Assembly: GCF_000800255.1 (NCBI RefSeq)
Contig: NZ_CP009747.1
Location: 1,364,001-1,428,000, forward strand
DNA length: 64,000 bases
Direction of reading: 5' to 3'
Origin: Pseudomonas parafulva
GTDB lineage: Bacteria; Pseudomonadota; Gammaproteobacteria; Pseudomonadales; Pseudomonadaceae
Made by a program: the position numbers and the translations under genes. Shown here in pieces: positions 1-64,000 of the stretch; the first letter of the stretch is position 1, and each line of letters begins with the position of its first letter. The notes under the pieces were generated by a model. That model did no database searches. It saw only the letters and a program-made list of their open reading frames with translations, and was not told the origin of the DNA.

Positions 1-143
1 GCGGCAAGGCGCTGTGCGAGGAGTATCACCGCTCATTGCCCGGACAGACCATGACCCGCGCGCTGGTGTGGGGTGTGGACCGCGCCCGAGCCTTGGCCAC
101 CGGCGCTCTGGTGACACCGCCCTTGGCGCGACGCCAGGCATGA
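1..143 (+). CDS. C-terminal end of an unidentified protein (5' end outside window)
   Basis: An open frame enters at the left edge (codons in phase with base 3) and stops with TGA at 141-143, giving about 46 C-terminal residues rich in Ala, Leu and Arg. The codon use is Pseudomonas-like and the stop is followed at once by a terminator-like hairpin, which fits a real gene end. I do not recognise the family from this tail and give no function. Confidence 0.5.
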   Translation, partial: GKALCEEYHRSLPGQTMTRALVWGVDRARALATGALVTPPLARRQA

Positions 144-146
144 AAA

Positions 147-169
147 AGCCCGGCCTTGTGGGCCGGGCT
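147..169 (-). terminator. Rho-independent terminator
   Basis: A perfect 9-bp stem AGCCCGGCC / GGCCGGGCT with a 5-base loop. Read on the minus strand it is followed directly by a run of five T, so it best serves the small minus-strand gene ending at 188. It may also stop the plus-strand gene ending at 143. Confidence 0.8.
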
Positions 170-187
170 CAAGCAGTGGCGAGCCAC

Positions 188-523
188 TCAGTCGAGTGGG
201 TCGATCACCTTGACGGCCTGCTGCTCACGGGCGGCAGGCCATTGCTGTTGCAGGGTCATCAGCACTCGCTCGACGAAACCGGTATCGGCTGCGGCCTTCT
301 TGCCGACGTAGCCTTGGCCGCGGCGGTAGACCTTGAAGCGGGCGCACATGCTGTCAGGCATGTGCCGGTCGGATTCGGCCTCGACAGTGTTGGCCGGCAG
401 ACGATCGAGGCGAACCTCACCGGTCTGGCTGACCCACAGCAGGTGGTCGTCGTGGCTGTCCTTTCGCGCTGCGAACAGCCGGGCCAATTGGTCGATCGTC
501 GGATTGTTGTTCAGGTTCATCAT
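188..523 (-). CDS. Conserved hypothetical protein, 111 aa
   Basis: A small, soluble, basic protein with no signal peptide, membrane segment or recognisable motif. The N-terminal part carries a stretch of Asn (residues 3-7) and a DHLLW segment; the C-terminal part is basic around KVYRRGQGYVGKK. The start is the first of two adjacent ATG codons, chosen because a GGGGG element lies a few bases upstream; the longer upstream frame runs through an AT-rich region with poor codon use. It stands alone, followed by a strong terminator. Similar short proteins occur across Pseudomonas, but I know of no function. Confidence 0.7.
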   Translation of the reverse strand: MMNLNNNPTIDQLARLFAARKDSHDDHLLWVSQTGEVRLDRLPANTVEAESDRHMPDSMCARFKVYRRGQGYVGKKAAADTGFVERVLMTLQQQWPAAREQQAVKVIDPLD

Positions 524-829
524 AAAGCCCCCATTTCCCATTCGTTGGTGATTTTCACAGTTGGCGCTACCACGATGTAGCGCACTACCTAGGCTGCTAC
601 AGCAGCATCGCAACAGGGGCTTTCTCACGCTGCCTTTTGGACAGATTCCCTCTCCACGAACGGCCTGCGTTACCGCGCAGGCCGTCTGGAACACCCTTGC
701 CACCGCTCCCGATCAGGGAGACGGCCTCATCATGCCCAAGGCTGAAGAATGTCGTCAATGGTTTTGTAGTGAAAATTTTCAGGCACTACATATTGTCGGA
801 CAATCCTGATTAAAAAGGCGGCAATGGCC
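524..829. other. 306-base gap without a convincing gene
   Basis: The gap lies between two minus-strand genes. It holds three inverted repeats: GCGCTAC/GTAGCGC at 564-583, TGTAGTG/CACTACA at 765-790 and ATTGTC-G-GACAAT at 792-804. An 82-codon plus-strand frame at 561-809 has no ribosome binding site and no protein-like composition. The promoter of the small gene at 188-523 should lie here. Confidence 0.6.
792..804. promoter_or_regulatory. Palindrome resembling a FadR-subfamily GntR operator
   Basis: ATTGTCGGACAAT is a perfect palindrome around a central G. The core TTGTCGGACAA fits the general TNGTNNNACNA pattern known for FadR-type GntR regulators. No GntR gene is nearby and the site lies just past the 3' end of the beta-lactamase gene, so its target is unclear. 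Confidence 0.35.
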
Positions 830-1969
830 TCAGTGCGAGACCAGAGCAAGGATCGCGTGGGCCGCGCGAACCCGGTCGTCGTTGGGGTAGTTACGGTTGG
901 CGAGCAGGGCGATCGCCACGTTCTTCGACGGCACGAAAGCCACATAGGCACCGAAGCCGTTGGTGGCTCCGGTCTTGTTGTACCAGTAGGCTGCGCCGTC
1001 CGGTTGCGCAGGCTGCAGCCGTCGAGTGACTTGAGGCTCCCGGATCATTTGCGCGGCATTGCCCTGGATCAGCGTGTCGAGCTTGACCGGGTAGGGGTAG
1101 CGTTCCCAGCCCAGGCCCTGGGTCATCTCGCCCACCTGGTAGTAGCCGCCGTGGGTGATGCCGATCGCCTGGCTGAGCGCCGCGGGCAAGCCTTGTGGGT
1201 CCAGTTCGGTGCGCAGGTAGCGCAGCATGTCGCTGGCACTGGTCTTGATGCCGTAGGCCTGGTCGGCGAACGGACCGGGGCCGACGCGCACCGGCCGCAT
1301 CTGCGCGTCGTAGCCTTGGGCGTACTGCTCGCGGGCGCTGGTCGGTACCTGCAGGTAGGTGTGCTTCAGGCCCAGGGCTGGCAGCAAGGTCTGGGTCATC
1401 AGGTCAGCGAAGGGCCGCTGCTGCGCGCGCGCCGCCAAGTCGCCGAACAGGCCCAGGCTCGGATTCGAATAGCAGCGCCGGGTTTCAGGCGTGGTTTTCT
1501 GTTGCCAGTGTTGCAGGAAGTTCAGAGCCTGCTCGTCAGTGGTGACCTCGTCGGGAAACTGCAGAGGCAGGCAGTCGGCGCTGTAGGCGCCCAGGGCTCG
1601 CACGCTGGCCTTGCCCAGAGCGGTCCCGGCCAGTGCGGGCTGATAGCGGCTGGCGGGCGCGTCCAAGTCGAGCCGGCCTTCGGCACTGGCCAGGGCAACC
1701 AAGGTGGCGGTGTACGTTTTGCTCACCGACCCGACCTCGAACAGGGTGTCTGGGGTGACCGCACGCTTGTGCGCCTGATCGGCCAGGCCATAACTGAAAT
1801 ACCGCTCCTGGCCGTTGGCGTAGACCGCTACCACCATGCCGGGTATGTGCTGCGCCTGCATCAGCGGCTGGATGACGGCATCCACCTGGCGTTGCAGGTC
1901 GTCGGCCAGTACGGGCGCGCAGGCAGCGGTCATGGCCAGGGCCAGAAGAGAGGGTCGCAAGCTTAGCAT
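830..1969 (-). CDS. ampC: Class C beta-lactamase (AmpC family)
   Basis: A periplasmic serine beta-lactamase that would hydrolyse penicillins and cephalosporins. The 379-residue protein starts with a Sec signal peptide (about residues 1-22, ending PVLA). The class C motifs are present: SVSK with catalytic Ser81 and Lys84, YSN at 167-169 and KTG at 332-334 followed by the usual TNGFGAYVAF stretch. The ATG at 1969 is chosen over an in-frame TTG at 1975 because AAGGAT lies 8 bases before the ATG but almost touches the TTG. No ampR lies beside it, unlike P. aeruginosa, so induction through AmpR is not supported by local context. The conserved segment before LPLQ reads SADC where AmpC enzymes normally have TAGG. 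Confidence 0.93.
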   Translation of the reverse strand: MLSLRPSLLALAMTAACAPVLADDLQRQVDAVIQPLMQAQHIPGMVVAVYANGQERYFSYGLADQAHKRAVTPDTLFEVGSVSKTYTATLVALASAEGRLDLDAPASRYQPALAGTALGKASVRALGAYSADCLPLQFPDEVTTDEQALNFLQHWQQKTTPETRRCYSNPSLGLFGDLAARAQQRPFADLMTQTLLPALGLKHTYLQVPTSAREQYAQGYDAQMRPVRVGPGPFADQAYGIKTSASDMLRYLRTELDPQGLPAALSQAIGITHGGYYQVGEMTQGLGWERYPYPVKLDTLIQGNAAQMIREPQVTRRLQPAQPDGAAYWYNKTGATNGFGAYVAFVPSKNVAIALLANRNYPNDDRVRAAHAILALVSH

Positions 1970-2095
1970 TGTCAAGATCCTTGCATCGAAGCGGGCCGAT
2001 GTCCGTTCAGCGACACCGGCGGGAGTTCCGGCGTTAGCGCCGAGCGAGCGCAGACCTTATCGTCGAGCCTTGCACCATGACAAGACGGATGCCCC

Positions 2096-3088
2096 ATGAA
2101 GTACCTGCGCATGCTTTTCGACAAATTCACCCTGACGTTGCTGACGGTGGTCCTGATCGCCACCTTCCTGCCGTGCTCGGGCCAAGGGGCGGTGATCTTC
2201 GGTTGGTTGACCAACCTGGCCATCGGCCTGCTGTTTTTCCTGCATGGCGCCAAGCTGTCGCGCGAAGCGATCGTCGCCGGGGCTGGCCACTGGCGCCTGC
2301 ACTTGCTGGTGTTTTCTTGCACCTTCGTGATGTTCCCGCTGCTGGGCCTGGCGCTCAAGCCCCTGTTCGTGCCCTTGGTGGGTAATGAGTTGTACCTGGG
2401 CTTGTTGTACCTGTGCGCACTGCCGGCGACTGTGCAATCGGCCATTGCCTTCACCTCGCTGGCGCGCGGCAACGTGCCAGCGGCGATCTGCAGTGCGGCA
2501 GCGTCGAGCCTGCTGGGCATCTTCCTGACCCCGCTGCTGGTGATGCTGCTGCTCGGCGCCGATGGCGATACCGGCTCGGGCCTGGATGCCGTACTGAAGA
2601 TCACCCTGCAATTGCTGGTGCCGTTCGTGGCCGGACAGATCGCCCGGCGCTGGATCGGTGCCTGGGTCAAGAGGAATGCACGCTGGCTGAAGCTGGTCGA
2701 CCAGGGTTCGATCCTGCTGGTGGTCTACACCGCGTTCAGCGAGGCCGTGGTCACCGGGTTGTGGAACACCGTATCGCCGCAGCACCTGGCGGGCCTGTTC
2801 GCCGCCTGCGGTGTACTGCTGGCCGTTGTGCTCATTGCCACTCGGCTGCTCGGGCGGATTCTTGGCTTCAGCCTCGAAGACCGTATCACTATCCTGTTTG
2901 CGGGTTCCAAGAAGAGCCTGGCCACTGGCGTACCCATGGCTCAGGTGCTGTTCGTCGGCAGTGGGATCGGCGCGATGATCCTGCCGCTGATGCTGTTCCA
3001 CCAGATCCAGCTGATGGTGTGTGCGGTGCTGGCCCAACGGTACGCCGCGCGAGAAGAGGTTGTGCAAGAGGCGCCGGCGGCCTCCTGA
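2096..3088 (+). CDS. SBF-like sodium-dependent transporter (YfeH family)
   Basis: An inner-membrane protein of 330 residues, hydrophobic throughout, with about nine or ten transmembrane segments. It matches the SBF-like / bile-acid:sodium symporter-like group that includes E. coli YfeH. Family hallmarks seen are the early SGQGAVIFGWLTNLAIGLLF stretch, the ALPATVQSAIAFTSLARGN crossing motif and the late GSKKSLATGVPMA motif. The substrate is unknown. It is divergent from ampC with 126 bases between starts, room for two promoters. GGATG with 4-5 bases spacing precedes the ATG. Confidence 0.85.
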   Translation: MKYLRMLFDKFTLTLLTVVLIATFLPCSGQGAVIFGWLTNLAIGLLFFLHGAKLSREAIVAGAGHWRLHLLVFSCTFVMFPLLGLALKPLFVPLVGNELYLGLLYLCALPATVQSAIAFTSLARGNVPAAICSAAASSLLGIFLTPLLVMLLLGADGDTGSGLDAVLKITLQLLVPFVAGQIARRWIGAWVKRNARWLKLVDQGSILLVVYTAFSEAVVTGLWNTVSPQHLAGLFAACGVLLAVVLIATRLLGRILGFSLEDRITILFAGSKKSLATGVPMAQVLFVGSGIGAMILPLMLFHQIQLMVCAVLAQRYAAREEVVQEAPAAS

Positions 3089-3116
3089 GCGACAGGATGG
3101 TGCACGCTTGCACGCG

Positions 3117-3773
3117 TTACACCAATGCGCGCTCCAAGGCGCCGGCCAGCAGCCGCTCGACCAGCACGACGCCCTGCGGCTCGGGCACGCCACGGTCCTG
3201 AAGGACGCCGGGCAACTGGTTCAGCAGGCTGCTGAGCATATGCCCGGCCACTGCTTGTACCTCGCTACGCTGGCGCGCGCCGGGTGCGACCAGTTGCACC
3301 AGGCCGCGCTCGTACTCCTGACGCAGTGCCTTCAGGTGCATCTGTTGCGCTGGGCTCAGGCAGCAGAAGTCGCGTTCGGCCAGGCGCAGTTGCAACGGCC
3401 GTTCGGCCTGCAATTGCCAGTGGGCGGCGATCAACTGGGGCAGCGCTGGCTTGCCGCCGGCCTGGGCACGACGACCCTGATCGAGTGTGGCCAATAGCTC
3501 CTCGTAAAGCTCTTCGATCAAGTCGTACAGCAGATCCTGCTTGCTCGGGAAATGGTGATACAGCGAGCCCGCCGTCAGGCCTACATGGGCGGCCAGTTCG
3601 CGCATGCTGACCTGACCGAAACCCTTTTCGGCGAACAGCGCCATGGCCCGCTCGCGGCGTTCCTCGAAGTGTACGCTGCGCCCGTCGGCATCTGCCGAGG
3701 CAGCGACCCTCACAGGCAACTGCCCGGTGCACGAGCAGGGCGGCAGCCGCCTCTGCCGTAGGCGAGCAGGCAT
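3117..3773 (-). CDS. TetR/AcrR-family transcriptional regulator (start uncertain)
   Basis: A DNA-binding repressor type with a clear TetR N-terminal helix-turn-helix: RERAMALFAEKGFGQVSMRE, then LTAGSLYHHFPSKQDLLYDL. The ligand domain is diverse, so the effector is unknown. The 3' end converges on the SBF transporter. The start is a problem: the ATG at 3773 used here has a weak ribosome binding site, while a better-placed ATG at 3823 (GGAG six bases upstream) opens a different frame that stops after 37 codons. A one-base loss near the N-terminus could explain this. It may control the SBF transporter or the AhpD-like gene. Confidence 0.75.
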   Translation of the reverse strand: MPARLRQRRLPPCSCTGQLPVRVAASADADGRSVHFEERRERAMALFAEKGFGQVSMRELAAHVGLTAGSLYHHFPSKQDLLYDLIEELYEELLATLDQGRRAQAGGKPALPQLIAAHWQLQAERPLQLRLAERDFCCLSPAQQMHLKALRQEYERGLVQLVAPGARQRSEVQAVAGHMLSSLLNQLPGVLQDRGVPEPQGVVLVERLLAGALERALV

Positions 3774-3995
3774 ACCTGTGCAGGGTGTAACGGATCGACG
3801 GCGGCGAATGCTGTGCGGCTCATGACGGGCTCCGATTGCCAAGGCGTGTTGCCGCCCTGCTCGGTGAGCAGGGGCGACGCTGCCCAGGGGATCGAGTCTA
3901 GGCAAGGTTCGGCCCCGCGCCTATGTCGAAAGCGGCCAGTCCTTCTGGCCTTTTTGGCCACTGCACAGCGGGCACTTCGGGCGGGTCGATCCTGC

Positions 3996-4433
3996 TCAGG
4001 CCGGCACCATGGCGAACCCCACACCGAAGCGATTCCAGGCATTGATGCTGGCGATCGCCAAGGTCAGGTTGACCACTTCAGCGGGCGTGAAATGCGCCAA
4101 CAACGCCGCGTACTCGGCCTGTGGCGCGCCACGTTCGGGCAGGTGGGTCAGGCTTTCCAGCCAGGCCAGCGCCGCCCGCTCACGGGGGGTGAAGAAGCGT
4201 GTGTCCTGCCACACGCTGAGGGTCTGCAAGCGCGCTTCGCTTTCGCCAGCCTTGCGCGCATCGTTGGCATGTACGTTCACGCAGTAAGCACAGCCGTTGA
4301 TCTGCGAGGCGCGCAGGCGTACCAGCTCCAGCAGCGAATGCTCCAGGCCGCAACTGGCCAGTACTTTTTCCAGTCCAGCCATGGCCTTGTAGGCCTCGGG
4401 CGCGTGCTTGGCCCATTCGATTCGGTCGTGCAT
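3996..4433 (-). CDS. Carboxymuconolactone decarboxylase / AhpD-family protein
   Basis: A 145-residue all-helical protein of the CMD/AhpD family, members of which act as alkylhydroperoxidases or thiol reductants in the cytoplasm. It carries the redox motif CAYCVNVH (Cys48, Cys51, His55), matching the CxxC-x3-H active site of AhpD. The protein length is normal for a single-domain family member. It stands alone between a TetR gene (same strand, downstream) and a divergent MFS gene. Either peroxide detoxification or an unknown dithiol role is possible; I do not see an AhpC partner. Confidence 0.85.
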   Translation of the reverse strand: MHDRIEWAKHAPEAYKAMAGLEKVLASCGLEHSLLELVRLRASQINGCAYCVNVHANDARKAGESEARLQTLSVWQDTRFFTPRERAALAWLESLTHLPERGAPQAEYAALLAHFTPAEVVNLTLAIASINAWNRFGVGFAMVPA

Positions 4434-4639
4434 GAGGATGCTCCGGTCAGTGTGATTCAGGGGTGAAGATGGCCAGCGTACCCAGACACCTGAGGCTCAC
4501 CGATAGCCAATGCGCACCTTTATCGGGAGGCCAATCTCGCGTGGCATTCGAGCCGCCACTGACCTGCATGCAATCTCTTCATTTCTGTCGCTGGCTGGCG
4601 GCTTGGATAATGGCCGGCCGTCGTTCCAGGAGCCGTGGC

Positions 4640-5854
4640 ATGTCCAACCCCATCAACCTGAGAGGTGCCGCGAACCTGCTGCTGGTGATCCTCCTGGCTC
4701 TCAATCTGCGACCGATCCTGACCAGTATCGGGCCTTTGCTCGAACCCATGCGCCACAGCACCGGGCTGGGCTACCAACAAGCGGCCCTGCTCACGGCGCT
4801 GCCGGTGTTGTGCATGGGCTTGGTCCCACTGCTGCAACCCTGGCTGCGGCGTTGGCTCAGTGAGCACGGTGCGATGTTGCTGGGGCTGCTGGCCATCGCT
4901 GCCGCATGCCTGTGGCGCCTGTACCTGCACAGCGCGTGGGCGCTGGTGGGCAGTGCGCTGATCGCGGGCCTGGGCGTGGCCTTGGTGCAGGGCATGATGC
5001 CTGGCCTGGTCAGCCGCTGGTTCGCCAGCCGACTGGCCGTCTGCATGGGCCTGTACTCGGCGGCGTTGATGAGCGGCGGCGGCTTGGCGGCGCTGCTCGG
5101 GCCGTATGTCAGCGCGCTGAGCGGACGTTGGCAAACCGGTTTGGGTATCTGGGCGCTGCCTGCACTGTTGGCAGTGCTCGCCTGGTGCTGGCTGCGCCCT
5201 CGCCAGGCGCCGCAGACGCTGAACGAAGTCGGCGCAGGGCACTGGTTCGGCAATCGCCGGGCGTGGTTGCTGGCGCTGTACTTCGGTCTGATCAATGGCG
5301 GCTATACCAGCATGGTGGCCTGGCTGCCAGCGTTCCATCTGGAACAGGGCGGCTCGGCCCAGGGCGGTGGCGAGCTGGTGGGGATGATGACGGTATTCCA
5401 GGTGCTCGGCGCGTTAGGTCTGCCGCTGCTGCTGCGGCATCTGCCTGACAGAAGACCTGGCCTGTGGCTGGCGCTGGGTATTCAACTGCTGGGCTTTGTC
5501 GGCCTGTTGCTGGCACCGGGTCAGGCCATGATGGCTTGGGTGGCGATGATCGGCCTGGGCTTGGGCGCGTGCTTCAGCCTGAGTCTGACGCTCACCCTCG
5601 AGCATCTGCGTGGCGCGCCCGAAGCGGGCAGTTTGGCGGCATTCGTGCAAGGTGTCGGGTTCATCGTCACGGGCACCGTGCCTTACCTGACCGGTTGGTT
5701 ACGCGAGGCCACCGGTAGTTTCCAGGCGTCCTGGAGCCTGCTCGCGGTGACGGTGCTGGCGATGTTGCTGGTCACCGCACGCTTCGCACCTGCGGGCTAC
5801 GCCAGCGCCATGCGGCGTAGCGTTTCAAGCGTGCAGACGGCCACGGTCAACTGA
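4640..5854 (+). CDS. MFS transporter, CynX/NimT family
   Basis: A 404-residue inner-membrane protein with about 12 transmembrane segments. It belongs to the CynX/NimT branch of the major facilitator superfamily (relatives: E. coli CynX and nitroimidazole exporter NimT/YeaN), shown by the N-terminal LLVILLALNLRPILTSIGPL stretch. The ATG at 4640 is chosen because AGGAG lies 7 bases before it; the longer upstream frame has no such site and encodes no membrane start. It converges with the broken MocR gene, overlapping it by 8 bases. The substrate is unknown. Confidence 0.85.
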   Translation: MSNPINLRGAANLLLVILLALNLRPILTSIGPLLEPMRHSTGLGYQQAALLTALPVLCMGLVPLLQPWLRRWLSEHGAMLLGLLAIAAACLWRLYLHSAWALVGSALIAGLGVALVQGMMPGLVSRWFASRLAVCMGLYSAALMSGGGLAALLGPYVSALSGRWQTGLGIWALPALLAVLAWCWLRPRQAPQTLNEVGAGHWFGNRRAWLLALYFGLINGGYTSMVAWLPAFHLEQGGSAQGGGELVGMMTVFQVLGALGLPLLLRHLPDRRPGLWLALGIQLLGFVGLLLAPGQAMMAWVAMIGLGLGACFSLSLTLTLEHLRGAPEAGSLAAFVQGVGFIVTGTVPYLTGWLREATGSFQASWSLLAVTVLAMLLVTARFAPAGYASAMRRSVSSVQTATVN

Positions 5855-7280
5855 GTGAGTGCAACGCGTCGCGTACCCGGTCCAGCGCCGGGTCGATGTC
5901 CAGCCGTTCGATCGCGCCGAATCCCATCAGCAGGCCAGGGCGCACCGGCGTTTCGACGAAGAACGGGACCAGCGAGTAAAGGCCCACTTCGACCTGGCGC
6001 GCCAGGCGTACCAGCAGCTCGATGTCCACCCCCGGCGCGGCCAGGGCACTGAGATGGAAGCCGGCGCTGGCCGGTACCGCCCTCAGCCACGGCGCCAGGT
6101 CGCCCTCCAGCCGCGCCAGAAGGCGCTCGCGGCGCGCCGTGTACAACGCGTGGCAGCGGCGGATATGGCGGCTGAGGTGGCCTTCGTCGATGAAGCGTGC
6201 CAGTGCCCACTGCGTCAGGCTCGGGCTGTGCCAGTCGCTCAGGTGCTTGGCCACGCAGGCGGCGCGCAGCACCGCCGGTGGCAGCACCGCCTAGCCCAAG
6301 CGCAGTTCGGGGAGCAGGGTCTTGGAAAAAGTGCCGACGTACGCCACCAGTCCATGCCGATCCAGGCGCTGCAAAGCGTCGCTGTCCGGGCCTTGATAGC
6401 GAAACTCGCAATCGTAGTCATCTTCGATCACCAGGGCGCCGAGCTCGGCCGCGCGGGCGAGCAGGGCGTGCCGACGCGTCTGACTCATCGGCATGCCGAG
6501 CGGAAACTGATGCGAGGGCGTGACATAGATCAGCCGCGTGCCCTCGGCGATCTGTTCCACGCACAGCCCCTCGGCGTCCACCGCCACCGATTGCACCCGC
6601 GCGCCCAGGGCTTGGAACAGATGGCGGGCCGGTGGATAGCCGGGATCTTCCATGGCCACGCAGGTGCCGGGTTCGATCAGCACCCGGGCAATCAGGTCCA
6701 GCGCCTGCTGAGCGCCGTTGCACACCAGGACGTCGGCGGCTGAGCACTGCACCCCGCGTGCGAAGGCAACGTGCTGGGCGATTGCTGCGCGCAACTCGCC
6801 CAGGCCCTGGGCCGGCACCTGCCGTTCGCTGTGGTGTTGGCTGCGACGCAGGGCGTAGTGCAGGCAGGCGCGCCACTGATCGAAGGGGAACTGCGCCTTG
6901 GCCGACAGGCCGCCGACGAAATCGTAGCGTGACGGCGCTTGCAGCGCCGAGCGCCCCAGTAGGGGGGCGCGTCGATACCAGCGCTCCAGGGTGTCGGCGG
7001 CGGCCAGGGTGACCGGTTGCAGTTCACGCTCACGCGACCGCTGGTGTGCGTGGACGAAGGTGCCGCGTCCGACCACGGCGCTGAGCAGGCCATCAGCGCT
7101 CAGGCGCGCGTAGGCCTCGGCGACGGTCTTGCGCGAGACCTGCAACTGCTCGGCCAGGAGGCGCGTGGGCGGCAACTGCGTGCCGACGGCCAGGTGTCCA
7201 TGCTCAATGGCCTCGTGCAATTGCTGGTAGAGCTGATCGGTCAGGCCTTTGCCGCCGATCAGGTGAATGTGCAGTTCCAT
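5847..7280 (-). pseudogene. MocR/PdxR-type GntR regulator interrupted by an in-frame TAG
   Basis: The frame encodes an N-terminal GntR winged helix (residues about 10-75) joined to a class I aminotransferase-like domain, the MocR architecture, with the PLP-lysine motif GTFSKTLLPELRLG. An amber codon at 6291-6293 follows LRLG; the reading frame then continues without any shift into AVLPPAVL and on to a normal C-terminus, 477 codons in all. Family members read LRLGY-x-VLPP here, so a Tyr codon TAC probably became TAG. The truncated 329-residue product keeps the DNA-binding domain and PLP lysine but loses about 145 residues of the small domain. It may be a recent inactivation, a sequencing error or a suppressed stop. 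Confidence 0.88.
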
Positions 7281-7370
7281 GTCGTGTTCCGCAATGACGT
7301 GACGTGCCCGGGTCGGTCGTTCAGTGCTGGGTGGTGCGAGCGCGAGCCATCGATGGCACGCTTCACCCCC

Positions 7371-8057
7371 TCAGTGCACCTGTTTGCGTAGGGCCGCGCA
7401 GGCCTGTGCTTGCAGTTCGAGCTCGTCCAGCCGCTCGTTACGGGCCCGTTCGGCCTCGATCATCGCGGCGTCACCGTGCTGCTTGAGCAGGTAGGCATGA
7501 ATTTGCCGCACTTCAAGCGTCTGGTAGATCGTGGCGGTGTCCAGTCGGCCGATCAGCGCGTCGCTGGCTTTGCCGCTGCTGCTCATCAGCACGTGTGCGG
7601 CCTGGGCACCGACCACTTGCAAACCCATGGCTTCGAACCAGGGCACCGTATGGGGCAAGGCGCTCATTTCCACGCAGGCGTAGCGGCTGCGCAGGTCCGC
7701 CAGCAAACCGCGGGCGATGCCCTCGCGGCGATGGCTGGGCACCACCGCCAGGAAGGCCAGGGCGCAGGTGTGTGGGTCATCCTGGGCGGGCAGGGCAAGG
7801 GCGAAACCGAGCAGGCGGTCGGGCGCCTCGGCGTCCAACGCCAGGATCAGCTCCACGGCCAGACCGCGCTGACCGTCCAGCGCTTGCAGGTACTGGTGGA
7901 CCTCCAGGCCCACGCTGTATTGGTACAGCGGATACAGCGGGTTGTCGGCGGCGATGGCGACGCTGCTCAGCGCGCTGGCCTGCTCGATCACCAACTGGCG
8001 AATCTGGTTCTGGAAGGATTCGGGCGGCACGCCGTCGAGGCGGCTCAGGATGTACAT
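7371..8057 (-). CDS. GNAT-family N-acetyltransferase
   Basis: A 228-residue cytoplasmic protein with a GNAT core: the acetyl-CoA binding segment reads FLAVVPSHRREGIARGLLADL at about residues 115-140, containing the R/Q-x-x-G-x-A loop. The C-terminal third is a predicted helical, charged extension (AERARNERLDELELQAQ) beyond the usual GNAT fold. The start at ATG 8057 was chosen since it is preceded by GGAG; an upstream in-frame start would add 18 residues. It lies just upstream of the broken MocR gene on the same strand, 90 bases apart. The acceptor substrate is unknown. Confidence 0.75.
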   Translation of the reverse strand: MYILSRLDGVPPESFQNQIRQLVIEQASALSSVAIAADNPLYPLYQYSVGLEVHQYLQALDGQRGLAVELILALDAEAPDRLLGFALALPAQDDPHTCALAFLAVVPSHRREGIARGLLADLRSRYACVEMSALPHTVPWFEAMGLQVVGAQAAHVLMSSSGKASDALIGRLDTATIYQTLEVRQIHAYLLKQHGDAAMIEAERARNERLDELELQAQACAALRKQVH

Positions 8058-8138
8058 CGGGGCAAGCTCCAGCGGTTGAAGGCATCCTGCGTCGAGCGAC
8101 GCGGGATGCACAGTCTAACCGTTTTCGCCGGTAGGGCC

Positions 8139-9074
8139 TCAGCGCCGCAGGGCGCTGAGCAGCAAGTCCAGGTTCTGTACCGCGGCGCCAGCAGCGCCCT
8201 TGCCGAGGTTGTCGAACACGGCGCTGAGCAAGACCTGGCCGTGCTCGGGGTTGGCGTACAAGGCCAGGCGCAGGTCGTCGCTGCCGTTGAGGGCCTCAGG
8301 GTCCAGTGCCGTGGCCGGTCCTTGCTGATGCAAGGGCATGAGCTGCACGTGACGGGCGCCGTGATAGTGCTGTTGCAGGCAGGCTTGCAGGTGCTCTGCG
8401 GTGACGCCTGGGCGCAGCAGGCGCAGGTGCAGGGCCGTGGTCAGCACAATGCCCTGGCGGTAGTCGCCGTAGCCCGGCAGGAACAGTGGGCGAGCGCTCA
8501 GACCGGCATGCGCCTGGATCTCCGGCACATGCTTGTGGGCCAGTTCGAGGCCGTAGAGTTGCAGCGCCGGCAGGCGTTGCTCGCCGGCGTGTTCGTGGCG
8601 CTCGACCGCGCCGCGACCGCCGCCTGAGTAACCGGAAATCGCGTGGATGGCGAGCGGATAGTCCGCCGGCAGCAGGCCGGCCTCGATCAGCGGCCGCAGC
8701 AGGGCAATGGCGCCGGTCGGGTAGCAGCCGGGATTGCTGACCCGCATCGCGCAGGCGATGCGCTCGGGCTGCTGGGCGTCCAGCTCGGGCAGCCCGTACA
8801 CCCACCCCGGCGCGGTACGGTGCGCGGAACTGGCATCGATCACCCGCACCTGCCGATTGCGTAGCGTCGCCACGGCATCGCGGGCCGCGTCGTCAGGCAG
8901 GCACAAAATGGCGATGTCGGCGCTGTTGAGGGCCTCGGCCCGGCGCCGAGGGTCTTTGCGCTCGGCGTCAGGCAGGGTCAGCAGGCGCAGGTCGGTGCGT
9001 CCCTTCAGCCGGGCATGGATCTGCAGGCCGGTAGTGCCTTGGTCGCCGTCGATGAAAATCAGGGGCTGGTGCAT
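8139..9074 (-). CDS. argC: N-acetyl-gamma-glutamyl-phosphate reductase, type 2
   Basis: Catalyses NADPH-dependent reduction of N-acetyl-glutamyl-5-phosphate to the semialdehyde in arginine synthesis. The 311-residue length and sequence fit the short type 2 AGPR class. The active-site cysteine lies in [13 protein letters not shown], and the N-terminus [18 protein letters not shown] is the dinucleotide-binding loop. The start ATG (9074) is used rather than an in-frame GTG 18 bases upstream. It is divergent from a LysR gene, with a LysR-type palindrome in between, so it is probably controlled by that regulator. Pseudomonas usually also carries a longer type 1 argC elsewhere, so this may be a second, specialised copy. 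Confidence 0.9.
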
Positions 9075-9158
9075 GGTGCAAGGTCCGTTCACGCAAGAGG
9101 TGGTGCTATCCTCGCGCCGGTTTGAATAAAAGAAAATTTGAATATCATGAGCATTAAG

Positions 9159-9173
9159 TTCAGTTTTTCTGAA
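9159..9173. promoter_or_regulatory. LysR-type operator between argC and its divergent regulator gene
   Basis: TTCAG-TTTTT-CTGAA is a perfect 5-5-5 inverted repeat containing the T-N11-A core typical of LysR-family binding sites. It lies in the 128-base divergent spacer, 30 bases before the LysR start. Two direct copies of TTTGAATA (9121-9128, 9137-9144) sit on its argC side. Confidence 0.6.
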
Positions 9174-9202
9174 TTGAGCTTGTGTGTAACGGGAGTTTTG
9201 TT

Positions 9203-10084
9203 GTGCGAGAAATCAGCCTCGATCGCCTGCGTACCCTGGTGGTGATCGCCGACCTCGGCTCTTTTGCCCAGGCTGCGCGTCAGCTCAACCTGGCGCCGCC
9301 GACCATCAGCCTGCATGTGGCCGAACTGGAGGCGCGGGTTGGTGCGCCCTTGTTGACTCGAACCCGCGGCCAGGTGCGCGCCACCGCCGTTGGGCAGACC
9401 CTGCTGGAGCGCGCCCGGCGTTTGCTGGCGGACGCCGAGCAGGCCTTGGAAGAGGTGCGTGGGCAGGTGGCCGGGCTGACCGGGCGTGTGCGCCTGGGCG
9501 CGTCCACCGGCGCCATCGCTCACCTGCTGCCCAGCGCGCTGGCAACGCTGCAGCGCGACCACCCTGGCATCGACGTGCAGGTGCAGGTGCTGACCTCCCA
9601 GGCCTCGTTGGCCGCGTTGCGCGACGGCCGCCTGGATATCGGCCTGGTGGCCCTGCCGCAGACCGCCAGCAAAGGTGTGAAGTTGATGCCCTGGCGGCGC
9701 GACCCGATCCTGGCCTACGTGCCCGCCGACTGGCAGCCCCCGGCGCGGCTGACGCCCACGTGGCTGGCCGCGCGCGCGTTGATTCTCAACGACAGCGGCA
9801 CCCAGTTGTCGCGAGTTACCGCCGAGTGGTTCGCGGCGGCCGGGCTCTATCCGCAGGCGCGCATCGAGCTGAACTACAACGATGCGATCAAGAGCCTGGT
9901 GGCGGCGGGCTATGGCGCGACCTTGCTGCCTCAGGAAGGCGAAGGCCCCGAGCTGGATCGGCGCATCGTGTGCCGCGCGTTACGGCCGGGCTTGTGGCGG
10001 TCGCTGGGCATCGCGTGTCGCGAGGGCGACGGCGATCGGGCTACCGGGCATGTGCTGGCGGCGCTCAAGCACCTGCGCCAGTGA
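9203..10084 (+). CDS. LysR-family transcriptional regulator
   Basis: A 293-residue regulator with an N-terminal winged helix ([25 protein letters not shown], then [20 protein letters not shown]) and a LysR substrate-binding domain. A GTG start is assigned at 9203 because GGGAG lies 7 bases upstream; no ATG fits. It is divergent from argC type 2 and probably regulates it and itself through the palindrome at 9159-9173. The effector is unknown. Confidence 0.88.
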
Positions 10085-10173
10085 CCGGGCGCTGCCGGAT
10101 GTCCATGCTTCCCAGTGCCGGTCAGGTCACGGATAATCCCCGCCCACTACAACCAGATAGCCTGTGAGTCGGT

Positions 10174-10842
10174 ATGAGTGATCCGCAAGTCAGCCCCGAC
10201 CAGCCAATGGTCCGGGTGCGCAAGGCGCGCAAGAACAACCCGGAAAAGACCCGCGAGGACATTCTCCAGGCGGCGATCCAAGAGTTCGTCGAGCAGGGGC
10301 TAGCCGGGGCGCGGGTCGATGCGATCGCCGATCGTACGGCCACCTCCAAGCGCATGATCTACTACTACTTCGGCAGCAAGGAGCAGTTGTACCTGGAGTG
10401 CTTGATCAAGCTTTACGGCGACATTCGCAAGACCGAACACAGCCTGGACCTTGAGTCGCTATCCGCGGAGCAGGCCATCCTCCGTCTGGTGGAGTTCACC
10501 TTCGATCACCACGACCTGAACGTGGACTTCGTGCGCATCGTCTGCACCGAAAACATCCACTACGGCGAGTTCGTCAAGCAGGCGCCTGTGATCGGCGAAA
10601 TGAGCAGCCTGGTGCTCGAGGCGTTGGGGCGGGTGTTGCGCCGGGGCGTGAAGGAGGGCGTGTTTCGCCCCGGTATCGAGGTCATCGACCTGCACATGCT
10701 GATGAGTTCGTTCAGTTTCTACCGGGTATCGAACCGGCACACCTTCGGCGAAATCTTCCAGATCGACCTGAGCGATGAAGCCATCAAGGTGCGGCACAAG
10801 CAGATGCTCTGCGAGGCCGTGCTCAATTACATCCGCGCATGA
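10174..10842 (+). CDS. TetR-family transcriptional regulator
   Basis: A 222-residue repressor-type protein. Residues 25-75 form the TetR helix-turn-helix (TREDILQAAIQEFVEQGLAG, then TSKRMIYYYFGSKEQLYLEC). The N-terminus is basic (RVRKARKNNPEKTRED). The C-terminal part resembles the TetR C-terminal type found in the RutR/NicS-like group (KEGVFRPGIEVIDLHMLMSSFSFYRVSN). It is a single gene with no divergent partner next to it, so its target is probably elsewhere. Confidence 0.85.
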   Translation: MSDPQVSPDQPMVRVRKARKNNPEKTREDILQAAIQEFVEQGLAGARVDAIADRTATSKRMIYYYFGSKEQLYLECLIKLYGDIRKTEHSLDLESLSAEQAILRLVEFTFDHHDLNVDFVRIVCTENIHYGEFVKQAPVIGEMSSLVLEALGRVLRRGVKEGVFRPGIEVIDLHMLMSSFSFYRVSNRHTFGEIFQIDLSDEAIKVRHKQMLCEAVLNYIRA

Positions 10843-10875
10843 CCGCCCGCTCCCCAGGGTGTCCAGAAAGCACAA

Positions 10876-10893
10876 GGGCCGCATAAGCGGCCC
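10876..10893 (-). terminator. Hairpin, likely terminator
   Basis: GGGCCGC-ATAA-GCGGCCC, a 7-bp GC stem between the 3' ends of the TetR gene (plus) and the CsbD-like gene (minus). On the minus strand the following bases are TTGTGCTTTC, only weakly T-rich. Confidence 0.5.
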
Positions 10894-10911
10894 CAGTACA
10901 CCCACTGGCGA

Positions 10912-11160
10912 TCAGCGTCGCAGCAGGCGGTTGACCACCACCACGATCGCCGCGCCGACTGCCAGGGCGGTCAGCGGCTTTTCCTTGACGAAGTTCGACA
11001 CGTTGTTCACCGCGTCGCCATAGCTTTTGGTCACTTGACCGACGGCCTGACGCGCATCGCCCTCGGCGGCCAGGTCCGGGTCTTCGAGAAACTCGCCAGC
11101 GGCGCTCTGCGCCTTGCCGATTACCTTGTCCGCGACGCCTTCGATCTGTTCACGCTTCAT
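10912..11160 (-). CDS. CsbD-like stress-response protein with hydrophobic tail
   Basis: An 82-residue protein whose N-terminus (KREQIEGVADKVIGKAQSAAGE) matches the CsbD family of general stress proteins. The last 22 residues form a hydrophobic segment ending in VNRLLRR, similar to the membrane tail of ElaB/DUF883 proteins, so the product may anchor in the inner membrane. The ATG at 11160 was chosen because AGGAAGGG lies 9 bases upstream; the TTG that would extend it overlaps that site. A single-gene unit. Confidence 0.8.
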   Translation of the reverse strand: MKREQIEGVADKVIGKAQSAAGEFLEDPDLAAEGDARQAVGQVTKSYGDAVNNVSNFVKEKPLTALAVGAAIVVVVNRLLRR

Positions 11161-11246
11161 ATGGATCAACCCTTCCTGTGAGTGGCCATGGATGTGTCAG
11201 AGGTTAGGGAGCCGCGCGCCTGGATTAGTTCAACACTGTTGTCGGC

Positions 11247-12266
11247 TCACTCGCCCAGGCGTTGCTCGCGCGACGGCGGGTAACCAAAGTAGGCGGCATA
11301 GCATTTACTGAAGTGCGATACCGAGACGAAACCGCAAGCGACCGCCACTTCCATCACCGACAGGTCCGAATACTGCAGCAGGCGCCGGCTCTTGGTAATG
11401 CGCAATTCCATGTAGTAGCGCCGTGGCGAGGTGCCGAGCTGGGCCTGGAACAGCCGGTCGATCTGGCGCCGCGAGCGACCGCTGTAGGCGGCCAGTTGGT
11501 CGAGGCTGAGGGTTTCTTCCAGGTTGTTTTCCATCAGCTCGACGATGGTACGCAGTTGCAAGCTCATGGATTTCTTGGCGCCGGGCCCGACCTGACGATA
11601 GCGCGCCCCGGAGAAGGACAGGATTTCCTCGACGCCTTCGGCCAGCGCATCGCCGTACAAACGGCGCACCAGGCCAAGCATCAGCTCCATCGCGCCGTTG
11701 GGGCTGGCGGCGGTGAGGCGGTCGCGGTCGAGGGTAAAGCTGGCCGGGGTGATGCGCGTCTGCGGGCTGCGCTCGGCCAGGCTGGCGCGTTGCTCGGGAT
11801 GGATGCTGCAGCCGTAATCGCCGAGCACCCCGGCCCGGCCGAGGAACCAGGCGCCATTCCACAAGCCGCCGAGGGCCATGCCGTGGGCGGCGCAATCGGC
11901 CAGCAGACGGTCCAGTCCAGGGTACTTGAGCAGGGTGCGCAGGCCGCCGCAGATCACCAGCAGGTCGAGTGTCTTCAGGGCGGACGGATCGAGCTCGCTG
12001 GCGATCAATTCCAGGCCCAGGTCGCTGAGTACCCGGTCGCCGCTGGACGACAGCGCGGTGAAGGCGAAACGCTCGGCGCGCAGCAAGTTGGCGGTGACCA
12101 GCACGTCCATCGCCACGGTGAAGCTGGCCATGGAGAAGTGCTCGAGCAGGACGAAACCCACGTGGTAGGGCTTCTGCTCGTCGCTGGCGCCGGATTTGAG
12201 CCGCAGCATGTTGCTGGTGCTGGTCTTCTTGCTGAACTGGCGGGGCGTTGGCACAGCGGACTCCAT
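11247..12266 (-). CDS. GlxA-type AraC-family transcriptional regulator
   Basis: A 339-residue regulator with two domains. Residues about 33-205 are a DJ-1/PfpI-like amidase-fold domain (HVGFVLLEHFSMASFTVAMDVL; the elbow motif reads LLVICGGLRTLL). Residues about 235-335 are an AraC DNA-binding domain with two helix-turn-helix units (LSLDQLAAYSGRSRRQIDRLF; MEVAVACGFVSVSHFSKCYAAYFG). This is the layout of GbdR, CdhR and ArgR-like activators of amino acid and betaine catabolism; which one cannot be told here. It is divergent from a small membrane-protein gene. The start at 12266 has only a weak AGAGAAG site; Met20 is an alternative. Confidence 0.85.
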   Translation of the reverse strand: MESAVPTPRQFSKKTSTSNMLRLKSGASDEQKPYHVGFVLLEHFSMASFTVAMDVLVTANLLRAERFAFTALSSSGDRVLSDLGLELIASELDPSALKTLDLLVICGGLRTLLKYPGLDRLLADCAAHGMALGGLWNGAWFLGRAGVLGDYGCSIHPEQRASLAERSPQTRITPASFTLDRDRLTAASPNGAMELMLGLVRRLYGDALAEGVEEILSFSGARYRQVGPGAKKSMSLQLRTIVELMENNLEETLSLDQLAAYSGRSRRQIDRLFQAQLGTSPRRYYMELRITKSRRLLQYSDLSVMEVAVACGFVSVSHFSKCYAAYFGYPPSREQRLGE

Positions 12267-12416
12267 GGGCTTCTCTGGCGCAGCGAGTGTGCTACCCGTC
12301 GCGCGGAAAGACAATCGTTGAACAGGCCACGGTGCACGCGCAATCGCCTGCGTATCCGACTGAACCCTTGCCGCTTGGCGCGAACCAATACAGTACATGC
12401 ACACGGGAGAACGCTC

Positions 12417-12629
12417 ATGGAAATCGGAACGATCTGGATCGTCGTCGCGGTGGTGGTGATCCTCCTGCAAGTCTGGGCGATTTGGCACATCATCGGCAGC
12501 GACCGACGTGCCGAGCGCAAGATGCTCTGGGTCGTATTCGTGGTATGGGCGCCGTTCCCCGGCCTGTTGTTCTGGGCGTGGCGAGGCCCTCGGGCGGTCA
12601 AGGGCAAGGCGGTACTCGAAGAGAAGTGA
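12417..12629 (+). CDS. Small membrane protein with PLDc_N-like domain
   Basis: A 70-residue protein with two predicted transmembrane helices (IWIVVAVVVILLQVWAIWHI and MLWVVFVVWAPFPGLLFWAW). The WxxW and PFPGLLFWxxxGPR pattern resembles the N-terminal domain of cardiolipin synthases (PLDc_N), which also exists as stand-alone small proteins. GGGAG precedes the ATG. It is divergent from the GlxA-type regulator gene, which may control it. A strong terminator follows. Confidence 0.75.
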   Translation: MEIGTIWIVVAVVVILLQVWAIWHIIGSDRRAERKMLWVVFVVWAPFPGLLFWAWRGPRAVKGKAVLEEK

Positions 12630-12702
12630 GACAGTGAGAGCGCCTGTCGCACGGACACGCTTGAGCGGCCTGTCTGGCCGATAACCGCACGCTCGTTGCC
12701 AT

Positions 12703-12730
12703 TGCCCGTCCCTTGGACGGGCATTGTCTT
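12703..12730 (+). terminator. Rho-independent terminator
   Basis: TGCCCGTCC-CTT-GGACGGGCA, a perfect 9-bp stem (12703-12723) followed by TTGTCTTT. It ends the transcript of the small membrane protein gene about 75 bases after its stop. Confidence 0.7.
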
Positions 12731-12788
12731 TCCCTCGGTTCGTCCAACTCTTCTAAACTGCCAGCGTTTGCCACGGCCCGAGATCCGC

Positions 12789-13667
12789 ATGACCACCCGC
12801 ACCCCGTTGTCTGGCGTCAATCACCCGCTGCATGGCATCGCCCTGGTGGTCGTGGCGACCTTCCTGTTTGCCAGTCACGACGGACTGTCCAAGTACCTGG
12901 GTGGTATCTACCCGATCATCATGGTGGTGTGGGCGCGCTACGTGGTGCACACCCTGCTCATGGCGGGCATCTTCCTGCCTCAGGCCGGGTTGCGCGTGCT
13001 GCGCACTCGCCGCCCGCTCCTGCAAACCCTGCGTGCCCTGAGCTTGCTCAGTACCAGTCTGCTGTTCACCGCCGGCTTGCAGTACCTGCCACTGGCCGAA
13101 GCGACCTCGGTCAACTTTCTGGCTCCGGTACTGGTCACCGCGCTGTCGGCGCCGCTGCTCAAGGAGCAGGTCACGCCTGGTCAATGGCTGGCCGTGGTGA
13201 TGGGGTTTATCGGTGTGCTCGTGGTGGTGCACCCGGGCGGCGCGATGTTCACACCGGCCATCCTGTTCCCGTTCGGCTCGGCGTTGGGCTTCTGCTTCTA
13301 CCAGTTGCTCACCCGTATTCTGGCCGCACATGACAGCCCCACCACCAGCAACTTCTATGCGGGCCTGTGCAACACCCTGATCATGAGCGCACTGGTGCCG
13401 TTCTTCTGGCAAACCCCGCAAGCCTCCCATGTACTGCTGATGCTGGCGCTCGGCGGCTGCGGCATGACCGCGCACCTGTTGCTGACCCAAGCCTTCCGCC
13501 ACGCCGCCCCTGCGCTGCTGGCGCCGTTCAGCTATTGCCAGATCGTGTTCGCCGGGCTGCTCGGATTGCTGGTATTCGGCCAGGTGCCGGATACCCTCAG
13601 CGTGGTCGGTATCGCCATTATTTGCCTCAGCGGCCTGGGGGCGGCGTGGATGCAACGCCGTCGTTAG
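12789..13667 (+). CDS. DMT-superfamily (EamA) exporter
   Basis: A 292-residue inner-membrane protein with about ten transmembrane segments formed by two EamA repeats. The first repeat includes FLFASHDGLSKYLGGIYP and PLAEATSVNFLAPVLVTALSAPLLKE, typical of drug/metabolite transporters. The second ends with a basic MQRRR tail. The substrate is unknown. The ATG at 12789 is the first plausible start after the upstream terminator. A single-gene unit followed by the katG upstream region. Confidence 0.85.
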   Translation: MTTRTPLSGVNHPLHGIALVVVATFLFASHDGLSKYLGGIYPIIMVVWARYVVHTLLMAGIFLPQAGLRVLRTRRPLLQTLRALSLLSTSLLFTAGLQYLPLAEATSVNFLAPVLVTALSAPLLKEQVTPGQWLAVVMGFIGVLVVVHPGGAMFTPAILFPFGSALGFCFYQLLTRILAAHDSPTTSNFYAGLCNTLIMSALVPFFWQTPQASHVLLMLALGGCGMTAHLLLTQAFRHAAPALLAPFSYCQIVFAGLLGLLVFGQVPDTLSVVGIAIICLSGLGAAWMQRRR

Positions 13668-13902
13668 CGGGCTCAGGGTGCTAAAAGACCCTGGCTATCG
13701 CCCCTGAACAGCCACTCTATTAGACCTCTGCCGAAGCTCGGCTAGTCTTTCCCCTGGCTTCGCCTCGTGCGTCTGACGCGCGGTGAGCCAGCGTCGGCTC
13801 CTGTCCGACCATCCCTGATGAGCAGATGGGTCGAGTTCTTGGCTCGGCCCGCGGATCGCCCGGCACAGACCGGAAATCTGGATAACCGAACCTGCAAGGT
13901 AA

Positions 13903-16161
<2,259 letters not shown>

Positions 16162-16278
16162 CGGTACTGTCCGGGGTCGCTGCAACGGCCCCGGCAATCC
16201 GATGAGATGGCACTCTGCAATCGCGGTGGAAGCGCTTACAATCGCCGCGTTTGCTCCCCATCACAGGCTCGCTGGTTC

Positions 16279-17439
16279 ATGACGCTCGACCCTCCCACCC
16301 TCCTGGCGCTCAGTGTCGCCCTAGCGGCCGCGGCTGCGCTTTACCTGGCAATCGAATGGCGCAGCGTACGTGAGTCGTCGTTGCTGTACTGGAGTGCAGG
16401 TTTCGCCACCATCATGATCGGCTGCGTGCTGGCGCTGTTGCGCATGAACGGTTATTTGCTGGTCGGCATCTGGTTCGCCAACGGTCTGTTGATCTTCGCG
16501 CATTTCTGCTTTCTGCTGGGCGTCGCCCGTTTTACCGAGGTGCGACTGTCACGGGCCTGGTTGCTGATCGTCCTGCTGTGGGCCGGCATGCTGTTGCTGT
16601 CAGAAGGGCCGGCGTGGTCGAAGACCATGCTGGGTGTGCAATCGCTGCTGGTGGCCGGGGTTTCGCTGCGCGCCAGTTTCCTGCTGCGCCCCCATGGCGT
16701 GTCGCTGAGCGTGGGTGCCGTTCAACTGCGCTACATCCTGCTGGGTCATGGCCTGTTCTATGTGGCCAAGGCTTCGACTGCGGTGGTTCCCGGGACGCTG
16801 ATCGATCTGGCCGCGTTTCGTGGCGAAATCATCCAGATCTCGCTGATCGAAGGGGCCATGGCGATCATGCTGATTGCGCTGTCGATGACCGGCACCGAGC
16901 GCTACCGTCGCGAGGAGCGCATTGCGTTGCTGGCGGCGCGTGATCCGTTGACGGCACTGTTCAATCGCCGCGCCCTGGAAATGCGCGCACCGAGGCTGTT
17001 GCAGGCGACCAGTGGCGAGCGACCGAGTGCTGCGCTATTGATCGACATCGACCATTTCAAACTGGTCAACGACTTGTACGGACACACCGCCGGTGATCGC
17101 CTGCTGGTGGCCTTGAGCGAAACCATCCAGGGGCTGTTGCCGCCCCATGCGCTGGCCGCACGTCTGGGTGGTGACGAATTCATCATCCTGCTGGGCAACG
17201 CCAGGCGCGACGAAGTCCAGGTGTTGGGGGCGCTGCTGCGCGAGCGCTTCCAGCACATCACGGCACAGTCTTTCGCCACGCCGATGGCGGTCACCCTGAG
17301 CATTGGCGCTCACCTGTTCGATCAGCCTCCAGCGAGCCTGGCGGCGTTGATCGAACAGGGGGACGCGGTGCTCTACCAGTCCAAGCGCGGTGGGCGCGAC
17401 TGTCTGCACATGGTGGATGCCACGGCCGCAGTCGGATAG
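16279..17439 (+). CDS. Membrane-bound diguanylate cyclase (GGDEF)
   Basis: A 386-residue protein that should make cyclic di-GMP from two GTP. The first 205 residues hold about six or seven transmembrane helices forming a membrane sensor. The GGDEF domain spans about 215-380 with an intact GGDEF at 297-301 and the upstream DPLTALFNRR and DIDHFKLVNDLYGH motifs, so it should be active. The inhibitory RxxD I-site expected just before GGDEF is absent (PPHA occupies that position), so product inhibition through it is unlikely. A single-gene unit downstream of katG. Confidence 0.9.
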   Translation: MTLDPPTLLALSVALAAAAALYLAIEWRSVRESSLLYWSAGFATIMIGCVLALLRMNGYLLVGIWFANGLLIFAHFCFLLGVARFTEVRLSRAWLLIVLLWAGMLLLSEGPAWSKTMLGVQSLLVAGVSLRASFLLRPHGVSLSVGAVQLRYILLGHGLFYVAKASTAVVPGTLIDLAAFRGEIIQISLIEGAMAIMLIALSMTGTERYRREERIALLAARDPLTALFNRRALEMRAPRLLQATSGERPSAALLIDIDHFKLVNDLYGHTAGDRLLVALSETIQGLLPPHALAARLGGDEFIILLGNARRDEVQVLGALLRERFQHITAQSFATPMAVTLSIGAHLFDQPPASLAALIEQGDAVLYQSKRGGRDCLHMVDATAAVG

Positions 17440-17452
17440 GACCGTCGCTGCG

Positions 17453-18508
17453 TCACTCGTCCTGCTTGGGCTGCACCACGATGGCCAATGCGTCCGGCTC
17501 GGCGCGGGTTTTCCAGCGGGCTTTCTCGGTCCAGTTGGCGGTGTCGATCACCGCCACCTCGTCACCGCCGCTGATGGCCACGTACACCTGTTTGCCGTCA
17601 GGGGAGACCACCGCGCCGATGGGCAGCGCTTCTTCGCCCAGTAGCGTGCGTCGGTACTCAGCGCCTTCTCGCGCCAGACCGATGCGCTTGATCTCTTTCT
17701 TGGCGGCCACGTCGATGACCGCCAGTTCCGCCGACTTGGCGCAGGTCACCAGCGCGTACTTGCCGTCGGGCGTCATGGCCACGCGGATGGGGAACAGCCC
17801 GGTACGGATGCGATCGGTGACTTCCCGGCGCTGCGGATCGACGATGACCACCTCGTTGCCGCCGCGGTTGCTGACCCACACCTGCTTGCCATCCGGGGTC
17901 ACCGCCACGCCTTCGCTGCCGTTGCCGGTGGGAATGTCATAGAGTTTTTTCTTGTGCAGCAGGTCCACCACCGACAACTGGCCGCCGTCGACATGGGTGA
18001 CGTAGGCGCGCTCGGCACCGGGCGCCAAGGCGACCATGTGCGGTTTGCCGCCGCCGATGTCGATGCGGTCGGTGACCTGGCCCTGGACCAGGTCGACGAC
18101 CAGCAGGCGGTCGCTGTCCTCGGTGGTCACCACCACCCGCTGGCTGTCGGGCAGGAAGCGAATGCCGTGCGGACGCGAATCCTGGCCCAGGTCGATGGTG
18201 CGCACCACGCTGCGGGTCGGCCAGTCGATCACGCTCAGGGTGTTGTTGGCGGTGCCTTGAACACCATAGTTGCCAGCAACGGCCAACAGGTTGTTGCCCG
18301 AGACCACGACTTCGTGCGGGCCGGTGCCGACTTTCAGCGTCACCAGCTCCTTGCCGGTGCGCGTGTCGAGCGCCGACACGCTGGCGTCGGCCTTGTTGCC
18401 GACCAGGAGCACGTCATCGGCGTGCACCAGGGCGCTGCCGATCAGCAGGGCGCCGGCCAGCACGATGTGGCGCAGTGCGTTGGGCAGGGGGGCGAATGGG
18501 TAGGGCAT
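17453..18508 (-). CDS. Periplasmic YVTN-type beta-propeller protein (YncE-like)
   Basis: A 351-residue secreted protein: signal peptide to about residue 33 (IVLAGALLIGSALVHA), then seven blades of about 40 residues carrying repeats such as VAVTPDGKQVWVSNRGGNEVVIVD and VAMTPDGKYALVTCAKSAELAVID. Such propellers bind partners or ligands in the periplasm; E. coli YncE is the best-known relative. The ATG has AGGAG 6 bases upstream. It lies 94 bases after an orphan FecR gene on the same strand and is probably co-transcribed, which suggests a surface-signalling or metal-related role, but that is inference. Confidence 0.85.
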   Translation of the reverse strand: MPYPFAPLPNALRHIVLAGALLIGSALVHADDVLLVGNKADASVSALDTRTGKELVTLKVGTGPHEVVVSGNNLLAVAGNYGVQGTANNTLSVIDWPTRSVVRTIDLGQDSRPHGIRFLPDSQRVVVTTEDSDRLLVVDLVQGQVTDRIDIGGGKPHMVALAPGAERAYVTHVDGGQLSVVDLLHKKKLYDIPTGNGSEGVAVTPDGKQVWVSNRGGNEVVIVDPQRREVTDRIRTGLFPIRVAMTPDGKYALVTCAKSAELAVIDVAAKKEIKRIGLAREGAEYRRTLLGEEALPIGAVVSPDGKQVYVAISGGDEVAVIDTANWTEKARWKTRAEPDALAIVVQPKQDE

Positions 18509-18602
18509 GTCCGTCTCCTTCTGGGATGATTTCCATGTGCATGCCCAAGGTGTGACCGATGCGCCGCTCGCCGAGTTCGTTCGGATGCCGGGCGCTTGCG
18601 CT

Positions 18603-19604
18603 TCAGCGTTTGTGGGGGGAGGGCAGGATACGGTTGAGCACGGTACTGCCGTCGTTGCTGCGGGTGAGGTAGATCGGCAGGACCTTGGGCAGGTTGTCGA
18701 CCAGTTGGCGGACGTCGCGGGTGTCGTAGATGCCACTGATACGAATGCTGCCGACGTTGTTGTCGGCCAGCATCAGCGGCTTGTCCAGGTAGCGATTGAT
18801 CACCGGCAGCGCCTGGGACAGGCTGAGGTTGTCCAGCACCATGCGCCCGCTGCGCCAGGCCAGGCTGTTGGCGTAGTCGTCGCTCTGAGCCAACTGCGGC
18901 TCGAAATCGCCGGTGCGGTAGCTGGCCTGCATGCCTGGGCCGAGGCGATAGCCGCCATCGCTGCCATCGCTGGAGACCAGCACCGAGCCTTCGACCAGTG
19001 TCACCTTGACCTGGTCCTGGTACTTCCACACGTTGAATTGCGTGCCTGTCACGCGGATCTGGCCACGTCCGGCATGCACGATGAAGGGATGCTGGCTGTC
19101 GTGACTGACGTCGAAAAAGGCTTCGCCCTTGACCAGATCGACCCGACGCCGATCCTTGAAGTTGAGAAAGCGCACCTCGCTGTGCAGGTTGAGCTCGACG
19201 TTGCTGCCATCGGCCAGTTGCACGGCGCGGACCTGATCGCTGCTGTCGAAATGCTGATAGCGGTTGGGCAGCCAGCCCAGTTCCCAGCCGATCCAGGCCG
19301 CCAAGGGCAGCGCGAGCACGCTGATCATCGCTGCCGAAGCCGCAGGGCGCCATGCGCGGCGCCGCACACGGCCAGCGGGGGCTTGGCGGGTGGTTGCGGG
19401 CGAGCGGGGCAGCAAGTCGGCGGTTTGCCAGATTTCCAGCATCGCCTGGTATTCCTCGGCGTGCTGTGCATTGGCGGCCAACCACTGCGCGAACGCCTCA
19501 CGCTCGGCGTCCGAGCAATCCTCGGCGTGCAGGCGCATGCACCACTGCGCGGCGGCATCGGTGACGGCATCGGCGTCGGTTGAAGTGAGGCGGTCCTGGT
19601 TCAT
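18603..19604 (-). CDS. FecR-family anti-sigma / signal transducer protein (orphan)
   Basis: A 333-residue single-pass inner-membrane protein. Residues about 10-55 form the cytoplasmic FecR N-terminal domain (DUF4880: AAAQWCMRLHAEDCSDAEREAFAQWL), a helix at about 88-110 crosses the membrane, the FecR domain follows (VQLADGSNVELNLHSEVRF), and the C-terminus resembles the short secretin/TonB N-terminal fold (LSLSQALPVINRYLDKPL). GGGAG lies 5 bases before the ATG. Partners normally found beside it, a FecI sigma factor and a TonB-dependent receptor, are missing; the neighbour is a beta-propeller gene instead. Confidence 0.88.
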   Translation of the reverse strand: MNQDRLTSTDADAVTDAAAQWCMRLHAEDCSDAEREAFAQWLAANAQHAEEYQAMLEIWQTADLLPRSPATTRQAPAGRVRRRAWRPAASAAMISVLALPLAAWIGWELGWLPNRYQHFDSSDQVRAVQLADGSNVELNLHSEVRFLNFKDRRRVDLVKGEAFFDVSHDSQHPFIVHAGRGQIRVTGTQFNVWKYQDQVKVTLVEGSVLVSSDGSDGGYRLGPGMQASYRTGDFEPQLAQSDDYANSLAWRSGRMVLDNLSLSQALPVINRYLDKPLMLADNNVGSIRISGIYDTRDVRQLVDNLPKVLPIYLTRSNDGSTVLNRILPSPHKR

Positions 19605-19763
19605 CGTGGCTCCCGGTTTTGCGCATTCTACCGTCAGCGCTGCATGGCGAGAACCGAGATAATGGCGAATACCTATCAGTTGCGCGTTTTTTGATGGGTT
19701 TTGCAGCGTTATCGTGTCGGTGGACACATGAATAAGATTTTAGGTAGGAAACTAATAAAGTTT

Positions 19764-19792
19764 TTGACATTTACTGCCTAGGCAGTAATATT
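19764..19792 (+). promoter_or_regulatory. emrRAB promoter with MarR operator in the spacer
   Basis: TTGACA at 19764-19769 and AATATT at 19787-19792 are 17 bases apart, an optimal sigma-70 spacing. The perfect 18-bp palindrome TTACTGCCTAGGCAGTAA (19771-19788) fills the spacer. A MarR dimer here would block RNA polymerase directly, giving autorepression of the downstream marR-emrA-emrB operon. Confidence 0.8.
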
Positions 19793-19824
19793 TTCTAACA
19801 TTATTGCGATGTCGAGCGATTCCG

Positions 19825-20313
19825 ATGGCCCATTTCACCCCGGAGAACTTCCAGACCTGCGCCATCGGCATGCTGCTGGGCCGCGCCGCGCTGTTGAAGG
19901 ACCGCATTCTCGATTGGCACCTGGAAGGTGACGGCGTGACCGCGGCCCAGTTCAAAGTGCTGATCATCATCACCCAGTACCACGTGGATACGCCGGCCGA
20001 CCTGTGCCGCTATCTGGGTCTGGACAGCGGCTCGATGACTCGCATGCTCGATCGTCTGGAGCACAAAGGCTTGCTGCTGCGTACGCGCTGCCCGCAAGAC
20101 CGGCGCCAGGTGCGCCTGGCCTTGACGGCAGACGGTCAGCGTCTGGCCGATCGCTTGCCGGAGATCGGCGCCATGGCCATGAACGAGCTGGTCGGCGCGC
20201 TCGAACCTACCGAGCTGAAGTCGCTCGAGACCCTGCTGGCGAAGCTGCTTCTGGCTGCCGGCGACCCCCTGACGATCGCTCGCTTCGGCGATCGCACCCC
20301 TGATCCGACTTGA
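19825..20313 (+). CDS. MarR-family repressor of the efflux operon
   Basis: A 162-residue winged-helix regulator: ADLCRYLGLDSGSMTRMLDRLEHKGLLLRTRCPQDRRQ region is the recognition helix and wing, with the family DRR signature. It is the first gene of an operon with a membrane fusion protein and a DHA2 pump, the same order as E. coli emrRAB (mprA), where the repressor releases DNA on binding uncouplers or hydrophobic drugs. The ATG at 19825 is chosen; a TTG 21 bases upstream lies too near the promoter. It probably binds the palindrome at 19771-19788. Confidence 0.88.
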   Translation: MAHFTPENFQTCAIGMLLGRAALLKDRILDWHLEGDGVTAAQFKVLIIITQYHVDTPADLCRYLGLDSGSMTRMLDRLEHKGLLLRTRCPQDRRQVRLALTADGQRLADRLPEIGAMAMNELVGALEPTELKSLETLLAKLLLAAGDPLTIARFGDRTPDPT

Positions 20314-20328
20314 TTCGAAGGTAACGTC

Positions 20329-21525
20329 ATGGCCACTCCCTCCGATGCACCCGCCCCCGCACAAGAGCCGGGCGCCAATCGCAAGCGCAAGACCTGGCTG
20401 CTGGCCCTGCTGCTGCTGGTGGTCCTCGCCGGTGCTGCCGCCTGGGCCTGGTACGCCCTGGTCGGGCGCTGGCACGAGAGCACCGACGACGCCTACGTCA
20501 ACGGCAACGTGGTGGAGATCACGCCACTGATTACCGGCACCGTCATCAGCATCGGTGCCGATGATGGCGACCTGGTCCAGGCCGGGCAGGTGCTGCTGCG
20601 TTTCGATCCGAGCGATGGGGAGGTGGCATTGCAGGCCAGCGAGGCCAAGCTGGCGCACACCGTACGCCAGGTGCGCGGGCTGTACAGCAACGTCGATGCG
20701 CTCAAAGCGCAGATGCAGGCGCGCCAGGCCGAATTGAAGAAAGCGCGGGAGAACTACAACCGCCGCAAGGTGCTTGCCGACAGCGGGGCGATTTCCGCCG
20801 AAGAGCTGTCGCACTCGCGCGATGACCTGTCCAGTGCGCAAAGCGCCCTGGACAGCGCGCGCCAGCAACTCAACACCAGTACGGCGCTGGTCGATGACAC
20901 CGTGGTCGCTTCGCACCCGGATGTACTTGCTGCCGCTTCGGACTTGCGTCAGGCCTATCTGGACAATGCCCGTACCACGCTGGTGGCGCCGGTCACCGGC
21001 TACGTCGCCAAGCGCACCGTGCAGCTTGGCCAGCGCCTGCAACCGGGCACCGCGACCATGGCAGTGATCCCGCTGAATCAGGTGTGGATCGACGCCAACT
21101 TCAAGGAAACCCAACTGCGGGATATGCGCATCGGTCAGCCGGTGGAAGTCACCGCCGACCTCTACGGCAGCGACGTCATCTACCGCGGCACCGTCGACAG
21201 CCTCGGCGCCGGTACCGGCAGCGCGTTCGCTTTGCTGCCCGCACAGAACGCCACCGGCAACTGGATCAAGATCGTCCAGCGGGTGCCCGTTCGCGTGCAC
21301 CTGGACCCAGAACAGCTCAAGACGCACCCGCTGCGTATCGGCTTGTCGACCGTGGTCGAGGTCGACCTGCACGACCAGAGCGGTCCGACCCTGGCCCAGC
21401 AACCGCCGCGGCAGGCCAGCTATGCCACCGAAGTGTACGACCGCCAACTGGCCGAGGCCGACCGCCTGATCGCCAAGCTGATTCATGACAACAGCGCCGC
21501 CAGCGGCAAGACGGCGTCGCAATGA
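20329..21525 (+). CDS. emrA: EmrA-type membrane fusion protein
   Basis: A 398-residue periplasmic adaptor of a tripartite drug efflux pump. An N-terminal membrane anchor lies at about residues 23-45 (TWLLALLLLVVLAGAAAWAWYALV), followed by the family motif STDDAYVNGNVVEITPLITGTV, a long coiled-coil hairpin (about 95-195), then lipoyl/beta-barrel parts (TLVAPVTGYVAKRTVQLGQ; IDANFKETQLRDMRIGQPVEV). It overlaps the next gene by 4 bases. No outer-membrane factor gene lies here, so a TolC-type protein coded elsewhere is expected to complete the pump. Confidence 0.9.
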   Translation: MATPSDAPAPAQEPGANRKRKTWLLALLLLVVLAGAAAWAWYALVGRWHESTDDAYVNGNVVEITPLITGTVISIGADDGDLVQAGQVLLRFDPSDGEVALQASEAKLAHTVRQVRGLYSNVDALKAQMQARQAELKKARENYNRRKVLADSGAISAEELSHSRDDLSSAQSALDSARQQLNTSTALVDDTVVASHPDVLAAASDLRQAYLDNARTTLVAPVTGYVAKRTVQLGQRLQPGTATMAVIPLNQVWIDANFKETQLRDMRIGQPVEVTADLYGSDVIYRGTVDSLGAGTGSAFALLPAQNATGNWIKIVQRVPVRVHLDPEQLKTHPLRIGLSTVVEVDLHDQSGPTLAQQPPRQASYATEVYDRQLAEADRLIAKLIHDNSAASGKTASQ

Positions 21526-23057
21526 GCAACGGCGCCCCCGCTCAGTTCACCCCGCCGAGTCTGCTGCTGACGACCATCGGGTTGTCGCTGGCGACGTTCA
21601 TGCAGGTGCTGGATACCACCATCGCCAACGTGGCGCTGCCGACCATTTCCGGCAACCTGGGGGTGAGCTACGAGCAGGGCACCTGGGTCATCACTTCATT
21701 CGCGGTGAGCAATGCCATCGCCTTGCCGCTGACCGGCTGGCTGAGCCGACGCTTCGGTGAGGTCAAGCTGTTCATCTGGGCCACGCTGCTGTTCGTGCTG
21801 GCCTCGTTCCTGTGCGGTATCGCGCAATCCATGCCGGAACTGGTGGGCTTTCGCGTCCTGCAGGGGGTGGTCGCCGGGCCGCTGTACCCGATGACCCAGA
21901 CGTTGCTGATCGCGGTCTATCCGCCTGCCAAGCGCGGCATGGCCTTGGCGCTGCTGGCGATGGTCACGGTGGTGGCGCCGATTGCCGGACCGATTCTCGG
22001 CGGATGGATCACCGACAGCTACAGTTGGCCCTGGATCTTCTTCATCAACGTGCCCATCGGCCTGTTCGCCGCTGCGGTGGTGCGCCAGCAGATGCGCGCG
22101 CGGCCGGTGACCACCAGTCGTCAGCCCATGGACTACGTCGGTCTGCTGACGCTGATCGTTGGCGTGGGCGCCTTGCAGGTGGTGCTCGACAAGGGCAATG
22201 ACCTGGATTGGTTCGAATCCTCGTTCATCGTTGCCGGGAGCCTCATCTCGGTGGTGTTCCTGGCCGTGTTCGTGATCTGGGAACTGACCGATCGTCATCC
22301 GGTGGTCAATTTGCGCTTGTTCGTGCACCGCAATTTCCGCATCGGCACCTTGGTGCTGGTCGGTGGCTACTCGGGGTTCTTCGGCATCAACCTGATCCTG
22401 CCCCAGTGGCTGCAGACGCAGATGGGCTATACCGCGACCTGGGCCGGCCTGGCAGTCGCGCCCATCGGCCTGCTGCCGGTGATCATGTCGCCCTTCGTCG
22501 GCAAATACGCCCATCGCTTCGACCTGCGCCTACTGGCCGGTCTGGCGTTCCTGGCGATCGGCGCCAGTTGCTACATGCGCGCCGGTTTCACCAGCGAAGT
22601 GGATTTCCTGCACATCGCCCTGGTGCAGTTGTTCATGGGGATTGGCGTGGCGCTGTTCTTCATGCCCACCTTGAGCATTCTGCTCTCGGACCTGCCGCCC
22701 CAGCAGATCGCCGACGGTTCTGGTCTGGCGACGTTCCTGCGCACCTTGGGGGGCAGCTTCGCCGCGTCGCTGACCACCTGGATCTGGATTCGCCGGGCCG
22801 ATCAGCACCATGCCTACCTGAGCGAGCACATCAGCCAATACGACCCGGCGACCCGGCACACGTTGGCCCAGTTGGGCGGGGCGAGCCCGCAGAGCTATGC
22901 GCAGCTCGAGCAGATCCTCAACAGTCAAGCCTACATGATGTCCACGGTGGACTATTTCACCTTGCTCACCTGGGTCTTCGGCGCCTTGATCCTGCTCGTG
23001 TGGCTGGCCAAGCCGCCGTTCACGGCGAAGGCGGGGCCGGCCTCGGCAGGTCATTGA
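21522..23057 (+). CDS. emrB: DHA2-family drug:proton antiporter (EmrB-like)
   Basis: A 511-residue inner-membrane pump of the 14-helix DHA2 branch of the MFS. Family motifs are LDTTIANVALPTISGNLGVSYEQ near residue 30 and GWLSRRFGEVKLF after helix 2, followed by AGPLYPMTQTLL and PIAGPILGGWITDSYSWPWIFFINVPIG in helix 5 (motif C). It exports hydrophobic compounds using the proton gradient together with the adaptor encoded just upstream; the start codon overlaps that gene (ATGA). The 3' end converges on the histidine kinase gene 53 bases away. Confidence 0.9.
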   Translation: MSNGAPAQFTPPSLLLTTIGLSLATFMQVLDTTIANVALPTISGNLGVSYEQGTWVITSFAVSNAIALPLTGWLSRRFGEVKLFIWATLLFVLASFLCGIAQSMPELVGFRVLQGVVAGPLYPMTQTLLIAVYPPAKRGMALALLAMVTVVAPIAGPILGGWITDSYSWPWIFFINVPIGLFAAAVVRQQMRARPVTTSRQPMDYVGLLTLIVGVGALQVVLDKGNDLDWFESSFIVAGSLISVVFLAVFVIWELTDRHPVVNLRLFVHRNFRIGTLVLVGGYSGFFGINLILPQWLQTQMGYTATWAGLAVAPIGLLPVIMSPFVGKYAHRFDLRLLAGLAFLAIGASCYMRAGFTSEVDFLHIALVQLFMGIGVALFFMPTLSILLSDLPPQQIADGSGLATFLRTLGGSFAASLTTWIWIRRADQHHAYLSEHISQYDPATRHTLAQLGGASPQSYAQLEQILNSQAYMMSTVDYFTLLTWVFGALILLVWLAKPPFTAKAGPASAGH

Positions 23058-23110
23058 ACGGGGTTTCAGTAGACGGGGCGGTTCACTGCCGGCACAGCGG
23101 CCCGTGCGTT

Positions 23111-25105
23111 TCACGACACCGGCAGTGCTTCGAGCAGTGACGTCGTCCGGCGCACCAACGCCTCGACATTGACCGGCCGGTTGTGCACCTCAACGTGCGT
23201 ATCGCCGTGCAGGTCGACGGCTTCGCCCGGCTCGGCCAGAACCAGCACCCTTAGCGCCGGATTCACCTGCTGCGCCGCCTGGAGCAGGCGTAAACCGGTC
23301 TCCTGGCGCAGCACGCGTGCGTCGCAAATCAGCAGGTTTGGCCGCAGGCCTTGCTGCACGGCGCACAACGCTTCGTTGCCCGAGAGGCTGGTGTGAACTC
23401 TGTGGCCCGCGTCCTCCAGGTACTCCTGCATCACCAGGCGCATTGCCGGTTGTTCTTCGATGACCAACACGGTGCGTCGAGGTATCGAGTGATGACGTGG
23501 CAAATACAGGTGCACGGTTGTGCCCTGTCCCGGCGTACTTTGAATCTGCATCTGCCCGCCTGACTGGCGCACGAAGCCGTACACCATCGAAAGCCCCAGG
23601 CCCGTGCCCTGTCCCAGTGGCTTGGTGGTGAAGAACGGATCGATGGCTCGCTCGGCCACCTCCTGCGTCATGCCCTCGCCCTGGTCGGCCACGGCCAGGT
23701 GCAGGTACTCGCCAGGTGCAGCGTCCAGGCCTGCGGCGAGCAGCGGATCCATGTCGATGTTTTCGCACTGAATGGACACGGCGCCGCCCTCGGGCATGGC
23801 ATCGCGGGCATTCAGGCACAGGTTGAGCAGGGCGCTTTCCAGTTGCGGAGGATCGACACAGGTCAGCCACAGGTCAGGCTGGGTGCGGTCGATCAGTTGC
23901 ACGCGGCTGCCGACCGAGCTCTTGATCAGCGGCATCAACCCGCTGACCAGGTGTTGGATATGGATGGCTTGGGGTTGCAAGGTCTGCTGGCGTGAAAAGG
24001 CCAGCAAGCGCTGCACCAGCGAGGCCGCGCGGCCAGTGTCTTGTTGCACGCTGTCGAGCAACTGCGCGGCATCGTCCGCGCGCGATTCGCGCAGGCGTTG
24101 CCGGGCCAGCTCCAATGCACCTTGTATGCTGCCCAACAGGTTGTTGAAGTCATGAGCGATACCGCCGGTGAGCTGACCGACCGCTTCCATCTTCTGCGAC
24201 TGACGCAGGGCCTGCTCGGCCTCGCGCAGCCGCTCCTGTTCGTTGACCCGTTCGGTGATGTTATAGGCGAACAGATAGGCGCCGATGATCTGCTGCTCAT
24301 CGTTGCGCAGGCAGCTCATGCGCAATTCATAGTGGCGCAGATGGGGCCGACCACCAATGCTGATGACGTGAACCACGGATTCCCCGCTCAGGGCCCGGCG
24401 CCACAGTGGCAGCATCAGCTTGCTGGCCTCTGGCACAGGGGCGAGGGCCTGCTCCAGCGTCTCGCCGATTTGCGGGACGTAGTGATGCTCGCGCTGGAAG
24501 GTGGCCCGCGCGGTGCGGTTGATGGCGCGCAGAATCAGGTTGTTGTCCATCACCAGCACGTTGGCCAGGCTGCTGTCGAGCACATCGCCGAACAGTTTGC
24601 GCTCGGCCTGGGCCGCATCGATGCGTTGTTCGAGCAGCTCGTAACGGCTGAGCAGCAAGTCGCTGGACGACTGATCGCGAAAGATCACCCCCAGGCGACG
24701 CTTGCTCGTCGGCTCCAATCGATAGACGGAAACGGCCAGCAGTCGACGGGCTTCCTTGAGTTCGTGAACGAAGGTACTGCTGACTCCGGTGCGTTGCACC
24801 TCGGCGAAGCGCTCGATCCACACCTCGGCCTCATCGGGGATGAGCTCGCGAACGGTCACGCCCAGGTGCCGGTGATAACCCGCGTGGCGCACGCTGGCGG
24901 CATTCAGGTAGATGTGCCGATAGTCGCTGAGTGGGCCGCGTGGGGTGTCGATCATTTCGACAATGCAGAATCCCTCGTTCATCTGCTGACAGAGCAGCTC
25001 GAAGCACTGCTCCTTCATGCCTTCCTCGAGCATGGCCGCGCGCGCTTGCTGGCGGTGCCACGCCAGCGTATAGGGATCAGGTGGATGTGCGGGCAAGGTG
25101 GACAT
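23111..25105 (-). CDS. Soluble hybrid sensor histidine kinase (PAS-PAS-HK-REC)
   Basis: A 664-residue cytoplasmic kinase without membrane segments. Two PAS-like domains (about 35-150 and 170-285) precede a coiled coil and the dimerisation box GGIAHDFNNLL with phospho-acceptor His318. The ATPase domain carries the N box (CLNARDAMPEGG) and G boxes (DQGEGM, GTGLGLSMVYG). A C-terminal receiver (about 545-655) keeps the acceptor Asp595 (LLICDARV), but the conserved Lys is replaced by Arg643 (HNRPVNVEAL) and the acidic pair is EE. The receiver may therefore signal weakly. There is no response regulator gene beside it. The ligand is unknown. Confidence 0.88.
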   Translation of the reverse strand: MSTLPAHPPDPYTLAWHRQQARAAMLEEGMKEQCFELLCQQMNEGFCIVEMIDTPRGPLSDYRHIYLNAASVRHAGYHRHLGVTVRELIPDEAEVWIERFAEVQRTGVSSTFVHELKEARRLLAVSVYRLEPTSKRRLGVIFRDQSSSDLLLSRYELLEQRIDAAQAERKLFGDVLDSSLANVLVMDNNLILRAINRTARATFQREHHYVPQIGETLEQALAPVPEASKLMLPLWRRALSGESVVHVISIGGRPHLRHYELRMSCLRNDEQQIIGAYLFAYNITERVNEQERLREAEQALRQSQKMEAVGQLTGGIAHDFNNLLGSIQGALELARQRLRESRADDAAQLLDSVQQDTGRAASLVQRLLAFSRQQTLQPQAIHIQHLVSGLMPLIKSSVGSRVQLIDRTQPDLWLTCVDPPQLESALLNLCLNARDAMPEGGAVSIQCENIDMDPLLAAGLDAAPGEYLHLAVADQGEGMTQEVAERAIDPFFTTKPLGQGTGLGLSMVYGFVRQSGGQMQIQSTPGQGTTVHLYLPRHHSIPRRTVLVIEEQPAMRLVMQEYLEDAGHRVHTSLSGNEALCAVQQGLRPNLLICDARVLRQETGLRLLQAAQQVNPALRVLVLAEPGEAVDLHGDTHVEVHNRPVNVEALVRRTTSLLEALPVS

Positions 25106-25172
25106 GGCGTCGGTTCTCCAAGCGGCGAGTCCTCACTATAGACGCTGATCGGCGCCGCCTTTGACGCTGCAC

Positions 25173-26582
25173 TCAGAACGAGCTGACGATGCGCCCCAGG
25201 GTCTGTATCGCCTGTTCGCAGGTGGTGTCCCAGGGCGAGCCGTAGTTCAGCCGTATGCAGTTGCCGAAGCGCCGCGTCGGCGAGAAGATCGGCCCTGGTG
25301 CGATGCTGATGCCTTGGGCCAGGGCCATGTGGAACAGCTTGAGCGCATCCATTCGCTCAGGCAGTTCGAGCCACAGGAAATAGCCGCCGGACGGTTGGCT
25401 GACGCGGGTCTGGGCCGGGAAATGTCGGGCGATGGCCGCCAGCATGCTGGACTGCTGGCCCTCCAGGGCGTAGCGCAACTTGCGCAGGTGACGGTCGTAG
25501 CCGCCATGCTGCAGGTAGTCGGCGATGGCGGCCTGGGCGGGCATCGAGGCGCACAGCGAGGTCATCAACTTGAGCCGTTCGATCTTCTGCGCGTAACGCC
25601 CGGCTGCGACCCAGCCAACCCGGTAGCCGGGCGCCAGGCTCTTGGAAAACGACCCGCAGTGCATCACCAGGCCGTCGCGGTCGAAGGCCTTGGCGGGCTT
25701 GGGGGCCTGGGGTGCGTAATACAGCTCGGCATAGACATCGTCTTCGATCAATGGCACCTGATGCCGGTGCAGCAGGTCCACCAATGCCTGTTTCTTGGCC
25801 TCGGGCATGCTCGCGCCGACGGGGTTCTGGAAGGTGGTCATCGACCACACGGCCTTGATCGGGTGTTTCTCCAGGGTCTGCGCCAATACGTCCAGGTCCA
25901 TGCCTTCACGTGGGTGCACCGGGATTTCCACAGCCTTGAGCTTCAGACGCTCGAGCACCTGCAGGCAGACATAGAACGCGGGCGCCTCGATGGCGACCAG
26001 GTCGCCCGGCTCGGTGACCGCTTGCAGGCACAGATTGAGCGCTTCGAGCGCCCCGTTGGTGATCAGCAACTCCTCCATCGGCAGCATCAGCCCGGCGACC
26101 ATGTAGCGCAGGGCGATCTGACGGCGCAGTTGCGGATTGCCCGGCGACAGGTCGGTGACCACAACGCGCGGATCCATGGCCCGACTGGCGCTGGCCAGCG
26201 AGCGCGAAAGGCGTTGCAGTGGAAACAGCGTCGGGCTGGGGAAGGCCGAGCCGAAGGGCACGGTGTGCGGGTCTTTGATCGAGTCGAGGATCGAAAACAC
26301 CAGGTCGCTGACGTCGACATCGGTGGACTCGCTGACCGGCGCCTGCGCCTGCGGCTCGCTGAACTGACGGGGCGCATGGGCATTGACGAAATAGCCCGAA
26401 CGCGGTCGGGCGCGGATCAGCCCGCGGCGTTCCAGCAGGTAGTAGGCCTGAAACACGGTGGACGGGCTGACCCCGTGGGTCTGGCTGGCATAGCGCACCG
26501 AAGGCACGCGCTGGCCAGGGCCAAGCACCCCGGAGCGGATCAATTCAGCGATGTCGTCGGCAAAGCGTTCGTAGCGTTTCAT
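25173..26582 (-). CDS. MocR-type GntR/aminotransferase regulator
   Basis: A 469-residue protein with a GntR winged helix at residues 1-70 (RYERFADDIAELIRSGVLGPGQ; VSPSTVFQAYYLLERRGLI) fused to a full class I aminotransferase fold. The PLP-lysine motif is GSFSKSLAPGYRVGWV and the PLP ring Asp region reads PLIEDDVYAELYY, so cofactor binding is likely. The lack of a divergent metabolic gene leaves its target open. The start is the ATG at 26582; much longer upstream frame belongs to the ccoG region. It is a complete counterpart of the broken MocR gene at 5847-7280, but a different subfamily. Confidence 0.88.
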   Translation of the reverse strand: MKRYERFADDIAELIRSGVLGPGQRVPSVRYASQTHGVSPSTVFQAYYLLERRGLIRARPRSGYFVNAHAPRQFSEPQAQAPVSESTDVDVSDLVFSILDSIKDPHTVPFGSAFPSPTLFPLQRLSRSLASASRAMDPRVVVTDLSPGNPQLRRQIALRYMVAGLMLPMEELLITNGALEALNLCLQAVTEPGDLVAIEAPAFYVCLQVLERLKLKAVEIPVHPREGMDLDVLAQTLEKHPIKAVWSMTTFQNPVGASMPEAKKQALVDLLHRHQVPLIEDDVYAELYYAPQAPKPAKAFDRDGLVMHCGSFSKSLAPGYRVGWVAAGRYAQKIERLKLMTSLCASMPAQAAIADYLQHGGYDRHLRKLRYALEGQQSSMLAAIARHFPAQTRVSQPSGGYFLWLELPERMDALKLFHMALAQGISIAPGPIFSPTRRFGNCIRLNYGSPWDTTCEQAIQTLGRIVSSF

Positions 26583-26632
26583 CGTTCTTGGACTTCTGGC
26601 TGGGCACGCAAGGTGGGCGGCAGTGTAAGGGA

Positions 26633-28039
26633 TCAGCGGTTCAGAGGCGCGACGAATCGGCTGCGCGCGCGGCTGTACACCTGCGGCTGGTCGAGGTCCT
26701 GCACTTCGAAGGTGAGGTCTACCGAACTGCTGGCAGGTCGCTCGGCCAGCATCGCCACGGACACCGGCAATTCGCTCATCTCCCCGGCGGCAATGGACAG
26801 CTCGCGTTTGCCCTGCAGGACGAAACCGTGGGCATCGACCAGGCTCAGCGCGTAACGCTGCGGTTGCTGGGTTTTGTTGATGATCTTGAGCAAGTAGATG
26901 TTCTCGATCTGGCCTTGGGCGTTCTCGCGGAACAGTCCGCGGTCCTTGATCACGTCCATGGACACCATCGACCGCATCTGCAGCGCGATCACCAGTGCGC
27001 CGATCATCACCACCAGGGCCGTGGCGTAGCCGAGCAGGCGCGGGCGCAGCCAGTGGGTGGTGCCACCCTGCAGGCTGTGCTCGGACTTGTAGCCGATCAG
27101 GCCGCGCCGGTAACCCATTTTGTCCATGACTGTGTCGCAGGCGTCGATGCAGGCCGCGCAGCCGATGCAGGCCATCTGCAAACCGTCGCGGATGTCGATG
27201 CCGGTGGGGCAGACCTGCACGCACAAGGTGCAATCGATACAGTCGCCCAATTGCTGCGCGCGCGGGTCGCTGCCTTTCCTGCGTGGGCCGCGCGATTCGC
27301 CGCGACGCGGGTCGTAGGCCACGGCCAGGGTATCCTTATCGAGCATCACGCTCTGGAAACGCGCATACGGGCACATGTGCATGCATACCGCTTCGCGCAG
27401 CCAACCGGCATTGAGGTAGGTGGCAGCGGTGAAGAACAGGATCCAGAACAGTGCGACACCCCCCAGCTCGAAGCTCAACAGCTCACTGGCCAGTGCCCGG
27501 ATGGGTGTGAAGTAGCCAACGAAGGTCAGGCCGGTTATCACCCCGATCGCCAGCCACAGGCCGTGCTTGGAAGCACGGCGAGCCAGTTTGTTGAGGCTCC
27601 AGGGTGCGGCGGCCAGGCGGATGCGCTGGTTGCGGTCACCTTCGGTGACTTTCTCGCACCACATGAACAGCCAGGTCCAGACGCTCTGCGGGCAGCTGTA
27701 ACCGCACCAGACCCGTCCAGCGAATACGGTGATGGCGAACAGGCCGAAGGCGCAAATGATCAGCAGCGCAGAGAGCAGGATGAAGTCCTGCGGCCAGAAC
27801 GTGGCGCCGAAGATGTGGAACTTGCTCTCGGCCAAGTCCCACAGCACGGCCTGGCGCCCGTTCCAGTTCAGCCAGGCGGTAGCGAAGAACAGCGCGAACA
27901 GCAGGCCGGCGAAACCGATGCGCATGTTGCGGTATACGCCTTTGAAGCTGCGGGTCTGGATCTGCCCGTCAGCGTTCTGACGTGCTGGCGTGGCGGCGGG
28001 TTCGATGTGGATGACTCGGAAGGGCACTCTCTCGCTCAT
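26633..28039 (-). CDS. ccoG: Cytochrome c oxidase accessory protein CcoG (RdxA/FixG)
   Basis: A 468-residue inner-membrane iron-sulfur protein needed for copper handling during assembly of cbb3-type oxidase. It has about five transmembrane helices, the CGYSCPQSVW motif after the second, and two ferredoxin-type clusters (CIDCTLCVQVCP and CIGCAACIDACD) around residues 260-300. The C-terminal periplasmic Ig-like domain is complete. Here ccoG stands apart from ccoNOPQ and ccoI, as the only cbb3-related gene in the window. I saw no clear Anr box upstream. Confidence 0.93.
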   Translation of the reverse strand: MSERVPFRVIHIEPAATPARQNADGQIQTRSFKGVYRNMRIGFAGLLFALFFATAWLNWNGRQAVLWDLAESKFHIFGATFWPQDFILLSALLIICAFGLFAITVFAGRVWCGYSCPQSVWTWLFMWCEKVTEGDRNQRIRLAAAPWSLNKLARRASKHGLWLAIGVITGLTFVGYFTPIRALASELLSFELGGVALFWILFFTAATYLNAGWLREAVCMHMCPYARFQSVMLDKDTLAVAYDPRRGESRGPRRKGSDPRAQQLGDCIDCTLCVQVCPTGIDIRDGLQMACIGCAACIDACDTVMDKMGYRRGLIGYKSEHSLQGGTTHWLRPRLLGYATALVVMIGALVIALQMRSMVSMDVIKDRGLFRENAQGQIENIYLLKIINKTQQPQRYALSLVDAHGFVLQGKRELSIAAGEMSELPVSVAMLAERPASSSVDLTFEVQDLDQPQVYSRARSRFVAPLNR

Positions 28040-28160
28040 GGTGGTTCGCTCATCAGGCCTCTATCAGGCCCGGGCACTATGGCCCCCGATCTGTTTTCAG
28101 CACAGGCTCAGGTCGGGCGATAAAAACCATATCAGAAAGCGCTGTAACCCACTCGAACCC

Positions 28161-28397
28161 TTAGATTATCGAGCCTGGGCCACTGTTCTTCAGATGTCTG
28201 CGACTATCCACCGCACCTGCCACGGTGAGCGCATCGGCCTCGGCTTCGGTGATCGGGAAGCGTTCGCCGGCGAGAATGGCCACCGACATGCGCAGGTGCG
28301 CGTCGGTGACGATCTCGACCTCGTGGCCCAGGCCTTCGATGGTGACGGTGTCACCGGACAAGGTGCAGCGCTTGTGGTCGTCGATGTGTACGGGCAT
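28161..28397 (-). CDS. Small hypothetical protein, DUF3203-like
   Basis: A 78-residue soluble acidic protein. The stretch ITEAEADALTVAGAVDSRRHL resembles the DUF3203 family of short Pseudomonas proteins of unknown function; the assignment is from memory. The ATG at 28397 is supported by AGGAGAGA 6-8 bases upstream, whereas the longer frame lacks such a site. It is 121 bases upstream of ccoG on the same strand and divergent from mgtC. Confidence 0.7.
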   Translation of the reverse strand: MPVHIDDHKRCTLSGDTVTIEGLGHEVEIVTDAHLRMSVAILAGERFPITEAEADALTVAGAVDSRRHLKNSGPGSII

Positions 28398-28516
28398 GGC
28401 CTTTCTCTCCTGTGGTTTAAGTCTTTGACCTTGTGGGTGGCGAGGTTTCTGCATCGCCGTCGCACTCCTGGCAGGGTGTGCGGTCCACCTTCCATGAAGC
28501 CTTCTGAGGACTGTGC

Positions 28517-29047
28517 GTGGAGCGGATCTGGGAAAACGTCTGGCAGGCGGTAGTGGCCGAATTCGCCGACATTACCGATGAAAGCGAGGTCACACGGATC
28601 GTCGTGCGTCTGATGATGGCCGCAGTGCTTGGGGCCGTGTTGGGCTTCGAGCGTGAGCATCGTGGGAAATCGGCGGGTGTGCGCACCCACATGCTGGTGT
28701 CCATGGGCGCGGCGTTGTTCGTATTGGCGCCGGGTATGGCCGGTGCAGACGATCAGGCGCTCAGTCGAGTGATCCAGGGCATCGTTGCAGGCATTGGTTT
28801 TCTCGGTGCAGGCACCATCCTCAAGGGCAATGGACGTGACACCAGTCATGTCAAGGGCCTGACCACTGCTGCGGGGCTGTGGATGACGGCCGCCATCGGC
28901 ACGGCTGCGGGCATGGGGCGTGAGGCTACGGCCCTGGTGAGCACCGTGCTGGCATTGCTGGTACTGGCCAGCATGCCGCTGTTGGTCGGCAAGGTGGAAG
29001 ACGAGAACGAGGAGAAGAAGGACGAGGAGGGTGGTCGGAAACACTGA
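28517..29047 (+). CDS. MgtC/SapB-family membrane protein
   Basis: A 176-residue inner-membrane protein with four or five helices. The MgtC core is clear: RLMMAAVLGAVLGFEREHRGKSAGVRTHMLVSMGAALF, then GIVAGIGFLGAGTILK and GLTTAAGLWMTAAIGTAAGMG. The C-terminus is a highly charged tail of Glu and Lys. Relatives affect Mg homeostasis, ATP synthase activity and intracellular survival. GTG is the start, with GAGGA 6 bases upstream. It shares its 3' region with the end of the CrcY-like sRNA on the other strand, as mgtC does beside crcY in P. putida. Confidence 0.88.
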   Translation: MERIWENVWQAVVAEFADITDESEVTRIVVRLMMAAVLGAVLGFEREHRGKSAGVRTHMLVSMGAALFVLAPGMAGADDQALSRVIQGIVAGIGFLGAGTILKGNGRDTSHVKGLTTAAGLWMTAAIGTAAGMGREATALVSTVLALLVLASMPLLVGKVEDENEEKKDEEGGRKH

Positions 29048-29067
29048 GGGGAGCCGAAGCTCCCCTC
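29046..29067 (-). terminator. UUCG-loop hairpin ending the sRNA
   Basis: GAGGGGAGC-TTCG-GCTCCCCTC on the minus strand: 9-bp stem closed by the very stable C(UUCG)G loop. The loop orientation favours a role for the minus-strand RNA; the stem overlaps the last bases of the mgtC stop codon. The T-tract is weak (GTGTTTCC), so some readthrough is possible. Confidence 0.65.
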
Positions 29068-29383
29068 TAGGTGTTGTTGCCTGCTCTTTTATTATTATTC
29101 AAACCGGCCTGTTGTTGTTTTTGTCAGCCGGTTCCGGTGTAGCCGGGCCCCTATCTGGGGCCAAGAGCAAACGTATTTTTTTGAGCGCTGGCCTGCATTC
29201 GATCCTGACTGTCGCTACCTGAAGGTAGTTTTGTTGTTCTGTGTCGAACCGGGGGCGAGCCCCACATTGCTGCCTACTCCAAAAAAATCTGCTTGCTGCG
29301 CCTCTGCCGTGTTGTTCTTGTTATGTCAGAGCCGGTGCATGTTGTTTTTATTGGGTGTGTCGCGATTTTTTATTTTTGTTGTG
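29046..29383 (-). ncRNA. crcY: CrcY/CrcZ-type Hfq-Crc-sequestering small RNA
   Basis: No protein is encoded here, but the minus strand has at least seven A-rich motifs of the AAnAAnAA type bound by Hfq/Crc: near 29364-29382, 29338-29353, 29309-29322, 29229-29241, 29110-29125, 29086-29100 and 29070-29080. The predicted RNA starts with CACAACAAAAATAAAAA, much like known CrcZ 5' ends. One motif sits in the loop of a stem AACCGGC/GCCGGTT (29102-29133). The RNA ends in a 9-bp hairpin with a C(UUCG)G tetraloop at 29046-29067. A sigma-54 promoter lies just upstream. In P. putida crcY is adjacent to an MgtC-family gene, as here. Length about 338 nt; exact ends are inferred. Confidence 0.88.
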
Positions 29384-29393
29384 CCAAAGACAT

Positions 29394-29410
29394 AGCAGGT
29401 GGCGTGCCAA
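29394..29410 (-). promoter_or_regulatory. Sigma-54 promoter of the CrcY-like sRNA
   Basis: On the minus strand the sequence reads TTGGCACG-CCAC-CTGCT. The invariant GG (29408-29407) and GC (29396-29395) are exactly 12 bases apart, with one mismatch to TGGCACG-N4-TTGCW. This places the start site near 29383, at the first A-rich motif. It fits the known RpoN and CbrB dependence of crcZ and crcY. Confidence 0.82.
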
Positions 29411-29492
29411 CTTTTTAATTTCCTTTTAAATCAATGATTTGCTGTTTTTTGGCAGTATGGGGAGCGCGCACGAACCTCTCGAATTGTTTCCG

Positions 29493-29532
29493 TGTTACCC
29501 GCTTGGCGGCCGCCGACGCTGTGCGGGTAACA
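29493..29532. promoter_or_regulatory. Putative CbrB upstream activating sequence
   Basis: TGTTACCCGC (29493-29502) and GCGGGTAACA (29523-29532) form a perfect 10-bp inverted repeat about 110-150 bases upstream of the sRNA start. The outer half-sites TGTTAC and GTAACA match the half-sites reported for CbrB, but here they are 28 rather than 14 bases apart. It could instead be a plain hairpin past the end of the acetyltransferase gene. Confidence 0.6.
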
Positions 29533-29556
29533 CATCGCCCACTTGCCTTCCATGCA

Positions 29557-30036
29557 TCACCCTGCGGCGAAGTTGTGCAGACGCTCGCCCTCTAACCGAT
29601 AGCGAATCCATTCAGACTGGGCTTGCGCGTCCAGAGCCTCGTAGAAGCCGATGGCTGGCGCATTCCAGTCCAGTACGCTCCACTCCAGGCGTGCGCAGCC
29701 TTTGGTCAGCGCTTCGCGGGCGATGTGGCGCAGTAGTTGGCGACCGGCGCCGTCACCACGGTGCTCAGGGGTGATGTACAGGTCTTCGAGGTAGATACCG
29801 TTGCGGCCCAACCAGGTGGAGTAGCTATAGAAGAAGACGGCAAAGCCGATGGGCTGACCGTCACGTTCGCAGATCAGTCCGTGTACGGTGCTGCCGTCAT
29901 CGAACAGGCTGCGTTCGATGTCGGTGACGCTGGCTACCACCTGGTCTCGGGCTCGCTCGTAGTCCGCAAGCTCAGTGATGAAATCGAGGATCTGTGCGGC
30001 GTCGCTGCGCTGGGCTGGACGAATGGTCAGGCTCAT
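29557..30036 (-). CDS. GNAT-family N-acetyltransferase
   Basis: A 159-residue protein with a full GNAT fold, close to the diamine/spermidine-type acetyltransferase group: LYITPEHRGDGAGRQLLRHIAREAL is the acetyl-CoA loop, followed by CARLEWSVLDWNAPAIGFYEALDA, a typical motif B. The ATG at 30036 follows AAGGAATG; an upstream in-frame start would overlap that site. A likely role is acetylation of polyamines or amino acid-like amines, but the substrate is not shown by the sequence. Confidence 0.85.
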   Translation of the reverse strand: MSLTIRPAQRSDAAQILDFITELADYERARDQVVASVTDIERSLFDDGSTVHGLICERDGQPIGFAVFFYSYSTWLGRNGIYLEDLYITPEHRGDGAGRQLLRHIAREALTKGCARLEWSVLDWNAPAIGFYEALDAQAQSEWIRYRLEGERLHNFAAG

Positions 30037-30140
30037 GGGGCATTCCTTGAAAGACAAGCGCCTAGCGTAGCGGGTAAGGCTGGCGTTGCCGAGTCTCTGA
30101 GACTGGTCGGTTTTGGAGGGGCGGGGGCATCAGTAGATGA

Positions 30141-30202
30141 ACAGTTATGTGTTATGGGCTAATTTTCCATAACTGTATGGGTTGGGGGCGATCAAGGATC
30201 GC
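30141..30202. promoter_or_regulatory. Cluster of overlapping palindromes upstream of the LysE-type gene
   Basis: ACAGTTATG/CATAACTGT (30141-30149, 30168-30176), TTATGG/CCATAA (30152-30157, 30167-30172), CCATA/TATGG (30167-30180) and GCGATC-AAG-GATCGC (30188-30202) lie within 62 bases, 45-110 bases before the exporter start. This looks like an operator region for a dimeric regulator. No regulator gene adjoins it. Confidence 0.5.
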
Positions 30203-30248
30203 TAGTGTTGTGCGACTCGATAATCATCCTCTGACGGACTTGCACGCC

Positions 30249-30869
30249 ATGCTTGGCTCCTACGAACTACTCAGCGCCTTCATTCTTTTCGCCTTCGTTT
30301 CATCCATTACCCCAGGGCCGAATAACACCTTGTTGCTTGCCTCGGGAGTGAACTTCGGTGTCCGTCGCTCGATTCCCCATGCCATGGGCATCAGCATTGG
30401 CTTCATGCTGATGGTGCTGGGTGTGGGTTTTGGCCTGGGTGAGCTCTTCAAGGCCTGGCCGCCGCTGTACAGCGTGCTGCGCTATGTCGGCGCGGCGTAC
30501 CTGCTGTACCTTGCATGGAAAATCGCCACCTCCGGCCCGCTATCCGGCGAGGCTCAGAGCACGCGCAGCCCCATGAGTTTCTGGGGCGCGGCGGCCTTCC
30601 AGTGGGTCAATCCAAAAGCCTGGGTGATGGCTGTTGGGGCAATCACCACCTATACCCCAGCCCAGGGCTATGCCGTGAACGTCGTGGTGATTGCCGTGCT
30701 GTTCGCGTTCGTGAATCTGCCGAGCGTCGGCATCTGGGTCATGTTCGGCAGCGCGCTGCGCAACGTGCTGCGCAATCCTCGCTGGCTGGTGCTGTTCAAT
30801 GTCCTGATGGCCGTGTTGCTGGTGATTTCGTTGTATCCGCTGCTGTTTGTAGAATCGTCGTTTTCGTAG
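30249..30869 (+). CDS. LysE/RhtB-family amino acid exporter
   Basis: A 206-residue inner-membrane protein with about six transmembrane helices. The N-terminal signature SSITPGPNNTLLLASGVNFGVRRSIPHAMGISIGF is that of the LysE/RhtB family, which exports amino acids and related compounds. A second family motif is FQWVNPKAWVMAVGAI. It starts 21 bases upstream of no other gene on its strand and is followed after 20 bases by an alpha/beta hydrolase, so the two may be co-transcribed. The exported compound is unknown. Confidence 0.88.
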   Translation: MLGSYELLSAFILFAFVSSITPGPNNTLLLASGVNFGVRRSIPHAMGISIGFMLMVLGVGFGLGELFKAWPPLYSVLRYVGAAYLLYLAWKIATSGPLSGEAQSTRSPMSFWGAAAFQWVNPKAWVMAVGAITTYTPAQGYAVNVVVIAVLFAFVNLPSVGIWVMFGSALRNVLRNPRWLVLFNVLMAVLLVISLYPLLFVESSFS

Positions 30870-30889
30870 TTCGACGAGTGCCGCTCCCG

Positions 30890-31762
30890 ATGCAATTGAT
30901 TCCTTGGTCCCACGACTGCTCCGACGGCTTCACCTTGCGAGGCTGGCACTCGGCACCCAGCGGCAAGCCGCTGTTGCATTTTCTGCATGGCAACGGCTTC
31001 TGTTGCCTGGCTTACGAGCCGTTGCTGATGCGCCTCGGCGAGCATTTCGACCTGTGGCTGTGCGATGTCCAGGGGCATGGCGATAGCGATCATGGCGGGG
31101 CGTTTCGCGGTTGGAACCGCTCAGCGGAGTTGGTGGTAGAAGCCTTCGAGGCGGGGCGGTCGATATTCGGCGAGGTACCGCGGTATGCCGCCGGGCACAG
31201 TTTCGGTGGCGTGCTGACCGCACTGATTCTGGCCCGGCAGCCGCAGTTGTTCGCGCGTGCCGTGCTACTCGACCCGGTGTTGTTCAGCCCACGCATGATC
31301 GCGGTCATGCGCATCCTGGCGCTGTTGGGCCTGAATCGCCGACATGGCCTGGCCCGCAAAGCCGCCACCCGGCGCAGTCACTGGCCGGACCGCGAGGCGG
31401 CGCTGGCGTCGCTGCACGGACGGGGCATCTTCAAAGGGTGGAGCGAAGCGTCGCTGCAGGCTTATGTGGGCCACGCGTTGGGCGATTGTTCCAATGCCGT
31501 GGTGCTCAAGTGTCGGCCCAGCCGCGAGGTGGAGGTATTCAGTTCCTGGCCGTCGCGGCTGTGGCCGAGCCTGGAGCAGATCGTCACGCCGACGCGGATC
31601 CTGCACGGCGAACAGAGCTATCCGTTCGTAGCCGAGTCGGCTCGACGCCTGGCGGCGCGCAATCGCCATGCCAGTGAGCAGTCGGTCGCGGGCGGGCACT
31701 GCTTCATGCAACAGGATCCGGTGAGCGCCGCGCAGCAGGTCGAGGCCTTTCTGCGCGTTTGA
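30890..31762 (+). CDS. Alpha/beta-fold hydrolase
   Basis: A 290-residue cytoplasmic hydrolase. The oxyanion stretch is LLHFLHGNGFCCLAYEPLL, the nucleophile elbow is AAGHSFGGVLTAL (Ser around 104), and the likely catalytic acid and His lie near TPTRILHGEQSYPF and VAGGHCFMQQDP. Start is the ATG at 30890; an in-frame GTG 12 bases upstream is possible. It follows the LysE gene by 20 bases and may be in the same transcript. Substrate unknown; esterase or lactonase activity is plausible. Confidence 0.85.
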   Translation: MQLIPWSHDCSDGFTLRGWHSAPSGKPLLHFLHGNGFCCLAYEPLLMRLGEHFDLWLCDVQGHGDSDHGGAFRGWNRSAELVVEAFEAGRSIFGEVPRYAAGHSFGGVLTALILARQPQLFARAVLLDPVLFSPRMIAVMRILALLGLNRRHGLARKAATRRSHWPDREAALASLHGRGIFKGWSEASLQAYVGHALGDCSNAVVLKCRPSREVEVFSSWPSRLWPSLEQIVTPTRILHGEQSYPFVAESARRLAARNRHASEQSVAGGHCFMQQDPVSAAQQVEAFLRV

Positions 31763-31780
31763 CTCATCGATGCACGGCGG

Positions 31781-32593
31781 TCAAGCCAACTCCAGCCAGA
31801 TCGGCGCATGGTCGGACGGTTTTTCCATGGCCCGCAGTTCGTAGTCCACGCCGGCGTCCTTGAGTCGCGGTAGCAACGCCTGCGAGGTCATGATCAGGTC
31901 GATGCGCAGGCCACGCTTGGGCTCGTCCTCGAAACCGCGGCTGCGGTAATCGAACCAACTGAAGCGGTCCGCCACCTCTGGGTGCAGGTGGCGGAAGCTG
32001 TCGACCAGACCCCAGCCTTTGAGGCGTTCCATCCATTCACGCTCTTCCGGCAGGAAGCTGCACTTGCCGGTCTTGAGCCAACGCTTGGCGTTGTCCGCGC
32101 CGATGCCGATGTCGCAGTCCTGGGGGGAGATGTTCACGTCGCCCATCACCACCAAGGGCTGGTCGTTGTGGAACTGGCCCTCCAGCAAGGCTTGCAGATC
32201 GCTGTAGAAGCGTTGCTTGGCGGGGAACTTGGTGGGGTGGTCGCGGCTTTCCCCCTGGGGAAAGTAGCCGTTCATGATGGTGATGGCGGCGCCATTGTCA
32301 TCGGCGAAGGTGCCCCAGATGAAACGGCGCTGGGCATCGTCTTCATCGGTGCTGAAACCCTTGACCAGCGACAGCGGTTCGCGCCGCGAGAGCAGGGCGA
32401 CGCCATAGTGGCCTTTCTGCCCATGAAAGTGCACGTGATAGCCCAGGGCCTGGACCTCGGCCAGCGGGAACTGCTCGTCGCTAACCTTGGTTTCCTGCAG
32501 GCCGATGACATCCGGCTGGTGCTTCTCGATCAGCGCGGCCAACTGGTGCGGGCGGGCGCGCAGGCCGTTGATGTTGAACGAGACGATCTTCAT
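31781..32593 (-). CDS. xthA: Exodeoxyribonuclease III / AP endonuclease
   Basis: A 270-residue base-excision repair enzyme: cuts 5' to abasic sites and degrades double-stranded DNA from 3' ends. Conserved active-site motifs are FNINGLRAR (Asn7), LQETKV (Glu34, metal ligand), VMGDVNISP (Asp and Asn), LRIDLIM and SDHAPIW (catalytic His). Length is normal for the family. It converges with the hydrolase gene, 18 bases apart, and is divergent from an acetyltransferase gene. Confidence 0.96.
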
Positions 32594-32755
32594 GGCTAAG
32601 GCGGTCCTGGTAAAAGCCAGGGATGCTAGCTGACATCCGCAGTCATCACCAGCCTGAGCTTCTGGGCGGCTCTTCAGTACCGCAACGACGGTGGAACGAT
32701 GCGCCACGGCGTGCCTCAAAAGCTCTGACCCGCACCTTCCAGAAGGATCTTCGCC

Positions 32756-33397
32756 ATGTCCGCCGCCCCAGCCCGCCTCTGCCTGCTCGACGATGGTTAT
32801 CGCCGCGAAGTGCGCAGGCTGCTCTATGACGCTTATCCCTCGGAGCCGACCTTCGCCTGGCTGTTCGACGCCCAACGCGGCGGTTACCAGCGGCGATTGC
32901 GCGCAATGATACGCGCCTGGGTGCGCCAGCACTTCTATATGCAACTGCCGGCGCTGGGCTTGCTGGTCGACGACCGCTTGATCGCCGTGGCATTGATCGC
33001 GCCGCCCCAGCGCCGTCTGGGTGTGGCCGACAGTTGGATGTGGCGCCTGCGTATGCTGATCGGTGCAGGTCGGCGCAGCACCCGTCGCTACCTGGCGTAT
33101 CAGGCAGCGCTGGCCGCCTGCCTGCCAACCCAGCAAGTGCATGTGCTGTCGTTGCTGGGCGTGCATCCACAGGTACAGGGCCAGCACTACGCCGAACAAC
33201 TCTTGCAGGCGGTGCATGACTGGTGCGCGAAGGACCTGGAGACGCAAGGCGTCGTGCTCAGCACCGGCAACCCGCATTACTACGGGTTCTGCGAGCGCAT
33301 GGGGTATCAGGAGGTTGGAGAGCTTGCACTCGGCAGTGTCAACGAACGGGTGTTCTTCAATCCGAATCCGTCGTCAGTCAAAACGATAGCGTCTTGA
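32756..33397 (+). CDS. GNAT-family N-acetyltransferase
   Basis: A 213-residue acetyltransferase. The acetyl-CoA region reads [28 protein letters not shown] (about residues 130-158) and the C-terminal motif is [24 protein letters not shown], both of GNAT type, resembling the larger GNAT enzymes with an N-terminal helical arm. Basic residues in the N-terminal half ([19 protein letters not shown]) are notable. AAGGAT precedes the ATG. Substrate unknown. It is divergent from xthA and 42 bases upstream of tamA. Confidence 0.8.
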
Positions 33398-33439
33398 TCG
33401 CGACAGGCGCGGCTTACGCTGCCGCTTCGCTCTGGTAGC

Positions 33440-35191
33440 ATGCCCGCCATGACGTATTCAGGACGATTTGGCTGGGGCGTGCTGTTGCTCGCCGCCAGCT
33501 GTACAGCGTGGGGCCAGAGCGAATTGGTGGTGCGGGTCAAACCGGCCAACAAGGCGCTGCAGGCGAACATTGAAGGCTATATCGGCAGTCTCGGCGATCG
33601 TGACGAGGACGCCTTGCTGCGCTTCAGTCGCGGGGCCGAGGAACAGGCGCGCAAGGCGGCCCAGGCGCTGGGCTACTACCAGGCGCAGATCGACGCCCAG
33701 GTCCAGCCCCCGAGCAAGCCTGATCAGCCTTTGCAATTGATCATCCGGGTCGAGCCCGGCGAGCCGGTGCGCCTGCGCAATGTGCAAGTCCGTATCGAAG
33801 GTCCGGCCAGCGAGCTGAAGGCGTTCCGAGTCCCGGACAGCCGGGCCTTGCGTCAAGGCGAGCAACTGAATCACGGTGCCTACGAGGACGCCAAGCGCCT
33901 GATCCAGAACCAGGCCTCGCGCTATGGCTTCTTCGACGGTCGGTTTGCCCGCCAACGCCTGGCCGTGGATCCCCGCGCCGGGGTCGCCGATATTGAGCTG
34001 GTGTATCAGAGCGGTCCGCGCTACCGCCTGGGCAAGGTCACCTTCGGCGGCGACGCGCCACTGGACGACGATCTGCTGCAGCGCATGGTGGGCTTCAAAC
34101 CCGGTACGCCCTATGACTCGGAACTGGTCGCCGAACTGAACAACGACCTGCAGTCCAGCGGCTACTTCGAGGGCGTGCGGGTGGATGCTGCGCCCACGGC
34201 AGCCGTGAACGACGTGGTGCCAGTGGCGGTGCAACTCGATACTCGCAAACCGCGCACCTTGGGTCTGGGCCTGGGTTTTTCCACCGATGTCGGGCCGCGC
34301 GGCAAAGCTAACTGGACGCGGCACTGGGTCAACCCTCAGGGCCACAGCTATGGCTGGGAAACCGAGATTTCCGGCCCCCGACAGAACGTCGGCCTCTGGT
34401 ATGACGTACCCCTGGACCCACCGTTGACCGACAAACTGCGCTTTGCCGGTGGCTACCAGAACGAAGAACTCTCTGGCACCGACACGTTGAGCAAACTGTT
34501 GACGGTCGGCCCGGAGTGGCACAGCAAGCTGCCCAGCGGCTGGCAGCGGGTGATTTCACTCAAGTACCAGCGCGAGGAATACCGACTGGGTGACGACTCT
34601 GGCCTGAGCAACCTGTTGATGCCTGGCATTAGCTACTCGTACCTGCGCAGCGACAACCGCATCGACCCGCACAATGGTTACCGCCTGCAGTTCGACGTCC
34701 AGGTGGCCAAGGAAGGGCTGGTGTCCGATACCAACCTGGTGCATGGCAACGTCCTGCTCAAGGGCCTGACCACCTTGGGGCAAAACCATCGCGTGCTCGG
34801 GCGTGTGCAATTCGGCGGCAGCGCCACCAACGGCTATGACAAGAAAATGCCGCCGTCGCTGCGTTTCTTTGCCGGTGGTGACCAGAGCGTGCGCGGCTAT
34901 GACTACCAGACACTGTCGCCGAAGAACAGCCAGGGTGACCGCATCGGTGGCCGTTACCTGGTTGCCGGCAGTGTCGAATACCAGTACTCGATCACGGAGA
35001 AATGGCGCGTGGCAACCTTCGTCGACCAAGGCAACGCCTTCAATTCGCTGGAGCTGCCCAGCCTCAAGACAGGGGTCGGCATCGGCGTGCGCTGGGTGTC
35101 GCCAGTCGGTCCGCTGCGCCTGGACCTGGCGCGTGCGCTCGATGATGACGGCGGGTTCCGTGTGCACTTTTCCATGGGGCCTGAACTGTGA
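33440..35191 (+). CDS. tamA: Translocation and assembly module outer-membrane protein TamA
   Basis: A 583-residue Omp85-family barrel that, with TamB, inserts certain outer-membrane proteins such as autotransporters. It has a signal peptide (about residues 1-25, ending AWG), three POTRA domains (about 30-265) and a 16-strand barrel. The conserved lid-loop motif VRGYDY is at about residue 484, and the C-terminus ends in a barrel-type strand. The start may be Met1 or Met4; neither has a strong ribosome site. It overlaps tamB by 4 bases (GTGA), so translation is coupled. Confidence 0.93.
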   Translation: MPAMTYSGRFGWGVLLLAASCTAWGQSELVVRVKPANKALQANIEGYIGSLGDRDEDALLRFSRGAEEQARKAAQALGYYQAQIDAQVQPPSKPDQPLQLIIRVEPGEPVRLRNVQVRIEGPASELKAFRVPDSRALRQGEQLNHGAYEDAKRLIQNQASRYGFFDGRFARQRLAVDPRAGVADIELVYQSGPRYRLGKVTFGGDAPLDDDLLQRMVGFKPGTPYDSELVAELNNDLQSSGYFEGVRVDAAPTAAVNDVVPVAVQLDTRKPRTLGLGLGFSTDVGPRGKANWTRHWVNPQGHSYGWETEISGPRQNVGLWYDVPLDPPLTDKLRFAGGYQNEELSGTDTLSKLLTVGPEWHSKLPSGWQRVISLKYQREEYRLGDDSGLSNLLMPGISYSYLRSDNRIDPHNGYRLQFDVQVAKEGLVSDTNLVHGNVLLKGLTTLGQNHRVLGRVQFGGSATNGYDKKMPPSLRFFAGGDQSVRGYDYQTLSPKNSQGDRIGGRYLVAGSVEYQYSITEKWRVATFVDQGNAFNSLELPSLKTGVGIGVRWVSPVGPLRLDLARALDDDGGFRVHFSMGPEL

Positions 35192-38100
35192 GGCGAGTGA
35201 TCAAGCCGCTGCTGTTGGGACTGCTCGGCCTGCTGCTGTTGATGGTGCTCGCGCTGACCTTGGTACTCGGCACCCAGGCGGGCAGTCGCTGGGTGCTAGG
35301 TTGGGTGCCGGGCCTGCAGGTCGACGACTTCCAAGGCACGCTGGGCGGGCAATGGCAGGCCAGTCGCCTGGTCTGGACACAGGACGCAAGCCGCGTCGAA
35401 CTGCAGGCGCCGCAACTGCACTGGTCGCCTGCCTGTTTGTTGCGCGCCACCTTGTGTGTCCAGCGCCTGCAGGCCGAGCGTATCGACATGGCCTTTGCCC
35501 CCAGCGCCGAGCAGACCGACAGTGGTCCTCTGAAACTGCCTGACCTGCGCTTGCCGATCGCCATCGAGTTGGGTGAGGTCAAGGTGGGCCAACTGCGCCT
35601 CGATGGCGGCGACTTGCTCGGCGATCTGCAACTGGCGGCGCACTGGACCGGACAGGGCATGCGCATCGACCACTTGCAGTTGCAGCGCGACGATCTGCAC
35701 CTGAGCCTGCAAGGTACCGTGTTGCCCGAGGGCGATTGGCCGCTCGATGCCGATGCCACGCTGCAACTGCCTGCGGTTGATGGTCAGGCGTGGCAGTTGG
35801 TGCTCAACGCCAAAGGCGATCTGCTCAAGACGCTGGCGCTCGACGGCACCAGCAGCGGTTACCTGCAAGCCAGAATCGACGGTGAGCTGCAAGCGCTGGC
35901 CGAGCATGTGCCCGCAAGGCTGCGCATTCGTGCCGATGGGTTCCGGCCGTCTGCAGCGTTGCCGGCACCGCTGCAACTGAACCAACTTCAACTGTTGGCA
36001 ACCGGGGATCTGCTCGAGGGTTATCGGCTCGAGGGCACGGCGAGCCTGCCGGCCGAGCAAGGGCCGATCGCGCTGGCGTTGAACGGCAAGGTCGATGCCA
36101 AAGGAGCGCGCCTCGATGCCCTGGACCTGACCGCCAGTGACACGCAGCGCCTCCGGCTTCAGGCCACGGCTGACTGGGAGCAGGGCGTGCAGGCCGATGC
36201 CACTGTCGACTGGCTCGATTTTCCCTGGTTGCGCCTGTACCCGCTGCCAGAGGCGCCAGAAGTGACACTCAAGCGCTTCAAGGCGCAGATGGCGTATCGC
36301 GACGGCCGCTACGAGGGCGAATTCACCGGCAATCTGGAAGGCCCGGCGGGGGCGTTCAGTGTGGCCAGCCCGTTCGCGGGAGATCTGGGCCAGGTGCGTT
36401 TGCCCAAGCTCGAATTGGTGGCTGGTCAAGGGCGGGCGGCGGGCAGCGTCGGCATCCAGTTCGCCGATACCCTGGCGTGGGATGTCGATCTGAACGTATC
36501 GGCACTCGACCCGGCCTATTGGGTCGCTGAACTGCCAGGTGCGCTGGCAGGACCGCTGCGCAGCAAGGGTGAGTTGAAGAACGAGCGGTTGCAGCTCGAT
36601 GCCGAGCTCGATCTGAAGGGGCGCCTGCGTGGTCAACCTGCGCAGCTCAAGGCAAACGCCAAGGGGGCAGGGGATGCCTGGACCCTGGGCACGCTGGCGA
36701 TCCAGTTGGGCGACAACCGTATTACCGGCAGCGGCAGCCTGCAGCAGCGCCTGGCCGGGCGCATCGATCTCGACCTGCCCCGTTTGGGGCAGCTCTGGCC
36801 GCGCCTGCAAGGCCAGGCCAAAGGCCGCCTCGATCTGGCCGGAACCCTGGCGGCCCCGCAGGGTAGTTTGACGCTGCAGGGGCAGCAATTGGCCCAGGCC
36901 GACAATCGCATTCAACGGCTGGACCTGGACGCGCGCCTGGACAATGCCCAGCGAGGCGTGGTCACGCTCAAGGTCGGCGCTATCCGCCTGGGCGAGACCG
37001 CCTTGGGTAATCTGGACCTCAGCGGCAAGGGCGACATTCGTCAGCAGGCGCTGAGCCTTGCGCTCGACGGCCCGCAACTCAAGCTGAACCTTGCGCTCGA
37101 CGGCACGCTGGCCAAGGGCGACTGGCGCGGTCGGCTGGCCAGCGGCCGGGTCCAGGCCGGCGGCCAGGACTGGCAACTACAGGCCCCGGCGCGCTTGCAG
37201 CGCCTGGCCAATGGTCAGATCGACTTCGCCAGCCATTGCTGGCGCTCCGGCCAGGCCAGCCTGTGCGGTGACGACCAGCGCCTGGCGCCGGAGCCGCGAC
37301 TGCGTTATCACCTCAAACAGTTCCCCATCGACAGCCTGGCCCCGTGGTTACCCAAGGACTTCGCCTGGCAAGGCATGCTCAACGCCGACATCAACCTGGA
37401 TATCCCGGCCAGTGGGCCGAAGGGTACGGTGCGCGTGGATGCCAGTGGCGGCACGCTGCGCGTGCGCGACAGTGGTCGCTGGGTCGATTTCCCTTATCAG
37501 ACGCTGCGCTTGGACAGCACCCTGGCACCGCGTCAGGTGGACACCACCTTGGTGTTCCGGGGTGAGCGGCTGGGTCAGTTGAACCTGTCCACGCGCATCG
37601 ATCCTCTGGGGCGCGACAAGCCATTGTCTGGCGATTTCCGCCTCTCCGGCGTCGATCTGTCGATCGCCCGTCCGTTCCTGCCGATGGTCGAGCGCCTGGC
37701 TGGCCAGCTCAATGGCGAGGGTCGGTTGTCCGGCACATTGCTGGCGCCGCAGGTCAACGGCACTGTCCAGCTCAGCGGCGGACACGTCAGTGGCGCCGAA
37801 TTGCCGGTCAGCCTGGAAGCCTTGTCGCTGCGGGCGCTGATCGCCGGTGAGCAGGTGCAGATCAACGGCGACTGGCGCAGCGGCGAGGCCGGTCGCGGGC
37901 AATTGACCGGCGACATGACCTGGGGTCAGGCATTGGCCGTCGATCTGCGGCTCCAGGGCCAGCAACTGCCGGTCAGCGTCGAGCCGTACGCGGCGCTCGA
38001 AGTCGCGCCCGACCTGCGGATTCGCCTGGCTGGCGAGAAGTTGGCGGTGACCGGCAAGGTGCAGGTGCCCAAAGGCAAGATCACCGTGCGCGAGTTGCCG

Positions 38101-38862
38101 CCTTCCACGGTCAAGGTGTCGGATGACACGGTGATCGTCGGTCAGCAGACCGAGCAGGGCGAGGCACCCATGGCGGTGGCCATGGACATCGACGTCGAGG
38201 TCGGTCGCGACAAGCTGTCGTTCAGCGGTTTCGGCCTGACCGCCAATCTGCTGGGTCATGTACACATCGGCGACAACCTCGATACCCGCGGCGAGCTGAG
38301 TCTGGCCGACGGTCGCTACCGTGCCTATGGCCAGCGCCTGACCATCCGCCGCGCCCGGCTGCTATTCGCCGGGCCCATCGACCAGCCCTACCTGGACATC
38401 GAAGCGATTCGTCAGGTGAACGAGGTCACTGCCGGTATCCGCCTCAGCGGAAGCGCCGAGCAACCGACCACCACGGTGTTCTCGGAACCGGCCATGAGCC
38501 AGGAGCAGGCGTTGTCCTACCTGGTACTCGGGCGTCCGTTGGGCAATTCCGGGGAAGACAACAACATGCTCGCGGAGGCGGCGTTGGGCCTGGGGCTCGC
38601 CGGCAGTGCCGGCCTCACCGGTGGCCTGGCCTCGCGGCTGGGCATCGATGACTTCCAGCTTGATACCCAAGGCTCGGGCAACAGCACCAGCGTGGTCGCC
38701 AGCGGCAACCTGACCGAGCGCCTGAGCCTGCGCTATGGGGTCGGCGTGTTCGAGCCGGCCAGCACCATCGCCCTGCGCTACAAGCTCAGCAAGAAAGTGT
38801 ACGTGGAAGCCGCCAGTGGATTGGCAAGCTCGCTGGACATCTTCTACAAGCGAGATTTCTAA
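35188..38862 (+). CDS. tamB: Translocation and assembly module inner-membrane protein TamB
   Basis: A 1224-residue AsmA/TamB-family protein. An N-terminal signal anchor (about residues 7-30, LLGLLGLLLLMVLALTLVLG) holds it in the inner membrane; the rest is a long, repetitive, mainly beta structure that spans the periplasm. The C-terminal DUF490/TamB domain is complete, with LSYLVLGRPL and the final LRYKLSKKVYVEAASGL stretch ending in Phe, which docks on TamA. Starts with GTG inside the end of tamA. Besides TAM function, relatives help move phospholipid to the outer membrane. Confidence 0.93.
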   Translation: MRRVIKPLLLGLLGLLLLMVLALTLVLGTQAGSRWVLGWVPGLQVDDFQGTLGGQWQASRLVWTQDASRVELQAPQLHWSPACLLRATLCVQRLQAERIDMAFAPSAEQTDSGPLKLPDLRLPIAIELGEVKVGQLRLDGGDLLGDLQLAAHWTGQGMRIDHLQLQRDDLHLSLQGTVLPEGDWPLDADATLQLPAVDGQAWQLVLNAKGDLLKTLALDGTSSGYLQARIDGELQALAEHVPARLRIRADGFRPSAALPAPLQLNQLQLLATGDLLEGYRLEGTASLPAEQGPIALALNGKVDAKGARLDALDLTASDTQRLRLQATADWEQGVQADATVDWLDFPWLRLYPLPEAPEVTLKRFKAQMAYRDGRYEGEFTGNLEGPAGAFSVASPFAGDLGQVRLPKLELVAGQGRAAGSVGIQFADTLAWDVDLNVSALDPAYWVAELPGALAGPLRSKGELKNERLQLDAELDLKGRLRGQPAQLKANAKGAGDAWTLGTLAIQLGDNRITGSGSLQQRLAGRIDLDLPRLGQLWPRLQGQAKGRLDLAGTLAAPQGSLTLQGQQLAQADNRIQRLDLDARLDNAQRGVVTLKVGAIRLGETALGNLDLSGKGDIRQQALSLALDGPQLKLNLALDGTLAKGDWRGRLASGRVQAGGQDWQLQAPARLQRLANGQIDFASHCWRSGQASLCGDDQRLAPEPRLRYHLKQFPIDSLAPWLPKDFAWQGMLNADINLDIPASGPKGTVRVDASGGTLRVRDSGRWVDFPYQTLRLDSTLAPRQVDTTLVFRGERLGQLNLSTRIDPLGRDKPLSGDFRLSGVDLSIARPFLPMVERLAGQLNGEGRLSGTLLAPQVNGTVQLSGGHVSGAELPVSLEALSLRALIAGEQVQINGDWRSGEAGRGQLTGDMTWGQALAVDLRLQGQQLPVSVEPYAALEVAPDLRIRLAGEKLAVTGKVQVPKGKITVRELPPSTVKVSDDTVIVGQQTEQGEAPMAVAMDIDVEVGRDKLSFSGFGLTANLLGHVHIGDNLDTRGELSLADGRYRAYGQRLTIRRARLLFAGPIDQPYLDIEAIRQVNEVTAGIRLSGSAEQPTTTVFSEPAMSQEQALSYLVLGRPLGNSGEDNNMLAEAALGLGLAGSAGLTGGLASRLGIDDFQLDTQGSGNSTSVVASGNLTERLSLRYGVGVFEPASTIALRYKLSKKVYVEAASGLASSLDIFYKRDF

Positions 38863-38901
38863 GATCGTGGGCCCCAGGCCGGGGCGCCGCGACGTCAGCC
38901 T

Positions 38902-39480
38902 TCAACGTACGGTGGCCGCCTCGATGAATTCGTTGCTGTCCGCCTCAGGGCTGGTCGGTGGACGCGGTTTACGCACCGGCTGAATAAGATTGGTGTATTC
39001 CTCGATCAGTCGATTGATCGCCTCGGGCGGCTCACAGGCGTGAAACTGCATGCGAATCTGCACTTCGTCGGGGTCGCGCCCTTCGCCGCGACGCGCCTGG
39101 GCGCCAACGGTGACCTTGAAGTGCGAGCAGGACGCCGGGTCGCTGGCCTGGCGTACGGCCTCCTGGCGCGCCTGTGCGTCCTTGACGTGGACTGAAAGGT
39201 CCACCTGCATGCGCTCCAGTGCCAGGCCTTTGGGTGAGACCAGCGCGATCAGCGGAATGCGCAGCAGGTGGGCGTCGTCCATGGCCACCTCGACCATCTT
39301 GGCGCGCATCGGTAGGCCGGGTTGTTCCGGGTCGAAGTCGAAGAATTGATCGAACAGCCTCAGGTACTGCTGAGCGATCAGTGTGTTGGTTGCGGCGGCC
39401 GCTTCTTGAAGGCCACGCGTGACGTCGCGAAGATCGCTCGAGGTCATGGGTGATGGCTGGTGACCGTCTGGACTGTCCAC
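38902..39480 (-). CDS. DUF2589-like protein A
   Basis: A 192-residue protein of unknown function. The middle part (VPLIALVSPKGLALERMQVDLSVHVKD equivalent, here RIPLIALV) and the C-terminal region with CEPPEAINRLIEEYTNLI match the pattern of the DUF2589 family and of the neighbouring paralogue. The start is taken as GTG at 39480, because AGGAG lies 8 bases upstream and a stop codon precedes it directly; an internal ATG 33 bases on is possible. It is the last gene of a minus-strand cluster with another DUF2589 gene and a Mor-type activator. A strong hairpin lies between the two DUF2589 genes. Confidence 0.7.
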   Translation of the reverse strand: MDSPDGHQPSPMTSSDLRDVTRGLQEAAAATNTLIAQQYLRLFDQFFDFDPEQPGLPMRAKMVEVAMDDAHLLRIPLIALVSPKGLALERMQVDLSVHVKDAQARQEAVRQASDPASCSHFKVTVGAQARRGEGRDPDEVQIRMQFHACEPPEAINRLIEEYTNLIQPVRKPRPPTSPEADSNEFIEAATVR

Positions 39481-39500
39481 TCATCGGACTCCTGTCAAAG

Positions 39501-39526
39501 CGCCGCAGGTAAAAGTACCTGCGGCG
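39501..39526 (-). other. Strong intercistronic hairpin
   Basis: A perfect 11-bp stem CGCCGCAGGTA/TACCTGCGGCG with a 4-base loop, between the stop of the first DUF2589 gene (39547) and the GTG of the second (39480). On the minus strand it is followed by CTTTGACAGGAG, so it touches the ribosome site of the second gene. It could be an attenuator or an mRNA-stabilising end setting unequal protein levels. Confidence 0.65.
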
Positions 39527-39546
39527 ATCGTTATCACACGCAGCGT

Positions 39547-40215
39547 TCAAGGGGCCTCGGTTTGCGGCGCGCCTTGGTCCGACTGCGGCTTTTGCCCCGG
39601 TGCAGGGGTGACGGACGCATCAGGCAGTTTGTCCGGGTTATCCAGTGTTGCGCCGGGCAGCAGTGACGGCTTGGTAGCCGCATCGGTCAGGTAGTCGATC
39701 ACGCGCATCATCGCTTCGGGGGGGCCCTGGCGGCGGACGCTGGTGCTGAACGCGTACCGGGCGCGCGTGTCGGTCTTACGAGTCTGCTCCGACTTGTGAG
39801 TCACGCTGCCTTTGATATCGAGCTTGAACGGCCCCCAGCCCAGCGAGGCCTCCAGGCTGCCTTGAACATCCTTGCTGGAGCGGTCTTCGGCCATCTGGTT
39901 CACTGTCATCTCGAATTCGATGCGACCTTCTTCGATCGCAATGTTCGGATGCGTGATGGCCGCAAGCAACGGCACGCTCAAGCTCTTCTTGACGGTGCCT
40001 TGGTAGCCGCCATCCTGGCCGACCAAGGTTTCGTCGTAGTCGAACTGGATGGCAACGGCCTTGCCGTCCTTGATGCAGACATTCAGCAGGAAATCGGCGT
40101 ATGACTTGCTCGCTGTGACTTGGGCTTGAATCATCGCCTGTAACGGACCGGCGATCATGCGGTCCATCGGCAAGGCGTTGATGACCGAGCCTATCAGATT
40201 GCTATCGATTGACAT
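39547..40215 (-). CDS. DUF2589-family protein B
   Basis: A 222-residue protein of the uncharacterised DUF2589 family: N-terminal MIAGPLQAMIQAQVTASKSYADFL, then SVPLLAAITHPNIAIEEGRIEFEMTV and a beta-rich middle (DIKGSVTHKSEQTRKTDTRARYAF) ending in RRQGPPEAMMRVIDYLTD. The last 40 residues are Pro-, Gln- and Ala-rich and look disordered. No signal peptide or membrane segment. It lies 35 bases after the Mor-type regulator gene and 66 bases before a second DUF2589 gene, all on one strand. The function is unknown. Confidence 0.8.
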   Translation of the reverse strand: MSIDSNLIGSVINALPMDRMIAGPLQAMIQAQVTASKSYADFLLNVCIKDGKAVAIQFDYDETLVGQDGGYQGTVKKSLSVPLLAAITHPNIAIEEGRIEFEMTVNQMAEDRSSKDVQGSLEASLGWGPFKLDIKGSVTHKSEQTRKTDTRARYAFSTSVRRQGPPEAMMRVIDYLTDAATKPSLLPGATLDNPDKLPDASVTPAPGQKPQSDQGAPQTEAP

Positions 40216-40250
40216 GGGTGGGCGACCTCATGGGTTCAGGGAAACGGGGT

Positions 40251-40631
40251 TCAGTGGGCATGGTTGTCCTGGCGCCGGATGTTGCCGATCTGGCGCAGGC
40301 TCAGCCCGTACTTGTCCGCCAGCAGGCTGCGCGACAGGCCGTTGGCGCTTTCTTTCTGGATCTGCAGATTACGCAGCTGACGCTGGAAGTGATCGGCCTT
40401 GGGGATCTCCAGCGCGATACCGGCATAGCGTTTGATCAGCGCGTCGAGCGCATCGGCCGGCAGCACGTCGGCCAGTCGTGTGCGATCCCGGTGTTTGGGG
40501 ATGTATTTCGGGCGTCCGCCGTAGGCACAGGTCAACCGATAGGCGTTTTCAAGCCCGATGCACTCGATCAGTGATTGCAGCGAGTGGGGCAGTTGGGCGA
40601 CGTCGACGGCGGTCAGGTCTGGCATTTCCAT
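40251..40631 (-). CDS. Mor-type transcription activator family protein
   Basis: A 126-residue DNA-binding protein. The C-terminal helix-turn-helix (ANGLSRSLLADKYGLSLRQIGNIRRQ) and the central IPKHRDRTRLAD region match the Mor/C activator family named after phage Mu Mor, which activates middle or late genes by binding beside weak promoters. It occurs here away from any phage gene. The start at 40631 is chosen because AAGGA lies 8 bases upstream; upstream in-frame ATGs would overlap that site. Being first in the strand order with the two DUF2589 genes, it is likely their activator. Confidence 0.8.
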   Translation of the reverse strand: MEMPDLTAVDVAQLPHSLQSLIECIGLENAYRLTCAYGGRPKYIPKHRDRTRLADVLPADALDALIKRYAGIALEIPKADHFQRQLRNLQIQKESANGLSRSLLADKYGLSLRQIGNIRRQDNHAH

Positions 40632-40862
40632 GTGCATTTTCCTTGGGTCCATTGGGCCCGAGCAGTGGTGTCGTGAGGATTTTCAGTCACCCTCGTCAAC
40701 CATTCCTAGGCGCCAAGCGGCCGGCAGGTTGTAGTTTCAATTGATCGGTACTTGCAGGCATCTGGGTCCGCATGTGTAGGACGTTGCATGCCCTGGGCAC
40801 TACCGGGTCCGGTTTTGCTGGAATGGGGCTCGGCAAAAGGGTCGATGGGGCAGTGCACCCTG

Positions 40863-41321
40863 TTAGTCGCAGGGATAGGCCCTGCGAAGCGTGATCAGCT
40901 TGAGATAGGCATGCGGCAGGCTGGCGCTGCTCACCGGCAGGGCTCGCCAGTCGACGTCCACGCACAAGGCCTCCAGCGCCTGGCCGCCCCGCTGGCCGAC
41001 CACTAGCGGTGCGAACCCGCGGCGGTAGCGCACGTGAGTGTCGGCGAACGGTTCGACCTGGTCTGCCCGCGCCAGCGTCAGGCGTGCCATGGCCGGCAAC
41101 TGCGAAGGACTGACGGTGAAGTGCAGTTGCCCGGGCTGGTTGAGGAAAAAACCGCTGCTGCGTACCCGTTGCCAGAGCATTTGCCATTGGCTTGAACCGC
41201 TGTCGGCTTCCAGGAGCGCGCCCAGTTCGAGCAGGCGTTCGCGAGAAACCAGGGCAGTATCGATGGCATGGGCGGTAGGGTGAACGATCAGCAGGGTGCT
41301 GAGGAGCAGGATGCGCGTCAT
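40863..41321 (-). CDS. Secreted hypothetical protein
   Basis: A 152-residue protein with a clear signal peptide (LLLSTLLIVHPTAHA, cleavage near residue 19) and no recognised domain. The mature part has about 133 residues, two Cys near the C-terminus (ALCVDVDW and the final YPCD) that could form a disulfide, and a stretch FFLNQPGQLHFTVSPSQLPAM. GGAG precedes the ATG. It lies 231 bases upstream of the Mor-type gene on the same strand; whether it belongs to that cluster is open. Confidence 0.7.
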   Translation of the reverse strand: MTRILLLSTLLIVHPTAHAIDTALVSRERLLELGALLEADSGSSQWQMLWQRVRSSGFFLNQPGQLHFTVSPSQLPAMARLTLARADQVEPFADTHVRYRRGFAPLVVGQRGGQALEALCVDVDWRALPVSSASLPHAYLKLITLRRAYPCD

Positions 41322-41474
41322 GGGGGCTCCAAGGCGTGAAAGTAGCCGGGAGTCCATGGTTTCAGGCACGCTGCGCGCAGGTCAGCAGGAAATGTCTCGT
41401 CTGAGGGGGGGCAGATGTATCATAGGCGCGGCTCCCCAGGAGCCTCTTGTCCCAGATGTCCCAAGGAATTGCCG

Positions 41475-41663
41475 ATGACACACATGCAGCGCTTCAAGTA
41501 TTCGATTCTCACCATTGCGGTGATGATGGCGACGTTGTTCGGCCTGAGCCACTTGCAGAAGCAGGGTACGATCAGCGAGCAGACGTTCCAGTACCTGGCC
41601 ATCGGCATCGCCGTGGTGGTGGTGGTGATCAACGGCATCATGCGGCGCAAGGTCAAGACCTGA
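41475..41663 (+). CDS. Small two-helix membrane protein
   Basis: A 62-residue protein with two predicted membrane helices (YSILTIAVMMATLFGLSHL and TFQYLAIGIAVVVVVINGIM) and a basic tail RRKVKT. AAGGA lies 8 bases before the ATG. I do not recognise the family beyond its occurrence as a small Pseudomonas protein. It converges with the Fur-like gene 20 bases away. Confidence 0.7.
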   Translation: MTHMQRFKYSILTIAVMMATLFGLSHLQKQGTISEQTFQYLAIGIAVVVVVINGIMRRKVKT

Positions 41664-41682
41664 GCCCGCTAGCCGGTCGCCT

Positions 41683-42057
41683 TCAGCGTCCGGCGCCTTG
41701 TTCGAGCACCGCACGTGCCTCGGGCTGCAGGCTGTAGCACTTGTCCGCGCCGAGGGTGATCACGCCCTCGCTGCACAGCCGCTTGAGCACTTCGCGCACG
41801 CTGAGAAACGACAGCGGAATATCCAACTGCTCCAGTTGCGCGTGCACGCCACGCACGCCGATGCTGCGCCCATGACGATCGGCCGCATGCAGCGCGTCGA
41901 TGACCTTGAGGCGGATCAGGCTGGTGCGCAGGCCATAGGCGCGCAACAGCTCGCGAATCTGCTCGTTGCCTACGCGCTCCGGTGTATCGGCGCTCGCCTC
42001 AGGTGTCGCGCGTTCCATCGAGCGATGTCGCTGCGGCTGTAGTGGCGGGTTGTACAT
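41683..42057 (-). CDS. Fur-like small DNA-binding protein
   Basis: A 124-residue protein resembling the Fur/Zur winged-helix domain: IRELLRAYGLRTSLIRLKVIDALHAAD, then GVHAQLEQLDIPLSFLSVREVLKRLCSEGVI. The C-terminal metal-binding and dimerisation domain of Fur is almost absent, and the His/Cys metal ligands are not seen. It may bind DNA without metal sensing or be a degenerate paralogue. AGGAG lies 7 bases before the ATG. It is divergent from pvdQ across about 225 bases. Confidence 0.75.
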   Translation of the reverse strand: MYNPPLQPQRHRSMERATPEASADTPERVGNEQIRELLRAYGLRTSLIRLKVIDALHAADRHGRSIGVRGVHAQLEQLDIPLSFLSVREVLKRLCSEGVITLGADKCYSLQPEARAVLEQGAGR

Positions 42058-42222
42058 GCGGATGCTCCTTTTCCTGATGGTCCTGAAATCTTGAATGCCT
42101 GACTACTAAGACGAACCAGCAAAGCAGATCTGCAACGATCCAGATTAAAAAAGATGCCGCAGACCGCATGGCTTTCCGCCACCTTGCCTGCCTTACAAGA
42201 CGCTTCGAATACCTGTACTGCG

Positions 42223-42246
42223 TAAAATTTTCATCCAGCGACTCGT
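42223..42246 (+). promoter_or_regulatory. Candidate iron-starvation (PvdS-type) promoter of pvdQ
   Basis: GTAAAAT at 42222-42228 and CGT at 42244-42246, with 16 bases between TAAAA and CGT, resemble the TAAAT-N16/17-CGT iron-starvation box used by PvdS-like sigma factors. The -35 element has one mismatch. It lies 37 bases before the GTG start of pvdQ. Confidence 0.45.
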
Positions 42247-42282
42247 CTGATCGGGATGATCCCCATTTTTCCTGGAGTGTCC

Positions 42283-44598
42283 GTGATCACACTATCGCGT
42301 CCCTTGTCGTGCCTGGCGGTGGCCTTGGCCCTGAGCAGTACGGCAGTCGTGGCCCTGGCGCGCGAAGGCGCAGGCGAGGCCTCGGCGCAGATCCGCCGTA
42401 CCAGCTTCGGCGTACCGCACATCCTGGCCAATGACGAACGCGGCCTGGGCTACGGTATCGGCTATGCCTACGCCCAGGACAACCTGTGCCTGCTGGCCAA
42501 TGAAGTGCTCACCGTCAATGGTGAGCGCTCGAAGTTCTTCGGTGCCGAAGGCAAGACCGTCGAGCAGCGCGACAATCTCGACAGCGACCTGTTCTTCACC
42601 TGGCTCAATGACGGCGATACGGTGAAGGATTTCCTTCAGGCGCAGTCCGGCGCCATCCGCGATCGTCTGCAAGGTTACGCGGCGGGTTACAACCGAGCGC
42701 TGGCCGAGCGCCGCCAACAGGGCTTGCCAGTGGAATGCGGGACGGGCGAGTGGCTCAGGCCGATCACCGAGCTGGACTTGGTCAAGTTGACCCGCCGCCT
42801 GTTGGCCGAAGGGGGCATCGGTCAGTTCGCCGAAGCCCTGGTGGCAGCGACCCCGCCTTCTGTGTCGCACGTTTCGAGCACGCGCGACTTCGGCTGGGCA
42901 TTGGCGCGCCAGCAGGCCTTCGCCAGCGAGCGGGGCAGCAACGCCATTGCCATCGGTGCCCAGCGCTCGGCCAACGGTCATGGCTTGCTGCTGGCCAACC
43001 CACATTTTCCTTGGGTCGGCGGGCTACGCTTCTACCAGATGCACCTGACCATTCCCGGCCAACTGGACGTCATGGGCGCCGCGCTGCCAGGCTTGCCGGT
43101 GATCAACATTGGCTTCAACCGGGACGTGGCGTGGACCCACACGGTGGACACCTCGAAGCATTTCACCCTCTACCGGCTGCAACTCGACCCCAAGGATGCC
43201 ACCCGTTATCAGGTCGATGGCCAGTCGCTACCCCTGCAGCAGCGCACGCTCAAAGTCCTGGTCAAGCGTGCGGATGGGACGCTCGAACCGGTGCAGCGGC
43301 AGATCCATGTGTCGCGTTTCGGTCCGGTGGTGCAGTGGCCCGGGCGCCTGGACTGGGATGGGCGTCACGCCTATGCCCTGCGCGATGCCAACCTCGACAA
43401 CAAGCGTGTGCTGGAGCAGTGGTACGGCATCAACAAGGCCAGTGGCATCGATGTCCTGAAGACCTCCGTGGCGTCTGTTCAGGGCATTCCCTGGGTCAAT
43501 ACGCTGGCGGTCGACGGCAGCGGCCGAGCGTTGTACTTGAATCAGTCGGTGGTGCCCTATGTCGATCAGGCGCTGCTGGCCCAGTGCAGCGATGCGGCGC
43601 AAGCCGGCCCGCTGGTCGTACTGGACGGTTCGCGTAGCGCGTGCGATTGGAAGATCGACCCGGCCGCTGCCCAGCCGGGCATTTTTCCCGCGCACCTGCA
43701 ACCGAGTCTGGAGCGCGCTGATTTCGTGCAGAATTCCAACGACTCCGCCTGGCAGGTGAACCCGGCCCAGCCATTGACCGGGTTCTCGCCGCTGATCAGT
43801 CGTCAGGACCAGCCGCTGGGTCAGCGCAGCCGATTTGCCCTGGAACGCCTGCAGGGCCGTGGCAAGCTCGATGCGCAGGCGTTGCGTGGCCTGGTTTTCG
43901 ACGATGAGGTGTACCTGGCCACTCAGGAACTGCCTGCGTTACTGCGCTGGTGCGAAGGCGCGCAAGCCGATGTGCAGGCCGTATGCACGAGTCTTCGAGC
44001 GTGGGATGGCAAGGCGAGGGCCGACAGCGGCTTGGGGCTGGTGCATTTCGCCAATATCCTGCAAGCACTGGCCGACCAGCCGCAGGTCTGGCGCGTCGCG
44101 TTCGATCCTGCCGATCCTCAGCACACGCCGCGTGGCCTGGCGGTCGAGCAACTGGCGGTACGCCGGTTGCTGCATGACGCGGCGCTGGCATCGATGACGC
44201 AGGTGCACGAACAAGGGCTGGACAATACGCTGCGTTGGGGGCAGGTGCAGCAGGCGGCGGACGGTACACCGGTGCCGGGCGGGCCACAGGCACTGGGGGT
44301 GTACAACGCCATGGTCAGTGTGCCGATGGGCCCGGGCAAGCGTCTGGTGGTCAGCGGCACCAGTTACCTGCAGGTCGTCAGCTTCACCGATCAGGGGCCG
44401 CAGGCCGAGGGCTTGCTGGTGTTTTCGCAATCGAGCGAGTCGGCGTCAGCGCACGCATTCGATCAGACCCGCGCCTTCGCTGCCGGGCAACTGGCACCGA
44501 TACCGTTCACCGACGCGCAGATAAAGGCTGATCCGCACTACCGGGAATACCGAGTCGGTGAGCGTGATGAGCCTGTGTCGGAGGCGACAACCCGTTAG
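42283..44598 (+). CDS. pvdQ: PvdQ-type acyl-homoserine lactone / pyoverdine precursor acylase
   Basis: A 771-residue periplasmic Ntn-hydrolase. It removes the fatty acyl chain from pyoverdine precursors and cleaves long-chain acyl-homoserine lactones. It has a signal peptide, an alpha chain, a spacer and a beta chain that starts at Ser219 in ERG-SNAIAIG, where self-cleavage creates the catalytic N-terminal Ser. The segment ANPHFPWVGGLRFYQMHL follows as usual. The GTG at 42283 is chosen because GGAG lies 5 bases upstream; an in-frame ATG at 42256 lacks one. The order pvdQ-lpxH-ppiB-glnS-cysS matches P. putida. No pyoverdine synthesis gene is in the window. Confidence 0.92.
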   Translation: MITLSRPLSCLAVALALSSTAVVALAREGAGEASAQIRRTSFGVPHILANDERGLGYGIGYAYAQDNLCLLANEVLTVNGERSKFFGAEGKTVEQRDNLDSDLFFTWLNDGDTVKDFLQAQSGAIRDRLQGYAAGYNRALAERRQQGLPVECGTGEWLRPITELDLVKLTRRLLAEGGIGQFAEALVAATPPSVSHVSSTRDFGWALARQQAFASERGSNAIAIGAQRSANGHGLLLANPHFPWVGGLRFYQMHLTIPGQLDVMGAALPGLPVINIGFNRDVAWTHTVDTSKHFTLYRLQLDPKDATRYQVDGQSLPLQQRTLKVLVKRADGTLEPVQRQIHVSRFGPVVQWPGRLDWDGRHAYALRDANLDNKRVLEQWYGINKASGIDVLKTSVASVQGIPWVNTLAVDGSGRALYLNQSVVPYVDQALLAQCSDAAQAGPLVVLDGSRSACDWKIDPAAAQPGIFPAHLQPSLERADFVQNSNDSAWQVNPAQPLTGFSPLISRQDQPLGQRSRFALERLQGRGKLDAQALRGLVFDDEVYLATQELPALLRWCEGAQADVQAVCTSLRAWDGKARADSGLGLVHFANILQALADQPQVWRVAFDPADPQHTPRGLAVEQLAVRRLLHDAALASMTQVHEQGLDNTLRWGQVQQAADGTPVPGGPQALGVYNAMVSVPMGPGKRLVVSGTSYLQVVSFTDQGPQAEGLLVFSQSSESASAHAFDQTRAFAAGQLAPIPFTDAQIKADPHYREYRVGERDEPVSEATTR

Positions 44599-44609
44599 AC
44601 CCAGCCGAT

Positions 44610-44634
44610 GACCCTGAGCAAGCACCTCAGGGTC
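44610..44634. terminator. Hairpin between convergent pvdQ and lpxH
   Basis: GACCCTGAG-CAAGCAC-CTCAGGGTC, a perfect 9-bp stem in the 44-base gap between the two stop codons. There is no strong T-run on either side, so it is probably a weak bidirectional terminator. Confidence 0.5.
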
Positions 44635-44642
44635 TTCACGAC

Positions 44643-45365
44643 TCAGGTGAACTCGAACGGCGCCAGTTGCATGCCCTGGTCATCGACCTGCAGCGCCCAG
44701 CCGCGGCGATCCCAGTCGCCGAGCACGATGCGCCGGGCAGGCTGCCCGTCGACCAGCAACTTGTGCAGGGCAGGGCGGTGGGTGTGGCCGTGAACCAGGG
44801 TGCGCACGCCATGCTCGGCCATCACGCGAGGGACTTCCTCCGGCGTGACGTCGACGATCTCGGTGTTCTTCATGCGCGTCTGCGTCTGGCTCTCGCTGCG
44901 CAGCTTGCGTGCCAGCTTCTGGCGCAGGGTCAGTGGCAGGTGCCGCAGCAGCCACAGGCTCAGCGGATTGCGCAGGTAGCGGCGCAACTTCATGTAGCCC
45001 ACGTCCCGCGTGCACAGCGTATCGCCATGCATCAGCAGCACCGGTTCGCCGTCAAGCTCGACCACGCTCGGGTCGGCCAGCAATGTGCAGCCGGCCGCGC
45101 GGCAGAAGGCTTGGCCGATGAGAAAGTCGCGGTTGCCGTGCATGAGGTAGATCGCCGTGCCGCTGTTGGCCAGCGTGCGCAGGGCCTGACAGATCGAAAG
45201 CTGGAAGGGCGTCATGGCGTCGTCGCCGATCCAGGCCTCGAAAAAGTCGCCCAGGATGTACAGCGCCTGGGCCTGCCGTGCGCGACCGTCGAGCAGATCG
45301 AGAAACGCCCGGGTAATGTCCGGGCGTTCTTCTTGCAGGTGCAGATCGGAGATCAGCAGGATCAC
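44643..45365 (-). CDS. lpxH: UDP-2,3-diacylglucosamine diphosphatase
   Basis: A 240-residue calcineurin-like phosphoesterase at the inner membrane that cleaves UDP-2,3-diacylglucosamine to lipid X and UMP in lipid A synthesis. The five metallophosphatase motifs are present: [34 protein letters not shown] and [11 protein letters not shown]. It starts inside the ppiB stop region (4-base ATGA overlap), so both are one transcript. Confidence 0.95.
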
Positions 45366-45862
45366 TCAACGATCTCGGCTTTCTCGATGATCACGTCCTC
45401 GCTCGGGACGTCCTGGTGGCCAGCCTTGGAACCGGTTTTCACGCCTTTGATCGCGTCGACCACTTCGCGGCCCTCGATCACTTCACCGAACACCGCGTAA
45501 CCCCATCCTTGCACGTTCTTGCCGCTGTGGTTGAGGAAGTCGTTGTCGGATACGTTGATGAAGAACTGCGCGGAAGCCGAATGCGGCTCCATGGTGCGGG
45601 CCATGGCGATGCTGTACTTGGTGTTCTTCAGGCCGTTGTCGGCTTCGTTCTGGATCGAAGCACGGGTCGACTTCTGTTTCATGGCCGTGTCGAAACCGCC
45701 GCCCTGGATCATGAAGTTGTTGATCACGCGGTGGAAGACGGTGCCGTCGTAGTGACCGTCCTTGACGTACTGAACGAAGTTTTCCGTGGTCTTCGGTGCT
45801 TTTTCCGCGTTCAGTTGCAGGACGATGTCGCCGTGGTTGGTGGTCAGTTTGACTTGGGTCAT
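45362..45862 (-). CDS. ppiB: Peptidyl-prolyl cis-trans isomerase B (cyclophilin)
   Basis: A 166-residue cytoplasmic cyclophilin that speeds proline isomerisation. Active-site motifs [34 protein letters not shown] and [13 protein letters not shown] are intact; the expected Trp is replaced by Gln-Gly-Trp context typical of bacterial forms. The ATG at 45862 is used; the longer upstream frame is not needed for the fold. It overlaps lpxH by 4 bases and is divergent from glnS. Confidence 0.95.
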
Positions 45863-46109
45863 GCTGAAACTCGCTCTTTCAAGGCATTGGGGAATAGGGG
45901 TATGCAGCGTGCTTGCACGAACTGACGCGGCACGAAGCTGTGACGGCACAAGGTGTGCAGGGTTCGATCTGGCCGGCGCCGCGCGGGCATCACGATAAAT
46001 CGCGCCAGTTTGTCCGTGCCCGGCTGTCAGCGGCTTGACTGCTTCGGCTATGATAGGCGTTTTGATTCAATCGGCCTACCCGGACCGGACATCTGCATTC
46101 AAGGATCCT

Positions 46110-47810
46110 ATGAGCAAGCCCACCGACAACGCGACCAACGCCGCTGCCAAAGGCGCCCCCGCCGTCCCTGCGAACTTCCTGCGACCGATCGTCCAGGCCG
46201 ATCTGGATTCGGGCAAGCACAGCAGCATCGTCACCCGCTTCCCGCCGGAGCCCAACGGTTACCTGCACATCGGCCACGCCAAGTCGATCTGCGTCAACTT
46301 TGGCCTGGCCCAGGAGTTCGGTGGCGCCTGCCACTTGCGTTTCGACGACACCAACCCGGCCAAGGAAGACCAGGAGTACATCGACGCGATTCAGCGGGAC
46401 GTCAAGTGGCTGGGCTTCGAGTGGACCGGTCCGGTGCGCTTTGCCTCCGACTATTTCGAGCAGTTGCACGACTGGGCGGTCGAGCTGATCAAGCGCGGCA
46501 AGGCGTATGTCTGCGACCTCACGCCCGAGCAAGCCAAAGAGTATCGCGGCAACCTCACTGAACCGGGCAAGAACAGCCCGTTCCGCGAGCGCAGCGTGGA
46601 AGAGAACCTGGACCTGTTCGCACGCATGAAGGCGGGCGAGTTCAAGGATGGCGAGCGTGTGCTGCGCGCCAAGATCGACATGGCGTCGCCGAACATGAAC
46701 CTGCGCGACCCGATCCTGTACCGTATCCGTCATGCCCACCACCACCAGACCGGCGACACCTGGTGCATCTACCCCAACTACGACTTCACCCACGGTCAGT
46801 CGGATGCCATCGAAGGCATTACTCACTCGATCTGCACCCTCGAATTCGAAGGCCATCGCCCGCTGTACGACTGGTTCCTGGACAACCTGCCAGTGCCGGC
46901 GCACCCGCGCCAGTACGAGTTCAGCCGCCTGAACCTGAACTACACCATCACCTCCAAGCGCAAGCTCAAGCAACTGGTGGACGAGCAGCATGTCGACGGC
47001 TGGGACGACCCGCGCATGTCCACGCTGTCCGGCTACCGCCGTCGTGGCTACACCCCCGCATCCATTCGCAACTTCTGCGAGATGGTCGGTACCAACCGCT
47101 CCGACGGCGTGGTCGACATGTCGATGCTCGAATTCAGCATCCGTGACGACCTTGACCGCGCCGCGCCGCGTGCCATGTGCGTGCTGCGTCCGCTCAAGGT
47201 GGTCATCACCAACTACCCCGAGGGCCAGGTCGAGCAACTCGAACTGCCGCGCCATCCCAAGGAAGACATGGGCGTGCGCGTGTTGCCGTTCGCCCGAGAG
47301 CTGTACATCGACCGCGACGACTTCATGGAAGCGCCGCCCAAAGGCTACAAGCGCCTGGAACCGGCCGGTGAGGTGCGTCTGCGCGGCAGCTACGTGATCC
47401 GCGCCGACGAAGCCATCAAGGACGCCGACGGCAACGTCGTCGAGCTGCGCTGCTCGTACGATCCGGACACCCTGGGCAAGAACCCCGAAGGTCGCAAGGT
47501 CAAGGGCGTGATCCACTGGGTGCCGGTCGAAGGCAGCGTGGAGTGCGACGTGCGCCTGTACGACCGCCTGTTCCGCTCGCCCAACCCGGAGAAGACCGAG
47601 GAGGGCGGCAGCTTCCTGGACAACATCAATCCGCAATCGCTGCAGGTGCTGACCGGTTGTCGTGCCGAGCCTTCGCTGGGCCACGCCCAGCCTGAAGACC
47701 GCTTCCAGTTCGAGCGCGAAGGCTACTTCTGCGCCGACCTGAAAGACAGCCAGCCAGGACGTCCGGTGTTCAACCGCACCGTGACCCTGCGCGATTCGTG
47801 GGGCAGCTGA
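46110..47810 (+). CDS. glnS: Glutaminyl-tRNA synthetase
   Basis: A 566-residue class I aminoacyl-tRNA synthetase charging tRNA-Gln. The HIGH motif is at 53-56 ([15 protein letters not shown]) and the KMSKS loop has the GlnRS form TSKRK near residue 280. The C-terminal anticodon-binding barrels are complete. AAGGAT lies just before the ATG. The first 20 residues are an Ala-rich extension. cysS follows after 9 bases, so the two synthetases are probably one operon. Confidence 0.97.
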
Positions 47811-47819
47811 GGAACCTTC

Positions 47820-49202
47820 GTGCTTACCATCTACAACACCCTGAGCAAGACCAAGGAAGCGTTCAAACCCCTGGACGGCAACAACGTGCGCATGTACGTC
47901 TGCGGCATGACCGTGTACGACTACTGCCACCTGGGTCACGGTCGCAGCATGGTGGCCTTCGACCTGATCACCCGCTGGCTGCGCAAGAGCGGTTACGCGC
48001 TCACGTACGTGCGCAACATCACCGACATCGACGACAAGATCATCAACCGCGCCAATGAAAACGGCGAGGCGTTCGAGGCGCTGACCGCGCGCATGATCGA
48101 TGCCATGCACGAAGACGAGCGTCGTCTGAACATCCTGCCGCCGGATCAGGAACCGCGCGCCACCGATCACATCGCCGGCATGCACGCGATGATCCAGACC
48201 CTGATCGACAAGGGCTATGCCTACGCACCGGGCAATGGCGACGTGTACTACCGGGTCGGCAAGTTCGTCGGCTACGGCAAGCTGTCGCGGCGCAAGATCG
48301 AAGACCTGCGTATCGGCGCCCGCATCGAAGTCGACGAGGCCAAGCAAGACCCGCTGGACTTCGTGCTGTGGAAGGGCGCCAAGCCCGGCGAGCCGAGTTG
48401 GGAGTCGCCGTGGGGGGCAGGTCGTCCGGGCTGGCACATCGAGTGCTCGGTGATGTCCACCTGCTGCCTGGGCGAAAGCTTCGACATCCACGGTGGCGGC
48501 AGCGACCTGGAGTTCCCGCACCACGAAAACGAGATCGCCCAGAGCGAGGCCGCGACCGGCAAGCCTTATGCGGCGGCGTGGATGCACTGCGGCATGATTC
48601 GCATCAATGGCGAGAAGATGTCCAAGTCGTTGAACAACTTCTTCACCATTCGCGACGTCTTGCAGAAGTATCACCCGGAAGTGGTCCGCTACCTGCTGGT
48701 CGCCAGCCATTACCGCAGCGCCATCAACTACTCCGAAGACAGCCTGCGCGATGCCAAGGGTGCATTGGAGCGCTTCTACCACGCCTTGCGCGGCCTGCCA
48801 CGGGTCGAGGCCAAGGGGGGCGAAGCCTTCGTCGAACGTTTCGCCGTGGCGATGAACGACGACTTCGGCACCCCCGAAGCCTGCGCCGTGCTGTTCGACC
48901 TGGTGCGTGAAATCAACCGTCTGCGCGAAAGCGACCCTGCGGCCGCTGCTGGGCTGGCCGGTCGTCTGCGTGAGCTGGGCGACGTGCTGGGCGTGTTGCA
49001 ACTGGAGGCCGACGACTTCCTGCGCGCCGGTGCCGAAGGCAAGGTCGATGCTGCCGAGGTCGAAGCGTTGATCCAGGCGCGCCTGCAGGCGCGTACGGAC
49101 AAGAACTGGGGCGAGTCGGACCGCATTCGCGACCAGCTCACCGCCATGGGCGTGGTCCTGGAAGACAGCAAGGGCACCACCACCTGGCGCCTGGCCGACT
49201 GA
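47820..49202 (+). CDS. cysS: Cysteinyl-tRNA synthetase
   Basis: A 460-residue class I synthetase charging tRNA-Cys. Zinc ligand Cys28 (YVCGMTVYD), HIGH-type HLGH at 37-40, the zinc/cysteine-selective [19 protein letters not shown] segment and KMSKS at about 266-270 are all present. A GTG start is used, with GAGGA 6 bases upstream. Ends in front of a strong bidirectional terminator. Confidence 0.97.
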
Positions 49203-49242
49203 GTCGCGCTGCGGGCGTTTAGCCTGCGACCGATGTAAAAAA

Positions 49243-49273
49243 ACGGGGCGTCCCAGCCAATGGGACGCCCCGT
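49243..49273. terminator. Bidirectional rho-independent terminator
   Basis: ACGGGGCGTCCCA / TGGGACGCCCCGT, a perfect 13-bp stem with a 5-base loop, flanked by A-run on one side and TTTT on the other. It serves cysS (plus) and ilvE (minus), which converge here. Confidence 0.92.
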
Positions 49274-49293
49274 TTTCATTACGCCGCCGAGTG

Positions 49294-50310
49294 TCAGGCG
49301 ACCTTGACGATCCAGCCTGCCGGCGCTTCCACGTCACCGCTCTGGATGCCGGTCAGCTCGTGGTACAGCTTCTGGGTGACCGGGCCGACCTTCTCCAGGT
49401 CGTGGAAGACGTGCAGCTTGCCGTTGTACTCGATACCGCCGATCGGCGTGATGACCGCCGCCGTGCCGCAGGCACCGGCTTCGATGAAGCGATCGAGCTT
49501 GGCGATTTCCACGTCGCCTTCGACGACACTCAGGCCCAGGCGCGATTGCGCCAACTCCATCAAGGACAGGCGGGTGATGCCCGGCAGCACCGAGGCGGAT
49601 TTGGGCGTGACGAATTCGTTGTTGGCGGTGATGCCGAAGAAGTTCGCCGAGCCGACTTCTTCGATCTTGCTGTGGGTCAACGGGTCCAGGTAGATGGCGT
49701 CGGCGAAGTTGGCCTTCTTGGCCTCGGCACCTGGCTGCAGGCTGGCCGCGTAGTTGCCGCCGACCTTGGCCGCACCGGTGCCTTGCGGGGCCGCGCGGTC
49801 GAAGCTGGAGATCTGGAAGTTGTGCGGCTTCATGCCACCTTTGAAGTAGGAGCCAACGGGGATGGCGAACACCGAGAAGATGAACTCCGGCGCGGTGCGC
49901 ACGCCAATGTTGTCACCGGTGCCGATCACGAACGGGCGCAGGTACAGCGCACCTTTGCCGTGCGGCGGGATGAATTTCTCGTTGGCCTTGACCACCTGCT
50001 TGCAGGCTTCGATGAACATGTCGGTGGGCACGTGCGGCATCAGCAGACGCGCGCAGCTGCGCTGCATGCGTGCGGCATTCTGGTCGGGACGGAACAGGTT
50101 GATCGAGCCGTCCTTGCAGCGGTAGGCCTTCAACCCCTCGAAGCACTGCTGGCCGTAGTGCAGGGCCGTCGAGCCTTCGCTGATGTGCAGCACGTTGTCT
50201 TCGGTCAGGGTGCCGTTGTCCCACTTGCCGTCGCGCCACACGGACAGGAAGCGCTTGTCGGTCTTGATGTAGTCGAAGCCCAGCTTGTCCCAGTTGATCT
50301 CGTTGCTCAT
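49294..50310 (-). CDS. ilvE: Branched-chain amino acid aminotransferase
   Basis: A 338-residue class IV PLP aminotransferase interconverting Leu, Ile and Val with their 2-oxo acids. It belongs to the longer IlvE form. Seen motifs are SEGSTALHYGQQCFEGLKAYR, the PLP-lysine region GAAKVGGNYAASL, EVGSANFFGI and EAGACGTAAVITPIG. The ATG at 50310 follows AGGGTGTC. It stands as a single gene with a strong terminator. Confidence 0.95.
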   Translation of the reverse strand: MSNEINWDKLGFDYIKTDKRFLSVWRDGKWDNGTLTEDNVLHISEGSTALHYGQQCFEGLKAYRCKDGSINLFRPDQNAARMQRSCARLLMPHVPTDMFIEACKQVVKANEKFIPPHGKGALYLRPFVIGTGDNIGVRTAPEFIFSVFAIPVGSYFKGGMKPHNFQISSFDRAAPQGTGAAKVGGNYAASLQPGAEAKKANFADAIYLDPLTHSKIEEVGSANFFGITANNEFVTPKSASVLPGITRLSLMELAQSRLGLSVVEGDVEIAKLDRFIEAGACGTAAVITPIGGIEYNGKLHVFHDLEKVGPVTQKLYHELTGIQSGDVEAPAGWIVKVA

Positions 50311-50423
50311 GACACCCTCTATCGTCTTGCAATGGCCCGATCGGTCGGGCTGCTTCTGAATGCGCACCTCGCCACGATAATACATCCGCGTGGGATGGGA
50401 AACGTTCAGTCACCAATTGCGCT

Positions 50424-50795
50424 TTACGGCTGCTCGTCGATCTGCTCGCAGAACCGCAGGCGGTTGCCGAACGGGTCATGGATCTGCATCTGCAGGCCCC
50501 AGTCCACACGCTCGGCTTCAGGCCGGGCGTAGCCGTAGCGCTTGGCCTGCAGCTCTTTTTCCAGCGCCCTGAGGTCGGACAGTCGGGCGAACACGGTCGA
50601 GCCGGGTGTGGCGTCGCCATGGTGTTCGGTCAGGTGCAGGATCAAACCGTCGCGGTGAATCTGTGCATACAACGGCAGATCGGGTGCGAAACGGTGCTCC
50701 CAATCGAGACTGAAGCCGAGGAAATCGAGGTAGAACTCTTTGGCCTTGTCGACGCTGAAGATGCGCAGGACAGGGATGGCGGGGGCCAATTGCAT
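50424..50795 (-). CDS. VOC-family protein (glyoxalase/bleomycin-resistance fold)
   Basis: A 123-residue single-domain vicinal oxygen chelate protein: VLRIFSVDKAKEFYLDFLGFSLDWEHRF at the start, the metal-type Glu in the LHLTEHHGD segment, and QIHDPFGNRLRFCE near the end. Size and sequence resemble bleomycin-resistance-like proteins, but related folds have many roles, so drug resistance is not claimed. AAGGA lies 7 bases before the ATG. Confidence 0.85.
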   Translation of the reverse strand: MQLAPAIPVLRIFSVDKAKEFYLDFLGFSLDWEHRFAPDLPLYAQIHRDGLILHLTEHHGDATPGSTVFARLSDLRALEKELQAKRYGYARPEAERVDWGLQMQIHDPFGNRLRFCEQIDEQP

Positions 50796-50916
50796 GGAGG
50801 CGTCCTTACCGGAAGAAAGCGCGCAGTGTAACGAGTTGGATCGCTGAGCGACCAGCCATGCAGCCAGATCGCGAGCTCGACATAAGTACCACCGGCTGCT
50901 GAACGGAGCTGGCTCC

Positions 50917-53900
50917 ATGCACGTTTATCCCGCAGTGGAGCTGCCCATGGCTTTCGATACCCTTTCCGACGACTCGGTCGACACGCTCATCGCCGGGCGT
51001 CTACCCGCTTGGCTCAAGGGCGCGACCCCCGAGCAATTGCCGGCCGTGCATCAGGCGTTGGTTGCCCAACAGCGTGCCCAGCACGCGGTACAGACATTAC
51101 TCGCGCAGATCCAACCGCTGGATCAATTCGCCGCGCCTCTGCTCAGCGAAGCCTTGGAAACACTGCTGCAACAGCCGCTCGACGTACGAGGCAGCGTATT
51201 GCGTCGGCAGGTGTTGATCCGCAGTCCTTCCGGGGTCGGCTGGGTCCCGGACGGCATCGTGCCGCGCATTTTCACCCAAAGCCTGTTGGCCTGTGCGTTG
51301 CACAATTTCGAGCGTGAAGAAACCGCCAAGGCGGCGTGGCGGGACAGCTCGGTGCTGCTCGACGCCCAAGGCAACGCCATCGCCTTGCAGCCTCGCGCGT
51401 TCGCCGGCGTCTGTCGAACGCTGGATCTGGGCGGGCGCTACCAGCAGCACCTGAAAACGGTGCTCATGGAAGACGACGCTCGGCGGCGAGCCAGCGAGGC
51501 CGTCCTGGAAACCGGATGGCGTACGGGCCTGGAGGCGGCACTGTGGGTGGCCCGACTCAAGGGCGACATCGATGAATCGGTCCACACCGAGGTGCAGCAG
51601 GCGCTCGCCGACTCAACGCCGAGCCCGATCACGGCCATGGATATCCGTGTGCTGGGCCATCGGTTGCAGGGCGTCGTGGTGTTCCAGAGGCACCGTGCTT
51701 CGGGTACGACGGATCCTGAACTGATCGCATGGATCCCCGACGATCCGCTGGCGCCACTGAGCACGCATGCCTCTTGGGATGCACTGTTCATGACCGTGGG
51801 CCAGCGTTTGCGCGAAGTCGACTATCAACGCTTCTTCCAGCGCTTCGTCAGCGAACAGGACCGCGTGCCCTTCGCCCGGACCTTGGCCCGACTCATCGAA
51901 GGTGCCGCGGCACAGGACGCGTTGCCGCTCGACGGGCGAAGCGAACCGGTTACCGGTGCGCTGTGCGCACACCTGCGCCGGGTACAGGTCGACACGCTTT
52001 TGGCCGACGCACAGGTGCTGGCCGTGCCCACCAGTGTGGTTGATTGCGCCGAGCGCGACCGGCGTCTGCGCTGGCTCAAGGGGCTGGGCCTGGACCTGCT
52101 GGGATTGGCCAGCTTCTATGTACCCCAGCTGGGCTTGCCGCTGCTGGCCATCGCTGCCGCGCAATTGGTCGACGAGGTCTTCGAGGGCTATCGCGACTGG
52201 GAATTGGGTGATCGTGAGGCCGCCTTGGGGCATGTGCTGGGTGTGGCGCTGAACGTCACCGGGCTGGCGCTCGGCGCGGGTGTCGAGGCCGCCGTGGGCG
52301 GATTCGCCCGCAGCCGCCTGGTCGATGATCTGGCACCGACCCGGGCGTCCGACGGCCAGTGGCGATTGATCGATCCGCGTCTGCCGGGCTATGCCGTGTC
52401 CGAACACCCCCTCGCGCACGGCCAGCGCAGCCTGGTCGAGGGGGTCGGTCATGTGGGCATCGAAGGCCAGACCTACAGGCTGCAAGGGGGCGTCGAAGCG
52501 GGGGTGCTGGTCCATCCTCAACGACCTGATGCTGCGCTGATCAGACTGGAGGACAACGCAGATGGCGGATTGCACCATGCGCTGGAGCCGGTGGCCCATT
52601 GGTCGGGATCCGGTCGACTGCTGCGTCGTTTGGGCGCCGGCTTCAGCCAGGTCAGCGACGAAACGGCTGACGCGCTGCTGCGCAGCCTTGGGATGAACGA
52701 AGCGCAGGTGCGGCGCTTGCACCTGGAAAACGCACCGGCCCCGGCGCGGCTCTACGATGCTGCTCAACGCTACCGCCTGCATCAGTGGTATCCGAAACTG
52801 CGCGACGAGGATTTCGAGGCCCATGTCCGGCAGACCCAGGCCACCGCCCCCCGCGCTGCGCAGCCATTGCAGCGGGACTTTCCGACGCTGTCCAGTCGAG
52901 CGGCGAGCGCGATCCTGGCCGAGGCGACGGGCGAGCAGGTGGACATTCTGCTCGAACAGGGTCGGGTCCCGCTTGCGCTGGCCGAGAGGGCTCGCTGGAA
53001 CCTGCGCGTCAGTCGGCTGGACAGGGCGTGCGCGGGTTTCGAGCAAGCCGCTGCGGTGAATGCGGACACCGAGCGACTGGCGTTGGGCCTTATCGGCCAG
53101 TGGTCCAACTGGCCGAGCGGGGTACGGGTGGAGGTACGCGAGACTCACGCCGCAGGCCTACTGCGCGCGCAGACAAGCCAGGGTCCAGTTGTCCAGACGC
53201 GACAGTTATGGCGAGGGCGAGAAGGCTATCTGGCGGTAGGCCAGGGCGGGATTCCAGTGCCAGGTGCCCAGGCCAGCGACGATCTGTTTCAGGCGCTGTT
53301 GTGGTTGATGGACACACAACAGCGTTCTTCATTGGGGCTTGCGGATGAATCCGGCGCCGAACTGGCCAATGCCTTGGCCGATCGCGCCTGCGCCGACCGC
53401 GATCAGGCGGCTGCCCTGATCGGTTTACAGCCTGTGGGCCCTGGTATGCGTGCGCCTTGGCGGCTGGGCGACGGTCGCCTGGGCTACCCGTTGAGTGGGC
53501 GGCCACACCACTCGCGCGGCGCGTTGATACGAGGCTATCAGCAGATCTTCCCGACCCTCAGCGACGTTCAGGTGGAAGCGTATCTGGACGGCGTACGTCA
53601 GCGTGGCGAGCGGCCTTGGCAGCACCTGAGAGGGTTGAGCGAGCAACTCGATCAGCTCACCGAACACCTGGCCGCATGGCGCCGTGAGGCCGCTCAACCA
53701 GCACTGGTCGAGCGCCGGCGCCTGGCTGCACGGCGCATTCGCCATTGCTGGCGGCGCAAGCGTGCGGATGCTGACGGCGAGTATCGTCTGGTCATCGATA
53801 GCGAGCGGCTCGACAGTTTGCCGGTGCTTGCGGCAGGGATCAGCTTCGAGCATGTCAGCGCATTGACCTTGCGCCGTCTGCACCTGAGCAGCGTGCCCGC

Positions 53901-55290
53901 CGACTTCTTGCCGCGATTCGTCAATCTGCGCAGGTTGGACCTGGGCCACAACCTGCTGATGTGCATTCCTGAGGGGATAGAGTCGCTGACCCAGCTCACC
54001 TGGTTGAACCTGGTAAGCAACCACATCGTGCTCGACGAACCTGGCATGGCTCGACTCAGTCGTTTGACTCGACTGCGCGAACTGGACATGGCGCACAATC
54101 CCCTGACACGAGTGCCACCGATCGCCTGCATGCCCGACCTGCGGCGCTTGTCGCTGCGCGACACCGGCCTCACCGAGTTGCCCGTGCAGGCCTACATGCA
54201 TTGGTCGTTGGAAGACATCGACCTGCGTGACAATCGCCTCGACGAGCTGAGCCCGACGCTGATGCATTCCCAGCGGCGCCTGACGCATCTGAGCCTGCAT
54301 GACAATCCGCTGCCCGAGGCGACGCAATCGGCGGCGCGGGCTGCCTTGAGTCCTGAAGCGCACGGGGTGTTACCGACACGTCGTCACGGCGCCGGTGGGC
54401 AGGAATCGCTCGAGCGCTGGCTGGACGGCTCCACTGACGCCGAGCGGGAGGTGCGCACGGAACACTGGTCGGCACTGGCACAGGCGTCCGGCAGTGGCGA
54501 TCTGATGCGCTTTCTAGAAGACCTGGGCCGCTCGCAAGACTACGATTTTCAAGGCATGGACCTGCGTCGGCGGGTGTGGCAGATGATTGCCGTCTGCGCA
54601 GAGGATGCTGAGGTGCGCGAGGCCGTGTTCCAGCAAGCCGCAGGGCCGCGTACCTGTTCTGACCAGATGCTGCTGATCCTCAGCCTGCTCGAAGTGCGGG
54701 TATTGGTCACGGTGCGCACTGCCGGCCTGGACGTTGCCGGGCAGGCTGGCGCGCTGGTGCAGTTGGGTCGTGAGTTGTATCGCCTGGATGAGGTAGACCG
54801 TGTGGCCAGCGAGCACATCGCTTCGGCGCGCGCGCGCGACCCCTACGGTTTCCACGACGAGGTCGAGACTTACCTGGCCTACCGCGCCGGGCTGGTTGGC
54901 CCACTGGGCCTGCCAGCGCAGTCGCGCTACATGCATCACCGGCTGTTTTCAGGCGTGAGCGACACGCATCTGCGACAAGCGATGAAGACGATTCTGACGA
55001 CCGAGAGCGAAGCGCGAATCGCCGACTCGCTGTCGGACAGACCATTCTGGCAGGCGTTCCTGCACGAAAGCGAACCGCAACTGTTCGATGCATTGAACGC
55101 GCCTTATCACGAGCGCCTGGAGATACTGATGGAGCAGGCCGGAGAGTCACCCGAGCAGACCACCCTCGCAGCCATCGATGCGCTGGCCGAAGCCCGCGCG
55201 CAGGGCGAGCGATCAATGATCCTGGCGCAAACCCTGCGCTTGCTGCAGTTGCATCCCTGGAAAACGGTGACGTCTTCCACCAATGGCTGA
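50917..55290 (+). CDS. Large LRR protein with dermonecrotic-toxin-like N-terminus and NEL-type E3 ubiquitin ligase domain
   Basis: A 1457-residue protein. Residues 1-900 resemble the long N-terminal region (DUF6543, dermonecrotic-toxin-like) of Pseudomonas effectors, with a hydrophobic patch near 390-455. Residues about 955-1140 hold roughly six to seven leucine-rich repeats (FVNLRRLDLGHNLLMCIPEGIESL; LTWLNLVSNHI; LRELDMAHNPLTRVP). The C-terminal part from about 1185 matches the NEL family of bacterial E3 ligases (IpaH/SspH type), with the CxD catalytic motif CSD at Cys1247 and the YLAYRAGLVGPLGLP motif. NEL enzymes move ubiquitin to host proteins. No secretion genes lie nearby and there is no Sec signal. 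The start may be Met1 or Met11; both have GGAG upstream. Confidence 0.85.
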   Translation: MHVYPAVELPMAFDTLSDDSVDTLIAGRLPAWLKGATPEQLPAVHQALVAQQRAQHAVQTLLAQIQPLDQFAAPLLSEALETLLQQPLDVRGSVLRRQVLIRSPSGVGWVPDGIVPRIFTQSLLACALHNFEREETAKAAWRDSSVLLDAQGNAIALQPRAFAGVCRTLDLGGRYQQHLKTVLMEDDARRRASEAVLETGWRTGLEAALWVARLKGDIDESVHTEVQQALADSTPSPITAMDIRVLGHRLQGVVVFQRHRASGTTDPELIAWIPDDPLAPLSTHASWDALFMTVGQRLREVDYQRFFQRFVSEQDRVPFARTLARLIEGAAAQDALPLDGRSEPVTGALCAHLRRVQVDTLLADAQVLAVPTSVVDCAERDRRLRWLKGLGLDLLGLASFYVPQLGLPLLAIAAAQLVDEVFEGYRDWELGDREAALGHVLGVALNVTGLALGAGVEAAVGGFARSRLVDDLAPTRASDGQWRLIDPRLPGYAVSEHPLAHGQRSLVEGVGHVGIEGQTYRLQGGVEAGVLVHPQRPDAALIRLEDNADGGLHHALEPVAHWSGSGRLLRRLGAGFSQVSDETADALLRSLGMNEAQVRRLHLENAPAPARLYDAAQRYRLHQWYPKLRDEDFEAHVRQTQATAPRAAQPLQRDFPTLSSRAASAILAEATGEQVDILLEQGRVPLALAERARWNLRVSRLDRACAGFEQAAAVNADTERLALGLIGQWSNWPSGVRVEVRETHAAGLLRAQTSQGPVVQTRQLWRGREGYLAVGQGGIPVPGAQASDDLFQALLWLMDTQQRSSLGLADESGAELANALADRACADRDQAAALIGLQPVGPGMRAPWRLGDGRLGYPLSGRPHHSRGALIRGYQQIFPTLSDVQVEAYLDGVRQRGERPWQHLRGLSEQLDQLTEHLAAWRREAAQPALVERRRLAARRIRHCWRRKRADADGEYRLVIDSERLDSLPVLAAGISFEHVSALTLRRLHLSSVPADFLPRFVNLRRLDLGHNLLMCIPEGIESLTQLTWLNLVSNHIVLDEPGMARLSRLTRLRELDMAHNPLTRVPPIACMPDLRRLSLRDTGLTELPVQAYMHWSLEDIDLRDNRLDELSPTLMHSQRRLTHLSLHDNPLPEATQSAARAALSPEAHGVLPTRRHGAGGQESLERWLDGSTDAEREVRTEHWSALAQASGSGDLMRFLEDLGRSQDYDFQGMDLRRRVWQMIAVCAEDAEVREAVFQQAAGPRTCSDQMLLILSLLEVRVLVTVRTAGLDVAGQAGALVQLGRELYRLDEVDRVASEHIASARARDPYGFHDEVETYLAYRAGLVGPLGLPAQSRYMHHRLFSGVSDTHLRQAMKTILTTESEARIADSLSDRPFWQAFLHESEPQLFDALNAPYHERLEILMEQAGESPEQTTLAAIDALAEARAQGERSMILAQTLRLLQLHPWKTVTSSTNG

Positions 55291-55485
55291 AACCCTTCTG
55301 CTTAAGCGCATGGCGAGGACAAAAATTCATCAAGCGTGGAATTATTTAGTGTCCATTTGTATCTGACCCCATAGGGCCCGTTGCCATCATCTTCATGGGT
55401 ACCGGGCCGAATCACCGTTCGCCCGCCCGATCTGCCCCCTGGGACAGCGGATTGTCATGACAGGTCAGCTACAGAGTATTCGCTT

Positions 55486-56985
55486 ATGAAATCACGCAAG
55501 AGAGTCAAGCCCATCGGCTTGAAGGACATCACCATCGTCGACGACGCCAAGATGCGCAAGGCCATTACCGCTGCGGCGCTGGGCAATGCCATGGAGTGGT
55601 TCGATTTCGGTGTCTACGGCTTCGTCGCCTATGCGCTGGGTAAGGTGTTCTTCCCCAATGCCTCGCCGAGCGTGCAGATGATCGCTGCCCTGGCGACTTT
55701 CTCCGTACCATTCCTGATCCGCCCGCTGGGTGGGTTGTTCTTCGGTGCGCTGGGTGACCGCTATGGCCGTCAGAAAGTCTTGGCGGCGACCATCGTCATC
55801 ATGTCGCTGAGCACCTTCGCCATTGGCCTCATACCGTCCTATGCCTCCATTGGCATCTGGGCGCCGATACTCCTGTTGCTGGCGAAGATGGCCCAGGGTT
55901 TTTCCGTGGGGGGCGAGTACACCGGTGCCTCGATCTTCGTCGCCGAGTATGCGCCGGACCGCAAGCGCGGATTCCTCGGCAGTTGGCTGGACTTCGGCTC
56001 GATTGCCGGCTTCGTGCTCGGCGCCGGCATGGTGGTGATGATCTCCGCCATCGTCGGCGAGGAGAAATTCCTCGACTGGGGCTGGCGCCTGCCGTTCCTG
56101 GTGGCCTTGCCGCTGGGCATCATCGGCCTCTACCTGCGCCATGCGCTGGAAGAAACCCCAGCGTTTCAGCAGCACGTCGACAAGCTCGAGCAGGGTGACC
56201 GCGAAGGCCTGGCCGGTGGTCCCAAGGTTTCGTTCAAGGAGGTGGCCACCAAGCACTGGCGCAGCCTGCTGACCTGCATCGGTGTGGTGATCGCGACCAA
56301 CGTCACCTACTACATGCTGCTCACCTACATGCCCAGCTATCTGTCGCACAACCTGCACTACAGCGAAGACCATGGGGTGTTGATCATCATCGCGATCATG
56401 GTGGGCATGCTGTTCGTGCAGCCGGTGATCGGTTTCCTCAGCGACAAGGTCGGTCGCCGGCCCTTCATCCTGGTGGGCAGCATCGGCCTGTTCGTGCTGG
56501 CCATCCCGGCGTTCGCGCTGATCAACAGCGGCAGTCTGGGTGTGATCTTCGCCGGTCTGTTGATGTTGGCGATCCTGCTCAACTTCTTCATTGGCGTGAT
56601 GGCATCGACGCTTCCAGCGATGTTCCCGACGCACATCCGCTACAGCGCCCTGGCCAGTGCCTTCAACATCTCCGTGCTGATAGCCGGCCTGACGCCGACC
56701 ATTGCGGCCTGGTTGGTGGAAACCACCGACAATCTGTACATGCCGGCGTACTACCTGATGGTGATCGCCGTGATTGGCCTGATCACCGGCCTTACCATGA
56801 AGGAAACCGCCAACAAGCCGCTGCGCGGCGCTGCACCTGCCGCTTCGGATCTGGAAGAGGCCAAGGAGCTGTTGCAGGAGCACCACGACACCATCGAGCA
56901 GAAGATCGAGGACATCGACGAGCAGATCGCCGAGCTCGAGAACAAGCGCAAGCTGCTGGTGCAGCAGCATCCGCGTATCGATTGA
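55486..56985 (+). CDS. proP: ProP-type osmoprotectant:proton symporter
   Basis: A 499-residue inner-membrane MFS protein taking up proline, glycine betaine and related solutes under high osmolarity. Family marks are GNAMEWFDFGVYGFVAYALG, RPLGGLFFGALGDRYGRQ and QGFSVGGEYTGASIFVAEY. The last 45 residues form a coiled coil (DLEEAKELLQEHHDTIEQKI region), the part that tunes osmotic activation in E. coli ProP. A 195-base leader precedes it with a weak ribosome site. A two-hairpin terminator follows. Confidence 0.95.
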   Translation: MKSRKRVKPIGLKDITIVDDAKMRKAITAAALGNAMEWFDFGVYGFVAYALGKVFFPNASPSVQMIAALATFSVPFLIRPLGGLFFGALGDRYGRQKVLAATIVIMSLSTFAIGLIPSYASIGIWAPILLLLAKMAQGFSVGGEYTGASIFVAEYAPDRKRGFLGSWLDFGSIAGFVLGAGMVVMISAIVGEEKFLDWGWRLPFLVALPLGIIGLYLRHALEETPAFQQHVDKLEQGDREGLAGGPKVSFKEVATKHWRSLLTCIGVVIATNVTYYMLLTYMPSYLSHNLHYSEDHGVLIIIAIMVGMLFVQPVIGFLSDKVGRRPFILVGSIGLFVLAIPAFALINSGSLGVIFAGLLMLAILLNFFIGVMASTLPAMFPTHIRYSALASAFNISVLIAGLTPTIAAWLVETTDNLYMPAYYLMVIAVIGLITGLTMKETANKPLRGAAPAASDLEEAKELLQEHHDTIEQKIEDIDEQIAELENKRKLLVQQHPRID

Positions 56986-56997
56986 GTGACGTGTTCA

Positions 56998-57079
56998 AGG
57001 AGCAGACAGTGCCTGCTCCTCAAGAAAATCCCGGTTTCCGAGGCGATCCTGCAAGGCGCTGAGGATCCGGGATTTTTTT
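56998..57079 (+). terminator. Terminator region after proP
   Basis: Two hairpins: AGGAGCAG-ACAGTGC-CTGCTCCT at 56998-57020 and AAATCCCGG (57026-57034) pairing with CCGGGATTT (57067-57075), the latter extended inward by ATCCT/AGGAT and followed by seven T (57073-57079). The second is a good rho-independent terminator. Confidence 0.75.
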
Positions 57080-57089
57080 CGCCTGTCAC

Positions 57090-57389
57090 CTACGTGATCG
57101 ATGAGCCTTGACGCTGTTCCAGCAGCGCCCGGGCCATGTTCAGCATGTGCATCAGGGCGAACAACACCTCTCGGGTGGTGCCCTGCTGGTGATTGCCGGT
57201 TTCCTGGGCGGTGGCGGCAGCGCAGCGCAACAGGGCCATGGCATGGGCACTGGCCTGCTCGGACGACACGTCTTCGCGCACGGTCCAGGGCAGCACGTCG
57301 ATGCTGGCGTGGGGCGGGGTAGGGTTGAGGTAGTAGTCGAGAGCGCGGCGTGCCGCTTCGCCGTCCAAATCCTTTTCTGGATGTGTCAT
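57090..57389 (-). CDS. DUF3077-family protein
   Basis: A 99-residue soluble protein of the DUF3077 family, small Pseudomonas proteins of unknown role. Recognisable parts are AARRALDYYLNP near the start, LSxEQASAHAMALLRCAAATA in the middle and REVLFALMHMLNMARALLEQ at the end, all helical. The ATG at 57389 has AGGAT 7 bases upstream; an in-frame ATG 9 bases earlier touches the site. It is divergent from an S24-type repressor gene, with palindromes between, suggesting joint control. Confidence 0.8.
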   Translation of the reverse strand: MTHPEKDLDGEAARRALDYYLNPTPPHASIDVLPWTVREDVSSEQASAHAMALLRCAAATAQETGNHQQGTTREVLFALMHMLNMARALLEQRQGSSIT

Positions 57390-57446
57390 TGGTTTCATCC
57401 TGTTACCTATGAGAGCTGTAGGGAAATCAGTCATTCACGATATTAG

Positions 57447-57494
57447 TACTTAAAGTATTTTTTATCGATCAATTAATAATACAATATGTGTATT
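57447..57494. promoter_or_regulatory. Two palindromic operator candidates between DUF3077 and repressor genes
   Basis: TACTT-A-AAGTA (57447-57457) and AATACA-ATATG-TGTATT (57478-57494) lie in a very AT-rich 138-base divergent spacer. Both share a TAC/GTA core. They are plausible sites for the XRE-type regulator encoded at 57528. Confidence 0.5.
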
Positions 57495-57527
57495 GAGCGC
57501 TGACGGGCAGTCCGTATCGTGCGGGCG

Positions 57528-58184
57528 ATGGAAAAATGGATCGCGCTGGTCAAGCAAAGGATGCGGGAGCTTGGGCTTTCGCAAGAGCAACTCGCCGAAC
57601 GCGTTGGGGTCACCCAAGGTGGCGTCGGTCATTGGCTGCGCGGTACGCGTCAGCCGAAAGTGGCCATGATGAATGATGTGCTGCAGGCATTGGGCCTGGC
57701 GCATCTTCACGTGTCGCTGCGCATGGAGCGCATCGATCAGTTGGCCGAGCGAAGCGGCCGTTATCCCGGCAACGCGCCGGACGACGAAGATCTCCTGCAG
57801 TACATCATGTGCTTCCGCTATCCAGTACTGGCCTGGGCCGAACTGGACGGGCCTTTGCCGCAGGATTGCATCGTCCACGAGCAGACCGATTATTGCGCGC
57901 AGGGCAAGGCGTTCTGGCTCCCGGTGGAAAGCGATGCGATGAGCGCGCCCACCGGTCCCAGTGTGCCCGAGCGTATGCTGGTGCTGGTCGATCCCGGCGT
58001 GCAGGCCGCACCGGGCAAGCTGGTGATCGCCCGACAGAACGGCACATCGGCGGTGTTCCGGCAGTTGCTGGAGGACGGTGGTCAGCGCTACCTGAGCCCG
58101 CTGAATCCGACTTACCCCAAGCTGTTGTGCGGTGAAGACTTGCAGGTGTTGGGTGTGGTGGTGCGTTCGCACGGGCGGCACTGA
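57528..58184 (+). CDS. XRE-type repressor with S24 (LexA/CI-like) C-terminal domain
   Basis: A 218-residue phage-repressor-like protein: helix-turn-helix at residues 1-60 (LVKQRMRELGLSQEQLAERVGVTQGGVGHWLRG) and an S24 peptidase fold at 100-215. The nucleophile position reads VESDAMSAP, so Ser is present, but the position of the catalytic Lys reads AVFRQLLEDGG (Arg), and no Ala-Gly cleavage pair is visible in the linker (RYPVLAWAELDG). Self-cleavage may therefore be lost. The ATG at 57528 follows GCGGGCG; a GTG 9 bases upstream is possible. No phage genes adjoin it. Confidence 0.82.
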   Translation: MEKWIALVKQRMRELGLSQEQLAERVGVTQGGVGHWLRGTRQPKVAMMNDVLQALGLAHLHVSLRMERIDQLAERSGRYPGNAPDDEDLLQYIMCFRYPVLAWAELDGPLPQDCIVHEQTDYCAQGKAFWLPVESDAMSAPTGPSVPERMLVLVDPGVQAAPGKLVIARQNGTSAVFRQLLEDGGQRYLSPLNPTYPKLLCGEDLQVLGVVVRSHGRH

Positions 58185-58387
58185 GGCTGCCCGCCAGATG
58201 GGTCGTTGCCTACACGGCCATCAGTCGTCTCCTAACATGACTGGCATCGTTGTCACCCTTCGCTATTTCCCTTTTCTTACATAACGTCTCCGGTCGCGTC
58301 CGCGCGCCGGTGCCTGTGTCGTGCCTGAGCGCCAGACAGCAGGGCGGCCGACTCGCCTCGCCGCAAGCGGACGCTGTGTTTTTCACC

Positions 58388-58403
58388 TTTACGTAAACGT
58401 CAA
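58388..58403. promoter_or_regulatory. LiuR-like MerR-type operator upstream of acyl-CoA synthetase gene
   Basis: TTTACGTAAACGTCAA matches, as recalled, the motif of LiuR, the MerR-family regulator of leucine/isovalerate and fatty acid degradation in Pseudomonas (reverse complement TTGACGTTTACGTAAA). It lies 65 bases before the synthetase ATG, a usual promoter position. Confidence 0.6.
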
Positions 58404-58467
58404 TCTGCGCCACAGTATCGCTCGCTTGCTTCAGTCATGCCCAGAACAATCACAAGAAGGGACAGCC

Positions 58468-60132
58468 ATGAGTCAACCAAGCTCTACCCAAGGTCGCCAG
58501 GATGTGCCGTTGCTGGACCAGACCCTCGGCCAGGCATTCTATGCCACGGTCGCCCGCTGGCCGGAGCGTGAGGCGCTGGTGGTGCGCCATCAGGGCCTGC
58601 GCTATCGCTGGCGCGAACTGGCCGAGCAGGTCGAGTCGACTGCCCGCGGCCTGATGGCGTTGGGTGTCGCACCCGGCGAGCGGGTCGGTATCTGGGCGCC
58701 GAACTGCGCCCAGTGGTGCATCCTGCAGATCGCCACGGCCAAGATCGGTGCGATCCTGGTGACCATCAACCCCGCGTATCGCAGCGCCGAGCTCGAGTAT
58801 GTGCTGCGACAGTCAGGTTGCAGTTGGCTGGTGTGCGCCGATGCCTTCAAGTCGTCCGACTACCACGCGATGCTGCAGACGCTGTTGCCCGAACTGGCCA
58901 GCCATCCCCTGGCCAGCGAACGCTTGCCTGACCTGCGTGGGGTAATCAGCCTGGCGACCACACCGCCGGCAGGTTTCCTGCCCTGGACGATGTTGGCCGA
59001 GCGCGCGGGGCAAATCGAGGTGGCCGCTTTGCGCGCGCGTGAGTGCGCCCTGCACGACGACCAGGCGGTGAACATCCAGTACACCTCCGGCACCACCGGC
59101 GCGCCCAAAGGCGCCACCTTGAGCCATCACAACATCCTCAACAACGGCTACATGGTGGGTCGCAGCCTTGGATTGAGCGAGCACGATCGCCTGGTGATCC
59201 CGGTCCCGCTTTACCACTGCTTCGGCATGGTCATGGGTAACCTGGGCTGTATCGTCCACGGCAGTACCATGATCTATCCCAACGACGCCTTCGATCCCGA
59301 GCACACGCTGCGCACGGTGGCCGAGGAGCGAGCGACCCTGCTTTACGGCGTGCCGACCATGTTCATCGCCATGCTCGACCATCCGCTGCGCGACCGCCTC
59401 GACCTGTCGAGCCTGCGCAGCGGCATCATGGCCGGTGCCACGTGCCCGATCGAGGTGATGCGTCGGGTGATCGAGCAGATGCACATGGCCCAGGTGCAGA
59501 TCGCCTATGGCATGACCGAGACCAGCCCGGTGTCGTTGCAGACCGGGCCGAACGATGACTTGGAGTTACGCGTGACCACCGTCGGGCGGACCCAGCCACA
59601 GCTCGAAACCAAGCTGGTGGACGAGCAGGGCGAGATCGTTGCGCGCGGTGAGATTGGTGAGTTGTGTACGCGGGGTTACAGCGTGATGCTCGGCTATTGG
59701 AATGATCCAGAGGCGACCGAACGGGCGATCGATGCAGACGGTTGGATGCACACAGGCGATCTGGCTGTGATGGACGAGCAGGGCTATGTGCGCATCGTCG
59801 GACGCAACAAGGACATGATCATCCGCGGTGGCGAAAACATTTATCCGCGCGAATTGGAAGAGTTTCTCCACACCCATCCGGCGGTCGCCGAAGCGCAGGT
59901 GGTGGGCATACCCTGTGAGCGTTTCGGCGAACAGATCGTGGCCTGGATCAAGCTGCATCCCGGGCATAGCGTCACGGTCGAGGCGCTGTCGGACTGGTGC
60001 AAAGCGCGCATCGCACACTTCAAAGTGCCGCGGCATATCCGCTTCGTCGATGAGTTCCCCATGACGGTGACAGGCAAGGTTCAGAAGTTTCGCATGCGCG
60101 AACTGACGATTGCTCAGTTGGAGGGACACTGA
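58468..60132 (+). CDS. AMP-binding acyl-CoA synthetase
   Basis: A 554-residue ANL-superfamily ligase that activates a carboxylic acid with ATP and CoA. Motifs in order: [11 protein letters not shown] at 205-215 (P-loop), YGMTETSP near 348, [27 protein letters not shown] near 425-450, and the catalytic Lys in [13 protein letters not shown] near 535. The sequence is close to medium/long-chain acyl-CoA synthetases used for fatty acids or branched acids. AGAAGGG precedes the ATG. A LiuR-like box upstream suggests a role with branched-chain or isoprenoid acid degradation. Confidence 0.9.
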
Positions 60133-60181
60133 CCAGCAGAGCACGATCCGCCCCAGGACGGATCAGTGCATTGAACGATCT

Positions 60182-60343
60182 TCACGCCTTGACCGGCGGC
60201 TCATCACTGGGCGGATCGCCCACCGTCGGTGGTACGGTCGGCTTGATCGGCAACGGGTCTGGGTCCTCTTCCGGCAATGGCGGCGGCAGTGTCGGTTCGT
60301 CGATATTCGGATCGGGTGTTTCAGGATTGGTCGGAATGTTCAT
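60182..60343 (-). CDS. Proline- and acid-rich microprotein, 53 aa
   Basis: An ATG at 60343 with GAGG 8 bases upstream opens a 53-codon frame ending at TGA 60182-60184. The product is about 36% Pro with many Asp and Glu: it starts MNIPTNPETPDPNID and ends SDEPPVKA. It has no fold-like hydrophobic core and is probably disordered. Codon use, ribosome site and composition support a real gene, while the Gly/Ser-rich frame on the opposite strand (60171-60443) is its shadow. Similar short Pro-rich proteins occur in Pseudomonas. Function unknown. Confidence 0.7.
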   Translation of the reverse strand: MNIPTNPETPDPNIDEPTLPPPLPEEDPDPLPIKPTVPPTVGDPPSDEPPVKA

Positions 60344-60478
60344 GGCCGGACCTCGTTGGTCTTGCTGGGGTGTTCAGGTACGACAGGCCTTGGGCAGCAA
60401 TCGCTCAATTTTTATGGAACCCCGCTCTAGCCCCAGGCTCTGAACCCTTATCGCCACCAGCCAGGGGAGCAAGGTCCG

Positions 60479-62512
<2,034 letters not shown>

Positions 62513-62539
62513 TCACGGTCGTCTTCCAAGGAGTCCCCC

Positions 62540-64000
<1,461 letters not shown>

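Follow-up and report, generated by a model that had tools for sequence, protein, structure and literature searches.

The gap between an mgtC-family gene and a GNAT acetyltransferase gene in Pseudomonas parafulva looks empty of genes, which raises the question of what this stretch of chromosome encodes. The window that we analysed comprises 64,000 nt of this genome (GCF_000800255.1, NZ_CP009747.1 1,364,001-1,428,000), which is 5.09 Mb long and held in a single contig. The mgtC-family gene occupies positions 28517–29047 on the plus strand (PF02308, MgtC, 3.6e-36) and the GNAT gene positions 29557–30036 on the minus strand (PF00583, Acetyltransf_1, 7.6e-20), so that both neighbours match real Pfam families. 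From the mgtC stop at 29047 to the end of the GNAT gene at 29557, the list of open reading frames holds only short, mechanically called ORFs, in agreement with the initial annotation, which had described the gap as seemingly gene-free and had proposed a CrcY-like regulatory RNA on its minus strand.

A covariance search, suggested as a check in that annotation, supports this proposal. The Rfam family RF01675 (CrcZ) matches 29013–29382 of the minus strand with 281.4 bits (E 1.2e-77; gathering cut-off 95), and the match runs end to end, covering model positions 1–398 of 398. It is the sole above-cut-off Rfam match in the window; matches to Rfam P11 and COG2908 in the gap were rejected as lying far under their cut-offs. 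Judged from its sequence, the RNA, crcY, is an unremarkable addition to a known RNA family and the orthologue of P. putida CrcY, convergent with mgtC and with the GNAT gene on its 5′ side. Its predicted start at ~29382–29383 agrees with the ~338-nt transcript (29383–29046) drawn initially; the 3′ end is predicted between 29046 and 29013, and the RNA is probably longer than first drawn, because the Rfam match runs to 29013, within the 3′ end of mgtC.

Along this RNA, we found six clusters of AAnAAnAA, the Hfq/Crc motif consensus given in the available part of PMC12533007. They lie on the minus strand at 29367–29380 (AACAAAAATAAAAA), 29342–29352 (AATAAAAACAA), 29312–29322 (AACAAGAACAA), 29231–29238 (AACAACAA), 29112–29122 (AAAAACAACAA) and 29089–29099 (AATAATAATAA); a seventh motif counted originally (AACAACA, 29078) is off consensus. 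In 2000 dinucleotide-preserving shuffles, the mean number of clusters was 0.77 and the maximum 4, with 0/2000 reaching six, and crcY is the densest 338-nt stretch for this pattern on either strand of the window. The predicted fold has a z-score of -5.36, with 0 of 100 shuffles folding equally well. Motif display in a hairpin loop, expected at one site, is seen in the predicted fold at two, motifs 3 and 5. The UUCG-capped 3′ hairpin of the initial annotation, GAGGGGAGC-UUCG-GCUCCCCUC, is likewise present in the predicted fold at 29067–29046 of the minus strand.

This 3′ hairpin abuts the stop codon of mgtC on the opposite strand, an arrangement that recurs at related loci. Among the 27 rows with an mgtC gene (58 loci given, the window counted twice), the stop lies directly against the hairpin in 25 and is 7 and 9 bases off in the other two. 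Because of this close juxtaposition, the hairpin is probably a two-way terminator common to crcY and mgtC, and a pyrimidine-rich crcY tail past the hairpin would probably lie antisense to the last mgtC codons. The hairpin is followed by no clean U-run, which makes the exact 3′ end of crcY uncertain.

Upstream of the RNA, we scanned the sequence with patterns that we take to be the strict sigma-54 and IHF consensus. A sigma-54 (RpoN) box, TGGCAC-N5-CTGCT, lies at 29409–29394 of the minus strand, beginning 27 bases ahead of the RF01675 model start, where an RpoN promoter had indeed been placed. The window holds no second strict match; since 0.36 matches are expected by chance, we argue for this box from its position and not from its rarity, and boxes of the same form occur in the loci of relatives. 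An IHF consensus site, AATCAATGATTTG, is found at 29429–29441 of the plus strand, flanked by the CbrB subsites on one side and the promoter on the other, and is the one match to WATCAANNNNTTR in the window, with 0.30 expected by chance.

CbrB subsites F1, R1 and R2 have been defined in the P. putida crcZ and crcY promoters (available part of PMC6296734). By this definition, the minus strand upstream of crcY carries an exact F1 subsite, TGTTAC, at 29527–29532 and an exact R-type subsite, GTAACA, at 29493–29498, centred, relative to the predicted start, at about -112, as R′ is in P. putida crcY; a possible extra R-type subsite, GAAACA at 29485–29490, is weak, with one mismatch. The P. putida promoters contain R1 and R2, whereas no exact copy of either turned up ahead of crcY, the exact elements there being F1 and the single R-type subsite in the R′ position. 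TGTTAC/GTAACA occurs four times in the window (both orientations), two of these upstream of crcY. According to the available part of PMC6296734, P. putida crcY is IHF-dependent and has an extra GTAACA (R′) at -112, whose substitution was without effect, F1 being the most important subsite. Since each element alone could be due to chance, we argue for the promoter from the order and spacing of its elements: measured to the start of the sigma-54 box, the F subsite stands 123 bases upstream in the window and 122–123 in L063–L070, the best eight of 144 relatives, window aside, and the R subsite 89 and 87–88 bases, respectively. The promoter parts of crcY, as predicted from this arrangement, are the sigma-54 box, the IHF site and the CbrB subsites, the last two absent from the initial annotation.

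A whole-genome scan detected two RF01675 members. The second is CrcZ (G000:C1:88597-88984, 334.6 bits), located between cbrB and pcnB, where crcZ is known to lie, and in keeping with the expectation that a CrcZ would be coded elsewhere in the genome. Like crcY, this CrcZ belongs to the same Rfam family and has a sigma-54 box and TGTTAC/GTAACA sites upstream, but it differs in its cbrB-pcnB location, in the letters of a 29-nt block described below and in overall sequence, sharing 67% DNA identity with crcY. Identity of crcY to 15 named mgtC-linked pseudomonad copies is higher, at 75.1–86.5%, the best being Pseudomonas wayambapalatensis (RNA 86.5%, mgtC 87%, GNAT 80%). An mgtC gene stands beside the RNA in 15 of 27 named pseudomonad loci, which were picked by exact pattern and are not a random sample; this fits the MgtC-family context that was originally cited for crcY, and mgtC is presumably also the neighbour of crcY in KT2440. 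Being on the mgtC side and nearer to the mgtC-linked copies than to its own CrcZ, the window RNA is, on synteny and identity, CrcY and not CrcZ.

By published description, P. putida KT2440 CrcY is alike in being a CrcZ-family RNA with F1, an R-type site at about -112, an IHF site and a sigma-54 promoter (available part of PMC6296734), and Pseudomonas syringae CrcX belongs to the same RNA class (available part of PMC8871633). The RF01675 family was present in 395 of 398 genomes of a genus sample. The P. parafulva genome also contains hfq, a cbrB gene identified by place and domains, and a crc-like gene. In the PDB, the product of this crc-like gene hits 4jg3, ‘Catabolite repression control protein’, with 1.7e-155 and, as its best match, 2myi (8.2e-167), labelled exodeoxyribonuclease III. 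With CrcZ and CrcY together, this genome would have carbon catabolite control in its two-RNA form.

The genome itself gives the family of the RNA, its motifs, the parts of its promoter and the gene order around it, as well as hfq, cbrB and a crc-like gene. We consider it very probable (roughly 0.96) that the gap encodes CrcY, a CbrB/sigma-54-driven decoy RNA titrating Hfq/Crc, orthologous to the P. putida RNA and paralogous to the CrcZ of the same genome; a blank stretch of the P. parafulva genome would now be filled with a global regulator. By analogy with relatives, for which CrcY function has been described in P. putida (available parts of PMC6296734, PMC8871633 and PMC12533007), crcY would be transcribed, depend on CbrB, bind Hfq/Crc and exert a physiological effect. 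On exhaustion of a preferred carbon source, CbrB would bind the TGTTAC/GTAACA sites, IHF would bend the DNA between these sites and the promoter, and sigma-54 polymerase would start crcY at ~29382. The resulting RNA of 340–370 nt, with its six AAnAAnAA sites, of which two sit in hairpin loops of the predicted fold, would bind Hfq with Crc, and the translational repression of catabolic mRNAs would be lifted. This follows the published model, in which a shortage of good carbon leads CbrB and sigma-54 to induce the RNA, whose A-rich sites then titrate Hfq/Crc off mRNAs (available part of PMC8871633). A point against it is that, on overexpression of CrcY or CrcZ, many motif-bearing targets showed no rise (available part of PMC12533007). 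The proposal that CrcY is the ‘main antagonist’ of catabolite repression goes further than the sequence allows, as the CrcZ copy scores higher and sequence cannot give relative dose.

Could crcY instead be decaying or weakly expressed, with CrcZ doing almost all of the work? Some features lean in this direction: crcY is the shortest among 49 RNAs of its type (335 nt, next 342, longest 375, same measure for all), its score lies below that of its own CrcZ (281.4 vs 334.6 bits), and its Rfam alignment has gaps of 15 and 10 nt. However, the six motifs, sigma-54 box, F1 subsite, IHF site and 29-nt block are all intact, which would not be expected of a decaying copy, and we regard this reading as very unlikely. 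Still less credible is the view that the gap hides a protein gene or only prolongs the 3′ end of mgtC or of the GNAT gene. Three mechanically called plus-strand ORFs, 63, 62 and 111 aa in length, do overlap it, but the minus strand matches RF01675 along the whole model and has stops in all three frames, and crcY's own predicted promoter also argues against such a view.

We aligned 61 RNAs (49 CrcY/X-type and 12 CrcZ-type) from 74 loci considered, 7 of which were dropped for want of a regular-expression hit; the loci are top-scoring matches and not a random sample, and the pattern-picked L035–L061 were excluded. The CrcY/X type is a sequence class that does not separate CrcY from CrcX and whose definition uses a portion of the invariant block described here, the 12 RNAs outside the class coming from the cbrB locus. 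Across the 61 RNAs, A-rich motif positions are conserved at 0.94, vs 0.83 elsewhere, and six motif clusters are present in 46 of 49 CrcY/X-type and 11 of 12 CrcZ-type RNAs. Outside the motifs, a near-invariant 29-nt block, CAGCGCTCAAAAAAATACGTTTGCTCTTG, occupies 29162–29190 of the minus strand, with at least 98% identity per position among the 49 CrcY/X-type RNAs. Read from 29190 to 29162, CAGCGCUCAAAAAAAUACGUUUGCUCUUG is the longest such run in the CrcY/X type, the next longest runs measuring 8 nt. With pattern-picked RNAs included, AGCGCUCAAAAAAAUA stands immediately 5′ of CG(U/C)UUGC in 65 of 78 distinct RNAs.

Part of the 29-nt block is paired in the Rfam structure, and five pairs of a long-range helix between GAUUUUUUUGG and CUCAAAAAAAU are already contained in that structure. 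In a covariation test on this helix by partner swapping, own partners averaged -8.2 kcal/mol and swapped partners -7.8 kcal/mol, one kind of swap being even better, with six distinct pairs only. A scan for antisense partners of CCAAGAGCAAACG, allowing at most one mismatch, returned six matches in the genome, one of them crcY itself. Two genomes showed a tandem pair of CrcY/X-type cassettes (L071 in G051 and L074 in G086), each cassette with a sigma-54 promoter of its own, the promoters being 537 and 672 bases apart, respectively.

While crcY itself is ordinary for pseudomonads, the distribution of such RNAs across the order is the part worth following. CbrAB has been described as unique to Pseudomonadaceae (available part of the review PMC8871633) and as ‘exclusive’ of Pseudomonads (abstract of PMC6296734). 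We surveyed an even sample of the order, 293 genomes, in which f1 denotes the window's own family. RF01675 was matched at E <= 0.001 in 60 of them, 48 outside f1, and above the cut-off in 15, with 3 outside f1, all from family f2. Many of the 51 matches outside f1 are below the Rfam cut-off (3 above); 37 lie just downstream of cbrB and 14 do not. For 36 of the 51, the distance to the cbrB orthologue is 174–341 bases on the same strand, and the match in G661 is likewise adjacent; this adjacency survey omitted six second copies from f1. In L110–L113, L115 and L116, cbrA lies upstream and pcnB downstream of the RNA. These matches suggest that CrcZ occurs well outside Pseudomonadaceae. Using E <= 1e-150, cbrB was found in 200 of the 293 order genomes, 13 of the 200 in f1, and in 13 of 274 genomes of a class-wide sample, 3 of those 13 inside the order.

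We then compared 60 cbrB-downstream regions from 25 families outside f1, chosen by hand from cbrB-positive rows for spread and not at random, with 11 control regions, of which G431 comes from inside the order and the other ten from outside it. At least three sense motif clusters were present in 54 of the 60, vs 2 of 60 in antisense and none of the 11 controls. At least one such region was seen in 23 of the 25 families, and the six regions with fewer clusters were both from f8, both from f9, one from f29 and one from f6. Shuffle p was <= 0.05 in 51 regions and > 0.05 in 9. TGTTAC or GTAACA occurred in 57 of the 60 whole 1.1 kb regions, vs 25.7 (maximum 36) in 100 mononucleotide shuffles; in the first 400 bases, with strand ignored, the count was 36 of 60 vs 11.0, weaker than that for whole regions. 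A sigma-54 box, by a looser pattern than the strict crcY scan, stood 20–80 bases ahead of a motif in 33 regions, and pcnB was found in 39. The controls, cut at 700 bases, had 0 or 1 cluster each, three of them reaching shuffle p <= 0.05 on a single cluster, and a subsite in 2 of 11; neither a sigma-54 box nor pcnB was found in them.

Because motif-rich cbrB-downstream regions occur in 23 of 25 families, in contrast to the controls, the circuit appears order-wide, with exceptions (f8, f9). We think it likely that the CbrAB-CrcZ decoy circuit extends beyond Pseudomonadaceae and is widespread across the whole GTDB order, perhaps even ancestral to it, arranged as cbrB, CbrB-type sites, often a sigma-54 box, an A-rich RNA and pcnB, with many RNAs having diverged out of reach of the Rfam model and some apparently forming double cassettes; in the same proposal, the CCGUUUGC-type element, kept in several RNAs, and the 29-nt CrcY/X block would suggest a function in addition to Hfq titration. 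Among the open-licence papers that our literature search listed, we found no earlier report of cbrB-linked CrcZ-like RNAs across the order. If such RNAs do lie downstream of cbrB throughout the order, a circuit called pseudomonad-specific would be far more ancient than that label implies, and comparison could test how it evolved and what part Crc plays in it. An order-wide count of Crc (198/293, E <= 1e-60) was set aside as evidence because exonuclease III-like paralogues are not separable from it, a PDB exodeoxyribonuclease reaching 2.6e-57.

Several individual loci deserve mention. CrcZ-like A-rich RNAs with CbrB-type sites, often with a sigma-54 box, lie downstream of cbrB in L102–L116 and L124–L183, from many families, and many cbrB-downstream RNAs outside f1 escape RF01675 or fall under its cut-off. 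In L114 (f8), a CrcZ-like RNA lies beside pcnB only, the cbrB match of the same genome being on another contig. Finally, L137 (G471), L160 (G425) and L180 (G402) each have, downstream of one cbrB, two sigma-54 boxes with A-rich motifs after each, apparently double cassettes.
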